Shown: positions 1 through 64,000 of the stretch, in pieces
How positions within the stretch are numbered: the stretch's first letter is position 1
Layout of the letters: the number at the start of each line of letters is the position of its first letter
Assembly: GCF_027942295.1 (NCBI RefSeq)
Contig: NZ_CP101416.1
Coordinates: forward strand, 3,892,501-3,956,500
DNA length: 64,000 nucleotides
DNA from: Pseudanabaena sp. Chao 1811
GTDB taxonomy: Bacteria; Cyanobacteriota; Cyanobacteriia; Pseudanabaenales; Pseudanabaenaceae
Direction: 5' to 3'
Position numbers and translations under genes: made by a program
The notes under the pieces: generated by a model
Databases searched by the model: none
The model's input: only the letters and a program-made list of their open reading frames with translations
Told to the model about the DNA's origin: nothing

Positions 1-243
1 AAAATCAGACTTCCGCAGTTTCTCAATTTCCAGAAATGGCACAACATTTTCTTGCAAGCCAGCCTCGGATTTACTCGCCTCAGATGATTCCAAAGCCTTG
101 ATCGCCTCAGGTTCACCCGCAAATTTTGCCTTCAGTTTTGCCCAAGCCTTCTTTGCCAAATCCACCGCACCCTTGGCAAGTTCACCAGCACTTGCCTTAA
201 TCGCCCCATCAAAGATCACCTTCAATATTTCTGCTCCAGTCAT
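1..243 (-). CDS. Hypothetical protein, N-terminal part (cut by window start)
   Basis: An open minus-strand frame begins at an ATG at 243 and stays open to base 1, giving the first 81 residues. A GGAAG ribosome-binding site lies about six bases upstream. The protein begins MTGAEILKVIFDGAIKASAG and then has a lysine/alanine-rich amphipathic stretch (AKKAWAKLKAKFAG). This resembles the N-terminus of helical cyanobacterial proteins of unknown function, but I do not recognise a named family. It lies 57 bp downstream of uvrB on the same strand and may be cotranscribed with it. The rest of the gene is outside the window. Confidence 0.6.
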   Translation of the reverse strand, partial: MTGAEILKVIFDGAIKASAGELAKGAVDLAKKAWAKLKAKFAGEPEAIKALESSEASKSEAGLQENVVPFLEIEKLRKSDF

Positions 244-300
244 AATAACTTCCTATATTCTAAATTCACTTTCCCTAAAATTTTATCTTGTTTTCTGGAT

Positions 301-2304
301 TTATGCTTTACCGATTAAGCGATCGCGTAGAGCCTTGATCTTGTCGCGAAAAGCAGCAGCTTGCTCGAATTCCTGCTTCTTCGCAGCATCTTTCATTTGG
401 GCTTCCAACTGCTCGATGATCGCGGGAATGTCATCTAGAGAAATCTCCTTCGCATTATTGACCACATACTCAAGCTGACGCTCATTGAGGCGGCGCGAAA
501 CAGATAGAAAATCGAGAATCGCGTTACCTTCAAGCGACTTCACAATTGACCTTGGCGTAATATTATTGTCTTCATTGTATTTAATCTGAATGCGGCGGCG
601 GCGTTCCGTTTCGGAAATTGCCTTTTCCATACTGTTAGTCAAGCGATCAGCGTACATAATCACCTGTCCTGCCACATTTCGCGCCGCCCGTCCGATGGTT
701 TGAATTAGCGATCGCTCGGCTCTTAAAAAACCTTCCTTATCTGCATCCAGAATCGCCACCAGTGACACTTCAGGCAAATCTAAACCTTCCCGCAACAAGT
801 TCACTCCGATCAGAACATCAAACTCTCCTTTTCGCAGAGCTTGCAGGATTTCAATTCGTTCAATAGATTTGATGTCGGAATGGAGATATCGCACCGATAG
901 ATTTCGCTCTTGAAAATAGGTAGTCAAATCCTCCGCCATTTTCTTAGTTAGGGTTGTAATTAAGACCCGTTCCTTGCGCTTAATTCGCAATTGAATCTCA
1001 TGATAGAGATCGTCAACTTGTCCCTCAGTTGGACGCACAAATATCTCAGGATCGACTACGCCTGTGGGTCTGATGATCTGCTCAACTACTTGTTCTGAAA
1101 CTTCCATTTCCCAATCTCCGGGGGTGGCGGAAACAAAAATACATTGCTTGACCATATCCCAAAATTCATCAGCCTTGAGAGGTCGATTGTCCGCTGCACT
1201 GGGCAAACGGAAGCCATGATCGATCAGCGTCATTTTCCTTGCGCGATCGCCATTATACATTCCTCTAATTTGCGGTATAGAAACGTGAGACTCATCGACA
1301 ATCAATAACCAATCATCCTTGGGAAAATAGTCTACTAGACAGGCTGGAGACTCTCCCGCTTGCCGTCCTGCGAGATGCCGTGAATAGTTCTCTACGCCAT
1401 TACAGAAACCCACTTCTTGTAGTAGTTCCAAATCATACTTTGTACGTTGTTCTAGACGTTGAGCTTCTAGCAATTTTCCTGCGTTAGTTAATTCTTCGAG
1501 ACGTTCTTCGAGTTCTGCTTTAATATCTGCACAGGCAATTTCTAAGCGATCAGCAGGGGTGACAAAGTGCCTTGCAGGATAGATATTCAGAGCTTCCATA
1601 CTTTGCAAAATCTCACCCGTCACAGGATCGACATAGCGAATTGCTTCAATCTCATCGCCAAAAAATTCTACGCGAATGGTGCGATCTTCGTAGGCAGGTC
1701 CAATTTCTAAAATGTCTCCCTTGACACGGAATTTACCTCGACCTAGCTCAATATCATTGCGCTCATACTGCACGTTGGTTAAAGCTTTTAGCAATTCCCT
1801 TTGATCATATTCCACACCCACTGCTAGCGGAATCGAAGCCTTGAGATATTCCTCTGGAATTCCTAAACCATAGATGCAGCTTACGGAGGCGACCACAATT
1901 ACATCTTTACGCTCAAACAGTGATCGCGTGGCGGAGTGGCGTAGCATATCAATTTCGTCATTAATTGAAGCAGTCTTCTCAATGTAGGTATCGGTAACGG
2001 GAATATATGCCTCTGGCTGATAGTAGTCGTAATAACTAATGAAATATTCAACGGCATTATTGGGAAAGAATTCGCGCAATTCATTACATAGCTGCGCCGC
2101 TAAGGTCTTGTTATGGGCTAGCACTAAAGTGGGCTTTTGATATTTGGCGATCGCATTGGCGACGGTCATCGTTTTGCCAGTACCCGTTGCGCCCAGTAGG
2201 GTTTGATAACGCATTCCTTTCTGTAAACCATCGAGCAGTTGGGCGATCGCTTTGGGTTGATCGGCGGTAGGTTGCCAAGGGGTACGAATGTCGAACAGTG
2301 CCAT
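301..2304 (-). CDS. uvrB: Excinuclease ABC subunit B (UvrB)
   Basis: UvrB is the damage-verifying helicase-like subunit of nucleotide excision repair; UvrA loads it on damaged DNA and it recruits UvrC. The 667-residue protein has Walker A GATGTGKT at residues 38-45, the beta-hairpin region [12 protein letters not shown] near 92-103, the LLIVDESH Walker B region, helicase motif [11 protein letters not shown] and a C-terminal UVR motif in the last 40 residues that would contact UvrC. Length is normal for the family. I chose the ATG at 2304 ([10 protein letters not shown]), where homologues begin; the frame extends upstream only to a TTG at 2334. A long palindrome lies directly upstream, so the promoter must sit close to or within it. 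Confidence 0.97.
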
Positions 2305-2354
2305 GAGGTTTGTTGAGAACGCTATCAAGATCAAGGATCTCTATCATACCAAAC

Positions 2355-2405
2355 CCTAATTGTAAGGAAGGACGGTGCTTCGCACCGTCCTTCCTTACAA
2401 TTAGG
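2355..2405. repeat. Long perfect palindrome with TTC apex
   Basis: This is a perfect 51-nt palindrome centred on 2380, with 24-bp arms beginning CCTAATTGTAAGG and apex GC-TTC-GC. It fills most of the gap between uvrB and the ABC ATPase gene, both on the minus strand. It may terminate the ATPase transcript. It belongs by its apex to the palindrome set found across the window. Confidence 0.85.
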
Positions 2406-2417
2406 ACTCCCGTTAAT

Positions 2418-3098
2418 TTAACTGCGTTCTAATAACACTTGTTTTAAGCGCATGGGGTCGCCTTTATCGATGACTTGCCCCTGCTCTAATAAAAATGCTC
2501 CATCAGCATAGTCAAGTTCATTTAGGCGATGGGTCACCCATAGGGCTGTAAGATTTTTTTGCTTGACGAGATCGCGCACCGAGGCAACTAGATCGATCTG
2601 ATTTTCACCATCTAATAATGCCGTTGGTTCATCAAGTAGTAAGACTTCTGCATGTCGAGCGATCGCACCAGCGATCGCTACCCGTTGTTTCTGCCCCCCA
2701 CTGAGAGCATAAATGGGACGACGGAGCATTTGGGAGAGATTGACAGCACTGAGAGATTCTTTAACTCGATGCAGTGTTTCAATATAGGACAACTTTTCGG
2801 ATACTAGTCCAAAGGCGATATCTGCCCCGACTGTAGGCATGACCAGTTGGTGATCAGGATTTTGAAAGACAAACCCCACGCGATCACTAATTTCAATTTC
2901 CCCCGACTTGGGCTTGAGCAATCCCGCTAATAGCCTTAGTAAAGTTGATTTGCCACTGCCATTTGTCCCCAGTAGCATCCAAAATTCCCCTTTAGGGACA
3001 GACAAAGTACAGCGATCAAGAACGGTCTCGCCCGATGCCCACGCAAAGGAAAGCTCGCGAACACTAATGGCAGCAGTGGTAACGGATTCAATGGGCAT
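2418..3098 (-). CDS. ABC transporter ATP-binding protein, CbiO/ECF type
   Basis: A 226-residue ABC ATPase with all nucleotide-binding motifs in order: Walker A GTNGSGKST near residue 44, Q-loop in FVFQNPDHQL, signature LSGGQKQRVAIAGA, Walker B EVLLLDEPTALLD and switch histidine in VTHRL. The FQNPDHQ sequence and the short length are typical of the energy-coupling-factor (CbiO/EcfA) group, which powers vitamin or metal-ion uptake through a membrane T-component. No substrate-binding or membrane partner lies next to it, so the substrate cannot be named. The start is the ATG at 3098; no clear ribosome-binding site precedes it. Confidence 0.85.
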   Translation of the reverse strand: MPIESVTTAAISVRELSFAWASGETVLDRCTLSVPKGEFWMLLGTNGSGKSTLLRLLAGLLKPKSGEIEISDRVGFVFQNPDHQLVMPTVGADIAFGLVSEKLSYIETLHRVKESLSAVNLSQMLRRPIYALSGGQKQRVAIAGAIARHAEVLLLDEPTALLDGENQIDLVASVRDLVKQKNLTALWVTHRLNELDYADGAFLLEQGQVIDKGDPMRLKQVLLERS

Positions 3099-3181
3099 TG
3101 GTTAAATGGCTAGTAATGCAAATATGCAAGTTAGGAAAGAGCTATAGGGGAGTGCAAAAACTCCCCCTAATAGTTTAAAGG

Positions 3182-3445
3182 TTAGCCGCGTACAAAACCT
3201 GCACCGAGATTTGCCGAGGAGCCTGATTTTTCGGAAACCTGCGCGGCTGAGATTTCACTCACAAGTACTGAGACCTTTTTGCCTTCTTGTTTTTCGCAGG
3301 TTAATTCCAAAATCTTGGGGTGACCGTTGTTGATCGCATTGGCAATCTCACGATAAAGAGATTCGGCGTTTTCTTGTTCCTTGCGCTGTACGGACAAAGC
3401 GATCGGATTATTTTTGAGGGTGATTTCGACTGTGTACATCAGCAT
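3182..3445 (-). CDS. UPF0367 family protein
   Basis: This 87-residue protein matches the cyanobacterial UPF0367 family in length and pattern: an N-terminal MYTVEITLKNNPIALSVQRK, a central ILELTCEKQEGKKVSVL and a SEISAAQVSEKSG segment. Function is unknown. Two in-frame ATGs are possible. The one at 3445 has an AGGA about ten bases upstream. The one at 3439 gives the MYTVE start usual in homologues. The gene is on the same strand as the ABC ATPase and about 80 bp upstream of it, with no obvious terminator between them. Confidence 0.8.
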   Translation of the reverse strand: MLMYTVEITLKNNPIALSVQRKEQENAESLYREIANAINNGHPKILELTCEKQEGKKVSVLVSEISAAQVSEKSGSSANLGAGFVRG

Positions 3446-3581
3446 TAATGAGGTTTCCTGCCTAGAGATAAAAAGAGATCAAAATAAATGCTTGTCTTTT
3501 CTCAGTATGCCATTGCATCGGCAATCCAAGGTGATGTTTGTAGTAGGGCATCCCGTATAGACCTCTACTTATCATTAATCC

Positions 3582-3656
3582 ATATACAAATCATTCCCTG
3601 CAACATGTAAATTTAATGTGTATGACAAAAATGCTTTTATATCATGATTTGTATAT
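3582..3656. repeat. 13-bp inverted repeat with 49-bp spacer
   Basis: The arms ATATACAAATCAT (3582-3594) and ATGATTTGTATAT (3644-3656) are exact reverse complements. They lie in the AT-rich gap between the divergent UPF0367 gene and the 57-residue small gene. They could be an operator for one or both genes or the ends of a decayed insertion. No function is shown by the sequence alone. Confidence 0.5.
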
Positions 3657-3740
3657 TTATTTTAGTTTTTGAGTTCTACGATACTAAATATTCTTTAACA
3701 AGAGCGATAAATTAATGAGTGCTGGAATGACATAAAAAAC

Positions 3741-3914
3741 ATGACGCAAGATAATCTTCAAAGAGTCAGAACCCTCCGCCAACAAATTATTGCTGAAACC
3801 CGTCATGGCTTTGCCGATTGGAACTTAGTGCAAAAGTTGTTAGATGAATTAATGGAAAATCATCACCAATACAAACAGTTTGCTCTCAAAGAAAATCTTA
3901 ATCTCTATAAATGA
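3741..3914 (+). CDS. Small conserved-looking protein, 57 residues
   Basis: The ATG at 3741 opens a 57-codon frame ending in TGA at 3912-3914. The product begins MTQDNLQRVRTLRQQIIAET and is predicted to be almost entirely helical, with a charged amphipathic character (WNLVQKLLDELMENHHQY). I do not recognise a family. It is oriented toward nadA (convergent) and is followed by a weak inverted repeat near 3926-3960. Composition is protein-like and the gap is otherwise empty, so I think it is real. Confidence 0.55.
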   Translation: MTQDNLQRVRTLRQQIIAETRHGFADWNLVQKLLDELMENHHQYKQFALKENLNLYK

Positions 3915-3961
3915 AAGCCACTCTAGACAGGGAAATCCTCGTAATGTTGGGATTTTCCTGC

Positions 3962-4960
3962 TTAAATTGACATTTCTAGCATCCGTTGCATGGGTTTGAG
4001 AGCCGCTTGACGAATAGTTTCATCAAGAATGATTTCGGGGGAACGATTTTTCATGGCGAGATATACCTTCTCTAGGGTGTTGAGACGCATGTAGGGACAT
4101 TCATTGCAGGCGCAATTACTTGTTGGTGGTGCGGGGATAAATTTTTTAAATGGAGTTGCCTTTTGCATTTGGTGAATTACACCAGATTCTGTGACTACGA
4201 TAAATTCTTGGCGATCGCTTTTCTGCACATATTTCAACAGGCCTGTAGTCGAACCAATAAAGTCGGCATGACGCAATACATTGGCTTCACATTCAGGGTG
4301 GGCGATGATATCGGCTTGAGGATGACTGATTTTTAGTTCTACTAACTTGCGCTCAGAAAAGATTTCATGCACCATGCAAGCACCATCCCAAAGGAGGAGA
4401 TCGCGTCCTGTTTGTTCGCTGACATAACGCCCCAGATTGCGATCGGGCGCAAAGATGATCGGCTGATCCTTAGGAATTTGATTAACGATCTCGACAGCAT
4501 TGGAACTAGTACAAATAATATCGCTCAGGGCTTTGATTTCTGCTGAGCAGTTTATGTAGGAAATCACCAAATGATCGGGATGTTCAGCTTTAAAAGCTGC
4601 AAAGCGATCAGGAGGACAACTATCGGCAAGTGAGCAGCCTGCATCGAGATCGGGGAGCAAAACTAACTTATTAGGATTCAAAATCTTGGCGGTTTCTGCC
4701 ATGAAATGTACACCCAGAAATACAATCACATCTGCTTGACAATTGACCGCAGCTTGAGATAGCCCTAGAGAATCGCCGATATAGTCAGCGATATCTTGGA
4801 GATCGGGATCTTGGTAATAATGAGCCAAAATAACCGCATTCAGTTCCTTTTTAAGATCAGCGATCGCTGTAAATAGGTCTTGAGGAATGGCATTCTGGGA
4901 AAGTTGGCGATCGCTAAGTTGTTCAGCTTTAGGAGCGGTGAGAAACACGGTTTGCCTCAC
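3962..4960 (-). CDS. nadA: Quinolinate synthase (NadA)
   Basis: NadA condenses iminoaspartate with dihydroxyacetone phosphate to form quinolinate, in de novo NAD synthesis, using an oxygen-sensitive 4Fe-4S cluster. The 332-residue protein has the conserved [20 protein letters not shown] segment near the N-terminus. The three expected cluster cysteines appear in the contexts [17 protein letters not shown] and NECPYM. Length is normal. The gene stands alone, convergent with the small gene at 3741, with a roughly 400-bp gap upstream. Confidence 0.96.
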
Positions 4961-5378
4961 TAAATTAATATTTACTAGTATTTGCAGGTAGGCGAGATTG
5001 TAGGTTTTAGGATGAGCATCGCTTTGTGCTGTTCATCTATTTTGAACTACAGGTTGGGAGAATTGTGTAAATCGGGCTTTGGGGACAGATTTATAGTGGC
5101 AAATATTGATTCAATATATTTAATTATAGTAGAAGTTACCAAAAATGGTTGAGATCCTGCAAACCTCATCTCATTTTTTTTGCAACTTTTTCTATAGGTT
5201 TTACGTCATCATTTTGGAATCCGCAGATAATTAACAATCTAAGCTGCAAGGTTATGATTACTCTAAGTCTAGTAATTCCAGCTTCATGAGTTGGGGCTGA
5301 TGGTGGGGATATATTTTTTGGATATTGTGCGTAAGTTAAGTGGATATGAGCTAAGTAAAGCTTGAGGTAACTGTAAAT
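4961..5378. other. Divergent intergenic region between nadA and the M48 protease
   Basis: This 418-bp AT-rich gap must hold the promoters of both divergent genes. On the minus strand an exact TATAAT lies at 5128-5123, a possible -10 for nadA with a leader of about 160 nt; its -35 is poor. On the plus strand GAGG sits about ten bases before the protease ATG. I see no gene or strong structure here. Confidence 0.4.
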
Positions 5379-6263
5379 ATGAAAACATCGATCGCCAAGT
5401 TGTCAATATCAAAATTGATTGGTTCAAGACTTCAGCATTACTGGAAATTCGTCACTGTCTGCCTGATGTCTTTGCTATTAGCAGTTACGCTCAATCCTTT
5501 TGCTGTTAAAGCTTTTGACCTATCTGATTTATTTCGTGTTTTACCTTCGGCTATCCAGATCATTCAGCTTTCTAGCATTGGGGATAATGACGAAGTTGCC
5601 CTTGGTAGACAAATCGACGGTCAAATTCAGCAAGAGGTGAGGATTAGTCGTGACCCTGCGGCAAATGCTCTGGTTAGTCGCTTAGGTCAGATTCTCGTAC
5701 CAACGAGCGATCGCCCGAATATTCCCTATACCTTTCGTGTAGTTGATGACAAAAATCTCAATGCCTTTGCGACGATGGGCGGGTTTGTGTACATCAATAC
5801 AGGTACAATCGCTGCCTCTGATAATGTGGCACAGCTAGCCAGCGTCATCGGTCACGAAATGGGACATATTGCAGGTCGTCATGCCCTAGAACAAATGAAA
5901 CAAATGGCGATCGCTCAAGGTATTGCCACTATTGCTGGGGTTGCTGATGATCGTTTAGTAGGCATTGGCGTAAATCTAGCGTTACGCTTGCCAAATAGCC
6001 GTGAAGCCGAGTTTGATGCCGATCGCCGAGGTTTGATTAATATTACTAGGGCTGGATTTGCAGCAAGAGCGATGCCCGCCTTCATGCAAAAGTTAGCTAG
6101 TGCCAGTAACGGTGGTGGCGCTCCTTCCTTTTTAAGTACGCATCCAGCAACAGGTGAACGTATTAGCGCTCTTAATCAAGCTATCCAAGAGAATAATTTA
6201 AATACTTCAGGTGGTTTAAATGACGCTGAATATCAAAGAATTTGGCGATCGCGCTTTCGTTAA
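5379..6263 (+). CDS. M48 family metallopeptidase, exported
   Basis: A 294-residue zinc protease of the M48 (Ste24/HtpX/BepA) family. Residues 20-46 form a signal sequence or membrane anchor (WKFVTVCLMSLLLAVTLNPF). The zinc-binding and catalytic motif is HEMGHIAGRH, and the third ligand lies in REAEFDADRRG. The enzyme probably acts in the periplasm or at the thylakoid lumen face on misfolded or outer-membrane proteins, as BepA-like members do; that role is inferred. A family A palindromic element follows immediately, and the 5-bp duplication TTAAA (6260-6264) that flanks it includes this gene's TAA stop codon. Confidence 0.93.
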   Translation: MKTSIAKLSISKLIGSRLQHYWKFVTVCLMSLLLAVTLNPFAVKAFDLSDLFRVLPSAIQIIQLSSIGDNDEVALGRQIDGQIQQEVRISRDPAANALVSRLGQILVPTSDRPNIPYTFRVVDDKNLNAFATMGGFVYINTGTIAASDNVAQLASVIGHEMGHIAGRHALEQMKQMAIAQGIATIAGVADDRLVGIGVNLALRLPNSREAEFDADRRGLINITRAGFAARAMPAFMQKLASASNGGGAPSFLSTHPATGERISALNQAIQENNLNTSGGLNDAEYQRIWRSRFR

Positions 6264-6264
6264 A

Positions 6265-6410
6265 TAACGCGATTTCGGGATAATTTGAAACGGGCTTTTA
6301 GAGAGGGCTTGCGTAGCAAGCCCTCTCTAAAAGCCCAAAAGTAAAAGCCTTGCTTAGCAAGGCTTTTACTTTTGGGCTTTTAAAATTTGCCAGCTTAATC
6401 CGAACTGACG
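6265..6410. mobile_element. Family A double-hairpin MITE-like element, copy 1
   Basis: This is a 146-bp element flanked by the direct duplication TTAAA (6260-6264 and 6411-6415). Its ends are similar inverted repeats, TAACGCGATTTCG on the left and CGAACTGACG(TTA) on the right. It holds two long palindromes: 6292-6336 (apex GC-GTA-GC) and 6329-6381 (apex GC-TTA-GC). The segment AAAAGCCC at 6329-6336 can pair with either hairpin, so the two are mutually exclusive in part. A second copy lies in the opposite orientation at 13571-13716, with both hairpin centres at identical offsets. It has no coding capacity, so a transposase acting in trans would be needed. Confidence 0.85.
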
Positions 6411-6412
6411 TT

Positions 6413-6453
6413 AAATAGAAAAAGGCGGTACTTTGTACCATCTTTTTCTATTT
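6413..6453 (-). terminator. Terminator-like hairpin at the 3' end of the SDR gene
   Basis: Inverted repeat AAATAGAAAAAGG / TCTTTTTCTATTT with a GGTAC-TTT-GTACC top, containing one mismatch and one wobble. It covers the TAG stop codon (6448-6450) of the minus-strand epimerase gene. The U-rich right arm on the minus transcript fits a terminator. Confidence 0.65.
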
Positions 6454-7383
6454 GACTTCTATGAGTAGATTTGCTAAACGGGGATATTTAGAGACTAAAC
6501 CGAAGGTTTCGGGAGAGACCACATCATAGGTGAAATGCCTTTGGGCTATGCAGAAACGATCCCAATCGGCAACTTCAATACGGAAGAGTTTAATAATCGT
6601 ATCAACTAGAAAAGGCGTAAGTTCAAATTGCCAGCCAACTTTCAAATTCAAAAATTCACAAAACTGAGCTACCAAATCTTGAGTAGTTAAGCGCTGCATT
6701 CCCAAAACTAAACGAGCGGGAGATGTAGGAATCGCTGGAGCAGTGAGCAAGTGGGTAACAATTTGGGAAATATCACTTGCATGGACAAAATGGAAACTTC
6801 CATCGGTTTTGAGAAATCTCGCGTAGGGAACATATTTGAGAATATCTTTGAGTCCCTTGGAAAGATGAGAATAGGGCTTATCAGGAGCGCCGCCAAAAAC
6901 AAGGGTAGGGAATACGGTAATTAGGCGATCGCGAATAGTAGAATTCTCTAAAGTCTCCAAACAGGCATGTTTGGAAGCGATGTAATCTGTACCAAATTTT
7001 CCTGCTTCAGGAATAATCTGATTATGGGAATCGAGAATGCTAGCTGTGGAGAAATAGATCGCACGTTCACAGACCTGTGGATCGAGAGAAGAAAATAATT
7101 CAATGGTTTTGTCACGATTAACGATGAAGGCTTCTTCTCCGCCCCACCCTGCGGCAGTACTGACTACAAATTCCATTGTGCGGAGTAAGTCTTTGTGATT
7201 ACCAATGTTCTGCATTGAGTCTTCAATGATATGGACATTAGGGCGATCGCTCAGGTCAATTTGCAATTTACGGCGATCGCGTACCAGTAGATATAACTCA
7301 TAATCAGTTTTCTCTAAAAGCTCCTCGATCAAATAATGACCAACACAACCACTCGCACCCGTAATAAAGACTTTTTTCGGCAT
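6448..7383 (-). CDS. NAD(P)-dependent epimerase/dehydratase (extended SDR)
   Basis: A 311-residue extended short-chain dehydrogenase. The N-terminal Rossmann motif is FITGASGCVGHYL (GxxGxxG), and the catalytic YxxxK appears as YIASK in GTDYIASKHACLE. The C-terminal half, including FHFVHASDISQIV, fits substrate binding in NAD-dependent epimerase/dehydratases. The substrate is unknown; sugar nucleotides, flavonoid-like compounds or terpenoid intermediates are all possible. It stands alone, with a hairpin at its stop codon and the pilin G/H gene 65 bp upstream on the same strand. Confidence 0.85.
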   Translation of the reverse strand: MPKKVFITGASGCVGHYLIEELLEKTDYELYLLVRDRRKLQIDLSDRPNVHIIEDSMQNIGNHKDLLRTMEFVVSTAAGWGGEEAFIVNRDKTIELFSSLDPQVCERAIYFSTASILDSHNQIIPEAGKFGTDYIASKHACLETLENSTIRDRLITVFPTLVFGGAPDKPYSHLSKGLKDILKYVPYARFLKTDGSFHFVHASDISQIVTHLLTAPAIPTSPARLVLGMQRLTTQDLVAQFCEFLNLKVGWQFELTPFLVDTIIKLFRIEVADWDRFCIAQRHFTYDVVSPETFGLVSKYPRLANLLIEVK

Positions 7384-7448
7384 TCTCTTAATAACTCTTA
7401 TCTTCTTAATAATAGGGTAATCGAGGTAGCTATTTCCACTTACCTTGA

Positions 7449-8402
7449 TTACTTGCGTAAAGGATCAACATATCCTTCAGGACATGTTGGATTTGTACTT
7501 GGTTTAAATTTGGGTGGTGATTTGCGGGTTGGCTTTTGACTTTCACAGAGCAGTGTCACTGTTGTCACATCCTTAGATTCAGGAACTAGCTTGATATAAA
7601 CTAAGCTGGTATAGGATTTTAAGAAATCTTTTTTAGCCAAAGCAATATGTTGTACTGCCTGTTTGTTATCTAGAACTACAATTTGATATTTGTAATTCTC
7701 CGACTCATTGTTGATGCCTATCTTCAAATCATCCAGTTTGTTAGTAAAATACCCTTGCTCTACAAAAAAGGCTTGATGAGCACGAGTCATTGCCCCCACA
7801 TAAGATTTGGCTTCACTTTGCCATGCAAGAGAAGATAAAGGAACTGCCTCAGGGAAATCCAAATCTGCATCCAGTTTTGTGTCATTAGAAATACGCTTCA
7901 ATAGAAGTATATTTGGCATCAATATATTGCCGACTAGATTGGTTGTACTAGAGCCATAGTACATTTGCTGCATGATTGCAGGCATAAACAATTGCTGGAG
8001 AATCAGTTGTCCTTTGGCATTAATGGAGAAAGTTGTTCGAGAGCCAAAGCTACCTTGAAAAACATCTAGGTATGTCTGTCCATTCAAGGAATTAATTTGA
8101 TATTCCGCTTTAACTGCTGTCTTTTTGGTGGGATTAATCAGATAAAGACTACCTTCGGGTGTAAATAGAACTGTGAGTGATTCTGAATCACCACCTAATG
8201 TTGTAAGTTTCCATTTACCAAGTAACTTTTGAGATTCAGCCGTTAATTCAACTGGCTCGGCAGCGATCGCTTGAAGTGCTAGATTTTTTGTCAAAGCTCC
8301 CAAAGTATCACGGGAAATTGCTAGCAATGTAGCATTAGCTCCTAATGCGATCGCCAATGTCAGAATTAGTTTGTGAATCCAATACTTATAAATATCTTTC
8401 AT
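7449..8402 (-). CDS. Type IV pilin-like G/H family protein
   Basis: A 317-residue protein with an N-terminal hydrophobic segment (LILTLAIALGANATLLAI) that acts as a signal or anchor. The C-terminal part, from EAKSYVGAMTRAHQAFFVEQ, is the cyanobacterial pilin G/H domain: a minor-pilin-like head seen without a classical prepilin helix. The middle region carries beta-rich sequence starting LLGKWKLTTLGGDSESLTVL. It may associate with type IV pili or the cell surface; that role is inferred. The tail is basic and proline-rich (PTRKSPPKFKPS). Confidence 0.75.
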   Translation of the reverse strand: MKDIYKYWIHKLILTLAIALGANATLLAISRDTLGALTKNLALQAIAAEPVELTAESQKLLGKWKLTTLGGDSESLTVLFTPEGSLYLINPTKKTAVKAEYQINSLNGQTYLDVFQGSFGSRTTFSINAKGQLILQQLFMPAIMQQMYYGSSTTNLVGNILMPNILLLKRISNDTKLDADLDFPEAVPLSSLAWQSEAKSYVGAMTRAHQAFFVEQGYFTNKLDDLKIGINNESENYKYQIVVLDNKQAVQHIALAKKDFLKSYTSLVYIKLVPESKDVTTVTLLCESQKPTRKSPPKFKPSTNPTCPEGYVDPLRK

Positions 8403-8620
8403 AGATTCATTGATTATATTTAGGAATAACTTACTTTAATGCAGTAGCAATAAATGATCGGGGTATCTCTTAATTAATTCGCCTCAATCATTTTAAAATG
8501 AACTAAAGCAAAATAACCAAGAAATCAAGTTCTTGGCTAAAATCTAAAGTCACCTAAAGCAGACTAAAGAACTCCTATGATCAACCCTTTTCAATGGGTT
8601 TAAGCTTTCAGCCCGTAATT

Positions 8621-8735
8621 TAACGTGAATTCGATAACGCCCTTTGTGCGGAGCGAAGCTCCGCACAAAGGGCGAAAAATGGCAAAAATCGCTTAGCGAT
8701 TTTTGCCATTTTTCGCCTTCGTCGAACTGACGTTA
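8621..8735. mobile_element. Family A double-hairpin element, shortened copy
   Basis: The ends TAACGTGAATTCG (8621-8633) and CGAACTGACGTTA (8723-8735) match the family A ends. Inside are two perfect palindromes, 8638-8674 (apex GC-GAA-GC) and 8671-8717 (apex GC-TTA-GC). At 115 bp it is shorter than the 146-bp copies, and its arms differ completely from theirs, yet the two-hairpin layout is kept. An exact 5-bp flanking duplication is not visible here. Confidence 0.75.
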
Positions 8736-8806
8736 ATTTATTACAGGGCTATTGCTTAAATTGAAAATGTATTAGATAGATCGTTCAATATATTTAAAAC
8801 ACAAAA

Positions 8807-8854
8807 CTGGAGGTTATGCTGCCTATGTAGTAGGGCGACATAACTTCCAGTTTT
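8807..8854 (-). terminator. Inverted repeat downstream of the HHL1-like gene
   Basis: The arms AAACTGGAGGTTATG and CATAACTTCCAGTTTT pair with few mismatches around a short spacer. The hairpin ends just before the stop codon of the minus-strand gene at 8861, and T-rich sequence flanks it on the minus strand. It is a plausible terminator. Confidence 0.55.
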
Positions 8855-8860
8855 GATGAT

Positions 8861-9304
8861 CTATTTGACTGCTGGTTTCTTGGTTACGTTATTGAAATAT
8901 TCCTTAGCCTTAGTGAAAGCATACTTGACCTTATCGCCAATAGTAGGATCGGGTAAAACTGCAACTGTAATTTCTTCATCAGGAAACTCCTTCAGACGAT
9001 AGCCATATTCCAAATCATCTTTGAACTTCCGCAAAACAGGATATAGGCGAATTGCTCCTTTCAATAATTCTGCTTCTTGTTGGAAAATAGCGCGACTAAT
9101 GAGATTACTACGTTCTACTGCCATTGAACCCGCAGGAACCCATTCCTTCCCCTTGATGCGTACAAAAATATTGAATTCAGGTAAACCCTTGTCCTTCATC
9201 TCATCATATTTGTTTGCGGCAAGCTCACGTTTGTTTGGTGCTTTCTTCTTTTTCTTTTGAGCACCCGAACCGCTAGCAAATCCCGTCGCCTTAGTTGCAC
9301 CCAT
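8861..9304 (-). CDS. HHL1-like (DUF6523-type) protein
   Basis: A 147-residue protein with a lysine-rich N-terminus (GAQKKKKKAPNKRELAANKY) followed by a compact domain containing GLPEFNIFVRIKGKEWVPAG, AVERSNLISRAIFQQEAELL and LEYGYRLKEFPDEEITVAV. From memory this pattern matches the plastid HHL1 protein and its cyanobacterial relatives, linked to photosystem II protection under high light. The family name is my recollection and the function an inference. There is no signal peptide. The gene is monocistronic by its spacing. Confidence 0.65.
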   Translation of the reverse strand: MGATKATGFASGSGAQKKKKKAPNKRELAANKYDEMKDKGLPEFNIFVRIKGKEWVPAGSMAVERSNLISRAIFQQEAELLKGAIRLYPVLRKFKDDLEYGYRLKEFPDEEITVAVLPDPTIGDKVKYAFTKAKEYFNNVTKKPAVK

Positions 9305-9412
9305 TGCCTTACCTTTGATTTTTTAAAAGAGTTTTTAAATGTGTTAACAAAAGTTTACTTTAGCGGACGACGGAAACACAATCATTCTTTAGGCAAGAAA
9401 TTTAGGGATATC

Positions 9413-9527
9413 TATAGCTGCCGCCAAGTATATCAGGACGTAAAACCCCAAAGAGAGTTGCGGTGCTTTGCACCGCAACTCTCTTTGGGGTTCTGCTTTT
9501 GTCCTAACATGACTGGCGACAGCTATA
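9413..9527. mobile_element. Family D palindromic element with terminal inverted repeats
   Basis: The ends TATAGCTGCCGCCA (9413-9426) and TGGCGACAGCTATA (9514-9527) are inverted repeats with one mismatch, and similarity extends inward (AGGAC on both sides). At the centre is a perfect 49-nt palindrome, 9444-9492, with apex GC-TTT-GC and arms starting AACCCCAAAGAGAG. A degenerate relative appears near 39346-39431. The element lies between hemA and the HHL1-like gene. Confidence 0.75.
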
Positions 9528-9531
9528 TAAG

Positions 9532-9559
9532 AACAAAGCCGCCCTAGGGCGGCTTTGTT
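9532..9559 (-). terminator. hemA terminator hairpin
   Basis: A perfect 28-nt GC-rich palindrome (AACAAAGCCGCCC / GGGCGGCTTTGTT), with its outer edge touching the hemA stop codon at 9559. The strong stem suits rho-independent termination of hemA. Confidence 0.8.
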
Positions 9560-10860
9560 TAACCTTCTTTTAGTTGGCTAGAGGGTGAATCTAGATCAAA
9601 TAAGATTTGGAGCATTTGCATTGCTTTACGCCGCGATTCGATATCCTGTTGAGCGCGTAACTGCACCATTGGATCATGCAGAATTTTGTTGATGATGCCA
9701 CGAGTCATACTCTCGATCACATCTTGATGCTTGTCGGCAAAGTCATTGCCAAGGCGAGATAGGGCTTTTTCCATCTCCTGTTCACGGATAATTTCCATCT
9801 TTTGGCGCAGCTTGCTGATCGTAGGAACAGTCTCGAGCGATCGCCACCATAGATCAAATTCGGCTACACAACCTTCCAGCAAAATCTCTGCCTGCATTGC
9901 CATTTGACGACGGCTCTCTTGGTTTTCCGCTACTACCGCTTGCAGATCATCAACATTGTAAGCCTTAGTATTTGCTAACTCATTTACGTCAGAACTAATA
10001 TTGCGAGGTACAGAAATATCTACCAGTGTCAAACCAGTGTGATTTGGGGAGATTTCTTCAAGATGCTTACGGCTGATAATCACTTCAGTCGAAGCTGTGC
10101 TGGTAAAGACTAAGTCAGAAACTGCAACACAGTCAAACATCTGCTCAAGGGGATGAATATCAAACTGAGCACCGCTCGCTTCAAATTCCTTGAGCATTGC
10201 TTCAGCACGCGATCGCGATCGATTAACGATCGCGATTTTTTGCGCCCCTTTAGAGATTAAATGCTTAACTAACAGGCGCGACATTTTGCCAGCACCAATA
10301 ATCGTAGTGTGCTTATCCGATAGATCTTTTAGCTTGATTTGAGCAAGCTCCACTGCCGCCGAACTGATCGAGACAGCACCTGTACCAATTTCGGTTTCAG
10401 TCCGAACTCGTTTACCTGCTGATAGAGCTTGTTTAAAAAGTTGGTTGAGAATGCGACCTGCACCGTTATGCTGTTGGGCGAGACGATGGGTATTTTTGAC
10501 CTGTGCGAGAATTTGTCCTTCACCAAGCACGAGACTATCTAAACCTGAAGCAACTCGCATCAAGTGAGTCACCGCATCTTGACGGAGCAGAATAAACAGA
10601 TAGCGACGAAGGTACTGTAGAGGTAGTTGGCTAAATTCCGACAGAAACTGCATAATCTCACGAATGCCACTTTCGGCTTCGCTAGTGACTACATACAACT
10701 CTAAGCGGTTACAGGTGCTTAAGATGGCAGCTTCTTCGATACTCGGATAGCTCATTAGTTGAGCGATCGCCGCTTCCATGCGATCTTCGGGGATACTCAA
10801 CTTTTCCCGTACTTCCACAGTCGCCGTTTTATGACTCAAGCCAACAACTGCAATATTCAT
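9559..10860 (-). CDS. hemA: Glutamyl-tRNA reductase (HemA)
   Basis: HemA reduces glutamyl-tRNA to glutamate-1-semialdehyde, the first committed step toward heme, chlorophyll and bilins. The 433-residue protein begins [20 protein letters not shown], has the catalytic cysteine in [11 protein letters not shown] and the [10 protein letters not shown] segment, an NADPH-binding [13 protein letters not shown] stretch and a C-terminal helical dimerisation domain. Length is normal. It is followed by a strong hairpin and preceded by the glpX terminator, so it has its own promoter in the gap at 10861-10981. Confidence 0.97.
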
Positions 10861-10981
10861 ATCGTAAATGCGTTTCTTATTTAGGACTGGAAATAATTAT
10901 CTTATTGGATGAGCTTATCAGGAGATAGCTACCAGTGCAGTAGGTACTTATTACTCCTTAACTTTCCTTAATGTACACACA

Positions 10982-11011
10982 AAAAACAAGGGGCTTAAGC
11001 CCCTTGTTTTT
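10982..11011 (-). terminator. glpX rho-independent terminator
   Basis: Palindrome AAAACAAGGGGCTT / AAGCCCCTTGTTTT followed on the minus strand by a T tract. It lies about 40 bp downstream of the glpX stop codon, in the gap before hemA. Confidence 0.85.
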
Positions 11012-11053
11012 AATTTCATGAGCGCCCATCAAAAGTGGACACTAAAAGAAACG

Positions 11054-12097
11054 TTAGCGAAGATTAATGGTCTTAGGCTTGTCGCTGGTCAAGTGAATGG
11101 TATCAACGAAACGAGCAGTTTTTGATTGAGTGGAGATAACCAAAGATTGAGTACGGCAACCACCGCCAAAGAAGCGCACGCCTTCCATCAAAGTCCCTGG
11201 TGTAATACCACAACCAGCAAACAATACATCCTTACCACAAGCCAATTCATGGGCATCATAGACCTTATCAGGATCTTTAATTCCCATTTCTGTTAGACGT
11301 GCAATATTACCTTCACGAGTCCACTTTTCGCTTTCGGGGGTATTAACTTCGGCTGGATCATAAATCAGACGACCTTGGAAATGTCCACCTAAGCAACGCA
11401 TAGCTGCTGCGGAAATAACACCTTCAGGAGCAGCACCAATACCCATCAAAGCGTGAATGTTTGTCCCAGCAAAACCACAGCAAATTGCAGCAGATACGTC
11501 ACCATCACTGATCAAACGTACACGAGCACCTGCGGCACGGATTTCGGAGATCAAGCCTTTGTGACGAGGACGATCCATAACTACTACGACCAACTCATCG
11601 ATCGCACGATCTAGACATTCGGATAAGATTTTCAGATTTTCGGTAGGGGTTTTGCGGATATCTACGTGACCCTTTGCCGCAGGAGGTGCAGCTAGTTTGT
11701 CCATATAAAAGTCTGGCGCTTGGAATAAACCACCACGCTCAGAAATTGCCAAAACTGCCATTGAGCCATTTTGACCATAAGCAACAAGGTTAGTACCTTC
11801 ACATGGGTCAACAGCAATATCAATTTCTTGTAATTCTTCGATAGTGCAGAATTCGGAAGCATTAGGCTGAGTGCAAATCCCAACTTCTTCACCGATGTAT
11901 AGCATAGGAGCCTCGTCCCGCTCACCTTCACCAATAACGATGCGTCCACGCATATGAATTTTGTTCATGCGTTCGCGCATTGCTTCAACTGCGGCTTCGT
12001 CGGCTTCGTCTTTCTTGCCCAAGCCCATGAACTTAGAAGATGCGATCGCAGCCTGTTCAACGACCTCAATAATCTCAAGGCTGATTGTACTATCCAT
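11054..12097 (-). CDS. glpX: Class II fructose-1,6-/sedoheptulose-1,7-bisphosphatase
   Basis: A 347-residue GlpX-type bisphosphatase. In cyanobacteria this enzyme acts on both fructose-1,6- and sedoheptulose-1,7-bisphosphate in the Calvin cycle. The metal- and phosphate-binding motifs are [27 protein letters not shown] and the later [19 protein letters not shown]. The start ATG at 12097 is preceded by GGGATTCC, a weak ribosome-binding site. Upstream on the minus strand are two TTCTAGAA octamers, 11 bp apart, near a possible -10 box, which may form an operator. Confidence 0.95.
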
Positions 12098-12151
12098 GTT
12101 TAGGAATCCCTACTTTATCTAAATTTTGTAACTATTAATTTTTTTGCTATA

Positions 12152-12170
12152 TTCTAGAAATTTTCTAGAA
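12152..12170 (-). promoter_or_regulatory. Paired TTCTAGAA octamers upstream of glpX
   Basis: Two copies of the self-complementary octamer TTCTAGAA occur at 12152-12159 and 12163-12170. The 11-bp spacing puts both on the same face of the helix. They overlap a possible -10 box on the minus strand about 55-70 bases before the glpX ATG. They could be a repressor site; the regulator is unknown. Confidence 0.35.
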
Positions 12171-12336
12171 ACAGAAAACTAAATTAAGTTTAGTTGTGCC
12201 TTACTACACAACCTCGTAACTAAGTTTACAGGGCAGACTGTCACCAAACCTATAAGAAGACTAAATGAGTCATATTAAGTTTTCATAAGATCAAATTATG
12301 GATCTTGATTCGCTTTACTTCCATCAAAATATACTC

Positions 12337-12397
12337 AGTCAAAGACCAGAAGAGAGTGGTGGTGAGAAGCGCCGCCACTCTCTTCTGGTCTTTGACT
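12337..12397. repeat. Long imperfect palindrome
   Basis: 61-nt palindrome centred on 12367, with arms starting AGTCAAAGACCAGAAGAGAG. The lower stem is perfect; the upper part has two G-T wobbles and a mismatched apex. Its core (GTGGTGG / CCGCCAC) resembles the palindrome at 13323-13371. Confidence 0.75.
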
Positions 12398-12443
12398 ACT
12401 TAATAGGATTAAGAGTCTTTGCCTCTCGATCCTATTAATGTAG

Positions 12444-12537
12444 TCAAGCATAAGTAAACTTAAAACGCATATTCCTGTACCGTCCGCTAAGCGGACGGTA
12501 CAGGAATATGCGTTTTATTTATAACTATGCCGAGCTA
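12444..12537. mobile_element. Family B palindromic element, copy 1
   Basis: A 94-bp unit with left flank TCAAGCATAAGTAAACTT and right flank TTTATAACTATGCCGAGCTA around a perfect 55-nt palindrome (12462-12516, apex GC-TAA-GC). A second 94-bp copy at 39485-39578 has nearly identical flanks, and stem differences that are compensated on both arms. The flanks are imperfect inverted repeats (GCATAAGT / AACTATGC). Confidence 0.85.
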
Positions 12538-12569
12538 CTTAGTAAATAAGTTTGCTTGAGAGACAATAA

Positions 12570-13217
12570 TTATATTTCTTCCGTTGCACTGCTAAAAGTA
12601 TTGCCAGCAATATCGTTATACAAAGAGACAATAATGCAGATGCTTAGGGGCGCAGTCACAAAAATACCCACACCTAGTAAAAGCACTCCCAATATATTCA
12701 TTAGTCCAATCAAAATGAGGAGTACAAATACTTGTAGCCATTGTCTCGAAACCAACTTGCGACTTGCTTCTAAAGCCTGAAAAAATTCTAAATCCCAATC
12801 AACAGCAAACTGCACTGCAAACACATAGCTAACAGATAGATAAATACCAGGAATCAATAGGAGCAGAAATCCTAAAGCAATTAGCAAACCGCCAATTAGT
12901 GAAATGAGAAATAACTGTAAGAAATACTTATTGCTCAACCCTTTAAAAAAATCATTAAACTCAAAGGACTGTCCCCTCAAAATGGCTAATACAACAAAGG
13001 TATAGCCAGCACCTAAAGGTGCACTGATTAACGCAGAAGCGATTTGTCCTACGACAGGAATGAAAGCTAAGACTACATTAATCAAACAAGTTACTAAGAA
13101 AAACCCCACCATCGGGCCAAAACATGGCTGAAGTGTTGCCCAACCTTTGCGAAAATATTTTTCAACATTGACTTCATAGTCTTTTTGTAGAACTGCCTCT
13201 AAACCGTTCGCATTCAT
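12570..13217 (-). CDS. Multi-pass integral membrane protein
   Basis: A 215-residue protein with about six hydrophobic segments, including MVGFFLVTCLINVVLAFIPV, IGGLLIALGFLLLLIPGIYL and VFVLLILIGLMNILGVLLLG. The N-terminal 30 residues are polar. The LIPGIYLSVSYVFA motif recalls the DUF975/YciC-like group of bacterial membrane proteins, but I am not certain of the family. Function is unknown. It lies alone between regions rich in palindromes. Confidence 0.65.
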   Translation of the reverse strand: MNANGLEAVLQKDYEVNVEKYFRKGWATLQPCFGPMVGFFLVTCLINVVLAFIPVVGQIASALISAPLGAGYTFVVLAILRGQSFEFNDFFKGLSNKYFLQLFLISLIGGLLIALGFLLLLIPGIYLSVSYVFAVQFAVDWDLEFFQALEASRKLVSRQWLQVFVLLILIGLMNILGVLLLGVGIFVTAPLSICIIVSLYNDIAGNTFSSATEEI

Positions 13218-13322
13218 AATGATGTGACTCCTCTTAAATCAAGGTTAAATGCCATAGCATTTTTAATGACTCTAAGACTACTACAGCACAATCCGTTAAA
13301 TTTGAATTTAATACAAAACAAA

Positions 13323-13371
13323 ACCCAAGAGATGAGTGGCGACGCAAAGCGCCGCCACTCATCTCTTGGGT
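13323..13371. repeat. Palindrome with AAA apex
   Basis: 49-nt palindrome centred on 13347, arms ACCCAAGAGATGAGTGGCG, apex GC-AAA-GC, with one A/C mismatch near the top. Confidence 0.8.
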
Positions 13372-13470
13372 AAGCAAAACTTACTTTGCTATATCTTAAA
13401 GGATGTAAGCTGTTGGACTGCTCCGACTTGCATTTTTTAGATGATTGCCTTTATTAAGATCAGTTCGATA

Positions 13471-13521
13471 AAAACAGGAAATGGTAAGAATCGCCAAGCG
13501 ATTCTTACCATTTCCTGTTTT
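13471..13521. repeat. Family C hairpin, copy 1
   Basis: Perfect 51-nt palindrome centred on 13496, with core GGTAAGAATCGC-CAA-GCGATTC. The sequence CAGTTCGATA just to the left matches the end of family A elements. Relatives lie at 30063-30103 and 34508-34546. Confidence 0.8.
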
Positions 13522-13570
13522 ATGAAGTACGACGCAAATAGCCGTAACGAAATCACGTTTTATTACCTAA

Positions 13571-13716
13571 CGTCAGTTCTGGTTAAGCTGGCAAATTTTA
13601 AAAGCCTAAAAGTAAAAGCCTTGCTAAGCAAGGCTTTTACTTTTAGGCTTTGAGATAGGGTTTGCGTAGCAAACCCTATCTCAAAGCCCGTTTCAAATTA
13701 TCCCGAACTCGCATTA
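13571..13716. mobile_element. Family A double-hairpin MITE-like element, copy 2 (inverted)
   Basis: 146 bp, in the opposite orientation to the copy at 6265-6410 and flanked by the direct duplication CCTAA (13566-13570 and 13717-13721). It has palindromes at 13601-13651 (apex GC-TAA-GC) and 13646-13688 (apex GC-GTA-GC), with centres at the same offsets as in copy 1. Arm differences between the copies are matched on both sides of each stem, for example GAGAGGGC versus GATAGGGT. Confidence 0.85.
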
Positions 13717-13745
13717 CCTAAAAAGACTGATGGAAGCTATTCATA

Positions 13746-13782
13746 CAGATTTAGAGAATGACAATATCATTCTCTAAATCTG
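13746..13782. repeat. Hairpin upstream of purF
   Basis: A perfect 16-bp stem, CAGATTTAGAGAATGA / TCATTCTCTAAATCTG, with a 5-nt loop, about 180 bp before purF. Unlike the other palindromes it lacks the GC-NNN-GC apex, so it may be unrelated. Confidence 0.7.
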
Positions 13783-13882
13783 AAAACCTTGCTGGGATTA
13801 GATTTTATCCCTGTAAAGTTTGAGCACCCTTCACAGAATTGGGACAAAACAAGTTCTGAGAGTAATTCATTTACTAATTTTG

Positions 13883-13910
13883 GTTAAGAAATGCTTAACA
13901 CTGGTACGAT
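13883..13910 (+). promoter_or_regulatory. Possible purF promoter with inverted repeat
   Basis: The inverted repeat GTTAAG-AAATG-CTTAAC (13883-13899) is followed by TGGTACGAT, an extended -10-like sequence (13902-13910), about 53 bases before the purF ATG. The repeat lies where a repressor could overlap the -35 region. This is only a pattern-based suggestion. Confidence 0.35.
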
Positions 13911-13962
13911 CTAAGCATGGGCTTTTCTCCTCTACCCCACTAACGTACTGCGTATAACTGCT

Positions 13963-15507
13963 ATGCTGCCAGACCATTCTGTTTTTGCTGATGAGATGCC
14001 TATCAAATTTCTTAATCATCATGATCTTAATGATCTAGATATCGATAATGATACTGAGTCTAACTCTAATGATTTCAATAATATTGAGACTGATAAACCA
14101 CAGGAAGCCTGCGGAGTTTTCGGGGTTCTAGCAGCCGAGGGGGATGTTGCAAAACTTGTATATTTTGGACTATATGCCCTACAGCACCGTGGGCAAGAAT
14201 CCGCAGGAATTACAGTCTATGACGATCGCGGTATAACCCATACCTATAAGGCGATGGGATTGGTCTCACAGATTTTCAATGAGACTATTTTGTCAGAAAT
14301 GAAAGGGGCTTTGGCGATCGGGCATAATCGCTACTCCACCACAGGTTCGAGTAAGGTGTGCAATGCTCAGCCTATTGTGGTAACTACTCGCCTTGGAGAT
14401 TTTTCCCTTGCCCATAATGGCAACTTGGTAAATGCTACGGAGCTACGCGGTGAGCTTTCTGCTCAAGGTCATGCCCTCGAATCAACCACTGACTCCGAAG
14501 GTATCGCCTTTGCCGTCGGAGAGGCAGTGGAAGAAGGCAAAGATTGGCAAGAGGCGATTGTTACAGCTTTGCGGAGATGTCATGGAGCTTTTAGCTTAGT
14601 GATGGCAATTCCTAATGCAATCGTTGGTGCACGAGATGCCTATGGTGTGCGTCCCCTAGTAATTGGCAAGACTCCCGATGGCTCTTATGTATTGTCGTCA
14701 GAGACCTGTGGATTAGATATTATTGGCGCAGAATACGTGCGGGAGGTTCTTCCAGGGGAACTTGTCATTATCACAATGGAAAAGGGGATTCAATCTTTGC
14801 AATGGGAAGAATCCAAACCCAAGCTTTGTGTATTTGAGATGATCTATTTTGCAAGACCTGATAGTGTCATGCATGATGAAAGTCTTTATACCTATAGACT
14901 GCGAATTGGTCGGGAGCTGGCGAAAGAAAGTTTTGTGGAAGCGGATATTGTGATCGGTGTGCCTGATTCGGGCATTCCTGCGGCGATTGGGTTTTCCCGC
15001 GAGTCAGGGATTCCTTATGGTGAGGCTTTGATCAAAAACCGTTATGTGGGACGCACTTTTATCCAGCCAACTCAGGCAATGCGGGAGTCTGGCATCCGCA
15101 TGAAGCTGAATACGCTCAAGGATGTTTTGCAGGGTAAACGGGTAATTGTGATCGATGATTCGATCGTAAGAGGAACCACGAGTCGTAAAATAGTAAGAGC
15201 ATTGCGTGAGGCTGGTGCAATTGAAGTACATATGCGTATTTCTTCACCGCCTGTTACTCACCCTTGTTTTTATGGTATTGATACGGACTCGCAAGATCAT
15301 TTGATTGCCTCGCACAATTCTGTTGATGCGATCGCTAAGCAGATTGAGGTTGATACGCTTGCGTATCTCAGTCACGACGCAATGTTAAAGGCGACAGAGA
15401 TTGATACCACGCATTTTTGCACGGCTTGTTTTACAGGAAAATATCCGATTGAAGTTCCTGATAAGCTCAAGCGCACCAAACTTATGCTAGAAAATACTGC
15501 ACCATGA
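13963..15507 (+). CDS. purF: Amidophosphoribosyltransferase (PurF)
   Basis: PurF makes phosphoribosylamine from PRPP and glutamine, the first step of purine synthesis. The 514-residue protein has the Ntn glutaminase domain starting at the cysteine of EACGVFGVLA, with GHNRYSTTG following. The PRPP-binding motif is VIVIDDSIVRGTTS. The C-terminal FCTACFTGKYP cysteines fit the 4Fe-4S (Bacillus-like) class. Before the catalytic cysteine there is an unusually acidic, Asn/Asp-rich leader of about 48 residues (DIDNDTESNSNDFNN), presumably the propeptide removed on maturation. The stop codon overlaps the start of the next gene by 4 bp. Confidence 0.96.
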   Translation: MLPDHSVFADEMPIKFLNHHDLNDLDIDNDTESNSNDFNNIETDKPQEACGVFGVLAAEGDVAKLVYFGLYALQHRGQESAGITVYDDRGITHTYKAMGLVSQIFNETILSEMKGALAIGHNRYSTTGSSKVCNAQPIVVTTRLGDFSLAHNGNLVNATELRGELSAQGHALESTTDSEGIAFAVGEAVEEGKDWQEAIVTALRRCHGAFSLVMAIPNAIVGARDAYGVRPLVIGKTPDGSYVLSSETCGLDIIGAEYVREVLPGELVIITMEKGIQSLQWEESKPKLCVFEMIYFARPDSVMHDESLYTYRLRIGRELAKESFVEADIVIGVPDSGIPAAIGFSRESGIPYGEALIKNRYVGRTFIQPTQAMRESGIRMKLNTLKDVLQGKRVIVIDDSIVRGTTSRKIVRALREAGAIEVHMRISSPPVTHPCFYGIDTDSQDHLIASHNSVDAIAKQIEVDTLAYLSHDAMLKATEIDTTHFCTACFTGKYPIEVPDKLKRTKLMLENTAP

Positions 15508-15965
15508 CAAAGATCCTCTTTCATCTCGCATTTCCCGTTAAGGATATTCCAAGCACTAAAGCTTTTTACATTGATGGTTTGGGCTGTCTGGCGGGACGCG
15601 AGTCAAATGACTCACTGATCATGAGTTTGTACGGACACCAGTTGGTAGCACATGTTGTTCACGATTCACTCGAAGCACAACGTGGGATTTATCCTCGTCA
15701 TTTCGGCTTAGTTTTCTATTCTGAAAGTAACTGGATGGCTTTGTTAGAAAAAGTGCATGATAAGCGTCTTAAGTTTTATCAAAAACCCAAAGTTCGCTTT
15801 GTGGATACGCCTTTAGAGCATCGCACTTTTTTCTTGGCAGATAATTCAGGCAACATTTTAGAGTTTAAGCATTATAAGTTTGAGACAGCTATTTTTGGCG
15901 AGACTGATTTTCATGAAGTCGGTGATGCAGATTTTGCCAAACAAGTTCCTGTAGTTACGCACTAA
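15504..15965 (+). CDS. VOC (glyoxalase/dioxygenase) superfamily protein
   Basis: A 153-residue vicinal-oxygen-chelate protein: N-terminal LFHLAFPVKDIPSTKAFYID, a middle RHFGLVF and C-terminal FLADNSGNILEFKHYK are the paired beta-alpha-beta-beta-beta signatures, with His and Glu as likely metal ligands. The substrate is unknown. The ATG overlaps the purF stop (ATGA), so the two are translationally coupled. A hairpin terminator follows. Confidence 0.85.
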   Translation: MTKILFHLAFPVKDIPSTKAFYIDGLGCLAGRESNDSLIMSLYGHQLVAHVVHDSLEAQRGIYPRHFGLVFYSESNWMALLEKVHDKRLKFYQKPKVRFVDTPLEHRTFFLADNSGNILEFKHYKFETAIFGETDFHEVGDADFAKQVPVVTH

Positions 15966-16176
15966 CAAAAAAGACAACGTTTTGCGTTGTCTTTTTAAGC
16001 ATATAAAAATAAAAAAGGAGATGGCGATCGCCATCTCCTTTTTGCTGTGCTTTTAATTTTTGACGAAGCATTTGAAATTGCTTTCTTTTTTGCCTGTGGC
16101 GTGCTGAACCACCTTTACCCTTATCATTTCTACCTTCTTTGCGTGGGGATTCCCATCGCTTTAGTCTTTGATTCAT
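15955..16176 (-). CDS. Small basic protein, possibly extended through a hairpin
   Basis: A 73-codon minus-strand frame from an ATG at 16176. The first 45 residues are strongly basic and hydrophilic (WESPRKEGRNDKGKGGSARH, RQKRKQFQMLRQKLKAQQ), like small nucleic-acid-binding proteins. The rest (GDGDRHLLFYFYMLKKTT) is encoded by the terminator palindrome at 16012-16043 and by the next hairpin. The coding signal thus seems real up to the palindrome, after which the frame simply runs on. The original stop may have been lost when the palindrome arose. I do not recognise a family. Confidence 0.45.
   Translation of the reverse strand: MNQRLKRWESPRKEGRNDKGKGGSARHRQKRKQFQMLRQKLKAQQKGDGDRHLLFYFYMLKKTTQNVVFFVSA
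15968..15996. terminator. Terminator after purF-VOC operon
   Basis: Stem AAAAAGACAACG / CGTTGTCTTTTT with a TTTTG loop, three bases past the VOC stop codon. The A/T tracts on both sides would allow termination from either direction. Confidence 0.85.
16012..16043 (-). terminator. HIP1-centred terminator palindrome
   Basis: A perfect 32-nt palindrome, AAAAAGGAGATGGCGA / TCGCCATCTCCTTTTT, with a GCGATCGC octamer at its centre. It lies inside the 3' part of the small basic gene's frame and would stop transcription from either side. Confidence 0.75.
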
Positions 16177-16327
16177 TTTCTTTTACTTATGGCTAAGTTT
16201 ATTTTTTCAAGTAGATATTGCTAAATACTTGGGAGTAGGAAACAAAAAGTATCCTTTCCCTAAATATACGTTAAGCACTTTGAGAATTACTATCAATCTT
16301 TAGCATGAAAGATCTTATAGCAATCCA

Positions 16328-16360
16328 AGTTGATTCGCTCACGTAGTGGGCGAATCAACT
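16328..16360. repeat. Palindrome with GTA apex
   Basis: A 33-nt palindrome centred on 16344, arms AGTTGATTCGC, apex CAC-GTA-GTG with one G-T wobble. It lies just past the stop codon of the ArsC-like gene and may terminate it. Confidence 0.7.
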
Positions 16361-16386
16361 ATTTGGGTTTGGCTAAGTTACTTACT

Positions 16387-16737
16387 TTAGATTAACTTTT
16401 GTTTGACTTCTTCAGGATTTCTAAATCCCACAGTGATCGCTACACCATCTTTGACAAATAGAGGTCGCTTGAGAAGCATGGGATCCTTGGCATAGGCTTC
16501 GATCCATTGGATATGTGACCATGTTTCCTTTTCATTGCCAAGTGATCGGTAAGATTGTCCCGAAGTATTTCGCATTGTCCTTTCCCCTAAGGCATTTACC
16601 CATTCGGCGATCATGGTTCTAGATGGTGGAAAATCTTTGGTATTGATAAATTCATAGGCGATCGCTTGATTATCTAACCAAGCGATCGCCTTTTTGCAAG
16701 TCCCACAACTGGGAATGCCATAGACTTGAATAGACAT
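16387..16737 (-). CDS. ArsC/Spx family thioredoxin-fold protein
   Basis: A 116-residue protein of the ArsC/Spx/YffB group. The N-terminus VYGIPSCGTCKKAIAWLDNQ carries the CxxC redox pair, and the C-terminal part LLKRPLFVKDGVAITVGF is the family signature around a conserved Arg-Pro. Members include arsenate reductases and Spx-like regulators; nothing here distinguishes them. It is monocistronic by spacing. Confidence 0.85.
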   Translation of the reverse strand: MSIQVYGIPSCGTCKKAIAWLDNQAIAYEFINTKDFPPSRTMIAEWVNALGERTMRNTSGQSYRSLGNEKETWSHIQWIEAYAKDPMLLKRPLFVKDGVAITVGFRNPEEVKQKLI

Positions 16738-16893
16738 GAATTTTTTCAGCTATATAACTTGTTGTTTTTCTCTAAGTAACTCAGAATAATTAAAACTCAG
16801 ATCTAAAACCTGCGGCACAGGTGGCGAAAATTTTAGGTTTTTATATTTAATTAAGTCTACCTACTTATAGCGCTTTTCAAGCAAGCGAGGTAC

Positions 16894-16928
16894 AGAGGGT
16901 TGTGTCCCCACCTTTGGCGGAACCCTCT
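16894..16928. repeat. Imperfect palindrome with GTTGTGTC segment
   Basis: The outer arms AGAGGGTT and AACCCTCT enclose GTGTCCCCACC-TTT-GGCGG. The phrase GGTTGTGTC resembles AGTTGTGTC in the repeats at 39393 and 42263, suggesting a shared ancestor. Confidence 0.55.
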
Positions 16929-16983
16929 ACTTCACTAGATTGGTATACTCTATATAGTAATCCTAAATCATTTATGAAATTGC

Positions 16984-17026
16984 TAGGTAAGGACGGGCGG
17001 CGCTTCGCGCCGCCCGTCCTTACCTA
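16984..17026. repeat. Perfect GC-rich palindrome with TTC apex
   Basis: 43-nt perfect palindrome centred on 17005, arms TAGGTAAGGACGGGCGGC, apex GC-TTC-GC. It shares AAGGACGG with the palindrome at 2355-2405. It lies 54 bp past the stop codon of the HEAT-repeat gene and could terminate it. Confidence 0.85.
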
Positions 17027-17079
17027 TTTAGCACTACCAATTAATTTAAGGTGGTGATGCTTTGTACGGTATCCCTAAA

Positions 17080-18285
17080 TTAACATTGAATTGTTGTAAA
17101 GTCTGACTCGTCTCCAAAATCTCGAAGATTTGATACAGAATAACTAGGTATGGCGATCGTGTGTCTATGACTGTGTAAAATTTCCTGTGCTTCAGGTGAA
17201 TTGATATGGGCTAAAGCTCTCTCTACGGCATTGCGTACTGAACGGTCTGGATCTTTTAGAGATTGCGAAAGATAAAAGACGGCATCATGAGTTCCGATTT
17301 CCCCCAAAGCAGCGGCAGCATCACAGCGCACATAAGCATATTCATCCTCTTTTAGGACTTTAGCCAGTAATGGTACAACTTCTTCCATCCCAATCTGACC
17401 CAATGTGCGAGCGGCAACACTGCGGGTATGACTAGAAGGGTTTTTCAGCATTTGGGCAACAGGGGCGATCGCAGGAATACCAATATTTTTTAGAGCTTGG
17501 ACAGCTTGAGATTGCACACTAATATCATTCTCGGTTAGTAAGCTGGCGAGGGGATGTGCCGATAAGGGAGATTTAATCTGTCCTAATGCCCAAGCTGCCT
17601 CAAAACGGACGGATTTACTACCATGTTTGAGAGATTCGATCAAGCTGGTAACCGCTAGAGGTGAGCTGATTTGACCGAGGGAATGCGCCGCATGGACTTT
17701 GACAATATCATCACTGTATTTAAGGGCATCAACTAAAGGGGAGACCGCAGGCAAGCTAGCCCTTCCTAACGCTTTTGCAGCCGCAGCTTGGACTTGAATT
17801 GATGGGTGATGTAATAGGCTGATTAAGGCACTAATTGCTTCGGTGCTGCCGATCCAACTCAGGGCTGAGGCAGCCTGCCAACATATTTGGCGATGGGGAT
17901 TTTTAGTAGCCTCAATGAGAGGGGTAATAGCTAGAGGCGATCGCAAGTATCCCAAGGCGATCGCTGCTTTTTTAGAAGTAGCAACCTCATCACTTTCTAA
18001 GCGATCGAGCAATGCAGGTACAACATTTTCTCGACAACGAATTATTTTTTGTAAAGCAATGGAAAAATGATCAGACCGAGCTGCCGCATCAAACTCAGCA
18101 AGTATGGCTGACTCTCCCCCTAGCTCAGGAGCAGACATGATATGGCGATCTTCTGGAAGGGCATACCCCGGAGATACAGGAATCCGATAGTCTTCAAGCT
18201 TTGGCGGTGTAACTCTTGAAGTGTTAGGGATTTTGGGTGTTTGGGGTGGCTGCGATCCATTCATATCGGGTGTCCTATTAAGCAT
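17080..18285 (-). CDS. HEAT-repeat protein (PBS-lyase-like repeats)
   Basis: A 401-residue protein. After a proline-rich, polar N-terminus (about 60 residues) it consists of roughly nine tandem HEAT-like repeats of about 31 residues, with recurring patterns such as KKAAIALGYLRSPLAITPL, WQAASALSWIGSTEAISAL, FEAAWALGQIKSPLSAHPL and CDAAAALGEIGTHDAVFYL. Such repeats form alpha-solenoids that bind proteins; in cyanobacteria some are phycobilin lyases. The lyase subunits CpcE/F are shorter, so a general scaffold role is more likely. There is no signal peptide. Confidence 0.85.
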   Translation of the reverse strand: MLNRTPDMNGSQPPQTPKIPNTSRVTPPKLEDYRIPVSPGYALPEDRHIMSAPELGGESAILAEFDAAARSDHFSIALQKIIRCRENVVPALLDRLESDEVATSKKAAIALGYLRSPLAITPLIEATKNPHRQICWQAASALSWIGSTEAISALISLLHHPSIQVQAAAAKALGRASLPAVSPLVDALKYSDDIVKVHAAHSLGQISSPLAVTSLIESLKHGSKSVRFEAAWALGQIKSPLSAHPLASLLTENDISVQSQAVQALKNIGIPAIAPVAQMLKNPSSHTRSVAARTLGQIGMEEVVPLLAKVLKEDEYAYVRCDAAAALGEIGTHDAVFYLSQSLKDPDRSVRNAVERALAHINSPEAQEILHSHRHTIAIPSYSVSNLRDFGDESDFTTIQC

Positions 18286-18777
18286 TAGTACGTTGTCTAG
18301 TCCCGTTACCCATTACAACAAGCCCAAAGGTTAGCTGTATTAACATTACATTTTACGAGCAGAGCCTGCAACACTCATTATAGAAATTACATTGGCTAAA
18401 ATCTCCGCAGTTTTAAAACTTCAGCAAATCTACAGTAGTTTGCTTGTTTGTAGATGTTTGTTTTTGTAGAAGAGTGTACTCTTGGTGCGCTTTGCCACAA
18501 AGCATTGGGAGATTACTGTAGGCTAAAAATAATTTCAGTAAGATTTTGGCATTAAATTTTACCGATGAAAATTCAATGTGTAGTAGCTCTAATCGGTTTG
18601 TTTTTTCAAGTTCCCAGCAAATTACGTTCAAAGACTAAGGATAACTATTAATATAGCGATCGCCGTCATTCTGAAATTCGATCAATGGGATGAAAGTGAG
18701 ATTGTCTATCTGCTTGAGAATTTCATGCAGTTTTTAGATTGATCTTGTTAACGGCAAATATTGCTACTAGCTCACCT
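18286..18777. other. Intergenic region between the HEAT-repeat and permease genes
   Basis: This 492-bp gap separates divergent genes and must contain both promoters. It is AT-rich with one HIP1 site near 18656. A 72-codon minus-strand frame (18413-18631) has no ribosome-binding site or protein-like character that I trust. I see no repeat here. Confidence 0.5.
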
Positions 18778-19767
18778 ATGAACCAACTTCTCAGCGCTTT
18801 TACTTTGTTTTTGAGTCTCCTCGTTGAAGCAATTCCATTTTTGATGATGGGAGTTTTGCTATCTGGAGCTTTGCTGATATTTGTAGATGAGCGCAAACTG
18901 ATTAAGATCTTACCCAAAAATCCATTTTTAGGTGCATTAGCAGGTAGTTTACTTGGGTTTATGTTTCCTGTGTGTGAGTGTGGCAATGTACCTGTGGCAA
19001 GGCGATTGATCTCTCAAGGCGCACCCATATCGGTTGCAGTTAGTTTTTTGCTGGCGGCTCCAACGATTAATCCTGTGGTAATTTGGGCAACTTGGACAGC
19101 ATTTCGCGACCAGCCTGAAATTGCTGTGCTGCGGGTAGTTTTATCCTTAGCAAATGCGGCGATCGTATCAATGATATTTAGCGCTCAAAAAGATTTACGT
19201 CCGATTTTGCAGCCAAATATTGCGATCGCTTTGCCTGCATCGAAAGTTAAAGCTGGTGCTGTACCTACGGGGACATTTTTCTTAGGGGAAGATCGTAGTC
19301 AGCCTTTAGATTTATCAGGCTACAACACTGAAAGCAATCAAATTATTACGAAATCTTTGCCCGATCGCTTAAATCTATTGTTAGACAATACCCTTGCAGA
19401 AATGCGCGAATTAGGCGCGATTTTGGTGTTTGGTAGTGCGATCGCGGCGATCATTCAGGTATGGGTTCCCCGCGATATTATTCTCAGTTTGGGACAGGGG
19501 CAAGTTAGCTCGATTATATCCATGATGATTTTGGCGGCGATCGTTTCCATTTGCTCAACTGTGGATGCATTTTTTGCCCTATCCTTTGCGTCAACTTTTA
19601 CAGGTGGCTCGTTGCTGGCCTTTTTGGTATTTGGACCGACGATCGATCTCAAAGCGATCGGTTTGATCTTAACGATTTTCCAAAAACGCGCCGTTATCTA
19701 TATGTTTTTACTAACTGCCCAGCTCACCTTTTTAAGCTGTTTGTTTATCAATTTCCAAATTCGTTAA
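18778..19767 (+). CDS. ArsP/DUF318-type permease
   Basis: A 329-residue membrane protein of the DUF318 (PF03773) permease family, which includes the organoarsenical exporter ArsP and YraQ. The motif FPVCECGNVPVARRL, with its Cys-x-Cys, and the later segment ISMMILAAIVSICSTVDAFF are characteristic. Around eight membrane segments lie in two blocks, separated by a polar loop of about 60 residues. I chose the ATG at 18778 (MNQLLSAFTL); a TTG lies upstream in frame at 18739. The substrate is unknown. Confidence 0.88.
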   Translation: MNQLLSAFTLFLSLLVEAIPFLMMGVLLSGALLIFVDERKLIKILPKNPFLGALAGSLLGFMFPVCECGNVPVARRLISQGAPISVAVSFLLAAPTINPVVIWATWTAFRDQPEIAVLRVVLSLANAAIVSMIFSAQKDLRPILQPNIAIALPASKVKAGAVPTGTFFLGEDRSQPLDLSGYNTESNQIITKSLPDRLNLLLDNTLAEMRELGAILVFGSAIAAIIQVWVPRDIILSLGQGQVSSIISMMILAAIVSICSTVDAFFALSFASTFTGGSLLAFLVFGPTIDLKAIGLILTIFQKRAVIYMFLLTAQLTFLSCLFINFQIR

Positions 19768-19772
19768 ACTAC

Positions 19773-19835
19773 TAAAACCCAAAAAATTTTTGAAAGCAGC
19801 GCGAAGCGCTGCTTTCAAAAATTTTTTGGGTTTTA
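19773..19835. repeat. Long perfect palindrome with GAA apex
   Basis: A 63-nt perfect palindrome centred on 19804, arms TAAAACCCAAAAAATTTTTG, apex GC-GAA-GC. It starts five bases past the permease stop and likely terminates it. A second small hairpin (CAGCGC-AAA-GCGCTG, 19839-19853) follows immediately, just before the next ATG. Confidence 0.88.
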
Positions 19836-19854
19836 AGTCAGCGCAAAGCGCTGT

Positions 19855-20964
19855 ATGCTGATCAAAAGCGATTTCCTCCGTTACTTAATTGAAAGGTTGC
19901 CCGTGTCTGTTAGTGAATCTGTGCTCGAATCTATCTCTGTCGAATCCATTACTAATGAATCCTTAAACAATATCGATCCCACAGATTTTTCGCTGTCCTT
20001 ACCCGATCCAAATGATGAAGGTTTAGCGGAAGGGCAATTTCTCGCAGAAGTTGATCAAGCATGGCAAGTATGCGATCGCTTTGATTTACAAACAGATATT
20101 TGGCGCGGCAGAATTTTGCGAACTGTGCGCGATCGCGAAAAGGCAAATGGTGAAGGTCGCGGCACGGGCTTTTTGAAATGGCTACAAGAACGCGAAATTA
20201 GTAAATCTCAAGCCTATTCATGGATTCAACTAGCGAATAGTGCAGATACGCTCATGGCTGATGGTCAGCTAGATGCCGATGATATTCGACAGTTCAGTAA
20301 GCGCGCCTTTCTGGAAACTTCCCAAGCGGCTCCTGAAGTGCAGCAACTAATTGTCGATGCGGCTCGAAATGGCGAAAAGATTACCCGTCGTGAGGTACGT
20401 CAACTTTCTGATGAATGGACTGCCATGAGTTCCGATCATCTTCCCGATGATTTAAAAGAGAAGGTTGCTGCCCATACAATCCCCACAAGATATGTGGCTC
20501 CATTGGTGCGCGAAATTGATAAATTGCCCGAAGCTTATCAAGTGCCGATCAAACAGGCGATCGCGGATGGTTCTGATCTAGACAATATTAAACTAGTCAC
20601 TGCTGATGCTCAAAGGTTAACTAAATATCTATCGAATACTAGTCAAGTCCAAGCAATTACGCAGCGTTCTGTAAATATCGATCTTGCCCTCGAAGAAGCC
20701 CTACGCATCGGATGTCTCAAGCTTGCATCGGATCTCGTTAGCCAAGCCTCACAACTCGAACAGGCGATCGCAAAACTCTACAGCACATGGAAACGAGTCT
20801 CAATGTCCGCCGATCAGCTATATGTAGAAGCAGGTGCAAGTACTCCCAACTTAATTGATTTGCTCAATTCTCTTGATTCTCTGGCTAGTTCTAATATTGC
20901 CGTGCAAATTGGGAATGATCAATCAGGACGAACGATTCGCTTGCAAATTACAGAAGAGTCTTAA
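19855..20964 (+). CDS. Conserved helical protein of unknown function
   Basis: A 369-residue soluble, mostly helical protein that I cannot assign. Residues 60-140 contain WQVCDRFDLQTDIWRGRILR and GFLKWLQEREISKSQAYSWI, a pattern like helix-turn-helix proteins that sense plasmid or chromosome sites (KorB/DUF3102-like); this is a weak resemblance. The C-terminal 100 residues hold a coiled-coil-like stretch (LASDLVSQASQLEQAIAKLY). The ATG at 19855 sits two bases after a hairpin and has no ribosome-binding site; a GTG at 19903, preceded by AAAGG, is a good alternative start giving 353 residues. Confidence 0.7.
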   Translation: MLIKSDFLRYLIERLPVSVSESVLESISVESITNESLNNIDPTDFSLSLPDPNDEGLAEGQFLAEVDQAWQVCDRFDLQTDIWRGRILRTVRDREKANGEGRGTGFLKWLQEREISKSQAYSWIQLANSADTLMADGQLDADDIRQFSKRAFLETSQAAPEVQQLIVDAARNGEKITRREVRQLSDEWTAMSSDHLPDDLKEKVAAHTIPTRYVAPLVREIDKLPEAYQVPIKQAIADGSDLDNIKLVTADAQRLTKYLSNTSQVQAITQRSVNIDLALEEALRIGCLKLASDLVSQASQLEQAIAKLYSTWKRVSMSADQLYVEAGASTPNLIDLLNSLDSLASSNIAVQIGNDQSGRTIRLQITEES

Positions 20965-21016
20965 ACAAGACCAAACTCCGTTAGAGAGGCTTACGTTAAA
21001 ACCAAGTGGTGAGAAT

Positions 21017-21511
21017 ATGGAAGACCAGCAAAATTTTCTTTACGAATACACTAAGTTTTGCCTAGAGCAAGCCCAGCACGGAGTTGACACCTTGGGAACT
21101 AAGCTCTCTGGTGTCATGGAAATTAGCGCTTTGTTGCTGCTCGGCTTGCGCGTTACTTCCACCTTTCAGATCTACGTCAAGCCTGAACAAGCCCATTTGT
21201 ACTTCCTCTATTTGAGCCTCAAACTTTCCGCCTGTGTTGCTCTTGCGATCGCGATCGCCTTTGCTGTATTAGGACTCTATCCACGTAAAGTGGCGACTAC
21301 AGGGCTGTCACCTGATGTATTAATGCAAAAAAACGAAAGCTTGCAAACAGCGATTACTAATACTTGGATGCAGCAAATTAGTGATCTGCAAGCCTATAAA
21401 GAAGCGCGTACTGTATTTTTACGAAAGGCAATGATTTCTCTGGGAATTGGCATTGCGATCGCAACTTTTGCGACTACTGATGCTTTTTTCATGGCAGTAT
21501 CAGGTAAGTAA
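21017..21511 (+). CDS. Small three-segment membrane protein
   Basis: A 164-residue protein with hydrophobic segments near residues 34-50 (EISALLLLGLRV), 68-93 (SACVALAIAIAFAVLGLYP) and 137-158 (MISLGIGIAIATFATTDAFF). Between the second and third is an amphipathic helical stretch. The layout loosely recalls the SLATT or Pycsar-type transmembrane effectors, but no nucleotide-signalling gene lies nearby, so this is only an idea. The ATG at 21017 is preceded by GGTGAG. It follows the helical protein by 52 bp and is probably cotranscribed with it. Confidence 0.7.
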   Translation: MEDQQNFLYEYTKFCLEQAQHGVDTLGTKLSGVMEISALLLLGLRVTSTFQIYVKPEQAHLYFLYLSLKLSACVALAIAIAFAVLGLYPRKVATTGLSPDVLMQKNESLQTAITNTWMQQISDLQAYKEARTVFLRKAMISLGIGIAIATFATTDAFFMAVSGK

Positions 21512-21537
21512 GATCGTCTGAGTTGGATCAATAGCCT

Positions 21538-22944
21538 ATGTTGACAGCTTTTTTAATATCGTTATTGACTAATCCCGCAGGGCTACATAGCGCTGTAGAA
21601 ACTAATTCAGTTAATACAGTTAACAAAATCGCCCAAGCCCCAAATCAACGCCAAATTATTTTGGATCGCCAAGAAATGCGTCCTCTCATGGGCAGTCTTG
21701 ACGAAGTGCCGATGTTTAATAGCAATAGTCCCGAAATTGTACAAACGGAAGGGATTTTGCTATCTGCTTTTCCCCCTGAAGGGATGGCGCATCCCAAGGC
21801 ACATTTAAACTTTCCCTTTCAAGGTCGCTTTGATGTATTTACCCACCATATTTCTAAAGCGCCACCACCAAAGGATTTAAGAACTTTGTATATTGGTGCG
21901 ATCGCCTATAACCCCACCGATAAACCTGTAACCATTGATGTGTTGCAAGGGGCAAGTTATCTCAGTCAGCCTGATGCACCTTTTTATGATGCACCCAACT
22001 ATTCCTTGAATAATAACGGTGAAACCTATCGTGGTCCAGGCGATCGCGCTATGCTCGATATTTTGCGCGGTCGTCGTCAGGACATCTTTCCTGCTCAAAT
22101 TGTGATTCCGCCCAAGCAAAGCCGCATGTTGATGAATGTGCCAATTCCCGTTAAGGAATTAGATCCTCCCTTAAATGGGCGATCGGGTTTGTCGCGTTTA
22201 CGCAGTGATGGCAAAGTCTATGTTGCAACACTCTCTCTTTATGCCCGTCTTAATCCTGATGGAACCGAACGCGCTCCCACTTTATCTGAATGGGAGAACA
22301 TTCTCAAAACTGGTGAACTTGCCAAGCCTCGCGATGTCGTGCCTACGCCGCCAGATTTAACAGAAGGTTCCTTTGAATATAGCCGTGTCGCTGGTGTTCA
22401 ACTTGGTTCACAATGGTTTGGGAATCTAACCGATAAGGATAGTAATGATCTTGCTATTCCTAAACGTGGTGAATCCTATTCCTATGGATTGAGCTTGCTG
22501 CAATACGGCACGATGGGAACAGGACAAGTACAGACAGCCCCCCTTAAGGTTCGCTATCCCGACACCGCCTATTCAGCGCATGGCAATTACGGTGTGCAGT
22601 ATAACCTGACCATGCCTTTGCACAATCCGACTAGCGAGACGCAAACAGTGGTTCTCTCTTTCCAAAATCCGATCAAATACGATAAGCCCGTTGGTGGTTT
22701 GCAGTTTTTTGAGCCATTACCCGATGATGTCTTTTTCCGAGGTTCGGTGCGGGTCAGATTCCGTGATGACAAGGGGTTAGCCCAAACTCGCTATGTGCAT
22801 CTAATGATGCGGCGTGGTGAGCGTGGCAAACCTTTAGTTACTTTAAAGATGCCCCCAAGCGATCGCCGTGTAGTCCAGTTTGATTTTCTCTATCCTGCGG
22901 ATGCTACGCCTCCGCAAGTTTTGACAGTATCGACTACACCATAA
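21538..22944 (+). CDS. DUF3370 domain protein, secreted
   Basis: A 468-residue protein with a short hydrophobic N-terminus (LTAFLISLLTNPAGLHSAV), probably a signal peptide, followed by the cyanobacterial DUF3370 domain. Characteristic segments are LMGSLDEVPMFNSNSPEIVQ, TEGILLSAFPPEGMAHPKA, LYIGAIAYNPTDKPVTIDV and DRRVVQFDFLYPADATPPQV. Function is unknown; export points to the periplasm or cell surface. It lies 26 bp after the membrane-protein gene. Its TAA stop lies inside the palindrome at 22939-22975. Confidence 0.87.
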   Translation: MLTAFLISLLTNPAGLHSAVETNSVNTVNKIAQAPNQRQIILDRQEMRPLMGSLDEVPMFNSNSPEIVQTEGILLSAFPPEGMAHPKAHLNFPFQGRFDVFTHHISKAPPPKDLRTLYIGAIAYNPTDKPVTIDVLQGASYLSQPDAPFYDAPNYSLNNNGETYRGPGDRAMLDILRGRRQDIFPAQIVIPPKQSRMLMNVPIPVKELDPPLNGRSGLSRLRSDGKVYVATLSLYARLNPDGTERAPTLSEWENILKTGELAKPRDVVPTPPDLTEGSFEYSRVAGVQLGSQWFGNLTDKDSNDLAIPKRGESYSYGLSLLQYGTMGTGQVQTAPLKVRYPDTAYSAHGNYGVQYNLTMPLHNPTSETQTVVLSFQNPIKYDKPVGGLQFFEPLPDDVFFRGSVRVRFRDDKGLAQTRYVHLMMRRGERGKPLVTLKMPPSDRRVVQFDFLYPADATPPQVLTVSTTP

Positions 22945-22975
22945 AATAGTGGCGCTTTGCGCCGCTATTTTATGG
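22939..22975 (+). terminator. Palindrome over the DUF3370 stop codon
   Basis: A 37-nt palindrome, CCATAAAATAGTGGCGC-TTT-GCGCC, with one G-T wobble and apex GC-TTT-GC. The left arm supplies the last codon and the TAA stop (22942-22944) of the DUF3370 gene. Confidence 0.8.
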
Positions 22976-22994
22976 GATATAAAATGATAAATTG

Positions 22995-23750
22995 ATGACT
23001 ACGCAGTATTTGGAGATATTAATTTTGCGTCAGTTTAGTGTGCTTGGTCTGCCCGTGCATATTCATGAAAATTATCGTGATTGGCTTGCTCAAAGATTGC
23101 AAACCAATCAAGGTACGCATGTTGTCACCATCAACGCAGAAATGACAATGCAGGCGCGAAAAAATCCTGCTCTGGCAAACGTGATTAAGCAGGCTGAATT
23201 AGTTGTGCCAGATGGTTCGGGAATTGTCCTTTATCTACGATCGCAAGGTGAAAAGATCGATCGCTGTCCGGGCATTGAGCTATCAGAACAGATTGTGCAA
23301 ATTGCGGCGGAGAAGCAATGGCGAATTTTTTTGATTGGTGGCGCTCCCAAAGTAGTCGATACCGTTGTCGATAGCTGGCGGCAGAAATGGGAAAATATTA
23401 CGATCGCGGGAACACATCACGGTTATTTTGACCCAGCAATCGAACAGCAGATTTGTGATCAGTTGCAAAGCTCTCAGCCCGATCTGATTCTTGTGGGTTT
23501 AGGAGTTCCGCGCCAAGAACTATGGATTCAGAAAAATCGTTATCTTTGCCCTGAAGCGGTGTGGATTGGCGTGGGTGGTAGTTTCGATATTTGGTCTGGC
23601 ATCAAAACCCGCGCTCCTGAATGGTTCAGCAATAATAATCTAGAGTGGCTTTACCGACTCTATCAAGAACCTTGGCGTTGGCGAAGAATGCTTTCACTTC
23701 CACATTTTGTCTGGTGTGTCACAAAAGAATCTTTATTCAAAAAGAAATGA
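22995..23750 (+). CDS. WecG/TagA/CpsF family glycosyltransferase
   Basis: A 251-residue glycosyltransferase family 26 protein. It has HVVTINAEMTMQARKNPALA, the LVVPDGSGIVLYLR segment with the conserved Asp, FLIGGAPKVVDTVVDSW, ILVGLGVPRQELWI and GVGGSFDIWSG. These enzymes transfer ManNAc(A)-type sugars to lipid-linked acceptors at the inner face of the membrane. A second, divergent member lies in the polysaccharide locus at 52421-53197. I chose the ATG at 22995 rather than the TTG three bases earlier. Confidence 0.9.
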   Translation: MTTQYLEILILRQFSVLGLPVHIHENYRDWLAQRLQTNQGTHVVTINAEMTMQARKNPALANVIKQAELVVPDGSGIVLYLRSQGEKIDRCPGIELSEQIVQIAAEKQWRIFLIGGAPKVVDTVVDSWRQKWENITIAGTHHGYFDPAIEQQICDQLQSSQPDLILVGLGVPRQELWIQKNRYLCPEAVWIGVGGSFDIWSGIKTRAPEWFSNNNLEWLYRLYQEPWRWRRMLSLPHFVWCVTKESLFKKK

Positions 23751-23787
23751 TGATGTCCCGCGCGGAGCGCAGGACATCATCATTTCT
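23743..23787 (+). terminator. Palindrome over the wecG-like stop codon
   Basis: A 45-nt palindrome, arms AGAAATGATGATGTCC / GGACATCATCATTTCT, apex GC-GGA-GC, with one mismatch near the top. It covers the TGA stop (23748-23750) of the glycosyltransferase gene. Confidence 0.8.
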
Positions 23788-23914
23788 AATCTGGCTGAAC
23801 TCGTCAGAATTTTGTTCATCATAAACTCTTAACAAAGTTACAAAATCGTAATGTTAATCCAATTGCAATTCTCGAAAATCTACCCGTTAATCTCAAAATA
23901 TCTATCAAACATCT

Positions 23915-24361
23915 ATGACAGTTGAATTTCCTGCGTTTACACATACATTATTAGCCGCTAAGAAAGCTAAAGGTTTAAGCTTTACGGATCTGGAAAAATT
24001 GTTGGGACATGATGAAGTATGGATTGCTTCACTGTTTTATGGTCAAAATAGTACTTCTGTTGAAGAAGCTAAAAAGATTGCAGATATACTGGGGCTAGGA
24101 GAAGATATCGTTGCTGCGTTGAGTTCTTATCCTAGTAAGGGTTTAGGTCCTGTGGTTCCCACCGATCCATTGATCTACCGCTTTTACGAAATCATGCAGG
24201 TGTATGGATATCCAATGAAAGAGATTATCCATGAAAAATTTGGTGATGGAATTATGAGTGCGATTGATTTCACCCTTGACATTGAGAAAGTGGAAGATCC
24301 CAAAGGCGATCGCGTTAAGGTAACGATGAATGGTAAATTTCTACCCTACAAAAAATGGTAG
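23915..24361 (+). CDS. cynS: Cyanate hydratase (cyanase)
   Basis: Cyanase converts cyanate and bicarbonate to ammonia and CO2. The 148-residue protein matches the family in length and shape: an N-terminal helix-turn-helix-like part ([20 protein letters not shown]) and the catalytic C-terminal domain [19 protein letters not shown], with Arg89 and Glu92, and Ser115 in GIMSAIDFT. No cyanate or nitrate transport genes (cynABD, nrt) accompany it here. A strong bidirectional terminator follows. Confidence 0.97.
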
Positions 24362-24399
24362 CAATAAAAAAGGCGTGCTTGGCACGCCTTTTTTATTGC
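24361..24399. terminator. Bidirectional terminator between cynS and the VOC gene
   Basis: Stem GCAATAAAAAAGGCGTGC / GCACGCCTTTTTTATTGC. It ends cynS on the plus strand and covers the last codons and stop of the minus-strand VOC gene. Confidence 0.9.
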
Positions 24400-24779
24400 A
24401 TCAATTCAATTGGTAATCCATCGGGATCGGCGATAAAGGCAACTCGATAGGTGCGATCGCCAATAGTTTGTTCTCTAGGTGGTAAGAGCAACTTGACTTT
24501 ACCTAATTTATTCACAAGATCTTGTAAATAGGATTCTAGATCTTCGACATGAAATGATAAATGGTAGTAGCCCACGTAATGCTCATCACCAAAGGGATTT
24601 TGGATATTCTTTGGTTCAGGGACTTGCATGAGTTCCAGATGAGTTCCCGCACCTTGCATCCAGCAAGCCAGTGTAATGCCCGCCGTAAAGCGTTCTGTTA
24701 CTTCAAAACCTAATGCCTCATAAAAGGCGATCGTCTGAAAAATATCTGCTGTTTTAATCGAAGTATGGTGATATTTCAT
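24393..24779 (-). CDS. VOC family protein (lactoylglutathione lyase-like)
   Basis: A 128-residue VOC-superfamily protein with signatures MKYHHTSIKTADIFQTIAFY, GTHLELMQVP, YHLSFHVEDLESYL and AFIADPDGLPIELMQ, including metal ligands His/Glu. The glyoxalase I-like pattern is clear, but the substrate is not known. Its ATG lies three bases past the stop of the RND permease gene, so it is the last gene of that operon. Confidence 0.88.
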   Translation of the reverse strand: MKYHHTSIKTADIFQTIAFYEALGFEVTERFTAGITLACWMQGAGTHLELMQVPEPKNIQNPFGDEHYVGYYHLSFHVEDLESYLQDLVNKLGKVKLLLPPREQTIGDRTYRVAFIADPDGLPIELMQ

Positions 24780-24782
24780 GAT

Positions 24783-27700
24783 TTATCTGGCGGGAGGTAG
24801 AGAAACAGGGGGCTTTGGCTGAAGGTTTTGTTCTTCTCTTGCCTTCTCTTTTTTGCGAATGTCCCGACGCTTCCAATACTCTTGGAGGTTTTCCATGTAG
24901 ACATAGAAAACAGGCGTGATGTAAAGCGTGAGCAACTGCGAGAATAGCAAACCGCCAACTACAGCTAAACCTAAGGCGCGGCGAGATTCTGCACCTGCAC
25001 CAATACCGAGAGCGATCGGTAAGGTTCCCATTAAGGCGGCGAGGGTGGTCATCATGATCGGACGGAAGCGTACTAAACAAGCTTCGTAGATCGCATCATA
25101 GGCGGTACTGCCTTGTTTACGAGCACCGATCGCAAAGTCCACCATCATAATCCCGTTCTTTTTGACAATACCCACGAGCAGAATCACACCGACAAAGGCG
25201 TAAACATTAAGTTCACTACCGAAGATCAGCAACGTGAGCAACGCGCCAAATCCTGCGGAGGGTAAGCTGGTGAGAATCGTAATTGGATGAATAAAGCTCT
25301 CGTAGAGAATCCCTAAGACAATGTAGATGACGAGAATTGCGGCTAAGAGCAACAATCCTAAGCCCTGTTGCGAGTCTTGGAATACTTGGGCTGTCCCTTG
25401 GAATTTTCCTGAAGCAGTGGCGGGTAAAGTTTCTCTAGCGAGACTTTCAATTTTACCGACGACATCACTAAGGGAGATCCCCGGTTTGAGGTTAAAGGAA
25501 ATTGTCACCGCAGGTAACTGTGATAGGTGATTCACCGATAGCGCCCCTACAGTCTGTTTGAAGGAGGCAAATGTACCGAGAGGAACTAGTTGTCCATTAC
25601 TCGATCGCACCGATAGTAATTCCAGAGATTGCAAATCCTTTTGATATTCGGGCATGACACCCATAATCACAGCATATTGGTTATCAGAGCCATAGATCGT
25701 CGAGACTTGACGGGTGGAATAGGCGTAGGATAGGGCTGATTCGATTTGGGTGGCAGTGATGCCTAGAGCCGAAGCGCGATCGCGATCGATTTCAACAGTA
25801 ACTTGAGGATTCTTGATCTGTAAGTCACTACTGACATCTTGGAGACTGTCGAATTGGCGTAGCTTTTTCTCTAGTTCGGGTACAGTGCTATAAAGTTGTT
25901 CAATATCAGTATCAGAGATAGTGTATTGATACATTGCCTTAGTAATTTGTCCACCAAGGCGAATCGTGGGCGGATTTTGCAAGAAACAACGAATACCCGC
26001 AACCTTTGCCAATTTTGGGCGCAGCTCTTGAATGATTTGATCAACACTGCGCGATCGCTTACTGCGTTCTTTTAACCGCATAAATAAGCGTCCATTGTTG
26101 GGCAAAGAGATAAATCCCGATGCTCCAACCGTCGAGTTAATCGCTTCGACATCGGGGTCTTTGCTGACAATATCGGCGATTTTTGCTTGCAGCTTAGACA
26201 TATCCTCATAGGAGATGCCTTGGATGGCTTCGGTGGTAATCAATAGCTGGTTAAGATCGTCATTGGGAATGAATCCCTTCGGCACTATCCCAAACAGGAC
26301 AATGGTGGCAATTAACACGGCGGCGGAAATCGCTGAAGTGACACGGTGATATTTGAGCGCCTTCCGTAAACTCCAAGCATAAAAGCGCTGGAAGAATCCT
26401 CCATCATTTTCATGATGTCCATGCCCGTTACTATGACCGTTACCGTTACTATAACCATTCAGGTTTTCATGACCATTTAGATTTTCAGACCCATTGCCAT
26501 TGCTTAAAACAGTAATATTTTCACTGTCATTTCCATCAATATTTCCATTTGCATTATTGAGGTTCTGGGGTTTACCACTATGGGGCGCATGTTTGAGGAA
26601 TCGACTGCAAAGCATCGGGGTCAAACTGATGGAGACAAATCCTGAAACGAGAATGGCGACACTAATGGTGACGGCAAATTCCTGAAACAGGCGACCGATA
26701 ATGCCAGCCATAAACAGAATCGGAATAAATACCGCCACCAGTGAAATCGTCATCGATAGCACCGTAAAGCTGATCTCTTTAGAACCATCGATCGCTGCTT
26801 GATAGGGCGATTTACCCATTTCTAGGTGACGGACGATATTTTCCAGTACGACCACCGCATCATCGACCACAAAGCCTACGGATAGGGTCAATGCCATCAA
26901 AGAGAGGTTATCGAGGGAATAGCCCAGTTTATACATCACCCCAAAGGTGGCGACGATGGACAATGGAACGGCAACGCTGGGAATCAAGGTAGCGTAGAAA
27001 TTCCGTAGAAATAGGAAGATCACCATGATCACAAGGGCGATCGCTAAGAGTAGGCTGAACTGCACATCTTCTACGGAATGGCGCACGGAAATCGAGCGAT
27101 CGTACAGAATTTCCATATCGATCGCCGCAGGAATCTGTTCGCGGAAAGTGGGTAGTAACTTCTCTAAAGTCTCGACGATCGCGACGGTGTTTGTCCCCGG
27201 TTGACGTTGAATCGAGAGCACAATGCCCCTTGTGCCATTGTACCAAGTGGCAAGTCGATTGTTTTCCACGCTGTCGGTGACATTGGCAATCTCGTTCAAG
27301 CGCACAGGCGCACCATTGCGATAGGCGGCAATGAGCTTACCGTAGGAAGCCGCATTTTCCAGACCAGCATTAGTATCAATGGTCAAGGTGCGATTTTCGC
27401 CATAGAGGGTTCCCGTTGGCTGATTAGAGTTACCCTGCGCGATCGCTGCGGCAACCTCATCAATACCAATACCTTTCGTTTTTAAAGCTTGCGGATCAAG
27501 TTCAATCCGTACTGCATATTTTTGAGCACCTTGGACGGTAACGAGTGCGACCCCATCAACGGTGGACAACCTCTGGGCTAGTAAATTCTCCGCATATTTA
27601 TCAACTTCCGCTAAGGTCAGTACATCGGATTTGAGAACCACAAACAGAATCGGCAGATCGGCGGGATTGACTTTCCGATATTGGGGCGGATTAGGTAGGG

Positions 27701-28064
27701 TCGGCGGCAATTGCCTTGCAGCTTTAGCGATCGCTGCCTGTACATCCTGTGCGGCTCCGTCAATTTGGCGATTGAGGTTAAATTGCAAAGTAATCGTGGT
27801 ATTACCAAGGGCGCTACTGGATGTCATCGAGTCCAAACCTGCGATCGAGGAGAACTGCTGCTCCAACGGTGTCGCTACCGAGGATGCCATCGTTTCAGGG
27901 CTAGCCCCTGGTAATGTCGCTGTCACGCTAATCGTGGGGAAGTCTACCGTCGGCAAGTCGCTAATTGGTAATAGGCGATAACTGACAAACCCAAAAATGA
28001 GGATAGCGAGCATGACTAGGGTAGTCATGACGGGGCGACGAATAAAGGGTTGGGTAATGTTCAT
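24783..28064 (-). CDS. RND family multidrug efflux permease
   Basis: A 1093-residue inner-membrane transporter of the AcrB/MexB (HAE1) family, which exports drugs or toxic compounds by proton antiport. It has the N-terminal membrane helix PVMTTLVMLAILIFGFVSYR, the porter domains, GFVVDDAVVVLENIVRH with the conserved transmembrane Asp pair, and the second half with GVILLVGIVKKNGIMMVDFA. Residues about 499-555, in the cytoplasmic linker between TM6 and TM7, are a low-complexity Asn/Gly/His run (LNGYSNGNGHSNGHGHHEND), longer than usual. The stop is followed directly by the VOC gene; the start overlaps the adaptor gene by 4 bp. Confidence 0.95.
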   Translation of the reverse strand: MNITQPFIRRPVMTTLVMLAILIFGFVSYRLLPISDLPTVDFPTISVTATLPGASPETMASSVATPLEQQFSSIAGLDSMTSSSALGNTTITLQFNLNRQIDGAAQDVQAAIAKAARQLPPTLPNPPQYRKVNPADLPILFVVLKSDVLTLAEVDKYAENLLAQRLSTVDGVALVTVQGAQKYAVRIELDPQALKTKGIGIDEVAAAIAQGNSNQPTGTLYGENRTLTIDTNAGLENAASYGKLIAAYRNGAPVRLNEIANVTDSVENNRLATWYNGTRGIVLSIQRQPGTNTVAIVETLEKLLPTFREQIPAAIDMEILYDRSISVRHSVEDVQFSLLLAIALVIMVIFLFLRNFYATLIPSVAVPLSIVATFGVMYKLGYSLDNLSLMALTLSVGFVVDDAVVVLENIVRHLEMGKSPYQAAIDGSKEISFTVLSMTISLVAVFIPILFMAGIIGRLFQEFAVTISVAILVSGFVSISLTPMLCSRFLKHAPHSGKPQNLNNANGNIDGNDSENITVLSNGNGSENLNGHENLNGYSNGNGHSNGHGHHENDGGFFQRFYAWSLRKALKYHRVTSAISAAVLIATIVLFGIVPKGFIPNDDLNQLLITTEAIQGISYEDMSKLQAKIADIVSKDPDVEAINSTVGASGFISLPNNGRLFMRLKERSKRSRSVDQIIQELRPKLAKVAGIRCFLQNPPTIRLGGQITKAMYQYTISDTDIEQLYSTVPELEKKLRQFDSLQDVSSDLQIKNPQVTVEIDRDRASALGITATQIESALSYAYSTRQVSTIYGSDNQYAVIMGVMPEYQKDLQSLELLSVRSSNGQLVPLGTFASFKQTVGALSVNHLSQLPAVTISFNLKPGISLSDVVGKIESLARETLPATASGKFQGTAQVFQDSQQGLGLLLLAAILVIYIVLGILYESFIHPITILTSLPSAGFGALLTLLIFGSELNVYAFVGVILLVGIVKKNGIMMVDFAIGARKQGSTAYDAIYEACLVRFRPIMMTTLAALMGTLPIALGIGAGAESRRALGLAVVGGLLFSQLLTLYITPVFYVYMENLQEYWKRRDIRKKEKAREEQNLQPKPPVSLPPAR

Positions 28065-29350
28065 TTTTTGGGTTCCTTAATCTCGACCTTGGCATTGGGG
28101 GAGAGGGCAAATTGACCATCGACTACCACTTTCTCGCCAACATCTAAACCACTAGCGATCGCAGCATCATTACCAACGGTATTAACCACTTTAATAGGGC
28201 GAATCTCTACGGTGCTATCAGCCTTGACGACATAGACAAACTGTCCTTTCTGACCTGTCTGGATTGCTTGCGTAGGAACAGAGATTGAGTTTGGTTCTTC
28301 GGCTAATTTGAGAACGACATCCACGCGCTGACCAGGAGCAATGCGATCATCAAGGTTCGCAAAAGTGGCTTTTAACTGCACGGTTCCTGTAGTTACATCT
28401 ACTACGCTATCGATAAAAGTAAGTTCTCCTTCTACGGGCTTTTTGTCATTGGGAATAAAAGCCTGCACCTTGAGTTTGCCACGCTTTTGATATTGCTTTA
28501 CTTGAGCTAATGACTTTTCAGGGACAGTGAAGGTTACATAAATCGGTTTAACCTGCACAATTGTGACTAATGGAGCAGTGTCATCCGCCTTAACCAGATT
28601 TCCTTGATTTACCTTAAGACTACTAACCTTGCCATTCACAGGCGAATAGATTTCTGTGTAGGAAAGCTGCACTCTGGCATTGTCAATTAGCGCATCCCCT
28701 GCGGCTAGGTTAGCTTGCGCGGCGGCAATATCAGCTTTCGTGGATTCGGCTGCCGCCACAGTGGTATCGATCGCACTGCCCGAAGCGTTTACAGTGGCAA
28801 GAGAGACACTAGCATTGGTGCGAAACTGTTCGGCTTGAGTACGACTAATTGCACCTTCGGCATAGAGACTGTCATAGCTTTTGCGTTGAAAATCCGCAAA
28901 TTTTAACTGGGCAGCATCACGATCTTTGTTGGCTTTTGCCTGAGCAATGGTAGTTTCCGCACGGACTTGATTGGCGATCGCTTGTTGTAACTGGGCTTGA
29001 TTACGAGCTTGATTGGCGATCGCTTGCTGTAACTCGGCTTCTAATGGACGTGGATCGATCCGAAATAGTAAATCGCCTTGTTTTACATCCTGTCCATCCT
29101 TAAAGTTCACCTCGATCAACTGACCACCAATCTGCGACTTTACCGCCACAGTGGAATATGCTTCTACTACTCCTGTGCTGCGGATCTGGATGGGAAGAGT
29201 CTTTTGAATGACAGGTGTAACTACTACTGGCACAGGGGGACGTTGTTCTTTACGAGATTCGGCTTGAGATGCTCCACAAGCGGTGAGTAAACTTGGGGTT
29301 CCTATCGAAACCGATACTAAGATTAATGCTGATAAGAGAGGATGCCGCAT
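28061..29350 (-). CDS. RND efflux periplasmic adaptor (membrane fusion) subunit
   Basis: A 429-residue adaptor (AcrA/MexA-like) linking the RND pump to an outer-membrane channel. The N-terminus ends in a lipobox LLTACGAS, indicating a lipoprotein. Domains run barrel-sandwich (LIEVNFKDGQDVKQGDLLF), a long alpha-hairpin (QQAIANQARNQAQLQQAIAN), then ARVQLSYTEIYSPVNGKVSS and the beta-barrel and membrane-proximal parts. The stop overlaps the permease start (28061-28064). It is the first gene of the three-gene operon, transcribed away from the marR-like gene. Confidence 0.94.
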   Translation of the reverse strand: MRHPLLSALILVSVSIGTPSLLTACGASQAESRKEQRPPVPVVVTPVIQKTLPIQIRSTGVVEAYSTVAVKSQIGGQLIEVNFKDGQDVKQGDLLFRIDPRPLEAELQQAIANQARNQAQLQQAIANQVRAETTIAQAKANKDRDAAQLKFADFQRKSYDSLYAEGAISRTQAEQFRTNASVSLATVNASGSAIDTTVAAAESTKADIAAAQANLAAGDALIDNARVQLSYTEIYSPVNGKVSSLKVNQGNLVKADDTAPLVTIVQVKPIYVTFTVPEKSLAQVKQYQKRGKLKVQAFIPNDKKPVEGELTFIDSVVDVTTGTVQLKATFANLDDRIAPGQRVDVVLKLAEEPNSISVPTQAIQTGQKGQFVYVVKADSTVEIRPIKVVNTVGNDAAIASGLDVGEKVVVDGQFALSPNAKVEIKEPKK

Positions 29351-29483
29351 AGTTTTTCAAGCGATCGTGATGATTGGGACTTATGCAAATGAAATCTACA
29401 CAACTTGATAGATTCTGCTGTATGGTAATTGTTAACTTGTCTAACTATTAGTAGTACTACATTAATACATCTTTAGCGTCAAG
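29351..29483. promoter_or_regulatory. Divergent promoter region of the RND operon and MarR gene
   Basis: This 133-bp AT-rich gap separates the two start codons and must contain both promoters. The imperfect inverted repeat GTTAACTTGTCTAAC at 29431-29445 is a candidate site for the MarR protein. This arrangement is typical of local repression of efflux pumps. Confidence 0.4.
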
Positions 29484-29969
29484 ATGAATGCATCACATAA
29501 TTTGATTTCTCCGCAACTGCCTACTTCACAATTATCAACGTTCTCACCTAGCTCAGATTGTGCGGCTAAGGTTGTGGATATTGTCCCTGCGGTGATGCAG
29601 CATATCTATACTGAAGTGCGTCAACAGAAATCTTCTTTTCTCACAATTCCACAGCTACGTGCTCTAGCCTTTTTGCAAACTAATTCCTGCTCATCGCTCA
29701 CGTCCCTTGCCGAGAACTTGGGTGTGACGAGTGCATCTGCTTCTACGATGGTTGATCGCCTAGTCCAAAAAGAATTTATCACCCGTACTGAGCATCCAAC
29801 TTTGAGACGACAGGTTGTACTTTGCCTGACGATCGCAGGTGAGGAGCATTTACAACAAGTCCGTCAAGTTACTAGCGATCGCCTTGCTGAAAAACTAGGC
29901 GATTTGCCCCCCGAACAACTAGCTGATTTAATTGCTGGACTCGAAGAACTCAGTCAAATATTTAGATAA
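29484..29969 (+). CDS. MarR family transcriptional regulator
   Basis: A 161-residue winged-helix regulator. The helix-turn-helix and wing are seen in LTSLAENLGVTSASASTMVD, RLVQKEFITRTEHPTLRRQV and VLCLTIAGEEHLQQV. It lies head-to-head with the RND efflux operon, so it very likely represses that operon and responds to a substrate of the pump. The N-terminal 25 residues are low-complexity Ser/Pro-rich. Confidence 0.9.
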   Translation: MNASHNLISPQLPTSQLSTFSPSSDCAAKVVDIVPAVMQHIYTEVRQQKSSFLTIPQLRALAFLQTNSCSSLTSLAENLGVTSASASTMVDRLVQKEFITRTEHPTLRRQVVLCLTIAGEEHLQQVRQVTSDRLAEKLGDLPPEQLADLIAGLEELSQIFR

Positions 29970-30041
29970 GGGCTTATTCGTAAAATCAGGAACCATGAGG
30001 CTTTACTTCCCTATCAAAATCAGTTTCACAGAACATTAAAG

Positions 30042-30103
30042 TAACGTCAGTTCGACAAAAGTGAAAAAAGGTAAGAATCACCAAGTGATTCTTACCTTTT
30101 TTC
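30042..30103. repeat. Family C hairpin with family A end, copy 2
   Basis: The family A terminal sequence TAACGTCAGTTCG (30042-30054) is followed by a perfect palindrome, 30063-30103 (GGTAAGAATCAC-CAA-GTGATTC core). The core differs from copy 1 (13471-13521) by a paired change next to the apex (GC to AC on the left, GC to GT on the right). The far end of the element is not recognisable. Confidence 0.75.
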
Positions 30104-30133
30104 GCCATTTGCACTTTGTTTCGTACAGTACAA

Positions 30134-30184
30134 AGGCTATTAACAGACAAAGGAGGCTTAGCCTCCTTTGTCTGTTAATAGCCT
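30134..30184 (-). terminator. Palindrome encoding the C-terminus of the FtsL-like protein
   Basis: A perfect 51-nt palindrome, AGGCTATTAACAGACAAAGG arms, apex GC-TTA-GC. On the minus strand it encodes the final residues and the TAA stop (30175-30177) of the adjacent gene and would act as its terminator. Confidence 0.82.
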
Positions 30185-30702
30185 AAACTTTCATTTTGTT
30201 TATTTTTGGGAAGCTCAGATACAGTAGCAGGCACATCACGCTTAGGACGAAGTGGTGCTGCTTGCAAAAAAATTGATTGTTCTGGACGCTCACGCACCAG
30301 TTGACCAGGATTTTTCTGTGCCGATCGCATCAGATCATTATCAAAAGAACCTTCAGCAGCAGTCAGTTGGCGCTCTTGGCGTTTAAGTTGCTCTAGCTTT
30401 TTGTATTGTTGATTCCACTGCTCTTGGGCATAGACCGTCCAGCCATAAATTGCAAATACAGATAGAGTCAGTAAAACTGTGACAATGATGGATAACTTCT
30501 GGGTGGACATCAATAGTCGCAACCACAGAGGTAACGGAAAAGCATTGGTGCGAGGAAGACGTTTGACGTTTTTGTTGCTTAAGGGTTTGCTACGACTTGC
30601 AGACAGGCGTTTACTCTGACGATCCAGAGGTTGAGGGGATCGGTTTGGTTCAGGCATTCTCGCTCTGCTAGCTGTCATTTTATTAACTCTTCTCTCACTC
30701 AA
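30175..30702 (-). CDS. Single-pass membrane protein, FtsL-like topology
   Basis: A 175-residue protein with a long basic, proline- and serine-rich cytoplasmic part (about 60 residues), one membrane helix (LSIIVTVLLTLSVFAIYGWT), then a short coiled coil (QQYKKLEQLKRQERQLTAAE) and a polar tail. Small cytoplasmic domain, one helix and a periplasmic coiled coil is the layout of the division proteins FtsL/DivIC, but I cannot confirm the family. Its last residues and stop codon lie inside a palindrome. Confidence 0.65.
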   Translation of the reverse strand: MSERRVNKMTASRARMPEPNRSPQPLDRQSKRLSASRSKPLSNKNVKRLPRTNAFPLPLWLRLLMSTQKLSIIVTVLLTLSVFAIYGWTVYAQEQWNQQYKKLEQLKRQERQLTAAEGSFDNDLMRSAQKNPGQLVRERPEQSIFLQAAPLRPKRDVPATVSELPKNKQNESLGY

Positions 30703-30857
30703 GATTCACCACTGCTACTTGTAGCACCTTCATGCAGAAATTACCAAGTCTTTTTTGAACATTTTGGAATTTCTTTAACTAATGCAAATTTAACTAGTAC
30801 AAATTTGAAGATGCTCAAATCATCGGATTTTGATTTCCGACCTTAGAATTATAGTTG

Positions 30858-31511
30858 TCATTGATTTTTTGGCAACAAGAATTTGAAAGTAATTTGATCT
30901 CCTTCTTGCAAACCAAGTTCTTGAGTTAGCCCAGACCTAACTTCGAGGACGTTATCAGCAACAACCCCATTTTCGGGATAAATCGGACAGGGATCACTTT
31001 TACAGGTGGTGGCATTACGAGCGATCGCTACTACCTTGCCATCAAGCAAGAAGATAATATCAAGAGGTGAAGGCGTATTTTTCATCCAAAAAGCAACAGG
31101 ACGCGCAGGGATAAAGGGAAATAACATCCCGCGATCATCGGCTAGGGGCGGACGAAACATGAGTCCTTTTTCTTGCTCCTTCGGAGTATTAGCGACCTCT
31201 AGTTGAATCTCGCGTCCTGCGATCATGGCAATGGCAGTAATTGGCAAATATTGTCCTAGTTCTGAAACTGGTTTAGGTTTAGTTTGAGGAGTTAACTGTG
31301 GTGATACAGTTTGTGGTGAAGTTGTAACGGGGATCGATGGACTTGTAGATGGTTTCGCGCTGTCAGACACCGCAGGGGAACTACAAGCGATCATCGACAG
31401 GCTCAGGCTAATCGTACATAGCTTTATACAAACTCTTTGGAGGATTTGGATCGAACTATGAACAGGTGTGTCACAATTTCTAGAAGTATCGCCAGTCATA
31501 TTGCCAGTCAT
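30858..31511 (-). CDS. DUF192 domain lipoprotein
   Basis: A 217-residue protein with a lipobox (SLSMIACSS, Cys43), then a Thr/Pro/Ser-rich linker and a DUF192 domain: IQLEVANTPKEQEKGLMFRP, GMLFPFIPARPVAFWMKNTP, LDIIFLLDGKVVAIARNA and VLEVRSGLTQELGLQEGDQI. Function is unknown. The start is uncertain: ATGs at 31511 and 31499 give an unusually long N-region before the lipobox. The gene is divergent from the GH57 gene, whose ATG is only four bases away, so each promoter must lie inside the other gene. Confidence 0.85.
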   Translation of the reverse strand: MTGNMTGDTSRNCDTPVHSSIQILQRVCIKLCTISLSLSMIACSSPAVSDSAKPSTSPSIPVTTSPQTVSPQLTPQTKPKPVSELGQYLPITAIAMIAGREIQLEVANTPKEQEKGLMFRPPLADDRGMLFPFIPARPVAFWMKNTPSPLDIIFLLDGKVVAIARNATTCKSDPCPIYPENGVVADNVLEVRSGLTQELGLQEGDQITFKFLLPKNQ

Positions 31512-31514
31512 CCT

Positions 31515-33734
31515 ATGTCTTTTCCTCTACATGTCGCATTTATCTGGCACCAACATCAACCTCTCTATAAAAGCGCGATCGCAGGCAAGTATCATTTGCC
31601 TTGGGTGAGGCTGCATGGCGTAAAAGATTATTTGGATCTCGCGTTGATGTTGTCAAGATACCCAAAGCTACATCAAACGATCAATCTTGTACCATCTCTA
31701 ATTCTACAACTGCAAGATTATGTGGAGGGGAAGGCGTTTGATCCCTATTTGTCATTGACATTAACGCCTGTTGATAATCTCTCGCGATCGCAAAAGCATT
31801 TTATTGTTGAGCATTTTTTTGATGCCAATCACCAGACGATGATCGAGCCATACCATCGCTATGCCGATCTCTTAGCGCAACGGCAAGCCTACGGCATCGA
31901 GTGGTGTGTGAATCATTGGCAAGCCCCCGACTTTAGCGATTTACTTGCTTGGCATAACTTGGCATGGATTGATCCCCTCTTCCGTGAAGTCGATCCTGAA
32001 ATTGGTGAATGGTATGAACGTGGCAGAGATTTTACCCTCGCCGATCGTCAAAGAATTTACAGTAAGCAACGCGAAATTATTAGCCGCATTCTGCCCCAAC
32101 ATCGGCAAATGCAAAAACATGGGCAGTTAGAAATTACGACTACCCCCTATAACCATCCGATCATGCCCCTCCTTGCCGATACACAGGCAGGACGCATTGC
32201 CGTTCCGCAAATGTATTTGCCCAATACTCGATTTCGCTGGGAGCCAGACATCAATCTGCATCTCGAAAAAGCTAAAGAACTTTACCGTCAACATTTTGGT
32301 TGCGACCCTAAAGGGCTATGGCCCTCAGAGCAATCAGTTAGCCCTGCCATCTTGCCCCATATCTCCAAGCAAGGCTTCTCATGGTTATGCTCCGATGAGG
32401 GCGTATTGGGTTGGAGTCTTGGACATTATTTCCGCCGTGATGAACGTGGTGCGATCGATGCCCCCCATTTGCTATACCAGCCCTATCGTCTGGAAACCGT
32501 GCATGGGGACTTAGCTATTATTTTCCGCGATCGCCTACTTTCGGATTTAATTGGTTTTAGCTATGGGGCGCTTTTGCCTCAAGCAGCTAGTGACGATCTA
32601 TGCGATCGCTTGATGACAATTCAAAAACAGCAAAATGAATATTTAGCCGAACATCCCGATGGTCAACCTTGGCTAGTGACAATTGCCCTCGATGGTGAAA
32701 ACTGCTGGGAATTTTATCCCCAAGATGGCAACCCATTTTTGCAGACCCTATATGAAAATCTTTCTAACAATCACAACCTAAAGCTAGTTACCCCCTCTGA
32801 ATATTTAGCTAAATACTCACCTGTAGAAAAAATTCCGCCCCATCAATTGCATAGTGGCTCATGGATTGACTCCAGCTTTACAACATGGATTGGCGATCCA
32901 GTCAAAAATCGCGCATGGGAATTACTTGCCGAGGCACGCCAAGTTTTAGCCCTACATTCTGAAGCTACTCCTGAAAATAATCCTGAGGCATGGGAAAGCC
33001 TGATGGCAGCCGAAGGCTCTGACTGGTTTTGGTGGTTTGGTGAAGGACATAGCTCCAATGACGATGCCATGTTCGATCGCCTATTTCGCGAACACTTACA
33101 GGTAATTTATCGCGCCCTCAATGAGCCAGTTCCCCATGCCTTGCTCTATCCCCTTGAACCCCATGATGTTTCCACTAGCGATCGCCCTACCAACTTAATC
33201 CATCCCCTGATTAATGGCAGATTTGAGAATGACGATTGGATAGGTGCAGGTAAAATTGAAATTAGCGGGGCACGAGGGGCAATGCACCAAAATGTACCTG
33301 TCAAGCGTCTATGGTATGGATATGATCATTTTTATTGCTACTTGCGTCTAGAATTTAGTAATCTAGAGAGCATTGCACAAAGTAAACTACATCTGTTGTG
33401 GTTTTATCCCAGTCGGATTCACCCCAATAGTCCAGTCAAGCTTCTTGATATGCCTGATGTATCACCGCTAAATTATCTGTTTCGCCATCACTTAGCGATC
33501 AATTTTGCCGATAAGTCAGTTCAGCTTCAAGAATCTTTAGAGAAGTTTCAGTGGGAAACCATAGCAACTCATACGAAAATAGGTCTAGAGCAATGCCTAG
33601 AAATTGCCATACCTTGGAGTGATTTGGCAGTCAAGCCCCAATCCGTTGCAAGACTGGTGATCATGCTCAGCCAAAAAGAGCATTTTCAGATATCCCTACC
33701 TGAGTATACGATTATTCCCATTGAAGTACCTTAG
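31515..33734 (+). CDS. Glycoside hydrolase family 57 protein
   Basis: A 739-residue GH57 enzyme (alpha-amylase/alpha-mannosidase group, COG1449). The N-terminus MSFPLHVAFIWHQHQPLYKS carries the HQHQP signature. The GLWPSEQSVS motif holds the likely nucleophile Glu, and LDGENCWEFYPQDG follows. Enzymes of this group act on alpha-glucans such as glycogen. I chose the ATG at 31515; a frame starting at 31437 overlaps the divergent DUF192 gene. The GTG start of comFB-like follows after about 25 bp. Confidence 0.92.
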   Translation: MSFPLHVAFIWHQHQPLYKSAIAGKYHLPWVRLHGVKDYLDLALMLSRYPKLHQTINLVPSLILQLQDYVEGKAFDPYLSLTLTPVDNLSRSQKHFIVEHFFDANHQTMIEPYHRYADLLAQRQAYGIEWCVNHWQAPDFSDLLAWHNLAWIDPLFREVDPEIGEWYERGRDFTLADRQRIYSKQREIISRILPQHRQMQKHGQLEITTTPYNHPIMPLLADTQAGRIAVPQMYLPNTRFRWEPDINLHLEKAKELYRQHFGCDPKGLWPSEQSVSPAILPHISKQGFSWLCSDEGVLGWSLGHYFRRDERGAIDAPHLLYQPYRLETVHGDLAIIFRDRLLSDLIGFSYGALLPQAASDDLCDRLMTIQKQQNEYLAEHPDGQPWLVTIALDGENCWEFYPQDGNPFLQTLYENLSNNHNLKLVTPSEYLAKYSPVEKIPPHQLHSGSWIDSSFTTWIGDPVKNRAWELLAEARQVLALHSEATPENNPEAWESLMAAEGSDWFWWFGEGHSSNDDAMFDRLFREHLQVIYRALNEPVPHALLYPLEPHDVSTSDRPTNLIHPLINGRFENDDWIGAGKIEISGARGAMHQNVPVKRLWYGYDHFYCYLRLEFSNLESIAQSKLHLLWFYPSRIHPNSPVKLLDMPDVSPLNYLFRHHLAINFADKSVQLQESLEKFQWETIATHTKIGLEQCLEIAIPWSDLAVKPQSVARLVIMLSQKEHFQISLPEYTIIPIEVP

Positions 33735-33758
33735 TGTTGCGTTATTAAAGAGATAACA

Positions 33759-34316
33759 GTGGAAAAGCTAGAAAAGACCAGCATTGAGTCGATTGTCGAG
33801 CAGGCTTTACAAGATCGCTACCTTACTCCAGCAATGGAAGCCGAAGTTGGACGGATCTGTGATAGCGCGTTTGAACTCTCGGTAGAAGAATACATGGCAC
33901 TCGATCGCCTGATGGGTGCTTTGCTAACAGGGGAAGTAGTTGCTGTCCCACGCAAGCAATTTATTAATGTGATGGAAGAGTTGGTGCTGAGTGAGGCTGT
34001 GGCAAGGGTTGCCGAAATCGAGGCAAATAGTAATAAAGTCTTGGATTTGGGGGATATTGCTGCCTATGCTCTGAACCGTCTACCTCCTTTGTACGCCACT
34101 ACTGAGCAGGGAGCAAATTATCAAAGGGATAGGGCGCTTGCTGACTTACAACATTTAATTGCGCAGCAGGTCAAAGAAGCGATCGATCGCAACCTTGATC
34201 GTCCTGAATTCTTCCCCGATCGCTCTACTTTTGGCTCAGTTAATAAAGATTCTGTACTTTCACAGCTTAGCCACTTGCTACAAGCCTACGCTCCTGCTTT
34301 TGAAGAAAAGTCCTAA
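33759..34316 (+). CDS. ComFB family protein
   Basis: A 185-residue protein containing the late-competence ComFB domain: KQFINVMEELVLSEAVAR, LGDIAAYALNRLPPLYATTE and GANYQRDRALADLQHL. ComFB-type proteins in cyanobacteria have been linked to c-di-GMP binding and motility; whether this one does so is inferred. The start is a GTG at 33759. It directly follows the GH57 gene and is probably cotranscribed with it. Confidence 0.87.
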   Translation: MEKLEKTSIESIVEQALQDRYLTPAMEAEVGRICDSAFELSVEEYMALDRLMGALLTGEVVAVPRKQFINVMEELVLSEAVARVAEIEANSNKVLDLGDIAAYALNRLPPLYATTEQGANYQRDRALADLQHLIAQQVKEAIDRNLDRPEFFPDRSTFGSVNKDSVLSQLSHLLQAYAPAFEEKS

Positions 34317-34505
34317 GGTTTTTGATATTTTTAAAATTGAGCTGATGAGAAAATAGTAATAGAATTCTGGGGTTTATTCTTGGGACAAATTTGATATAAA
34401 TGCAAGAATTACAATCTTGTTCGATTAGCTTTGGCGTTATATTTTTAGTCTAATCAAACTTAAGTTCGATATAGCCATTGGCACCACGCTTTCACAGCAC
34501 AAATA

Positions 34506-34565
34506 GCAAAAACGGTAATAATCGCCAAGTGATTATTACCGTTTTTTGCCTTTGTCGAACTGACA
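34506..34565. repeat. Family C hairpin with family A end, copy 3
   Basis: Palindrome 34508-34546 with core GGTAATAATCGC-CAA-GTGATTATTACC, which holds a single G-T wobble next to the apex, followed by the partial family A end CGAACTGACA (34556-34565). The wobble is intermediate between the GC/GC form at 13471 and the AC/GT form at 30063. It abuts the stop codon of the GAF-domain gene and may terminate it. Confidence 0.75.
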
Positions 34566-37346
34566 CTATGAGTTAGAAAGTGGCAAAATCAAACGACTGA
34601 GAATGCGATTGTCCTCTAGTTGATAGAGAGATAACTCACCGCCAGCCTCTAACATCAGATTTTGACAAATTGCTAAGTGTAGTCCTGGAGGTTGATCCAG
34701 CAGTGAAGGGGAGAGAGGATCGATCGCTCTGCCCTGATGTAGCTCTTGCAGCAAAGATGCATCTACTACGCCATAGTCTGTAATCGATAGTTCCAAAAGC
34801 TTCTCATCGATTTGGCGACACCAGAGATCAATTCTTCCACCTACTTCCGATCGCCCACAGGCAAATAGCAACAACTCATTAAGAATCATTTCCATTTTGG
34901 CGATATCACCGCCAACTACTACATTGGCTTGGTTATGTACCTGTGACCAGATTTGACGTTGCTTGACAAGTGAGTCCACGCGCTCTAAAGCACGCTTTAG
35001 CATCCCTGCTAGGGGGGCAGTCTCATAGTTAGGACGTAAGCGCCATTGTTCCTTGCGGATAATCTGTGGCAATGGTGATAGAGAACCCTGCAATTGCTTG
35101 AGAGAACTTTGCAGCGTAACGTTATTGATGCCGCCAGTGCCATTAGAGCGGGAATCCGCATCTAACAATCGCTGCACACCACTACTGACAGTGCGATAGA
35201 TATCTTCTAATCGACGATGCTTGTACCAATTGAGGCGTTCTAGTTCTTGACGATTATGCTTGAGATGATCCACTAGCAATAGATGGCGGCGTGACCACGC
35301 GAGTTGGTTTGCTAACATGTTAAATGCTTGTAACTGGCGATCGACCCATCTTCGTCCAGCGCGATCGGCAACCAAAATCATCCCTGTGGGCTGGTGTTCT
35401 GGTGTAGTTCGTAACGCTGTCACCATGATATTTCCAAGGGCTGGTGCATTGAGCCAAGCCCTAGTTTGTTCTGGTAAATCATGGATACTCAAAGGCAAAA
35501 TCCCTTCACTTTGAATCGTCCATTGGGCAAGGGGATCTTCTTCGATCGCAATCAGAGTTTCGCTAATGGTGAGTTGATATTCATCACGACTACAAAAAAC
35601 TGAGGCAATTTGTCCGCCTTGACGACCAGGGAGCCAGACCACTAACACAGCAAGGGGAGATTGTGTCACCTGTGCCATCAACTGGGTAGCAGTGTGATGT
35701 AGTTTTTCGAGGGTGTTGGCTTGCTGCAATGCTACCAAGCCAAATTGCACAGCTTGATGAGACTTTTGCCGTTCATCGGACAAACGTTGCAATTCATTTT
35801 GGTGAATGATTAACCCGATTTGTTGGGCAACTGCTTGTACCATTTCTCTTTCTGGGCGTGACCATGTGCGTGGAGCTTCATGGGCAACACCTAAAACGGC
35901 TTCTAAGGACTTCCCTGTAGAAGTACTGCTCACAATCATCGATCGCACATCAAGGTCGAGCAGAGCATTTCTCCATGCCAAAAATTTAAAATCACTATCG
36001 AGATTTTCTACCGTTGCCGCATCGGGAGATTGCTCCAGCATTTGGAAATCTACGGGGGCTAGCTCTGGCAATAAATTAGCGATCGGACGACGGTTTTTAG
36101 GATGATATTGAAAATCGATCCGAAATACTTCATTATCCTGATCATAGGTTGCCACCCAAAAACGTTCGAGTCCCAGTCTCTGACATAGTTGTTCGGCGGC
36201 TTGATCGAGGGCATTTTGCCAATCATTGTTGGAATAAATTGCCCTCGCGATGCCTGCAGTGAGAATCTGATCGGAAGCAATTCGGTCAACTGTAACTTCC
36301 ATTTCTTCGAGGGGTGCGGTGATTGCAGCTAGTTGCGCTGCCCCAAGGACAAAATTACGCTCATCATCAGTCCAGAGCCTTGGCTCATCGCCTTCTACGG
36401 ACAAAAAGCCTAAAAGCTCTGACTGGAAAAATATAGGCGCAATAATGATCGAAACTGCACCAAACTGTTCCATGACCCGATTGCTAATTTCGCTTTTGGT
36501 CATGGATTTGGCATCAACCACGACCACGATCTGATCTCTTGATAAAGCTTGATATAACCCAGGGGCATTCTGTACGGTTACTCCCGCCGTATTATCAACT
36601 GCTTGCTTAGATTTAGGTCCTGCTTGGCGATTAGCAACCCTGCGCCAAAAATATTGGTGTTCGCGCTCAAACCAATAGATATTGGTGTGATCTGGCATCA
36701 CAAAATTATGGGTTTCCTGCACAATCTCCTCAAGGCGATCGTTGAGGGTCGGAATATTACGGATTTTAGAAAGGATTTCGAGTAGGGGTTCATCGGGGCG
36801 TTTGGTATTGTGATAGTGCCATTCCGCATCAAGTCGGCTTAAAGTTGAGCCTAGAGTTCCTAATACTACAGACAGTCTGGCTCTTTCTTCATTACGCGGG
36901 GTAATATTCCACAGGGTTGAGCCTAAAAGTACTACACCAAAGCTGCGATCGCGGTGATAGATGGGCCAGAGTAATGTACCTTGAATCTCGAATTTTTGGG
37001 CTAACTTTTGCCATTCACCACTACGTTTTTCTTGGCGCAGATCGGCAATGGGGACTGGTCTACGCTGCAAAATTACCTGATCAAGCAAGTCTCCTGCATT
37101 AAGGGCAAAGCGTTCTTTTAAAAACTTAATTTCACCCGCAGGTGTCGTACCACCTTTTCCTGTAAGGCGATGGTTTTCTTGATCATATAGCCCGATCCAG
37201 ATGAGTTTGTAGTCGAAGTTGTCTCGAAGATAATCGAGAGTAGCCGTTAATAGGTTGTCAATACTATCTTCATCACGCAAGAACTGCATGATTCGCCCAA
37301 GGTTAACAAACTGGCGATCCCATGGGTTAGCTCCTGCTTGACTCAT
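34566..37346 (-). CDS. Multi-GAF sensor protein with kinase-like C-terminus
   Basis: A 926-residue cytoplasmic protein with GAF domains near residues 20-175, 195-350, 360-525 and probably 540-690 (for example YKLIWIGLYDQENHRLTGKG and FGAVSIIIAPIFFQSELLGF). The C-terminus (about 700-926) has the layout of a histidine kinase: a helix with YKHRRLEDIYRTVSSGVQRL, an N-box-like MILNELLLFACGRSE, a G1-like ITDYGVVDAS and a G2-like PPGLHLAICQNLMLEAGG. The ATP-binding motifs are degenerate (no clear DxGxG), so kinase activity is uncertain. It may bind small molecules or bilins. No response regulator gene is adjacent. Confidence 0.8.
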   Translation of the reverse strand: MSQAGANPWDRQFVNLGRIMQFLRDEDSIDNLLTATLDYLRDNFDYKLIWIGLYDQENHRLTGKGGTTPAGEIKFLKERFALNAGDLLDQVILQRRPVPIADLRQEKRSGEWQKLAQKFEIQGTLLWPIYHRDRSFGVVLLGSTLWNITPRNEERARLSVVLGTLGSTLSRLDAEWHYHNTKRPDEPLLEILSKIRNIPTLNDRLEEIVQETHNFVMPDHTNIYWFEREHQYFWRRVANRQAGPKSKQAVDNTAGVTVQNAPGLYQALSRDQIVVVVDAKSMTKSEISNRVMEQFGAVSIIIAPIFFQSELLGFLSVEGDEPRLWTDDERNFVLGAAQLAAITAPLEEMEVTVDRIASDQILTAGIARAIYSNNDWQNALDQAAEQLCQRLGLERFWVATYDQDNEVFRIDFQYHPKNRRPIANLLPELAPVDFQMLEQSPDAATVENLDSDFKFLAWRNALLDLDVRSMIVSSTSTGKSLEAVLGVAHEAPRTWSRPEREMVQAVAQQIGLIIHQNELQRLSDERQKSHQAVQFGLVALQQANTLEKLHHTATQLMAQVTQSPLAVLVVWLPGRQGGQIASVFCSRDEYQLTISETLIAIEEDPLAQWTIQSEGILPLSIHDLPEQTRAWLNAPALGNIMVTALRTTPEHQPTGMILVADRAGRRWVDRQLQAFNMLANQLAWSRRHLLLVDHLKHNRQELERLNWYKHRRLEDIYRTVSSGVQRLLDADSRSNGTGGINNVTLQSSLKQLQGSLSPLPQIIRKEQWRLRPNYETAPLAGMLKRALERVDSLVKQRQIWSQVHNQANVVVGGDIAKMEMILNELLLFACGRSEVGGRIDLWCRQIDEKLLELSITDYGVVDASLLQELHQGRAIDPLSPSLLDQPPGLHLAICQNLMLEAGGELSLYQLEDNRILSRLILPLSNS

Positions 37347-37600
37347 ATTTTTACCCTGACGTTTTTGACTTAGGTATGGTTAGCGGCGTACCGTAGAAAA
37401 ATTTTAGCTTCCTAAAAGCAATTGCTGACAATGTGGCAATGTATTTACAAATGACTTTTCATCATAAGCGTACAATCTTTAGCCCAGAAAGTCAGCAACA
37501 GATAATGCTTTTTCAATTCTTTTGTCAACTTTTGATCGATTTTTATAGCATTCTTCATAGGAATTCATAGGAATCGGAGGTAGTACCTTGTATTTTCGGG

Positions 37601-37912
37601 TCATTCGACTAACCATTCTAGCGATCGCTCGCCAATTTGGAGAGGAATACTCACGGCCTTGCCGAGGCGTGGGCGTTCTTTGGTGGTTGCAATAAATGTT
37701 TGCACCTGTTCGACTACTCCCCAATCACTTAGGTAAGAAGCAATCGTATCAAGATGTTGGAGAAACTCGACTTCGCCCATAGAAAAAGACTGCTGCTCTT
37801 GATATCGCCACATTACTTGTAAAAAGATTTTGCCTTGGGTTTTGCGTAATTGTACATCATAGGAAAAATTCCATTTATTGGCGATCGCTTGGCGGAGTTC
37901 TGAGCCTGTCAT
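37601..37912 (-). CDS. DUF3067 family protein
   Basis: A 103-residue protein matching the cyanobacterial DUF3067 family in full: MTGSELRQAIANKWNFSYDV, QGKIFLQVMWRYQEQQSFSM and KERPRLGKAVSIPLQIGERS. Function is unknown; the family is small and soluble. It lies between the GAF sensor and murQ, all on the minus strand, with 73 bp to the murQ stop. Confidence 0.87.
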   Translation of the reverse strand: MTGSELRQAIANKWNFSYDVQLRKTQGKIFLQVMWRYQEQQSFSMGEVEFLQHLDTIASYLSDWGVVEQVQTFIATTKERPRLGKAVSIPLQIGERSLEWLVE

Positions 37913-37985
37913 AGTTTCTACATTTTTTGCTTAATACATCTTATCTCAACGATGATTTTGCTGCCTATGACCAAAATCACGCTAA

Positions 37986-38885
37986 CTAGGCGATCGCCTT
38001 ACCTAGATGTCCCTGAGTCTCTTGGAGGATTTGCGCGGCAGTGGTGGCATCGACCCCTTTCCAGTGCATTAACAAAGCTAATTTCACTTTTCTCCCTGAG
38101 CGCTCTAATAATGCTGCTGAATCTTCGCGACTGAGGGCGGTGAGATCGCGAATAATGCGAATGGCGCGATCTTCGAGTTTGCTATTGGTAACCGATACAT
38201 CAATCATGCGATTGCCGTAGACCTTGCCCAGTTGCACCATGACCCCTGTAGAGATGGTGTTTAGCACTAGTTTTGTGGCAGTACCAGCCTTCAGTCTCGT
38301 TGAGCCAGCTAAAACCTCTGCACCAACAAGGGGGCGAATCTCGATATCGTACTGAATCGGAAATTGTTCAGGAGGTACGCAACAAAAAAAGATTGTTTTT
38401 GCCCCCCGCTGTTTGGCGGCTTTGAGCGCTCCATGGACATAGGGAGTTGTACCGCCTGCGGTAATGCCAAAGACAACATCGCGATCACTAATATTTCTCT
38501 CACAAATGGCATCAGCTCCATCGTCTTCGCGATCTTCTAACGCTTCGGAACTCCGCACCATTGCATTCATCCCCCCCGCTAAGATCCCTTGGATCAATTC
38601 GGGATCACTGCAAAATGTGGGTGGACATTCGGCAGCATCAAGGACTCCTAGTCGTCCACTTGTCCCTGCACCGATGTAAAACAGCCTGCCTCCCTTAGCG
38701 ATCGCCTCCGCAATTAGTGTAATCGCCTGAGCGATCGCTTCTTTTTCTTGCCCAACTGCTGCTACGGCTCTGAGGTCTTCTTGGTTAAACAGTTCTACTA
38801 TTTCCAAAGCGCTGAGTCGATCTAAATTTTGGCTGTGGGGATTTGCTTGTTCTGTTAACAAATAACCGCGATCGTGATTTTTCAT
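37986..38885 (-). CDS. murQ: N-acetylmuramic acid 6-phosphate etherase (MurQ)
   Basis: MurQ removes lactate from MurNAc-6-phosphate to give GlcNAc-6-phosphate, in recovery of cell-wall fragments. The 299-residue protein has the SIS sugar-phosphate-binding fold with [20 protein letters not shown], the [18 protein letters not shown] segment and [20 protein letters not shown]. The start ATG overlaps the stop of the PCP_red gene by 4 bp, so the two are translationally coupled. Confidence 0.95.
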
Positions 38886-39067
38886 TGACCAAATTCAACT
38901 CTTGCTTTTTCAACAATTTCGGCAGTAATCGTATCACTTCCCGCCGCCTGTGCTAGTTGCTCAATTCTTTGACGAGCCTGCGATCGGACAAAGTAAGGAA
39001 TGTTTTTATATTTAACCTTGGCTTCTGCTGTCCAAGTTAAACCTTCAAAATAATCAGAATCTGGCAT
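38882..39067 (-). CDS. Stand-alone PCP_red domain protein
   Basis: A 61-residue protein that consists only of the PCP_red fold (PF08369), normally the C-terminal domain of light-independent protochlorophyllide reductase subunit Chl[21 protein letters not shown] and [15 protein letters not shown]. The Pro-Phe/Tyr-Phe-Val-Arg pattern is clear. Stand-alone copies are common in cyanobacteria and have no known function. The start at 39067 has no close ribosome-binding site. It overlaps murQ by 4 bp. Confidence 0.85.
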
Positions 39068-39317
39068 AGCTTTGTTGGATATATTGTATTGATTCTTATA
39101 TTGTTTAGGACTTAAGCAAGTCTATAAGGATGGACGACATTGCCATCCATGCCTATAGGCTAGTATGCCATCACCTCAGGTCGCATTAAACCTTGCTTCG
39201 TGTAGGTTTACAATCATATGCTTTTTGTAACTATCGTGCTAAAAGCAAAGTCATAAATTCGTGATAGCTTGAGAAATTACAATATAGAGCTTTAAGGTTT
39301 AGCTATGTATGAAATCG

Positions 39318-39357
39318 CTACAACTATAAAATTACTTAAAATTACTTATAGTTGTAG
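39318..39357. repeat. Hairpin with internal direct repeat
   Basis: The arms CTACAACTATA and TATAGTTGTAG are exact complements. The loop holds AAATTACTT twice in tandem. The right arm overlaps the presumed left end of the decayed family D unit. Confidence 0.6.
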
Positions 39358-39431
39358 TCGTCTAGATCTAGTACATAAAGCCCAATAGAGAGTTGTGTCG
39401 CAAAGCGCCACAACTCTGGGCGACAGCTATA
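39346..39431. repeat. Decayed family D element
   Basis: The right end GGGCGACAGCTATA matches the family D terminus at 9514-9527, and the left edge TATAGTTGTAGTCG resembles the other terminus. The middle AGAGAGTTGTGTCGC-AAA-GCGCCACAACTCT is a partly degraded version of the family D palindrome (AGAGAGTTGCGG...), with mismatches. Confidence 0.55.
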
Positions 39432-39484
39432 TTGAGCAGATTGTGTCACAAAACATCCTTGTTAGTGCACCAAGGGATAAGTAC

Positions 39485-39578
39485 TCAAGCATAAGTAAAC
39501 TTAAAACCCATATTACTGTACCGCCCGCTTAGCGGGCGGTACAGTAATATGGGTTTCGTTTATAACTATGCCGAGCTA
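39485..39578. mobile_element. Family B palindromic element, copy 2
   Basis: A 94-bp unit with the same flanks as the copy at 12444-12537 (TCAAGCATAAGTAAACTT and TTTATAACTATGCCGAGCTA). Its perfect 53-nt palindrome (39504-39556, apex GC-TTA-GC) is centred at the same offset (45 nt). Three stem positions differ from copy 1, each changed on both arms. Confidence 0.85.
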
Positions 39579-39619
39579 GTTAGAAAAAAGATAGCGTGTT
39601 TTCTTGATTACCATCGCTT

Positions 39620-42142
39620 TTACTCCTCCAAAGAGCCTCTGGTTACACCAAGTTGATTTTGTAACTTTAAATCTTTCCAAAGCTTAGAGCCAGAAATTTT
39701 GCCAGCCAAAAGTTGTTGATAGCGGTTAATTGTTTCCAATACCTGCGAAGGCGACTCATTGACAAACTCTAAACGAAAATGTCGCACACCTAGTTCTAGA
39801 AAGCGTTGTACGAATTCTGCACCCGTTTGAGCAGTGCCGTTAAATACCGTATTGCGACAACCTGCGTCAGCTAATAAAACATGTTCGGCTCCTGTGCGAT
39901 CACGCAATTTTACCTCATGCTTGTCACAGGGGCGACCGCAATTAGTGTAATCAGTTCCCTCAGAGAGAAAAGCGCAGAATACGCAATGTTCCATATGGAA
40001 CATCGGCATATGTTGATGGACGGTGATTTCAAACCATTGGGGAGGACATTTTTTAAGCAGGGATTCCAATTGATGGATGCTGAGATCGTAGGAAGCGGTG
40101 AGACGTTCGAGAGGGAAAGATTGCTTGAAGTAGTTAGCGGTTAAGGGATTGGCGATATTAAAAGAGAAGTCAGCGATGATTCTTTCTTCTGCAAAAAATT
40201 GTAGATGGTCGTAATTGCGAATTAGATAGCCATCGGCATTACTAGAGCGAACTTGCTTGAGAATATAGTTTTCATTGGGTTTGGTAATACGTGGTGGTGC
40301 AACCCAAATGCTCGGTGCATTGGCAGATTGTCTCGCCATTTCCACCGCAGTTCGATAGGATGTGGGATCTTCAAATTCGCAATAGATGGTGGCAATATCG
40401 GTAGTGAGAACTGCTTCTAATTGTTCTAAATTCCGTACTAAAACAATAGCTTGGGGAGCAATTTCAGGACTAGATTCACTCTTAGGTAATAAATCAGTGT
40501 AGGAATGAGAATTTAATTGCCAACGATTCGGACTGCTGCGAAGGATATCTAACTGCTCGACCAGTTCTCGACGGATGCGATTTAATTCACTCACAGGAAG
40601 CATCGCCGCACCTTGCAAATGATTGTGCAGAGTTCCTAAACGGAAAGGCGTATTTCCCAATCTTCCCAACTGTTCTGTTAAACGTTCTGTTGTTAAAGGT
40701 TTATTATTCGCTTCCTCTAACATCATGGCGGAATCCACTTGGGCGATATTACCTTGACCATCACGAGCGATCGCTGTTAAAGTCTGTCCAACTTCGCCAT
40801 GAATTTCGATTTCAATGGGACGCTGAAAGAGAATCTTTTCACTGGTATAGGTTTGGCGCAATTGTTTATCGAGTTCAGGATCGTTGGTTTTCCAGAGGCG
40901 ATCGCCTACGCGCACACGCCGCAAATCGACATCGCGCCGCCCAAAGGTGACAAGCGTATCTTTTCCAGAATTTTTACCCAGTGATTCCACTGCATAAACC
41001 CGTCCGCCTTCTTCGCGATCGGCAGGTTTACCCGCATCAAAAACTACACCATCTCCTGCTTTCAGTGGTGATTGCAACCGCAGCACCACCTGTTTATCGC
41101 GCCCATCGCGAATCTCGGTGATTTCGCCCAAATATACACCACGTTTTTTGCCAAACCTTGCATGGACAAGAGCTTGATTGTCGATACCATCTAGCCAACC
41201 TGTGTATAGACCTCGCGAAAATGCCATTTCTAACTGGTAGCGATCGCCTGCACTCACCTGATTTTCTAAGCCCTGTACTACGCGATCGATGGCCTGGCGA
41301 TATACCTGCGTCACACTTGCCACATATTCAGGATGTTTCAAACGTCCTTCAATTTTCAGGGATACCACTCCCGCCTCGATCAATTCTGGCAAAACCGCTA
41401 ACCCCGCCAGATCTTGAGGACTAAGCAAATAGCGGCGATCGCCTAAATCCATTGGTTGACCATCGACAATCATCTCGTAGGGCATCCGACAGGCTTGGGC
41501 GCATTCCCCACGATTTGCCGATCGCCCACCCAAGGATTCACTGGTCAAACATTGTCCCGAATAGGCGACACACAAAGCCCCATGCACAAACACTTCTAGG
41601 GGTAGCGAAATTTGGCGATCGCCGATCTGTTTTTGAATTTTGCGAATTTCAGCGATCGAGCATTCTCGCGCCAACACCACCAAATCGCATCCCAAAGACT
41701 TCGCAAACTCTACCCCTGCACCACTAGTCACAGTCATTTGGGTTGAGCCATGAATCGGGAAATCGGGCGACAAATGACGAATTAAGCGACATAAGCCCAC
41801 ATCCTGCACGATCGCCGCATCGACTCCCGCCGCAATAATCGATCGCAAATAGGATTCCACCGAGCCTAATTCTGAGGTAAAAATCAAGGTATTGAGAGTC
41901 ACATAGCCCTTCACGCCGCGACGGTGTAGAAATGCCATCAATTCGGGCAAATCCGCTTCTGTAAAGTTATGCGCTCGCATCCGCGCATTAAATTTCTCCA
42001 AACCAAAATAAATCGCATCCGCCCCATTTTCCACTGCCGCCTTTGCACATTCCCAAGTCCCCGCAGGCGCAAGGAGTTCAGGAGCTTTAATTATGGGACT
42101 TGTAAGCTCAGTCTCTAGGGATATTGTAGGATTGACAGTCAT
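39620..42142 (-). CDS. U32 family peptidase (RlhA/YhbU-like)
   Basis: An 840-residue protein of the U32 collagenase-like family, with an N-terminal TIM-barrel domain (PELLAPAGTWECAKAAVENG, GADAIYFGLEKFNARMRAHN). The family signature is EVFVHGALCVAYSGQC, followed by cysteines in NRGECAQACRMPYE that may bind an iron-sulfur cluster. The middle part fits DUF3656, and the C-terminal part has another cysteine cluster (HMEHCVFCAFLSEG, NCGRPCDKH). Relatives hydroxylate 23S rRNA (RlhA) or modify tRNA rather than cut proteins, so an RNA-modification role is likely. A palindrome lies upstream. Confidence 0.92.
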   Translation of the reverse strand: MTVNPTISLETELTSPIIKAPELLAPAGTWECAKAAVENGADAIYFGLEKFNARMRAHNFTEADLPELMAFLHRRGVKGYVTLNTLIFTSELGSVESYLRSIIAAGVDAAIVQDVGLCRLIRHLSPDFPIHGSTQMTVTSGAGVEFAKSLGCDLVVLARECSIAEIRKIQKQIGDRQISLPLEVFVHGALCVAYSGQCLTSESLGGRSANRGECAQACRMPYEMIVDGQPMDLGDRRYLLSPQDLAGLAVLPELIEAGVVSLKIEGRLKHPEYVASVTQVYRQAIDRVVQGLENQVSAGDRYQLEMAFSRGLYTGWLDGIDNQALVHARFGKKRGVYLGEITEIRDGRDKQVVLRLQSPLKAGDGVVFDAGKPADREEGGRVYAVESLGKNSGKDTLVTFGRRDVDLRRVRVGDRLWKTNDPELDKQLRQTYTSEKILFQRPIEIEIHGEVGQTLTAIARDGQGNIAQVDSAMMLEEANNKPLTTERLTEQLGRLGNTPFRLGTLHNHLQGAAMLPVSELNRIRRELVEQLDILRSSPNRWQLNSHSYTDLLPKSESSPEIAPQAIVLVRNLEQLEAVLTTDIATIYCEFEDPTSYRTAVEMARQSANAPSIWVAPPRITKPNENYILKQVRSSNADGYLIRNYDHLQFFAEERIIADFSFNIANPLTANYFKQSFPLERLTASYDLSIHQLESLLKKCPPQWFEITVHQHMPMFHMEHCVFCAFLSEGTDYTNCGRPCDKHEVKLRDRTGAEHVLLADAGCRNTVFNGTAQTGAEFVQRFLELGVRHFRLEFVNESPSQVLETINRYQQLLAGKISGSKLWKDLKLQNQLGVTRGSLEE

Positions 42143-42237
42143 AGGGAAAATGTGGAGTGCTATTCTATTCTAGGCTAATACGCAAGCCTGCAAGTGGCTA
42201 TGCTATTTGTAGATGCTCAAGTAGGGACTTTGCAGTA

Positions 42238-42286
42238 AACCAAGTTTTGGATGGCGTAGCAGAGTTGTGTCATCCAAAACTTGGTT
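42238..42286. repeat. Palindrome upstream of the AIPR gene
   Basis: The arms AACCAAGTTTTGGATG and CATCCAAAACTTGGTT are perfect complements around a 17-nt loop that contains GCGTAGC and GAGTTGTGT. It lies in the divergent gap between the U32 peptidase and AIPR genes. A frame extending the AIPR protein upstream runs through it, which I regard as non-coding. Confidence 0.75.
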
Positions 42287-42326
42287 CACTATTAAAGCGC
42301 AGATTCACCTTGACCAGCTCAATTCC

Positions 42327-44018
42327 ATGAATATAAATGCTTCTATCATTGATCAACGATTATCATCTGTAATAGATAATATTCGTCAACAAGCTAGTGA
42401 AGAACTTCGCATTCGTGATGAGGCAAAGCTCAAATCACTGTCATTTGTTTACTTATGTGTCAAGACTATTTTAGATTTAGAAGACGAGCAAACCTTTGAA
42501 TGTTTAACCGAAGGTGGGGGAGATTTTGGCGTAGATGCTATGCATATCTCTGAGGAGCATGATGGAGAGTTTACAGTTAGTTTATTTCAAGCCAAGTATA
42601 AGAATAATTTAGAGGTAAATTCTAATTTCCCTGAAGATGGGATCGAAAGTCTGATCAATGCCATTAAGTATTTGTTCAATCCCACTGCCCGACTGGATTA
42701 CATTAATCCGAGACTTCTTGCCAAGGTCGAAGAGGCACGTAGTTTAATTCGCGATGGATATATTCCTCAAATTCGTGCCTTAGCTTGTAATAATGGATTG
42801 AAATGGAATAATGCTGCCCAAGAAGCAATTGATCGTGCTGGCTTTGGGGATCAAGCGACTTGGGAACATGTCAATCATGATCGCCTTGTCAACATTCTGC
42901 AAGCATCGAAACCTGTCAAAGACACCTTACAGTTAAGTGGTAAAGCGATCGTCGAAGATATGAGCTTTAGCCGAGTGCTTGTGGGCAGGATTTCCGTTAC
43001 AGAAATCGCTTCTTTAATTGAAAGACATGGAGAACGGCTACTTGAACGGAATATTCGTCGTTATTTAGGATTGCAAGGTAATCGTGTTAATGAAGGTATT
43101 CGTGATACTTTGAATAGTGAGGAAAGAGATAATTTTTATTTTTATAACAATGGCATCACATTAATTTGCGATAAATTTTCTTATAACGGATTGCAAGACA
43201 GTAATTACAAAGTACGTGTTGAAAATCTCCAAATAATTAATGGTGGACAAACCTGTATGACGATATCTAAAACCATACAGGAGCAAAATTTATTCCAAAA
43301 AATATTACCTCAAGATACCCAAGCTTATGTCTTATTAAGACTCTATGAATTACCAAGTGATAATATTAATCTCGTCCAAAAGATCACCTATGCTACTAAT
43401 AGCCAAAACCCAGTAGATCTTAAGGATTTGCGTGCTAATGATGATCTACAACAAAGATTAGAAATAAGTATTCAACAATTAGGATATAACTATCGGCGCA
43501 AGCGTTCTGAAACTAGCGCTAGATCTACGGATATTAGTTCAGGAGTGGCGGCGGAAGCGGTACTATCTGTTTGGAGGGAAAAGCCGCACCAAGCTAAGTT
43601 CTTTTCGCGTGAACACTTTGGTAAACTATATGACTCAATTTTTACCGAGAATCTTAATGGAGCGCAAGTAGTTCTAGCTGTGCAACTATATCGACTTGCC
43701 GAAAATCGACGCAAGCGCCCAGAGCCGCAAGATCCTGAATTTATTCGTTATGCTTCATGCTTTATTGCGATGCAAATGGGAAAGAGACTGCTCCACAATC
43801 TCCAAATTAAAATTAATGATATTAGTCATTTCAATTTCCATCAAGCTCAAAAATTGATTGAACAAAATGGAGAAGCATATTTTAATCATGCAGTACAGGA
43901 TATTCAACGAGCCCTCGAGTCTTTGTATGGTAGTAATGAAACTTCCCTACAGCAACTATCTGCTACTTTCCGACGTGGTGATTTAATCGATAAACTTCAA
44001 CAAATCAAAATCAACTAG
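42327..44018 (+). CDS. AIPR family (abortive phage infection) protein
   Basis: A 563-residue protein of the AIPR family (PF10592). The C-terminal half carries the family core LLERNIRRYLGLQGNRVNEG, NFYFYNNGITLICDKFSY and VENLQIINGGQTCMTISKT. The N-terminal half resembles restriction-endonuclease-like parts (FECLTEGGGDFGVDAMHISE, VSLFQAKYKN), suggesting a nuclease domain with an Asp/Gln-x-Lys motif. AIPR proteins are linked to phage defence through infected-cell death. I prefer the ATG at 42327 over 42267, because the earlier start lies inside a palindrome. It has no visible toxin-antitoxin or restriction partner and ends 21 bp before the methyltransferase gene. Confidence 0.85.
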   Translation: MNINASIIDQRLSSVIDNIRQQASEELRIRDEAKLKSLSFVYLCVKTILDLEDEQTFECLTEGGGDFGVDAMHISEEHDGEFTVSLFQAKYKNNLEVNSNFPEDGIESLINAIKYLFNPTARLDYINPRLLAKVEEARSLIRDGYIPQIRALACNNGLKWNNAAQEAIDRAGFGDQATWEHVNHDRLVNILQASKPVKDTLQLSGKAIVEDMSFSRVLVGRISVTEIASLIERHGERLLERNIRRYLGLQGNRVNEGIRDTLNSEERDNFYFYNNGITLICDKFSYNGLQDSNYKVRVENLQIINGGQTCMTISKTIQEQNLFQKILPQDTQAYVLLRLYELPSDNINLVQKITYATNSQNPVDLKDLRANDDLQQRLEISIQQLGYNYRRKRSETSARSTDISSGVAAEAVLSVWREKPHQAKFFSREHFGKLYDSIFTENLNGAQVVLAVQLYRLAENRRKRPEPQDPEFIRYASCFIAMQMGKRLLHNLQIKINDISHFNFHQAQKLIEQNGEAYFNHAVQDIQRALESLYGSNETSLQQLSATFRRGDLIDKLQQIKIN

Positions 44019-44039
44019 TAACTGTATAAGAACAAATTA

Positions 44040-45233
44040 ATGGCAAAGCTGCGCGAAATTATTGTTTCTACTCAACTTAAAGAACGTTTGGCTCAAGGAC
44101 ATCCTTGGATTTATCGAGACAGATTGCCTAGAGAAGCACGTTTTGAAACGGGGGAATGGGTGCGGGTCAAGTGTGGCGGCTGGACAGGATTTGGACTCTG
44201 GGATAACAAAGGTCCGATCGCGATTCGGATATTTTCGCAGCGACAGTTACCCGATCCGCGTTGGTTGAAAGCGCGAGTACAGGCTGCATGGGAACTGCGA
44301 TCGCCTTTACGCGAACAGAACTGCACTGCCTATCGTTGGCTGTTTGGTGAGGGGGATGGTTTGGCAGGAATTACCGTTGATCTGTATGGGGAATATGCGG
44401 TGTTGCAAACCTATATGGAGGGAGCCAGCGTTCTTCTTGATTGGTTAGTGAATGCTTTGTTAGCAGTGGCTCCTTTACAGGGGATTTTATGGCGGACAAA
44501 GCATTTAGAGAATTCTGAAAGTGAAAATCCGCAAGAGAGTAAAACTCAATTGCTATGGGGTAAAGAACCGAAGGGAGATATTACCGTCAAGGAACATGGG
44601 CTATTGTTTCAGGTCAATTTGCAAACTGGACAAAAAACTGGTTTATTTCTCGACCATCGTGAAAACCGTCGCTTTGTTGGGGAAATTAGCCAAGGTAAAA
44701 CCGTACTGAATTGTTTTTCCTATACGGGTGCATTTTCGCTCTATGCCCTGCGTGGCGGCGCGAGTCACGTTACTAATGTGGATATTGGCAAACATTTAGC
44801 GGCGGTAGCAGATACAAATGTAAGGCTGAATAATTTCGATCGCGATCGCCATAATTTTGTAACTGCGGATTGCTTTGATGTGTTGCATCGCTACGCACAG
44901 GAGCAACAAACCTTTGATATTGTGATCCTCGATCCGCCCACTTTTGCCAAGAGTAAGCAAAATCGGTTTGCGGCAATTCGTGCTTACACCAAGCTAAATG
45001 CGATCGCTCTTAAATGTGTCGCGCCCAATGGTCTACTAGTTTCGGCAAGCTGCACTAGTCAAGTTAGCCCTGAAGCCTTTAAGGAAATGCTTGCTACTGC
45101 TGCGGAATCAAGCGATCGACGTATCCAAATAATCCATGAAGCAGGGCAACCCATCGATCATCCTGTACCTGCAGCCTTTGCCGAAGGTCGCTATTTAAAG
45201 TTTGTAGTCGGTAAAGTTAATCAGATTGTCTAG
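44040..45233 (+). CDS. Class I SAM-dependent rRNA methyltransferase (RlmI-like)
   Basis: A 397-residue methyltransferase of the RlmI/YccW group. The N-terminal PUA domain contains GHPWIYRDRLPREARFETGE; a middle EEHRE-like part (EYAVLQTYMEGASVLLDWLV) follows. The Rossmann methyltransferase domain has FLDHRENRRFVGEISQGKTV, NCFSYTGAFSLYALRGGASH and the catalytic-region VILDPPTFAKSK. RlmI methylates C1962 of 23S rRNA in E. coli; the target here is inferred. It follows the AIPR gene by 21 bp and may be cotranscribed with it. Confidence 0.92.
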   Translation: MAKLREIIVSTQLKERLAQGHPWIYRDRLPREARFETGEWVRVKCGGWTGFGLWDNKGPIAIRIFSQRQLPDPRWLKARVQAAWELRSPLREQNCTAYRWLFGEGDGLAGITVDLYGEYAVLQTYMEGASVLLDWLVNALLAVAPLQGILWRTKHLENSESENPQESKTQLLWGKEPKGDITVKEHGLLFQVNLQTGQKTGLFLDHRENRRFVGEISQGKTVLNCFSYTGAFSLYALRGGASHVTNVDIGKHLAAVADTNVRLNNFDRDRHNFVTADCFDVLHRYAQEQQTFDIVILDPPTFAKSKQNRFAAIRAYTKLNAIALKCVAPNGLLVSASCTSQVSPEAFKEMLATAAESSDRRIQIIHEAGQPIDHPVPAAFAEGRYLKFVVGKVNQIV

Positions 45234-45252
45234 TCAAATCCTCCCTTCCAAG

Positions 45253-45299
45253 TAAAAGATTAGGGTTGCGGCGCTTCGCGCCGCAACCCTAATCTTTTA
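45253..45299. terminator. Perfect palindrome between convergent genes
   Basis: A 47-nt palindrome, TAAAAGATTAGGGTTGCGGC arms, apex GC-TTC-GC, between the methyltransferase (plus) and the M41-like gene (minus). A small hairpin, AAGGTGC-AAA-GCACCTT (45300-45316), directly follows and touches the stop of the M41-like gene. Confidence 0.85.
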
Positions 45300-45314
45300 A
45301 AGGTGCAAAGCACC

Positions 45315-45998
45315 TTATTTGATAGTTAAAGCCACTTGCTCGATTGTTTGATAACAAGCTTCGATGGAAGCTCCATTTTGCATCTGTTCCGCAAGGGCAA
45401 TTAAAACGGAACGGCGATCGCTCAGTAAATTTTTGGCATTTAATAACGCCCAACGCTCTTGCACCATTGGATTTGGCAAACTAGAAATAGCTTGACGTAA
45501 ACGCTGAATATCATCTAAGCCGCCTTCCGTTTCGCCTTCACACATCAGTTGCTCGGCGGCGATCCCTGCCATGTAGACGGTGCAATAACGATCTAGGAGA
45601 TTGACGGAATTAGCAGAATGATCTACTTCAATTTCTACACCGCCTTCGATACCGTTAAAACTTTCGCTAGCTAAGACTTCCCCTAAGGATTGACCGACAA
45701 TTCCCGCGATCGCATAGTTGATCACCTTAAAGCCCAAGACATGCGCCGCCAAAAAATGCCCTGCTTCGTGATAGGAAACACGCTCGCGGTATTTAGGATC
45801 TCTTGCCCTCAGCCATGCTTGTGCATATGCCCCAAATTTACCTTGCCAAAAGCCAATGTCAATGCCCCATGCACTGAGTAAGGCAATCGCGATCGCCGCA
45901 GGGACAATCGGCGATAAACCCACCATCGTACCGACGAGGGACATCATGGTGATCGTAAAAATGGCGATCGCTAGTAAATCAGTGGCGGTAACGTTCAT
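45315..45998 (-). CDS. M41-like membrane metallopeptidase without AAA domain
   Basis: A 227-residue protein. Two N-terminal membrane segments (LLAIAIFTITMMSLVGTMVG, IVPAAIAIALLSAWGI) precede an HExxH zinc motif, HEAGHFLAAHVLGFKV. The sequence that follows (YCTVYMAGIAAEQLMCEGET, GGLDDIQRLRQAI) is like the FtsH (M41) protease domain. No AAA ATPase part is present, as in plastid FtsHi-like or cyanobacterial stand-alone forms. The substrate is unknown. Its start overlaps the stop of the VanY-like gene by 4 bp. Confidence 0.85.
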   Translation of the reverse strand: MNVTATDLLAIAIFTITMMSLVGTMVGLSPIVPAAIAIALLSAWGIDIGFWQGKFGAYAQAWLRARDPKYRERVSYHEAGHFLAAHVLGFKVINYAIAGIVGQSLGEVLASESFNGIEGGVEIEVDHSANSVNLLDRYCTVYMAGIAAEQLMCEGETEGGLDDIQRLRQAISSLPNPMVQERWALLNAKNLLSDRRSVLIALAEQMQNGASIEACYQTIEQVALTIK

Positions 45999-46921
45999 GA
46001 CTTTTTAATAAACGAGCCACTACGCGGTTGCTTCCTGTAGAAAGTAGCCAGACTGTCATCGTCACCTACAAAGCGCCAATGCCAAGGCTCATACATCACA
46101 CCCTGAGAATTGTTTGGAGGGAATGACATTTCAAAACCGTACTTAGCCGCATTATTTTGGAGCCATTGAAAAGCAGCAGTTTTCTCGAAACTGGTTGAAA
46201 GATTGGCACTTGGTACAGATGCGTCACCAATATCCATGGCATAGCCCGTGTGATGCTCACTATGACCGGGTGGCGCACTGACCTTAGCGCGTTGGGCTGG
46301 GGTTTGATTGCGTTGCTTACTGATCTCAAAGAAAAGTTGTTGCTGCTCAGCGATCGTCCGAAATCCAGAAATCACCGTAAAATCAACACCATCAGCTTTG
46401 GCGGCTGCTTCCATCGCCAGATAGCTTTTTGCCGCCGCTTCTCTCAGCTTGATTTCATAGCCATCACTCGCTCTACTAATGGTGCGTAATTGATTGGCAG
46501 GAGCTTCTTTGTAAGGATGATGTCCGAAAAGATCGGGCGGACTATCAGGCTCATTGGCAACTACGTCAGGATTATCACTAGCTGCCTTATTCGCAGGAGT
46601 TGCTGTATTTGTACTGATAAATGGTGCAACTGTCGGAATAGGTGAAGGACGTTCGGTTTGAGGTTCTGATTTTGGTTCTGAAGCAACTTTTTCCGATGGG
46701 GATACATTTGCTTGCGGGGCATTGGTGGCATTGGCATTTAGCGCAAACCAAATGCGGGTGCTCACGATCGGCGAGAGAAAGGCTAATACTGCTAAACCAT
46801 ATCCCCACCAAGGAACCGCCTGTAGCGATCTCACAACAGGATTAGCTGGTACTTGCTTTTGGGGCGATCTCTGGGGATCGCTAACCCTCTGGGCAATGGG
46901 GATATCGTTTTGGGTAGGCAT
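45995..46921 (-). CDS. D-alanyl-D-alanine carboxypeptidase, VanY/M15B type
   Basis: A 308-residue enzyme with one membrane helix (WGYGLAVLAFLSPIVSTRIW), a long Pro/Thr/Ala-rich linker and a C-terminal M15B domain that trims D-Ala from cell-wall stem peptides. The zinc motif is HHTGYAMDIGD, and EPWHWRFVGDD gives the second histidine and Glu/Trp. I chose the ATG at 46921 (MPTQNDIPIA). A longer frame reaches 47086, but it would overlap the VOC gene upstream. Confidence 0.9.
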   Translation of the reverse strand: MPTQNDIPIAQRVSDPQRSPQKQVPANPVVRSLQAVPWWGYGLAVLAFLSPIVSTRIWFALNANATNAPQANVSPSEKVASEPKSEPQTERPSPIPTVAPFISTNTATPANKAASDNPDVVANEPDSPPDLFGHHPYKEAPANQLRTISRASDGYEIKLREAAAKSYLAMEAAAKADGVDFTVISGFRTIAEQQQLFFEISKQRNQTPAQRAKVSAPPGHSEHHTGYAMDIGDASVPSANLSTSFEKTAAFQWLQNNAAKYGFEMSFPPNNSQGVMYEPWHWRFVGDDDSLATFYRKQPRSGSFIKKS

Positions 46922-47013
46922 AGGTGTATAAACCTTGGAAGTTTTAACCACAGTTCTAAATATATAGCAGTAAATCTGGAAATTAGAATTCGCACAAAGT
47001 GTGAATTTTAAAA

Positions 47014-47403
47014 TTAGAGGCTGCCTTGGACAATTTCTAAAAGATTGCCATCGGGATCGTTTAAAAATAATATTTTTTGTCCCCAAGGCATGATTCTAGG
47101 TGGTGCAATTATACCTATGGAGATATTAGCTTGCCGATCGCATAGTTCTTGATATACCTGATCAAGATCATCAACGGTCATCGATAGTAAAAAGGGATTA
47201 CCACTGATAATTTGCTTACCGCGATCGCCAAATAGTTTTGGCAACCAACAGCGATCATAAAGTCCTATTTTCAGATTGCCGCTATAACCCTCAGCACTAT
47301 CAGTCTTAGCAGGTTTCTCAAAGCGAAATCCTAATGCATCGCGATAAAAAATTAGCGATCGCCCCACATCAGAAACAAATAAAGCAATGTAGTCGATTTC
47401 CAT
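47014..47403 (-). CDS. VOC superfamily protein
   Basis: A 129-residue protein: MEIDYIALFVSDVGRSLIFY, FLLSMTVDDLDQVYQ and ILFLNDPDGNLLEIVQ are standard VOC elements. The substrate is unknown. It follows the folate/biopterin transporter gene closely (8 bp) and is probably cotranscribed with it. Confidence 0.85.
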   Translation of the reverse strand: MEIDYIALFVSDVGRSLIFYRDALGFRFEKPAKTDSAEGYSGNLKIGLYDRCWLPKLFGDRGKQIISGNPFLLSMTVDDLDQVYQELCDRQANISIGIIAPPRIMPWGQKILFLNDPDGNLLEIVQGSL

Positions 47404-47411
47404 TTTTTAAT

Positions 47412-48872
47412 CTATGGATTTTCTTGTAAAACCACTTCAGGTTGCTCACTAACCAATTCGTTTTTAATGTCTAAAGATTGCGAATCAGGTAAAGCTGTCG
47501 TTTGATTAGACTGGTGAAACTTACCATTCTTTTCGTCAGGCAACCATTTTAAGAATGGGAGTGGCAAAAGACTACTGATATTAGCAATTGTAATCAATAA
47601 CCAAAGATTATCGAAATTGGATTCCGTAACCCCTAGAAAATGGGTTAGCACAGCCCCTAATTGAAATGAACAGAGCGCTGAGATATTAATAACCGACATC
47701 AACAACGCAAATAAAGTTGCTTCGATCCCTTCAGGGCAAAGCCTTGCTGCCAAAACCAAAACAGGCATAAACGCAATTCTGCCAGCAACCGTCAAAATCA
47801 AGCTATCACCAAGACTAAACCAGCGATCGTCAATACCTAAGGCTCTATTAGTATGGGTCACAAGTAATAAACTAGTTAATCCTAAAACTGTGGAAATAAT
47901 CGTAGTCCAAAAGAAAATCTTGCGGGTTGGCACTGCTTTAAAAAAGCGTTGAAATAGCCATACACCTAGTAAACCTGCCCAACTTGCGAAAAACTTGATT
48001 GTCCCTAAAAATTCAGGATTAAATTTCAGTTCATTCGTAGTGAAATAGAAAAAGGCGGTATCAGAACTGGGTGTTGCTTGCCAGATAAACAAGAAAAGTG
48101 TCGGAAGCCAAATGGCTTTATTGGTAAAGGCTTGGCGTAACTGACCAAAGTTAAACTTCAGCGACATCCATAACTGTGAATTTCGAGATAGAGTCGCAGG
48201 TGTTGCCGATTCAAGATTAGTTGCTGATTTGTCAGGCGCAACAATATATACCGTGGACATCGGTGGATCAGCGATCGCAAAGGCAGAAATCCCTACCAAT
48301 AGGGGCAAAATAGCCGTAATCTCAAATACAAACTTCGCACCAAAATGCTCTAGTAAATATCCACTCAAATAAGCAGACATAATTGCGCCAATGGATGAGG
48401 CAATCCAGCTAAATGACTGCAAAGAACCTGCATCTCCCTCTGGCTCCAGTCTTGCACGCTGCACAATCAAAGCATCAGTAATTGCATCCGAACAAGCTAG
48501 TGAAAGAGAACCGAAGGCAATCATGGCGATCGCCCAAAAGGGAGTTGTCACCCATAGCCCCATACTTGACCATGAAAAAATCCCTAACACACTTGAAATT
48601 AGTAGGTATGGGCGACGGCGATAACCAAATATAGGGAATCCGTCGGAAATCAGACCATAGAGGGGCTTAATTGTCCAAGGGATCATTGTAATCCCCACCA
48701 TTGATGCAACTTCCGCAGGGCTAAGCCCCAAGTCATCCTTAAGGAAGAAACTGACGGCAAGCTGCGAGATTGCCATTGCGCCTTGGACAAAATAAATAAT
48801 AGCGATCGCCCCTAACTCTAGGTCAAACGAGCGACCTCGTAAGCTTTTGAGCCAGTCTGATTGGATTAGCAC
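47412..48872 (-). CDS. Folate/biopterin transporter family (BT1-like MFS)
   Basis: A 486-residue membrane protein of the FBT/BT1 family, related to Synechocystis and plastid folate transporters. The N-terminal LELGAIAIIYFVQGAMAISQ and the conserved PWTIKPLYGLISDGFPIFGY RRRPYL region mark the family. About twelve membrane helices are visible. Transport of folate or pterin is expected but not shown here. The last 40 residues are polar. Confidence 0.88.
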   Translation of the reverse strand: MLIQSDWLKSLRGRSFDLELGAIAIIYFVQGAMAISQLAVSFFLKDDLGLSPAEVASMVGITMIPWTIKPLYGLISDGFPIFGYRRRPYLLISSVLGIFSWSSMGLWVTTPFWAIAMIAFGSLSLACSDAITDALIVQRARLEPEGDAGSLQSFSWIASSIGAIMSAYLSGYLLEHFGAKFVFEITAILPLLVGISAFAIADPPMSTVYIVAPDKSATNLESATPATLSRNSQLWMSLKFNFGQLRQAFTNKAIWLPTLFLFIWQATPSSDTAFFYFTTNELKFNPEFLGTIKFFASWAGLLGVWLFQRFFKAVPTRKIFFWTTIISTVLGLTSLLLVTHTNRALGIDDRWFSLGDSLILTVAGRIAFMPVLVLAARLCPEGIEATLFALLMSVINISALCSFQLGAVLTHFLGVTESNFDNLWLLITIANISSLLPLPFLKWLPDEKNGKFHQSNQTTALPDSQSLDIKNELVSEQPEVVLQENP

Positions 48873-48970
48873 GATACGATTGCCTAAATGTTAAGAAATT
48901 TTAATCTCAATATATTTTAGTCCTTTTCTCATCAATCAACGCATATAAGTGCTCAAACCTAATCGAAATT

Positions 48971-49681
48971 CTATATATTCAGTCGGCAGTTCCAATTCTT
49001 AAGGCGATCGCTAACTTTTTCTGATGGATTCACAATCTCCTCTTGGGTTCTGGGACGTAAATATCCATTCCATTGATAATTTAATAAGGCTGCATACTCT
49101 CTTAATACCACTTTGAGTTGCTTGATGGTACTCCATTGCAAAGGTAAAGGTATCATATGAGGAATAACTTTAAAACCATGGTTCTGAAATAAAATTTGCG
49201 CTCGTAGCATGTGAGGTGCATCTGTCAACAACAATATTTTCTGAATTCCCTTCGGATAAAGTAATGCTGTCGTAAACTGGGCATTTTCTTCGGTTGTTTG
49301 CGAACATCTCTCACCACTTATTTGTGACTTAGGAAGTCCTTTTTGTGCTAGCTGGGTAAGTATTTCTTCTGCATCTAACATTCCACTCACAAATAGCATA
49401 GGGGCACGTTTTTGTTCCCAGATTTCAGCACCAAATTCTACTCTTCTAGCTCGTAATGGTTCGCCTCGCCCTAAAATGACAACGGCATCAACTTTTTCAC
49501 CAGAATCTTGCGGCAGAGAAAAAATTAAGCCTTGATTTGCCAAAGCAAGCATCAAAGGAGAGGTTACAAATAGCAAAATTAATCCAATAATAGCGACTGG
49601 TAAAATAACTCGACGTTTCCAAAAGCGAGGACTAATTAGCCAAAGTAACCAGAGAAAAGCAAAAAAAATCAGTGATTCCAT
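48971..49681 (-). CDS. YdcF/DUF218 family protein
   Basis: A 236-residue protein with two N-terminal membrane segments (LIFFAFLWLLWLISPRF, VILPVAIIGLILLFVTSPLM) and a DUF218 domain: DAVVILGRGEPLRARRVEFG, APMLFVSGMLDAEEILTQLA and ILLLTDAPHMLRAQILFQNH. Such proteins (SanA/ElyC-like) have been tied to envelope polysaccharide metabolism. It lies at the 3' side of the autokinase gene in the same direction. Confidence 0.85.
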   Translation of the reverse strand: MESLIFFAFLWLLWLISPRFWKRRVILPVAIIGLILLFVTSPLMLALANQGLIFSLPQDSGEKVDAVVILGRGEPLRARRVEFGAEIWEQKRAPMLFVSGMLDAEEILTQLAQKGLPKSQISGERCSQTTEENAQFTTALLYPKGIQKILLLTDAPHMLRAQILFQNHGFKVIPHMIPLPLQWSTIKQLKVVLREYAALLNYQWNGYLRPRTQEEIVNPSEKVSDRLKNWNCRLNI

Positions 49682-49742
49682 AATCTCTTGAATAATACTT
49701 TTAATCCATGGAATAGCAATTGGCTCTCAAGAGAACCTCAAT

Positions 49743-49780
49743 ATATTTATTACAAGTGTCGCAATACTTGTAATAAATAT
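49743..49780 (-). terminator. Hairpin downstream of the autokinase gene
   Basis: A perfect 15-bp AT-rich stem, ATATTTATTACAAGT / ACTTGTAATAAATAT, with an 8-nt loop, in the 277-bp gap between the autokinase and DUF218 genes. It has no T tract and may be a terminator or an mRNA stabiliser. Confidence 0.5.
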
Positions 49781-49958
49781 GTAAGTAGGTCATCAGCATA
49801 GTTAAAATTCAAAACCTGCCGTTGCATAGTAATTAGCAAAAGCGTCTAGATATTACTTATCTACTTAGTAAAACTATTAGTTCTGATTTCAGTACAAAGC
49901 TTTATAGGCAATGGTGATGAAGTTAACTTATCAATGAATAAATAATAATTCTAATAAT

Positions 49959-52205
49959 CTAATAAAGTTTATAGGTTTCCGTGACACCCGTAACATAATC
50001 TTTTGAACCATTGACAATAATTCCAAATATTCCGATTGGTGAATTACTTAATAGTTCTAGAGCTTGTGTAAGGTTAGATGCTTTAGTCTTATCTAATCCA
50101 ACCACCATAACAATACCATCTGTTCTTGCAGCAATCAGCTTTGAGTCAACTAAACCGAGTAAAGGAGGAGTATCATAAATCACTAAATCAAAGTTTTCCT
50201 GAAATGATTGCATTAAGATCTGCATCTTTTGAGAGGAAAGTAATCTTGTGGGATCTGGCGGAACTTGACCTGAAGTAAGAATTGATAAGTTGGGTTCAAT
50301 TGAAGATCTTTGTACTACTTGATCAAAGTTTAGATCCGTAGATATTAAATTACTAAGTCCTAAAGCATTACTCAGAAGCAATCGATCATGTAATTTCGGA
50401 CGACGCAGATCAGCATCTACCAATAGAACTCGTTTCCCTAAAGCTGCTGCTGCCTGCGCTAAATACAATGAAGTAGTTGATTTACCTTCACTGGGTATGG
50501 ATGAACTAATAACAAGAGAGCGGATTTCTTCATCAGGACTGAGAAGCCGAATATTCGTATAAAGCGATCGAAAAGACTCCAAAAAGATAGAAGTCATATA
50601 GTAGGGTTGGATTGCATTAGAATCTGAGTCTAAGCCTTGATGAGATCGATTTATCCAAGACTTGAAATTCATGATTTTTGTCAGTTTACCAATAGCAGAT
50701 GAAGTTTCGTTCCGCATCAAGCTACGATTTAATGGAATTCCTTCCAAAATTTCATCCGTATCTTCATCAGAATATAAATCTGAATTAAATGGAATTATTC
50801 CTAAAATAGGTAATTTGGCAATATCTTTTACTTCATCCGTTGTTCGTAACAGATTACTCAACCTATCTAGAAATAGAGCTACCCCAGAACCTAGTAATAA
50901 CCCTAGTATGCCACCCAACACTCCATTTTTTTTAATATCGGCTGATGATGATGCAGGATCTTTAGCGGGAGTCAGAATTTGCCAAGGGGTTTTACGTTGT
51001 CCAGCATCAATACGTAAAGCTTCACGTTTGGTTAAAAATTGATTTAAATTCTCGTTGGTGATTTTTATCTCTTGTTGAATATCTGTGTATTGACGGGAGA
51101 TAATTGATAGCTGTTTTACTTGCTGATTGAGCTTATCTTCTACTTCCGACAATATTTCAAGACGGGCTTCTAAATCTCGGATACGGCTGGCAACTAATTC
51201 TTTAGCTCTCTCCTCTTCTAGTCGGAGTAACGGTATCAAATTAGCTCTTTGATCTCGTAATGCTTGGACTCTATCTGTATTTTCCTGAAATATGCTTAAC
51301 TCTTTCGCAATTTGACCATCTACAGTCTGAATTTGGGATAAAATTGCCTGATATCGAGAATTCTCTTGCAGTATAGAGGAAACTTTGGTTTCATTGACTG
51401 GTTCAGCAACTTGACGACTTAAATCAGAAAATAGCGATCGCAATTCATCTAACTTGACTTGGGTTTCCAGTTTCTGTTGACTAATGGTAGTGGTTTCAGA
51501 AGCTAGTTGTTTGCTGCTTGAATCTGGATCAATGAGATTGTACTGTTGCCGAAAAGTCTGGAGCTTATCCTGAAGCTTTCCTGCTCTTTCTTGGACTTGA
51601 GGCAGTTGAGAATTGACAAAGTCAATTCCTTGTTGCACATCAGACAATCGTTCTTCCAAACTATAGTCAAGATAAGCCTTAGACAGTAAATCAAGAACTG
51701 CCTTAACCTTTGCTGAGTTTTTATCTTGGTAACTAACGCTGAGAATCTGATTTTCGGCTTTAATTGCTAATCCATCGACTAAACTATCGTAATTAATATC
51801 TGGGTACTTTGACTTTAACGCTTCAGAAATTGGATTGAGAATTTTAGGACTTTTTAATAGTTTTAATGTAGTAGGGCTAATAGTGTCTTTAGGTTCTTCT
51901 GTATCCCTATTGTTAAGTGTTACAGCAGAAATCACTCGGGTCTCTTCAGTAATTGGCTTGGCTAAAATTTCAAACCCTGATTGATAAATTGGTTTACTAG
52001 TAGCCGATTTAAATACAGCTAAAGAAGTAACTACAATAGTTACACCTGCAATTACAGGTAATCTGCGTTGTAAAGATTGCAGTACATTTCCAAATTTCAA
52101 TCCTCCTTCATCATCGTTGAGTGATGCACTAGACACGTTAGTACTTAAAACACGTTTAACATCACTTTTTTGATGATATATCTGAGAATTCTGTTCACTT
52201 TGCAT
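49959..52205 (-). CDS. Polysaccharide co-polymerase/tyrosine autokinase (Wzc-like)
   Basis: A 748-residue protein that controls chain length and export of capsule or exopolysaccharide. A Wzz domain with one membrane helix comes first (LPVIAGVTIVVTSLAVFKSA), then a long coiled coil (about 200-430), a second helix (GVLGGILGLLLGSGVALFLD) and a BY-kinase domain with Walker A SSSIPSEGKSTTSLYLA, Walker A' VLLVDADLRRPKLH and Walker B LVIYDTPPLLGLVD. The C-terminus holds tyrosines (VTGVTETYKLY) that are likely autophosphorylation sites. I use the ATG at 52205, preceded by CGGAA, over a TTG at 52253. Confidence 0.93.
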   Translation of the reverse strand: MQSEQNSQIYHQKSDVKRVLSTNVSSASLNDDEGGLKFGNVLQSLQRRLPVIAGVTIVVTSLAVFKSATSKPIYQSGFEILAKPITEETRVISAVTLNNRDTEEPKDTISPTTLKLLKSPKILNPISEALKSKYPDINYDSLVDGLAIKAENQILSVSYQDKNSAKVKAVLDLLSKAYLDYSLEERLSDVQQGIDFVNSQLPQVQERAGKLQDKLQTFRQQYNLIDPDSSSKQLASETTTISQQKLETQVKLDELRSLFSDLSRQVAEPVNETKVSSILQENSRYQAILSQIQTVDGQIAKELSIFQENTDRVQALRDQRANLIPLLRLEEERAKELVASRIRDLEARLEILSEVEDKLNQQVKQLSIISRQYTDIQQEIKITNENLNQFLTKREALRIDAGQRKTPWQILTPAKDPASSSADIKKNGVLGGILGLLLGSGVALFLDRLSNLLRTTDEVKDIAKLPILGIIPFNSDLYSDEDTDEILEGIPLNRSLMRNETSSAIGKLTKIMNFKSWINRSHQGLDSDSNAIQPYYMTSIFLESFRSLYTNIRLLSPDEEIRSLVISSSIPSEGKSTTSLYLAQAAAALGKRVLLVDADLRRPKLHDRLLLSNALGLSNLISTDLNFDQVVQRSSIEPNLSILTSGQVPPDPTRLLSSQKMQILMQSFQENFDLVIYDTPPLLGLVDSKLIAARTDGIVMVVGLDKTKASNLTQALELLSNSPIGIFGIIVNGSKDYVTGVTETYKLY

Positions 52206-52420
52206 GTTTGTTTCCGTGCATATGCGGATTATGTGGTTAATTCTGGTGCTCAATCAATAGCGATCACGAGCTATTACCCACTCCGTATTGTAAATGCTCA
52301 AAGAATAGAATCTAGTTTAACTCATACAAACTTGGCTCTAATTTACGGCAGTACGATTGCTTAAGTCAAGACTTCAAATTGTATAGACAAGCACAATTAG
52401 GACAACAACATCAACAAATA

Positions 52421-53197
52421 TTAGCTTTTTATCTGATTCTCCTTTGAGAAAACAATCTGCTTAAGCATTAGCCAAATAAAAATTGGGATAGTCGTAGCAT
52501 AGCGTTTCCAGAGTCTCTTTGGTTCTTGACAAAGGCGAAATAACCACTCCAATCCGAGATTTTGCATTAATTTTGGAGTTTCTTTTAAGATTCCTGCATA
52601 AACAGGGAAAACACCGCCTACTCCAATCATGACAGCTTGGATTTTATCCTTATGTTGATTCATCCATAATTCCTGTTTAGGGCATCCTAGTGCAACGAAT
52701 AAAACTCCTGCTCCACTCTCATTAATAGTATTCACCATATCCATGTCTACTGTAGAAGCTAATGGACGGAATGGAGGGGATTCAGTACCTGCGATCTTTA
52801 TAGTGGGAAATTGTAATTTTAGTCTCTGGCTAATTTTATCAAGTACTTCAGGAGATGAACCTAAGAGGAAAATGCTCGTTTGTGCGATCGCAGCTTGCTG
52901 GCAAACTGTCTGAAAAATATCCATGCCCGCAACTCGCTGAGCCTGCTTGTGTCCTAGCGACTTTAGCATCCAAACTAAGGGCATTCCGTCTGGTGTAACT
53001 AAATCTGCCTGTTTTAATACATTCGCAAAGTGATTATTTTGCCAAGCTTCAACTAGCATATGCACATTAGCAACACAAACCATCCTGCTTTGCTTTTGGT
53101 TTGCCCAACTTACCATCAGATTGATTTGTTCATCAAAGAGCAAAGTTGATACTGGAGTAACAATTAAGTCTTGTTTAGGGATGTCATCTGTATACAT
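52421..53197 (-). CDS. WecG/TagA/CpsF family glycosyltransferase
   Basis: A 258-residue GT26 enzyme. Signatures are VCVANVHMLVEAWQNNHFAN, VTPDGMPLVWMLKSLGHKQA, the FLLGSSPEVL stretch, VLFVALGCPKQELWMNQHKD and MIGVGGVFPVYAGIL. It acts early in lipid-linked glycan assembly. It lies upstream of the autokinase gene on the same strand (216 bp apart), as expected for a polysaccharide operon. It differs clearly from the WecG-like protein at 22995-23750. Confidence 0.92.
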   Translation of the reverse strand: MYTDDIPKQDLIVTPVSTLLFDEQINLMVSWANQKQSRMVCVANVHMLVEAWQNNHFANVLKQADLVTPDGMPLVWMLKSLGHKQAQRVAGMDIFQTVCQQAAIAQTSIFLLGSSPEVLDKISQRLKLQFPTIKIAGTESPPFRPLASTVDMDMVNTINESGAGVLFVALGCPKQELWMNQHKDKIQAVMIGVGGVFPVYAGILKETPKLMQNLGLEWLFRLCQEPKRLWKRYATTIPIFIWLMLKQIVFSKENQIKS

Positions 53198-53870
53198 TTG
53201 TAAAATCTTCTTGTATAAAGCAATAAACTTGTCTCGTAAAGTAGAAAATTGCAGGAGTTTGTGTAAACAATCATTTCCAGAGTTTAGCAGCTTAAATATA
53301 TCGCTATTTCTTGGTGACTTTAAACCCTTATCCTGCTATTTTAAGCATCTAATTATATAAATAGCAAAAGAGATTAGTTTTTCTTTACATCACTATACAA
53401 GGTTTCTGAATTGATGTTGATAGCTAGTTAAAGGCTATATTTATCCATATTTAATTAAAACACAAGACATTATATAACTTTATAACTTTTCCATAACTCT
53501 TTTATAACTTTCAAGATATTGATAGCCATCAGCGGGTTTCATTTGCTACCTTTTATGTTGTATTTCTACGCACCTTAGAATAAGGGCAAAGGTTGACTTA
53601 CAGCTATTCCTATAGCAGCTATTTTTGAAAATTATTCAGCGTTACGCAAAATACTAAATATTTGGTGTATAGTGATTCCTATGATTTAGGATTAAGTATT
53701 GTATTAATTCATCTTGTAGATCATAATCTAACTTGTGCTTAATACTCATGTTAGTAAAAAGTGCCAGTTGCATTAAAAATGTATTTTTCTGTACAGATTT
53801 AAAATGTATTATCTCTGACAACTGTATCCTTAAATTTAAATATATTAAGTAATTTTAGAGGTGGGCTTCG
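53198..53870. other. Long AT-rich divergent region of the polysaccharide locus
   Basis: This 673-bp AT-rich gap separates the two arms of the polysaccharide locus. On the minus strand an exact TATAAT lies at 53357-53352, a possible -10 for wecG-autokinase with a leader of about 150 nt. On the plus strand AGAGGTG precedes the ATG at 53871. I see no gene, repeat or palindrome. It is a likely site for regulation of the locus. Confidence 0.45.
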
Positions 53871-54377
53871 ATGGTCTTTATTGATCTCAGTCCCTTCAAG
53901 ATAATCTTCCCATTTTTGCTTTATTCTTTGATGGTGAGGGAGGTCAAATTGCAGAGAAGGTGTGACAAAAATCGAAAACGCTCAAAACGTCGAGCCATTT
54001 ATTGTCCAATTCACGGATGTTATCTTGATAGTGTTAGTCCCAAATATCCTCTATTTGCTGATCGTGCTGAGCAGCTACAACAGCGAGGTATGCCACGCCA
54101 AAATGCCTTGATGCTTGTAGCAAGTCGAATAGCTGTACCTCTGGATGGAGAATGGATTGAGGCTTTTTGGTGTGACCAGTGTCAGCAAACAAATTGGTAT
54201 CACGTATGTAAAGGTGAGGATCGCACTTTTCGTGTTTTGATTGCACCATACGAGCTTTGGCAATATGTGACAGGGGCTATTTCGCCTGATGGCAATCCAT
54301 CCGTTGGCGAGTTTACTCGTAAAAATGCCCGAATGGTTGACTATAGTGGGATTAAAGATTTTCATTTTGTAGTCTAA
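53871..54377 (+). CDS. Conserved hypothetical zinc-ribbon-like protein
   Basis: A 168-residue protein. The N-terminus is hydrophobic (LSPFKIIFPFLLYSLMV), then a strongly basic part (KLQRRCDKNRKRSKRRAIYC), then pairs CPIHGC and CDQC that could bind a metal. The rest contains WYHVCKGEDRTFRVLIAPYE. The family is unknown to me. The ATG at 53871 has AGAGGTG about nine bases upstream; an ATG at 53931 has no such site. It lies 66 bp before rfbG and may belong to the glycan operon. Confidence 0.65.
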   Translation: MVFIDLSPFKIIFPFLLYSLMVREVKLQRRCDKNRKRSKRRAIYCPIHGCYLDSVSPKYPLFADRAEQLQQRGMPRQNALMLVASRIAVPLDGEWIEAFWCDQCQQTNWYHVCKGEDRTFRVLIAPYELWQYVTGAISPDGNPSVGEFTRKNARMVDYSGIKDFHFVV

Positions 54378-54443
54378 ATGGATTCAGTATTAGTGTTCTC
54401 ACCAGCCATATATTAATTAGGTGAGTTAAAAGTAAATAGATCT

Positions 54444-55514
54444 ATGAATAGTGCCTTTTGGAATGGAAAACGAGTATTACTGACAGGGCATACTGGCTTT
54501 AAAGGGAGTTGGTTATCTTTGTGGCTACAATCTGTTGGTGTTGATTTATGGGGATATGCATTGCAGCCACCTACAGATCCTAGTTTGTTTGAACTTGCTC
54601 GTGTAGCAGAAGGGATGAATTCTGTGATAGGAGATGTTTGCGATCGCGAGCATTTACAGAAGGTTATTGCTGAGTGTAAGCCCGAAATAGTGATCCATAT
54701 GGCAGCCCAATCAGTAGTCCGCTCTTCCTATACTGATCCTGTATCCACTTACAGTACAAATGTGATGGGAACTGTCAACCTCTTAGAAGCAATCCGTCAG
54801 GTGGGTGGTGTTCGAGTCGTGGTCAATGTTACTACAGACAAATGTTATGAAAATAAAGAATGGGTCTGGGGATATCGCGAGAATGATCCCTTGGGTGGTT
54901 ATGATCCCTACAGTAGCAGTAAAGCTTGCTCGGAATTAGTTACATCTTCTTATCGGGATTCATTTTTTCATCCTAGCGAATATGCTAACCATGGTGTAGC
55001 GATCGCATCTGCTCGTGCGGGTAATGTCATTGGTGGTGGTGATTGGACACCTGACGGGCTAGTGGCTGACATTACTAAATCATTACTAAGCAAGCAGCCA
55101 ATTTTAATTCGTAATCCCTATGCAACTCGCCCTTGGCAACATGTACTAGATGCCTTAAATGGCTATTTAGTCCTAGTAGAAAAGCTCTACAATAACGGTT
55201 CTGCTTTTGCTGATGCTTGGAATTTTGGTCCTTACGAGTCCTCAATCAAGCCAGTTGGTTGGCTAGTAGATCAACTACTATCTCTATGGGGAGAAAATGT
55301 TTATTGGGAACAAGATAAAGGCTATCAGCCCCATGAAGCTAACTCCCTAAGTTTAGATTGCTCAAAAGCACGTCTTAAAATGGGATGGGAACCGAAATTG
55401 TCTCTTATAGAAGCTTTAGAACAAATTATCGTGTGGACTAGATCCTATCACTCAGGGGAAGATATGCAGGAAATTACGAAAGCTGCAATTCATAGATTTA
55501 TGGCAATTATTTAA
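54444..55514 (+). CDS. rfbG: CDP-glucose 4,6-dehydratase (RfbG)
   Basis: A 356-residue extended SDR that converts CDP-glucose to CDP-4-keto-6-deoxyglucose. It starts NSAFWNGKRVLLTGHTGFKG with the NAD-binding motif. The catalytic YxxxK is YSSSK in YDPYSSSKACSELV. The TRPWQHVLDALNGYLVLVEK segment is typical of RfbG. It starts the sugar part of the plus-strand operon; its partner rfbF lies 3.4 kb downstream rather than adjacent. Confidence 0.93.
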   Translation: MNSAFWNGKRVLLTGHTGFKGSWLSLWLQSVGVDLWGYALQPPTDPSLFELARVAEGMNSVIGDVCDREHLQKVIAECKPEIVIHMAAQSVVRSSYTDPVSTYSTNVMGTVNLLEAIRQVGGVRVVVNVTTDKCYENKEWVWGYRENDPLGGYDPYSSSKACSELVTSSYRDSFFHPSEYANHGVAIASARAGNVIGGGDWTPDGLVADITKSLLSKQPILIRNPYATRPWQHVLDALNGYLVLVEKLYNNGSAFADAWNFGPYESSIKPVGWLVDQLLSLWGENVYWEQDKGYQPHEANSLSLDCSKARLKMGWEPKLSLIEALEQIIVWTRSYHSGEDMQEITKAAIHRFMAII

Positions 55515-55566
55515 TTGTGTAATAGGTAGTAAACTAACCAGTCAATTGTTTATTTAGAGGTAGCCA

Positions 55567-56847
55567 ATGAGCAAACATTCCGAGACATCGAACTCAATAG
55601 AGAAACAACTGAGTAAAACACCTAAATGCCAATTTTGTGGTTCGGGCTTGAAGCATACCCTAGTTGATCTGGGAATGTCACCACTATGCGAGAGCTTTTT
55701 AACTTCAGAACAACTTAATCAAATGGAAGCATTTTATCCATTACATGTTCGAGTGTGCGAAAACTGCTTTTTAGCTCAATTGGAAGCATATGTTAGTCCA
55801 GAACATATATTTACAGAATATGCCTACTTTTCTTCTTATGCAGATACTTGGTTAAAACAATGCAAGGAATATACAGATCAAGTTGTTGAACAGTTCCATC
55901 TTAATGAAAATAGTCAAGTAATTGAGATCGCTAGTAATGATGGATATCTTCTGCAATACTTTGTTGAGAAAAATATCCCTGTGCTTGGAGTTGAGCCTGC
56001 GACTAACATTGCGAAAGTTGCGATCGCTAAAGGTATTCCCACTTTAAATGAATTCTTTGGGCAAGAATGTGCGCGTAAACTAGTTCAACAAGGTAAGCAA
56101 GCCGATTTAATTGCCGCAAACAATGTGTTAGCACATGTACCAGATTTAAACGATTTTGTTGCAGGGATCAAGATTTTGCTTAAGCCCCAAGGTGTTGCTA
56201 CGGGAGAAATTCAACATCTGGTGAAATTGATGGCATCTAACCAATTTGACACAATTTATCATGAGCATTTCTGCTATCACACATTTACGACTCTCGAAAA
56301 AATCTTTGCCGCGCATGGTTTAACCCTGTTTGATGTGGAAGAGTTACCAACTCATGGTGGCTCCTTAAGGATTTATGCCCGTCATGCCGAGGACTTATCA
56401 AAACCAATTAGCGATCGCGCAGTAAAATTGAAAGAGCATGAAAGATCCGATGGCTTCGCTTCCATTGAACGCTACACCAATTTTGATGAACAAGTTCGAG
56501 AAACTAAGAGGAAATTACTCGACTTTTTGATTAAAGCTAAGCGTGAAGGAAAAACTGTCGTTGGCTATGGTGCACCGGGTAAAGGTAACACATTGCTTAA
56601 TTATTGTGGCATTCGGACAGACTTTCTAGATTACACAGTTGATCGCAATCCCTATAAGCATGGCAAGTTTTTGCCAGGAACCCACATTCCCATCTATTCT
56701 CCTAGCAAGATTCAAGAAACCAAGCCAGACTATGTAATGATTTTGCCTTGGAACTTTAAAGACGAAATCATTGAACAAATGAGTGTAATTCGGGATTGGG
56801 GGGGCCAGTTTGTGGTTCCAATTCCTGAAATCCAAATTTATTCCTAA
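55567..56847 (+). CDS. Sugar-nucleotide C-methyltransferase (NovU/TylCIII type)
   Basis: A 426-residue class I methyltransferase with an N-terminal zinc-binding part (CQFCGSGLKHTLVDLGMSPL, VRVCENCFLAQL), an S-adenosylmethionine fold (VIEIASNDGYLLQYFVEKNI, VLGVEPATNIAKVA) and a C-terminal partner domain (TVVGYGAPGKGNTLLNYCGI). Homologues methylate a sugar carbon on NDP-keto-deoxysugars. Together with rfbF and rfbG it suggests a branched or C-methylated CDP-deoxysugar. GAGGTAG precedes the start. No HIP1 site was found downstream of about 56.4 kb until 62.36 kb. Confidence 0.92.
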   Translation: MSKHSETSNSIEKQLSKTPKCQFCGSGLKHTLVDLGMSPLCESFLTSEQLNQMEAFYPLHVRVCENCFLAQLEAYVSPEHIFTEYAYFSSYADTWLKQCKEYTDQVVEQFHLNENSQVIEIASNDGYLLQYFVEKNIPVLGVEPATNIAKVAIAKGIPTLNEFFGQECARKLVQQGKQADLIAANNVLAHVPDLNDFVAGIKILLKPQGVATGEIQHLVKLMASNQFDTIYHEHFCYHTFTTLEKIFAAHGLTLFDVEELPTHGGSLRIYARHAEDLSKPISDRAVKLKEHERSDGFASIERYTNFDEQVRETKRKLLDFLIKAKREGKTVVGYGAPGKGNTLLNYCGIRTDFLDYTVDRNPYKHGKFLPGTHIPIYSPSKIQETKPDYVMILPWNFKDEIIEQMSVIRDWGGQFVVPIPEIQIYS

Positions 56848-56854
56848 GGTATAA

Positions 56855-57403
56855 ATGCTATTCACACAGACCGATCTAGAAGGTGCTTACATTGTTGAGC
56901 CAGAAAAACTGAATGATAATCGCGGATATTTTGCACGTACTTGGTGTCAGAAAGAGTTTCAAATTCGAAACCTTGATGCCAACTTAGTACAATGTAGTAT
57001 TTCTTTTAACAAAAAAAAGGGAACACTAAGAGGAATGCATTTACAACTCCCTCCATCCGCGGAAACAAAGCTTGTAAGATGTACAAGAGGGTCAGTCTAT
57101 GACGTTATTATAGATCTCCGATTAGACTCTACAACCTATTTACAGTGGATAGCTATTACCCTTACCGCTGACAATAGTAAAGCTCTATATATCCCAAAAG
57201 GCTTTGCTCATGGATTTCAAACATTGGAAGATAACACAGAAATCTTTTATCAAATGTCTGATTTTTATAGCCCTACTTGTGCTGTTGGTTTTCGCTGGAA
57301 TGATCCAGCATTCAAGATTCATTGGTTAGAAGAAATTAGTGTTATATCTGAGCGTGATCAGCAATATAAAGATTACACCCCAGCAATACTTCTAGATATT
57401 TAG
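56855..57403 (+). CDS. rfbC: dTDP-4-dehydrorhamnose 3,5-epimerase family (RfbC-like)
   Basis: A 182-residue cupin-type epimerase: LNDNRGYFARTWCQKEF, the catalytic-region KKGTLRGMHLQLPPSAETKL, VRCTRGSVYDVIIDLRLDS and LYIPKGFAHGFQTLED. Length fits RfbC. With no dTDP-glucose genes (rfbA, rfbB, rfbD) nearby, and CDP-sugar genes on both sides, it may act on a CDP-4-keto-deoxysugar. It starts seven bases past the methyltransferase stop with an AAGG site. Confidence 0.9.
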   Translation: MLFTQTDLEGAYIVEPEKLNDNRGYFARTWCQKEFQIRNLDANLVQCSISFNKKKGTLRGMHLQLPPSAETKLVRCTRGSVYDVIIDLRLDSTTYLQWIAITLTADNSKALYIPKGFAHGFQTLEDNTEIFYQMSDFYSPTCAVGFRWNDPAFKIHWLEEISVISERDQQYKDYTPAILLDI

Positions 57404-57465
57404 GACGCTAATACTTGTTAGATTCTTAGAAGTAATGAATTTTGCAACAGTTTAAACTTGTAGAT

Positions 57466-58800
57466 ATGGCTAACAAATTGGAAAATCAAATACATACAAC
57501 ACATCAAATTGGATTAAATATATATGAACTCATTTCAGAGCTATATCCAATTTGTCGGAGTATAACTGGCAATGGGGTTCGCAAATCACTAAATATATTA
57601 AAAAAATACATTCCATTAGAAATCCATGAAATTCCCACAGGGACAAAAGTATTTGATTGGGAAATCCCCAAAGAGTGGAATGTTCGGGATGCTTATGTAA
57701 AAAATCAATATGGACAGAAAGTTATTGATTTTCAGAAGTCCAACCTTCATTTAGTTAACTACAGTATCCCAATTCATCAAACAATGTCTTTGGCAGATTT
57801 AAGTAAACATCTGTTTACACTTCCTGATCATCCTCATTGGATTCCCTATCGAACTTCTTACTATCATGAGAATTGGGGCTTTTGTCTTAGCTACAATGAT
57901 TTTACAAACTTTGAAGATGGCGAATACGAGGTTTACATTGATTCTTCTCTTCAAGATGGACATCTGACCTATGGAGAATATTACTTGTCTGGGGAAACTG
58001 ATGAAGAAGTTCTATTTTCATGCCATATCTGCCATCCATCTCTTTGTAATGACAATTTATCAGGTATGGCTTTAGCAACATTTTTAGCCAAACATATTAA
58101 TTCTTTCCCAAGACGATATTCTTATAGATTTATCTTTATCCCTGGCACAATTGGTTCAATCACTTGGCTTAGTTTAAATGAGAGTCAAACTCATAAAATA
58201 AGGCATGGACTAGTAATATCAGGCGTTGGAGATAGTGGCAGCATGACCTATAAACAAAGTCGCCAAGGTAATGCAGAAATTGATAAAATTGTTGCTCATG
58301 TCTTGCAGGATTTAGACAAACACTACACTATTGAAGAGTTTTCTCCATATGGTTATGATGAAAGGCAATACTGCTCTCCTGGTTTTAATTTGCCAATTGG
58401 TAGACTAGGTAGAACCCCTTTTGGGTGCTATCCTGAATATCATACATCGGCTGACAATTTAGAGTTTGTTAAACTTAATTCCTTAGAGGAATCTTGGATA
58501 GCTTACCTTAATATTTTTGAAATTCTAGAAAACAATAAAGTGTATTTGAATACAAACTCTAAATGCGAACCTCAGTTAGGTAAACGAGGTTTGTATGGAA
58601 GTTTAGGCGGTTTACAAGATAAAAAAATCCAAGAAATGGCACTACTATGGGTACTTAATTTTTCGGATGGTGATCATACTTTATTAGATATAGCTACCAG
58701 ATCTAAGCTCAAGTTTAAGTTAATATTAAAAGCGTCAATTTCTTTGTTAAAAGCTGGACTGTTACAAGAACGCAATAGAGATATTACTAATAGTAAATAG
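57466..58800 (+). CDS. DUF4910 aminopeptidase-like protein
   Basis: A 444-residue protein of the DUF4910 family (with a DUF2172-like insert and a C-terminal winged helix). Likely zinc ligands lie in CHICHPSLCNDNLSGMAL and GCYPEYHTSADNLEFV, an M28-like arrangement. The region after 370 (YGSLGGLQDKKIQEMALLWV) is the winged-helix part. Such genes turn up in bacterial glycan loci, but their reaction is not known. I use the ATG at 57466 (MANKLENQIH), because the earlier TTG at 57442 is poor. Confidence 0.87.
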   Translation: MANKLENQIHTTHQIGLNIYELISELYPICRSITGNGVRKSLNILKKYIPLEIHEIPTGTKVFDWEIPKEWNVRDAYVKNQYGQKVIDFQKSNLHLVNYSIPIHQTMSLADLSKHLFTLPDHPHWIPYRTSYYHENWGFCLSYNDFTNFEDGEYEVYIDSSLQDGHLTYGEYYLSGETDEEVLFSCHICHPSLCNDNLSGMALATFLAKHINSFPRRYSYRFIFIPGTIGSITWLSLNESQTHKIRHGLVISGVGDSGSMTYKQSRQGNAEIDKIVAHVLQDLDKHYTIEEFSPYGYDERQYCSPGFNLPIGRLGRTPFGCYPEYHTSADNLEFVKLNSLEESWIAYLNIFEILENNKVYLNTNSKCEPQLGKRGLYGSLGGLQDKKIQEMALLWVLNFSDGDHTLLDIATRSKLKFKLILKASISLLKAGLLQERNRDITNSK

Positions 58801-58886
58801 TTATTAATATTTAAATATAAATTCTATTTATTAAGTCAAAATTTGCAAAAATTCAACTATCTATCTATTTATCATTTTCATTTATT

Positions 58887-59669
58887 ATGAAAGTTGTACT
58901 ATTTTGTGGTGGTCTTGGTACTAGATTAAAAGAATATTCTGAAACTATTCCAAAGCCTATGGTCGAGATTGGTTATCGTCCTATTATTTGGCATTTAATG
59001 CGCTACTATGCTCATTTTGGGCATAAAGAATTCATTCTATGTCTTGGTTACAGGGGGGACTATATCAAAAAATATTTTCTGGATTACAACGAATGTATGT
59101 CAAATAATTTCACAATATCTGAAGGGGGTAAAAAAATTGAGCTACATACTAGTGATATTGAGGATTGGAAAATTACATTTGTTGATACGGGCTTAAATGC
59201 AAATCTGGGACAACGTTTAGTAGCTGTCAAAAAAATCTTAGCAGGAGAAGAGGTTTTCTTAGCAAACTATTCAGATGGTCTTACTGATCTTAACCTTGAT
59301 TTATATCTTGACAACTTTTGCAAGCATGATAAAGTTGCAAGCTTTTTGGCTGTACAACCATCTCAATCTTTTCATGTTGTCTCATGGAATAAGGATGAAC
59401 TAGTTGAAAGTATTAAACCTGTTGGTAATTCTGGATTGTGGATTAATGGAGGCTTTTTTGCTTTTAAACAATCAATTTTTGATTATATTCAAGAGCAAGA
59501 AGAGCTAGTAATTGAGCCATTTCAAAGATTGATTCAAAAACAAGAGATAATCGCATATAAAAATCAAGGCTTTTGGGCTTGTATGGATACCTTTAAAGAA
59601 AAGAATATGTTTGATGAGATGTATGCAAAAGGTAATACTCCATGGGCTGTCTGGGATACTTCGCGTTAA
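58887..59669 (+). CDS. rfbF: Glucose-1-phosphate cytidylyltransferase (RfbF)
   Basis: A 260-residue nucleotidyltransferase that makes CDP-glucose. It begins MKVVLFCGGLGTRLKEYSET with the nucleotide-binding loop, followed by IPKPMVEIGYRPIIWHLMRY, then GFWACMDTFKEK near the C-terminus. It supplies the substrate for RfbG upstream. The gap before it is AT-rich with no ribosome-binding site. Confidence 0.93.
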   Translation: MKVVLFCGGLGTRLKEYSETIPKPMVEIGYRPIIWHLMRYYAHFGHKEFILCLGYRGDYIKKYFLDYNECMSNNFTISEGGKKIELHTSDIEDWKITFVDTGLNANLGQRLVAVKKILAGEEVFLANYSDGLTDLNLDLYLDNFCKHDKVASFLAVQPSQSFHVVSWNKDELVESIKPVGNSGLWINGGFFAFKQSIFDYIQEQEELVIEPFQRLIQKQEIIAYKNQGFWACMDTFKEKNMFDEMYAKGNTPWAVWDTSR

Positions 59670-59710
59670 TAAATATTAGTATGATTTTTTTTGGGAGAAC
59701 CTACCTTTCT

Positions 59711-60847
59711 ATGCTTAAAAAGCTACCAAGAGTTGCTTTTCTTTTGCACAATATTGATAGTGGGGGTGTAGAAAGAGTAGCTATTAACCTTCTTAAAGAA
59801 CTTGTTAAATATCCTATATCAATAGATCTAGTACTATTTGAGAAGAAGGGCAATTTTTTAAACGAAACCCCACCTGAGGTAAGAATTGTTGATTTGTCTA
59901 GCACAAGTTCTGGGAGGCTAAGGAAAATATTTCCTTTAGTTAAGTACCTTCGGCGGGAAAAGCCGTCTGTACTAGTTTCTAAGCTAGTACAATTTAATGT
60001 TATTGCTATAATCGCCAAGTTCTTTTCATTCATTCCATTACATATTCTTTTAGTAGAACACCTTAGTTTTGATTCTTTAGAAAATAAGATTAAAAATGAT
60101 CCCAAAGAAAAAATTGGTTTTCTCAATCAATTAAGAAAGATTTTTTATCCTAAAGCTAATGTAGTCGCCGCAGTTTCTCAAGGTTTAGCGCAAGCTTTAG
60201 AAAAAGACTTAAACATGAAAACGGGAACATTTAGGGTGCTTTATAACCCTGTTATTGATAAAAATCTAGTTACTAAGTCTCAATTGCCTGTCGAGCATCC
60301 TTGGTTTGAGTTTGGACAGCCACCAGTTTTTTTAGCTGCTGGAAGACTAGCACCTCAAAAAGATTTTCTTACACTAATTAAAGCTTTCGCTATTTTTCGG
60401 CAGAAGTACACTGCCCGATTAGTAATTTTAGGGGAAGGACCTGAACGCCAGATTTTAGAAGCTGAAATATCTCGACTAAATTTAGAGGCTGATGTTGCGT
60501 TACTCGGATTTACAGATAATCCTTATGCTTATATGAGTAAAGCTTCTGCATTTATTCTTTCTTCTCGCTTTGAAGCATTGCCAACAGTTTTGATTGAAGC
60601 GTTAGCTTGCGGATGTCAAGTAATTGCTACAGATTGTCCCTATGGTCCCAATGAAATATTAGTGAATGGCAAGTATGGAAAGTTAGTTAGTGTTGGTAAT
60701 ACTGATGAGCTAGCTGATGCAATAGAAAAAACCCTTGATAGTCCTATTGATCCTCAGCTTTTAAAGCTACGCGCCTATGATTTTAATTCTAAAAATGCAG
60801 TTGTGGAATATTTAAAAGCAATGAATTTAGATTACTTACTTGAATAA
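59711..60847 (+). CDS. GT4-type glycosyltransferase
   Basis: A 378-residue glycosyltransferase with the GT-B fold: RVAFLLHNIDSGGVERVAIN at the N-terminus and GRLAPQKDFLTLIKAFAIFR, VILGEGPERQILEAEISRLN and SSRFEALPTVLIEALACGCQ at the C-terminus, with the E-x7-E motif. It retains the anomeric configuration of the donor sugar. The start is uncertain; I chose the ATG at 59711 (MLKKLPRVAF) since a longer frame from 59642 overlaps rfbF. Confidence 0.9.
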   Translation: MLKKLPRVAFLLHNIDSGGVERVAINLLKELVKYPISIDLVLFEKKGNFLNETPPEVRIVDLSSTSSGRLRKIFPLVKYLRREKPSVLVSKLVQFNVIAIIAKFFSFIPLHILLVEHLSFDSLENKIKNDPKEKIGFLNQLRKIFYPKANVVAAVSQGLAQALEKDLNMKTGTFRVLYNPVIDKNLVTKSQLPVEHPWFEFGQPPVFLAAGRLAPQKDFLTLIKAFAIFRQKYTARLVILGEGPERQILEAEISRLNLEADVALLGFTDNPYAYMSKASAFILSSRFEALPTVLIEALACGCQVIATDCPYGPNEILVNGKYGKLVSVGNTDELADAIEKTLDSPIDPQLLKLRAYDFNSKNAVVEYLKAMNLDYLLE

Positions 60848-60960
60848 TATGTTGAAGATGTTTATGATGATTTAATGGATAAAAAGTTTTGGATAAGATG
60901 ATAAAACTAATTGATCTACTAAATAATAAATTCTAAAACCTTTCAAGAAATAAACAAGTT

Positions 60961-61929
60961 ATGCCTAAAGTTAGTATCGTTATCGTAAATTACAATTATG
61001 GCAAGTACCTAGATGAACGTATTAGAACAATATTGAATCAATCCTATAGAGACTTTGAGCTAATTATTATTGATAACGGTTCAACTGATAATAGTGTAGA
61101 AGTAATTAATCGTTACATATCTGACACTAGAGTACTCCCCAAATTTTATCCTGAAAATGATTTGCCTTTTAAACGTTGGAATGAGGCATTGAACTCAGCA
61201 ACTGGAGATTATTTCCTAATTACGGCTGCAGATGATAGTTCTTATCCAGCTTTATTGGAAAAAACAGTTGAGAAGTTAGATAAACATCCTTCTGTTGGAA
61301 TAGCATTTTCTCAATCTTGGGATATTGATGATCAAGGTAAACAATTACGTTCATGGAAAGAATGGACTGATAATTTAGATAAGGAACGTTGGGCAAAAGA
61401 CTTTATTGATGACGGAAAAAATGAATGTCAGTACCTTCTCTTTCAGTGTACTATTCCTAATCCTAGTGCTGCTTTGATAAGACGTACTGTATTTTTAGAA
61501 GCAGGAAAATTTGATACAAGTTTTCGATATCTAGCAGACTGGATGCTCTGGGTGAAAATGCTTTTGATTTCAGATATTGCATTTATATCTGAACCTCTAA
61601 ATAACTTTAGAACTCATACAGGATCGTTAACAAATGCCACAAGACAATCACTAGAATTTGAGGAAAGAGTAAGGATTATCAACTATCTATATATTAATAT
61701 AAAAGCTACAGATGAAACTTGGGAAGCTGTTTATAATCAAACCATTGGATATTGGTCGAATTTAATTTTAGAGAATAAAATTTCATTTGATAAAAGCAAG
61801 AAAATTTATAATATCTTGCAATCTATGGATCAAAATTTAAACTATAGATTAGCTAGACATCTGATTAAATATGGTTGGAGAAATTTTATAGATATGTTTA
61901 GTTATAAGACGGTCAATATCAAGGAGTAA
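60961..61929 (+). CDS. GT2 glycosyltransferase, first of a tandem pair
   Basis: A 322-residue GT-A enzyme: VSIVIVNYNYGKYLDERIRT at the start, IIIDNGSTDNSVEVINRY, an acidic TAADDSSYPALLEKTVEK and the C-terminal LADWMLWVKMLLISDIAF. It shares most of its core pattern with the next gene, including NECQ, TIPN and EPLNNFRTHT, so the pair arose by tandem duplication. The donor sugar is unknown. Confidence 0.9.
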   Translation: MPKVSIVIVNYNYGKYLDERIRTILNQSYRDFELIIIDNGSTDNSVEVINRYISDTRVLPKFYPENDLPFKRWNEALNSATGDYFLITAADDSSYPALLEKTVEKLDKHPSVGIAFSQSWDIDDQGKQLRSWKEWTDNLDKERWAKDFIDDGKNECQYLLFQCTIPNPSAALIRRTVFLEAGKFDTSFRYLADWMLWVKMLLISDIAFISEPLNNFRTHTGSLTNATRQSLEFEERVRIINYLYINIKATDETWEAVYNQTIGYWSNLILENKISFDKSKKIYNILQSMDQNLNYRLARHLIKYGWRNFIDMFSYKTVNIKE

Positions 61930-61936
61930 ATACTAT

Positions 61937-62878
61937 ATGACAAAAGTTAGTGTGATTATTCCTAACTATAACCATGCAAGGTTTCTAGAAAAGCGTATTC
62001 ATACTGTTCTACAACAAACCTATCAAGATTTTGAAGTCATATGTTTAGATGATGCTTCAACAGATGAAAGCAATTATATAATTGCTAAGTTTTCAGATAA
62101 TCACAGGGTTCAGACAATTTATAATACTGTCAATAGTGGTTCTCCTTTTAAACAGTGGGAAAAAGGTTTACAGGTTGCTAATGGAGAATATATTTGGATT
62201 GCTGAGTCAGATGACTATGCTGATTTGAGATTTTTAGACAAACTAGTACCTATTCTTGAGCAAAATCCAAATATTGGTTTAGTTTATTCCCAGTCTTTAG
62301 GGGTTGATGAAAATGATCATGTGATTCGTAATTGGAAAATATGGACAGATGATCTAGATAGCGATCGCTGGTCACATAACTTTATTAATAGTGGACGTAA
62401 CGAATGTCAGAATTATCTAATCTTTAAAAACACAATTCCTAATGCTAGCGCTGTACTTATGAGACGATCAGTTCTAGATAAAATTGGGAAGATTGATACT
62501 CAAATGCGATTGGCTGGAGATTGGTTACTCTGGGCAAAAATGTTAACAATTTCAGATATCGCTTTTGTTGCCGAACCTTTGAATAATTTTAGGACCCATA
62601 CTAACGTAGTGAGGAATACAAGTAAACCATATTTAGAGTTGGAAGAAAGGCTTCAGGTAGTTCACTATATTTCTCAACAAATAGATGTCCCTCATGGTTT
62701 TTGGGACATAGTTTTTATTCCATCAATTGGATGGTGGATGAGGATGTTGTTCCGTGGTGAAATTCCTTTAAGTAGAAGTCACAAAATTTATCAATCACTA
62801 AAAAATATTGATCCAAATATAAACTGTCGTCTGTTTACAATATTTTTCAAAACGCTAAAAAATAAATTATCTTTATGA
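61937..62878 (+). CDS. GT2 glycosyltransferase, second of a tandem pair
   Basis: A 313-residue paralogue of the preceding protein: VSVIIPNYNHARFLEKRIHT, VICLDDASTDESNYIIAKF, WIAESDDYADLRFLDKLVPI, GDWLLWAKMLTISDIAFVAE. The metal-binding region is SDD here, against ADD in the first. It begins seven bases after the first gene with an AGGAG site. The only HIP1 site between 56.42 kb and the end of the window that I saw lies inside it, near 62360. Confidence 0.9.
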   Translation: MTKVSVIIPNYNHARFLEKRIHTVLQQTYQDFEVICLDDASTDESNYIIAKFSDNHRVQTIYNTVNSGSPFKQWEKGLQVANGEYIWIAESDDYADLRFLDKLVPILEQNPNIGLVYSQSLGVDENDHVIRNWKIWTDDLDSDRWSHNFINSGRNECQNYLIFKNTIPNASAVLMRRSVLDKIGKIDTQMRLAGDWLLWAKMLTISDIAFVAEPLNNFRTHTNVVRNTSKPYLELEERLQVVHYISQQIDVPHGFWDIVFIPSIGWWMRMLFRGEIPLSRSHKIYQSLKNIDPNINCRLFTIFFKTLKNKLSL

Positions 62879-62923
62879 AATTAAATTCTAAGGATTTTAT
62901 TGATTGTAATCTCTTGAATAACT

Positions 62924-63583
62924 ATGCTCCCATTAAAATTTGATTCACAAGGAAAAAATTCTCTTCACCAAGTTCTTTGCCTAGGTGCTCATAGTGATGA
63001 TATTGAAATCGGTTGTAGTGGGACGTTACTTAAACTTATTGATCAATTTCCAGATATAAGCATTTACTGGGTTGTATTTGGGGCTAATGAGCAAAGGAAA
63101 GAAGAGGCTCTTGCTAGTGCCTATGCTTTATTAAAAGATGTCAAAAATAAAACAATCTTGATTAAAGATTTTAGAGATCGATTTTTTCCTTATATTGGTG
63201 CAGAAATCAAAGATTTTTTTGATCATTTCACTAAAGATGTATCTCCAGATTTAGTTCTAACTCACTATCACAAAGACTTACATCAAGATCATCGACTAAT
63301 TTCTGATTTGACTTTGAATGCATTTCGAGATCATATGATTTTGGAATACGAAATCCCAAAATATGATGGTGATCTAGGTAATCCCAATTTTTTTGTTCAT
63401 TTAGACCCTGTAATTTACCAGAAAAAAATTAACCATCTAATACAATATTTTAAAACCCAAGCTAACAAACAATGGTTCACAGAAGAAACATTTTCTTCTA
63501 TCTTGAGATTGCGTGGAATTCAATCAAATGCACCAGACAAATATGCAGAGGCTTTTTACTTGCGAAAAGCAATTTTTCTCTAA
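62924..63583 (+). CDS. PIG-L/LmbE family deacetylase
   Basis: A 219-residue zinc deacetylase of the PIG-L/LmbE family: VLCLGAHSDDIEIGCSGTLL carries the conserved His-x-x-Asp-Asp, and LTHYHKDLHQDHRLISDL the second zinc histidine. These remove acetyl groups from GlcNAc-type sugars, so it may deacetylate a hexosamine of the surface glycan. It follows the GT2 pair in the same direction. Confidence 0.88.
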   Translation: MLPLKFDSQGKNSLHQVLCLGAHSDDIEIGCSGTLLKLIDQFPDISIYWVVFGANEQRKEEALASAYALLKDVKNKTILIKDFRDRFFPYIGAEIKDFFDHFTKDVSPDLVLTHYHKDLHQDHRLISDLTLNAFRDHMILEYEIPKYDGDLGNPNFFVHLDPVIYQKKINHLIQYFKTQANKQWFTEETFSSILRLRGIQSNAPDKYAEAFYLRKAIFL

Positions 63584-63720
63584 GGTTCAAATTTTGTGGT
63601 TAGCCTAAACCAACCAATAAAGCTACTCTGATTATTTTAAAACAGCTTTATTAACATTAACATTAATATTGAGACTTGCCATATAACATAACTTGCCATG
63701 TAATATATAGGCTTAATTAT

Positions 63721-64000
63721 ATGAATCGTCCAAAAAGTCAAATTGGATTTCTTGATGAGATGAGAGGAATTGCAATACTTTCTGTGTTCCTATTTCATTC
63801 ACTCCAAGCTGCTTGTGGGCGAGATCAATTGCCTTGGGGAGACTGGTTTAGAAGCTTTAATGTATCGAATGCATTTCTATCTTTATTACCCCTCAGCTTA
63901 GGATGGGCTGGAGTTCCCATATTTTTCGTTGTTAGTGGCTTTTGCATTCATCTCAGTTTTATGCGAAATCCAGATTGGCGCGATTTTTTCATTCGCCGAT
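63721..64000 (+). CDS. Acyltransferase family 3 (OafA-like), cut by window end
   Basis: The ATG at 63721 opens a frame that continues past the window. The 93 residues seen include IGFLDEMRGIAILSVFLFHS and LGWAGVPIFFVVSGFCIHLS, the first two membrane helices of the acyltransferase-3 family, with the conserved Arg (R of MRG) and His (FHS). Such proteins O-acetylate polysaccharides. It is the last gene seen of the glycan operon. Confidence 0.87.
   Translation, partial: MNRPKSQIGFLDEMRGIAILSVFLFHSLQAACGRDQLPWGDWFRSFNVSNAFLSLLPLSLGWAGVPIFFVVSGFCIHLSFMRNPDWRDFFIRR

Follow-up and report, generated by a model that had tools for sequence, protein, structure and literature searches.

An AT-rich stretch without HIP1 in Pseudanabaena sp. 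Chao 1811, probably part of a surface-polysaccharide locus exchanged as a large unit

The window, i.e. the whole 64,000-nt stretch of the Pseudanabaena sp. Chao 1811 genome (G000) analysed here, carries at its right the beginning of a putative surface-polysaccharide locus of roughly 48 kb (~48.95–96.6 kb on the numbering of the window), with export predicted from gene families. The left edge of the exchanged locus (48,924–49,300, no strand) lies between a PucC-like and a DUF218 gene, where identity to the close relative G020 falls from ~95% to ~76%. The first gene inside codes for a DUF218 (YdcF-like) protein (48,971–49,681, minus strand, PF02698), followed on the same strand by a chain-length/tyrosine-kinase-type protein with AAA_31 domain (49,959–52,253, PF13614), named Wzc-like by resemblance, and a WecG/TagA/CpsF glycosyltransferase (52,421–53,197, PF03808). 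A module without counterpart in G020 occupies positions 53,204–64,000 (no strand) of the window; its full span is 53,203–65,182, with the right end outside the window.

The genes of the module listed here are coded on the plus strand. A 168-aa ORF (53,871–54,377) has no Pfam match, and its copy in G095, a genome from another genus, is 74% identical. It is followed by RfbG, a CDP-glucose 4,6-dehydratase (54,444–55,514, TIGR02622 with 487 bits, cut-off 278), a sugar C-methyltransferase (55,567–56,847, PF08421, PF13489, and PF08484), and an RfbC/RmlC-like 3,5-epimerase (56,855–57,403, TIGR01221 with 170 bits, cut-off 156). The next product is a metallopeptidase-like DUF4910 protein with DUF2172 and winged helix (57,442–58,800, PF16254, PF09940, and PF16221); DUF4910 core, DUF2172 insert, and HTH_47 all score above cut-off, which places it in the DUF4910 (CA_C2195) family, and 3k9t matches it end to end (E 3e-189). 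A sugar-1-phosphate nucleotidyltransferase (58,887–59,669) is the sole match in G000 at E 1e-10 or better; with 240 bits to TIGR02623 it is below the cut-off of 300 for RfbF proper (glucose-1-phosphate cytidylyltransferase), and is thus called RfbF-like. Three glycosyltransferases follow: GT4 (59,642–60,847, PF00534 and PF13692), GT2a (60,961–61,929, PF00535), in which conservation to the congener G021 is confined to the first ~60 residues, and GT2b (61,937–62,878, PF00535). Last come a PIG-L deacetylase (62,924–63,583, PF02585) and an acyltransferase 3 gene (63,676–64,000, PF01757), which continues to 64,836 beyond the window and whose counterpart was not found in G021. No known RNA family reached the gathering threshold between 48 and 64 kb. 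Gene families and neighbourhoods suggest that the most likely product of the module is a CDP-linked, C-methylated 6-deoxysugar destined for a cell-surface glycan.

The G000 genome has 7,470 copies of the octamer HIP1 (GCGATCGC), of which 90 fall in the window; shuffled sequences average 0.65. The first-pass annotation had described an AT-rich part of the locus free of HIP1, and this description is accurate. The longest HIP1 gap of the window is at 56,419–62,360 (no strand, 5,942 bp), adjoined on the right by the PIG-L gene. The copy on its left border (56,411–56,418) is the second of two in the C-methyltransferase gene, the RfbG gene also bearing two, and the copy on its right (62,361–62,368) lies in the GT2b gene. 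Neither CGATCG nor HIP1 with one mismatch occurs in the gap, while GATC is as frequent as expected (19 seen, 18.8 expected). The G+C content is 0.336, compared with 0.435 over positions 1–49,700, and the AT-rich block extends past the gap to ~66.0 kb, with a single HIP1 in the extension. The codon bias noted earlier is real as well: GC3 of the genes from rfbC to PIG-L is 0.21–0.27, and among 254 background ORFs 14 do not exceed 0.28.

With 90 sites placed uniformly, a gap this long has a probability of 0.013. HIP1 density in G000 drops with G+C content, from 2.1 per kb at 0.46–0.50 to 0.5–0.7 per kb at 0.30–0.36 (428 one-kb bins outside the locus). When GC-matched DNA of G000 is taken as reference, about 3.3 copies are expected in the gap and none is seen, with P(0) of ~0.035, a raw value uncorrected although the gap was picked as the longest; none of 12 windows at G+C 0.30–0.35 had zero HIP1. 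The gap itself is real but, given the composition, HIP1 in it is only mildly low.

HIP1 counts by gene family account for a part of the gap. In 27 named cyanobacterial loci the RfbF-like gene has one HIP1 in 20.8 kb, and in seven genomes none against 6.6 expected (these sums include G000, leave out G021 as a near copy, and come from mutually related genes). The PIG-L gene has one HIP1 in 16.2 kb (25 named loci) and three against 5.5 expected in the seven genomes; general HIP1 poverty across cyanobacteria is stated here for the RfbF-like gene and not for PIG-L. The RfbF-like gene cannot account for the HIP1 lack of the whole slice. The DUF4910 gene carries 0.70 HIP1 per kb in 41 named cyanobacterial loci, so gene identity fails to explain why that of G000 has none. 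A HIP1-compatible tripeptide is absent from the products of the rfbC, DUF4910, RfbF-like, GT4, and GT2a genes. Peptide constraint alone as the cause is weakened, as this reasoning is in part circular: any HIP1 copy would bring such tripeptides with it.

The flanks in G020 are ~95% identical to G000 and the locus between them 74–88% per kb where alignable, with steps in the identity profile at both ends. A close relative with a diverged allele framed by conserved flanks is the mark of an exchangeable locus. Alignment to G020 gives no hit of at least 120 bp for the 12-kb module, and 1,184 bp with G+C content of 0.269 stand in its place; they contain no ORF of at least 120 aa and a 51-bp relic of the module (84%). 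From this relic the lack of the module looks like a deletion, though it could have another cause. The empty site in nearest relatives expected of a recent xenologue was not found, the G020 gap bearing a relic and G021 having the slice itself.

In G021 the same slice is present (88–92% DNA identity where alignable), and its HIP1-free run is bounded by the same two HIP1 sites. Over 86 kb, 102 HIP1 sites are common to G000 and G021, while 12 and 18 are unshared, so at most ~0.8–1.2 gains per lineage are due in 5.9 kb; HIP1 turnover is slow. These alignments show that the stretch was already in place when G000 and G021 split. The lack of HIP1 had been read as recent acquisition from outside; with the same slice between the same borders in G021, "recent" is not supported. 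A transfer of the locus to G021 from the G000 lineage after the split is opposed by the equal divergence of slice and core.

G095 is largely collinear with G000 over 53.9–96.6 kb (43 kb), HIP1-bearing genes included, which is against the HIP1-free slice as an imported unit on its own. Amino acid identity of 25 locus pairs is 75.7% on average and that of 28 background pairs 67.4% (p 2.5e-4); of 52 background pairs in total, 24 below 55% (possible paralogues) were dropped, making the comparison more cautious. The greater likeness of the locus could be due to conservation instead of exchange. In the aligned genes from rfbC to PIG-L (4.15 kb), G000 has no HIP1 and G095 two, with none shared; in the rest of the locus (27.9 kb) 13 are common. 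In G155, a 12.2-kb HIP1-free run crosses the same module. The DUF4910 gene was found in two of 26 genomes of the genus, G291 presumably being among those searched.

Trees were computed with rows drawn from DUF4910 neighbourhoods and a genome scan (best 80 of at least 564 relatives), and a second RfbG tree without L126. For DUF4910, C-methyltransferase, RfbF-like, RfbC, RfbG, and PIG-L the nearest neighbours are rows from cyanobacteria, in some cases of other families, and this speaks against import from outside cyanobacteria. The clade of the window DUF4910 has 18 rows, including a long-branched KSB1 row, with three Chloroflexota rows beside it; for RfbC, the smallest well-supported larger set takes in Nitrospirota and Chloroflexota rows. 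The module C-methyltransferase (p-AU 4e-57) and RfbG (p-AU 3e-5) stand apart from the congeners' own homologues, while a test of the RfbF-like gene as a single clade with congeners gave no significant result (p 0.095). The first-pass annotation had proposed trees of rfbC, DUF4910, and rfbF, among others, as a check; these three give an outside origin no clear support. What is supported of its acquisition reading is the accessory nature of the genes, by the rarity of DUF4910, these two module trees, and the gene content of three other long HIP1 gaps. A plasmid vehicle was also considered, but all 42 plasmid records matching DUF4910 are below 60% identity.

More probably (about 0.65), the stretch without HIP1 represents the AT-rich section of a module for sugar modification, set in a ~48-kb surface-polysaccharide locus exchanged as a large unit, probably within cyanobacteria and before the split of G000 and G021. 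The locus would be swapped between related cyanobacteria, with crossovers, according to the identity profile, falling in homologous core DNA, i.e. the PucC-like gene on the left and RmlC/RmlB-like genes on the right. HIP1-poor genes would remain so, HIP1 gain being very slow, and 0.8 kb of the stretch belongs to the generally poor RfbF-like gene. HIP1 would thus be lacking mainly because AT-rich DNA in G000 has few copies and gains are slow. With such a low GC-matched expectation and slow gain, the gap is no marker of recent arrival.

The genes from rfbC to PIG-L may possibly stem from a HIP1-poor source and have joined an ancestral form of the locus before its copies in G000 and G095 diverged, the gap being the surviving trace. 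The HIP1-free run of G155 is in line with this, as are the sums in the seven genomes, with one HIP1 against 24.6 expected for DUF4910, RfbF-like, and GT2 genes and 14 against 17.7 for RfbG and C-methyltransferase, but these genes are related to one another, G000 among them. The absence of shared sites with G095 in 4.15 kb points the same way, although with only ~1.9 expected there it is weak. DUF4910 has normal HIP1 density in the 41 named cyanobacterial loci, and the RfbF-like gene, poor everywhere, needs no import. A further-reaching version is rather doubtful: that HIP1 gaps are long-lived scars, the genes having travelled with the locus from one cyanobacterial family to another and kept their HIP1 poverty while genera diverged, so that gaps would tell origin and not recency, and that the linked RfbF-like/PIG-L pair represents a second, distinct DUF4910 sugar-pathway branch with an undescribed product.

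Recent acquisition of the stretch from a donor that is poor in HIP1 and foreign to the lineage is very improbable. It would suit the zero HIP1, the low GC3, and DUF4910 in two of 26 congeners, but is largely refuted by G021, and collinearity of the whole locus with G095, cyanobacterial nearest rows, and the HIP1 copies in the module's own RfbG and C-methyltransferase genes are also against it. Other long gaps of G000 speak for it. A 740-kb sample from this chromosome contains five HIP1-free runs of 4.5 kb or more, headed by those of 10.2 kb (L020) and 5.8 kb (L016), and a 6.8-kb run lies directly left of the window (L003). Transposases, an integrase, or a restriction subunit were found inside the three inspected for gene content, a set without the gaps of L005 and L223. 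Long HIP1 gaps in G000 thus tend to mark foreign DNA, which counts against the exchange of a large unit as explanation, as does the HIP1 count of the gap, still low after GC matching.

Capsule and O-antigen loci are exchangeable between conserved flanks, e.g., the cps locus of pneumococci, one end of which carries rml genes. The G000 locus resembles them in its diverged allele between near-identical flanks, in modules gained and lost inside, and in the RmlC/RmlB-like genes at one edge, but its host is a cyanobacterium, and polymer and exporter are predicted from gene families. It offers a clear case, within one genus of cyanobacteria, of apparent allele exchange across a large surface-polysaccharide locus, and through such loci recognition by phages and grazers may change.

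In Synechococcus elongatus PCC 7942, HIP1 scarcity joined to unusual codon use has been read as a sign of recent xenology (PMC3025956). The G000 stretch also lacks HIP1 and has unusual codon use, but here relatives show that it is not recent. It is common to two species with the same borders, in a locus common to two genera; HIP1 scarcity therefore has to be judged against controls matched in composition and in gene, and gives no date for a transfer. Sugar-modification neighbourhoods have been described for DUF4910 (CA_C2195), in a set naming cyanobacteria and Nitrospirae (PMC4000134), and the window DUF4910 likewise adjoins sugar-modification genes; it belongs to a version with an RfbF-like gene and PIG-L. 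Among 80 named DUF4910 loci, C-methyltransferase is present in 65 and RfbC in 59.

The HIP1 word (GCGATCGC) occurs in 90 copies in the window, where 0.65 are expected, and in 7,470 copies in the 4.73-Mb genome of Pseudanabaena sp. Chao 1811. None was found between 56,419 and 62,360, which confirms the absence of HIP1 from 56.42–62.36 kb reported in the first-pass annotation; no other gap in the window is as long. The AT-richness of the DNA and codons of the same genes was also correctly described, as the stretch has G+C content of 0.336 and GC3 is 0.21–0.27 for the genes from rfbC to PIG-L. With 90 sites placed uniformly, a gap of such length has a probability of 0.013. HIP1 density depends on G+C content, ranging from about 2 per kb down to 0.5–0.7 per kb in 428 one-kb bins outside the locus. 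According to the fitted curve, 3.3 HIP1 are expected in the stretch; the observed zero is lower than composition predicts, with P(0) of 0.035 before any correction for having picked the longest gap. Among 888 overlapping windows of 5,942 bp in a 740-kb sample, 7 lacked HIP1; these included none of the 12 windows with G+C content of 0.30–0.35 (mean 2.75 HIP1) and four of the 20 with 0.35–0.37. The gap is real and mildly unusual.

The stretch lies in a module of about 12 kb (53.2–65.2 kb) within a probable surface-polysaccharide locus (about 48.95–96.6 kb). From 54.4 kb, the module encodes RfbG, a sugar C-methyltransferase, an RfbC/RmlC-like epimerase, a DUF4910 protein, and an RfbF-like nucleotidyltransferase, followed by GT4, two GT2, PIG-L deacetylase, and acyltransferase. 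To the left are WecG-type, Wzc-like, and DUF218 genes, and to the right are ABC transporter, GMC oxidoreductase, sugar dehydratase/epimerase-type, UbiA-type transferase, and GT4 genes, with RmlC-like and RmlB-like genes beginning at 96.7 kb. The DUF4910 protein matches the solved structure of CA_C2195 (3k9t), for which a role in modified surface carbohydrate was proposed and peptidase activity doubted by the authors of the structure (PMC4000134). C-methyltransferase accompanies DUF4910 in 65 and RfbC in 59 out of 80 named loci, and RfbF is absent from 14. The RfbF-like (58887–59669) and PIG-L (62924–63583) genes are linked, judged over these 80 loci: PIG-L is located directly downstream, on the same strand and within 2.6 kb, in 34 out of 36 loci with RfbF of the window's type (>50% identity) and in none of the 30 loci whose RfbF is of the other type. 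The RfbF-like gene, for which no second genomic match with E ≤ 1e-10 was found, may supply a CDP-sugar used by RfbG; the methyltransferase and epimerase would modify this sugar, and PIG-L would deacetylate a sugar of the same pathway.

The scarcity of HIP1 was originally read as a sign of recent import. All three other long HIP1 gaps opened on the same chromosome do hold mobile or restriction genes: two Mutator-type transposases and a DDE transposase in L003:12790-19630, an integrase, a VapE-like protein, and a Mutator-type transposase, with an adjoining asparaginase-like gene, in L020:8147-18338, and a type I restriction subunit in L016:8736-14501 (shorter gaps of the same sample are in stretches L005 and L223). 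The published use of HIP1 scarcity pairs the lack of HIP1 with codon use, and selection can produce the same lack (PMC3025956). Against recent import stands the congener G021, the only other of 26 genomes of the genus with DUF4910. The locus is collinear in both genomes, and the slice is 88–92% identical at DNA level, except for an unalignable part at 61,182–61,917 in the first GT2 gene; core flanks are 92–94% identical. In both genomes the HIP1-free run is bounded by the same two HIP1 sites, the left one lying in the C-methyltransferase gene, 844 bases from its start, and the right one in the second GT2 gene. Because G021 has the aligned slice and both bounding sites, the slice is older than the split of the two genomes, and the acquisition was not recent in this sense. 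HIP1 turnover is also slow, as an 86-kb alignment with G021 has 102 sites common to both genomes, 12 restricted to Chao 1811, and 18 restricted to G021. If all unshared sites are counted as gains, 5.9 kb would have gained at most about 0.8–1.2 HIP1 per lineage since the split.

Two differences from G021 were observed inside the module. The first GT2 protein (60961–61929) is 83–97% identical over about 60 residues and then 13–63%, with adjoining genes near 90%, which looks like within-gene recombination changing the rest of the enzyme. The acyltransferase gene (63676–64000, extending to 64,836 outside the window) is missing at the same place in G021, a change since the split.

Low G+C content explains the larger part of the HIP1 lack, since the expectation drops from 8.3 at window density to 3.3 after G+C correction. 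Gene identity explains some of it, because the RfbF-like gene is HIP1-poor across cyanobacterial loci, with one HIP1 in 20.8 kb (27 named loci) and none versus 6.6 expected in seven genomes. Results differ among the remaining genes. DUF4910 has one HIP1 versus 11.1 expected in seven genomes and 0.70 per kb in 41 named loci, close to 0.79 per kb of the rest. No HIP1 was found in GT2 (6.9 expected, six genomes) or RfbC (2.3 expected, three genomes), and one was found in GT4 (3.3 expected, two genomes). PIG-L, outside the gap, has one HIP1 in 16.2 kb (25 named loci) and three versus 5.5 expected in seven genomes. The whole module has 0.56 HIP1 per kb versus 0.80 outside it (31 named loci). Two contigs, of G298 (L085) and G157 (L087) as judged by length, are common to the seven-genome and named-locus sets. 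As the per-gene counts are mixed, an old HIP1-poor source of the genes is possible. The genome of G155, from another family, has about 0.94 HIP1 per kb overall; in it, a 12.2-kb run spanning the same module (L075:6073-18296) is free of HIP1.

Trees were computed for DUF4910, RfbG, C-methyltransferase, RfbC, RfbF-like, and PIG-L, using rows that all belong to neighbourhoods of DUF4910, taken as the best 80 of at least 564 relatives. The DUF4910 protein was grouped with that of G021 and then G155 (support 82), and among the listed rows several cyanobacterial families make up the surrounding set; the larger set also contains one long-branched KSB1 row and has three Chloroflexota rows as neighbours. 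After G021, the nearest rows are G095, from another genus of the same family, for RfbG, C-methyltransferase, and RfbC, a Leptolyngbyaceae row for RfbF-like, and, among those listed, G123 and G161 for PIG-L. One clade with the congeners' own genes was rejected for RfbG (p-AU 3e-5) and C-methyltransferase (p-AU 4e-57), and was not significantly rejected for RfbF (p 0.095). A source outside cyanobacteria finds no support in these trees, where nearest rows are cyanobacterial, and transfer within cyanobacteria is likely.

Genes matching 53.9–96.6 kb have largely the same order in G095, with 50–87% aa identity; one gene, at 94.2 kb, is placed elsewhere in the G095 locus, and no separate G095 match was found for three module genes, those of GT4, the second GT2, and the acyltransferase. 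Mean aa identity is 75.7% for 25 locus pairs and 56.3% for 52 reciprocal pairs elsewhere; the locus is also higher than the 28 of these 52 pairs with at least 55% identity (mean 67.4%, p 2.5e-4). These values favour an exchange between genera that involved the entire locus, and stronger conservation of locus genes is a possible alternative. In 27.9 kb of aligned locus genes outside rfbC–PIG-L, the two genomes have 13 HIP1 in common, with 17 more restricted to Chao 1811 and 11 to G095. The rfbC–PIG-L genes, 4.15 kb in alignment, have no HIP1 in Chao 1811 and two in G095. The UbiA-type gene is present in four out of 26 congeners, in one case with identity of only 60%, and the right part of the locus is therefore patchy as well.

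In core DNA the congener G020 is nearer to Chao 1811 than G021 is (66 informative sites versus 31 and 26; 4,620 columns, outgroup G188). Even so, from about 48.95 to 96.6 kb its identity is only 74–88% per kb where alignable, with unalignable stretches at 53–65, 82–87, and about 93 kb, and the identity steps at both locus ends span 0.3–0.4 kb. This profile points to a probable exchange of the locus. The module (53.2–65.2 kb) is missing from G020 and replaced by 1,184 bp with G+C content of 0.269, without any ORF of at least 120 aa on either strand; 51 bp of it are 84% identical to 53,458–53,508. Because both G021 and G095 have the module, its absence is read as a deletion from the allele of G020. 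The locus has another variable slot at L066:1643-9856 (G020:C3:313643-321857): where Chao 1811 has 1.2 kb, G020 has roughly 8 kb, which is AT-rich and contains acyltransferase-like and membrane-protein ORFs of its own.
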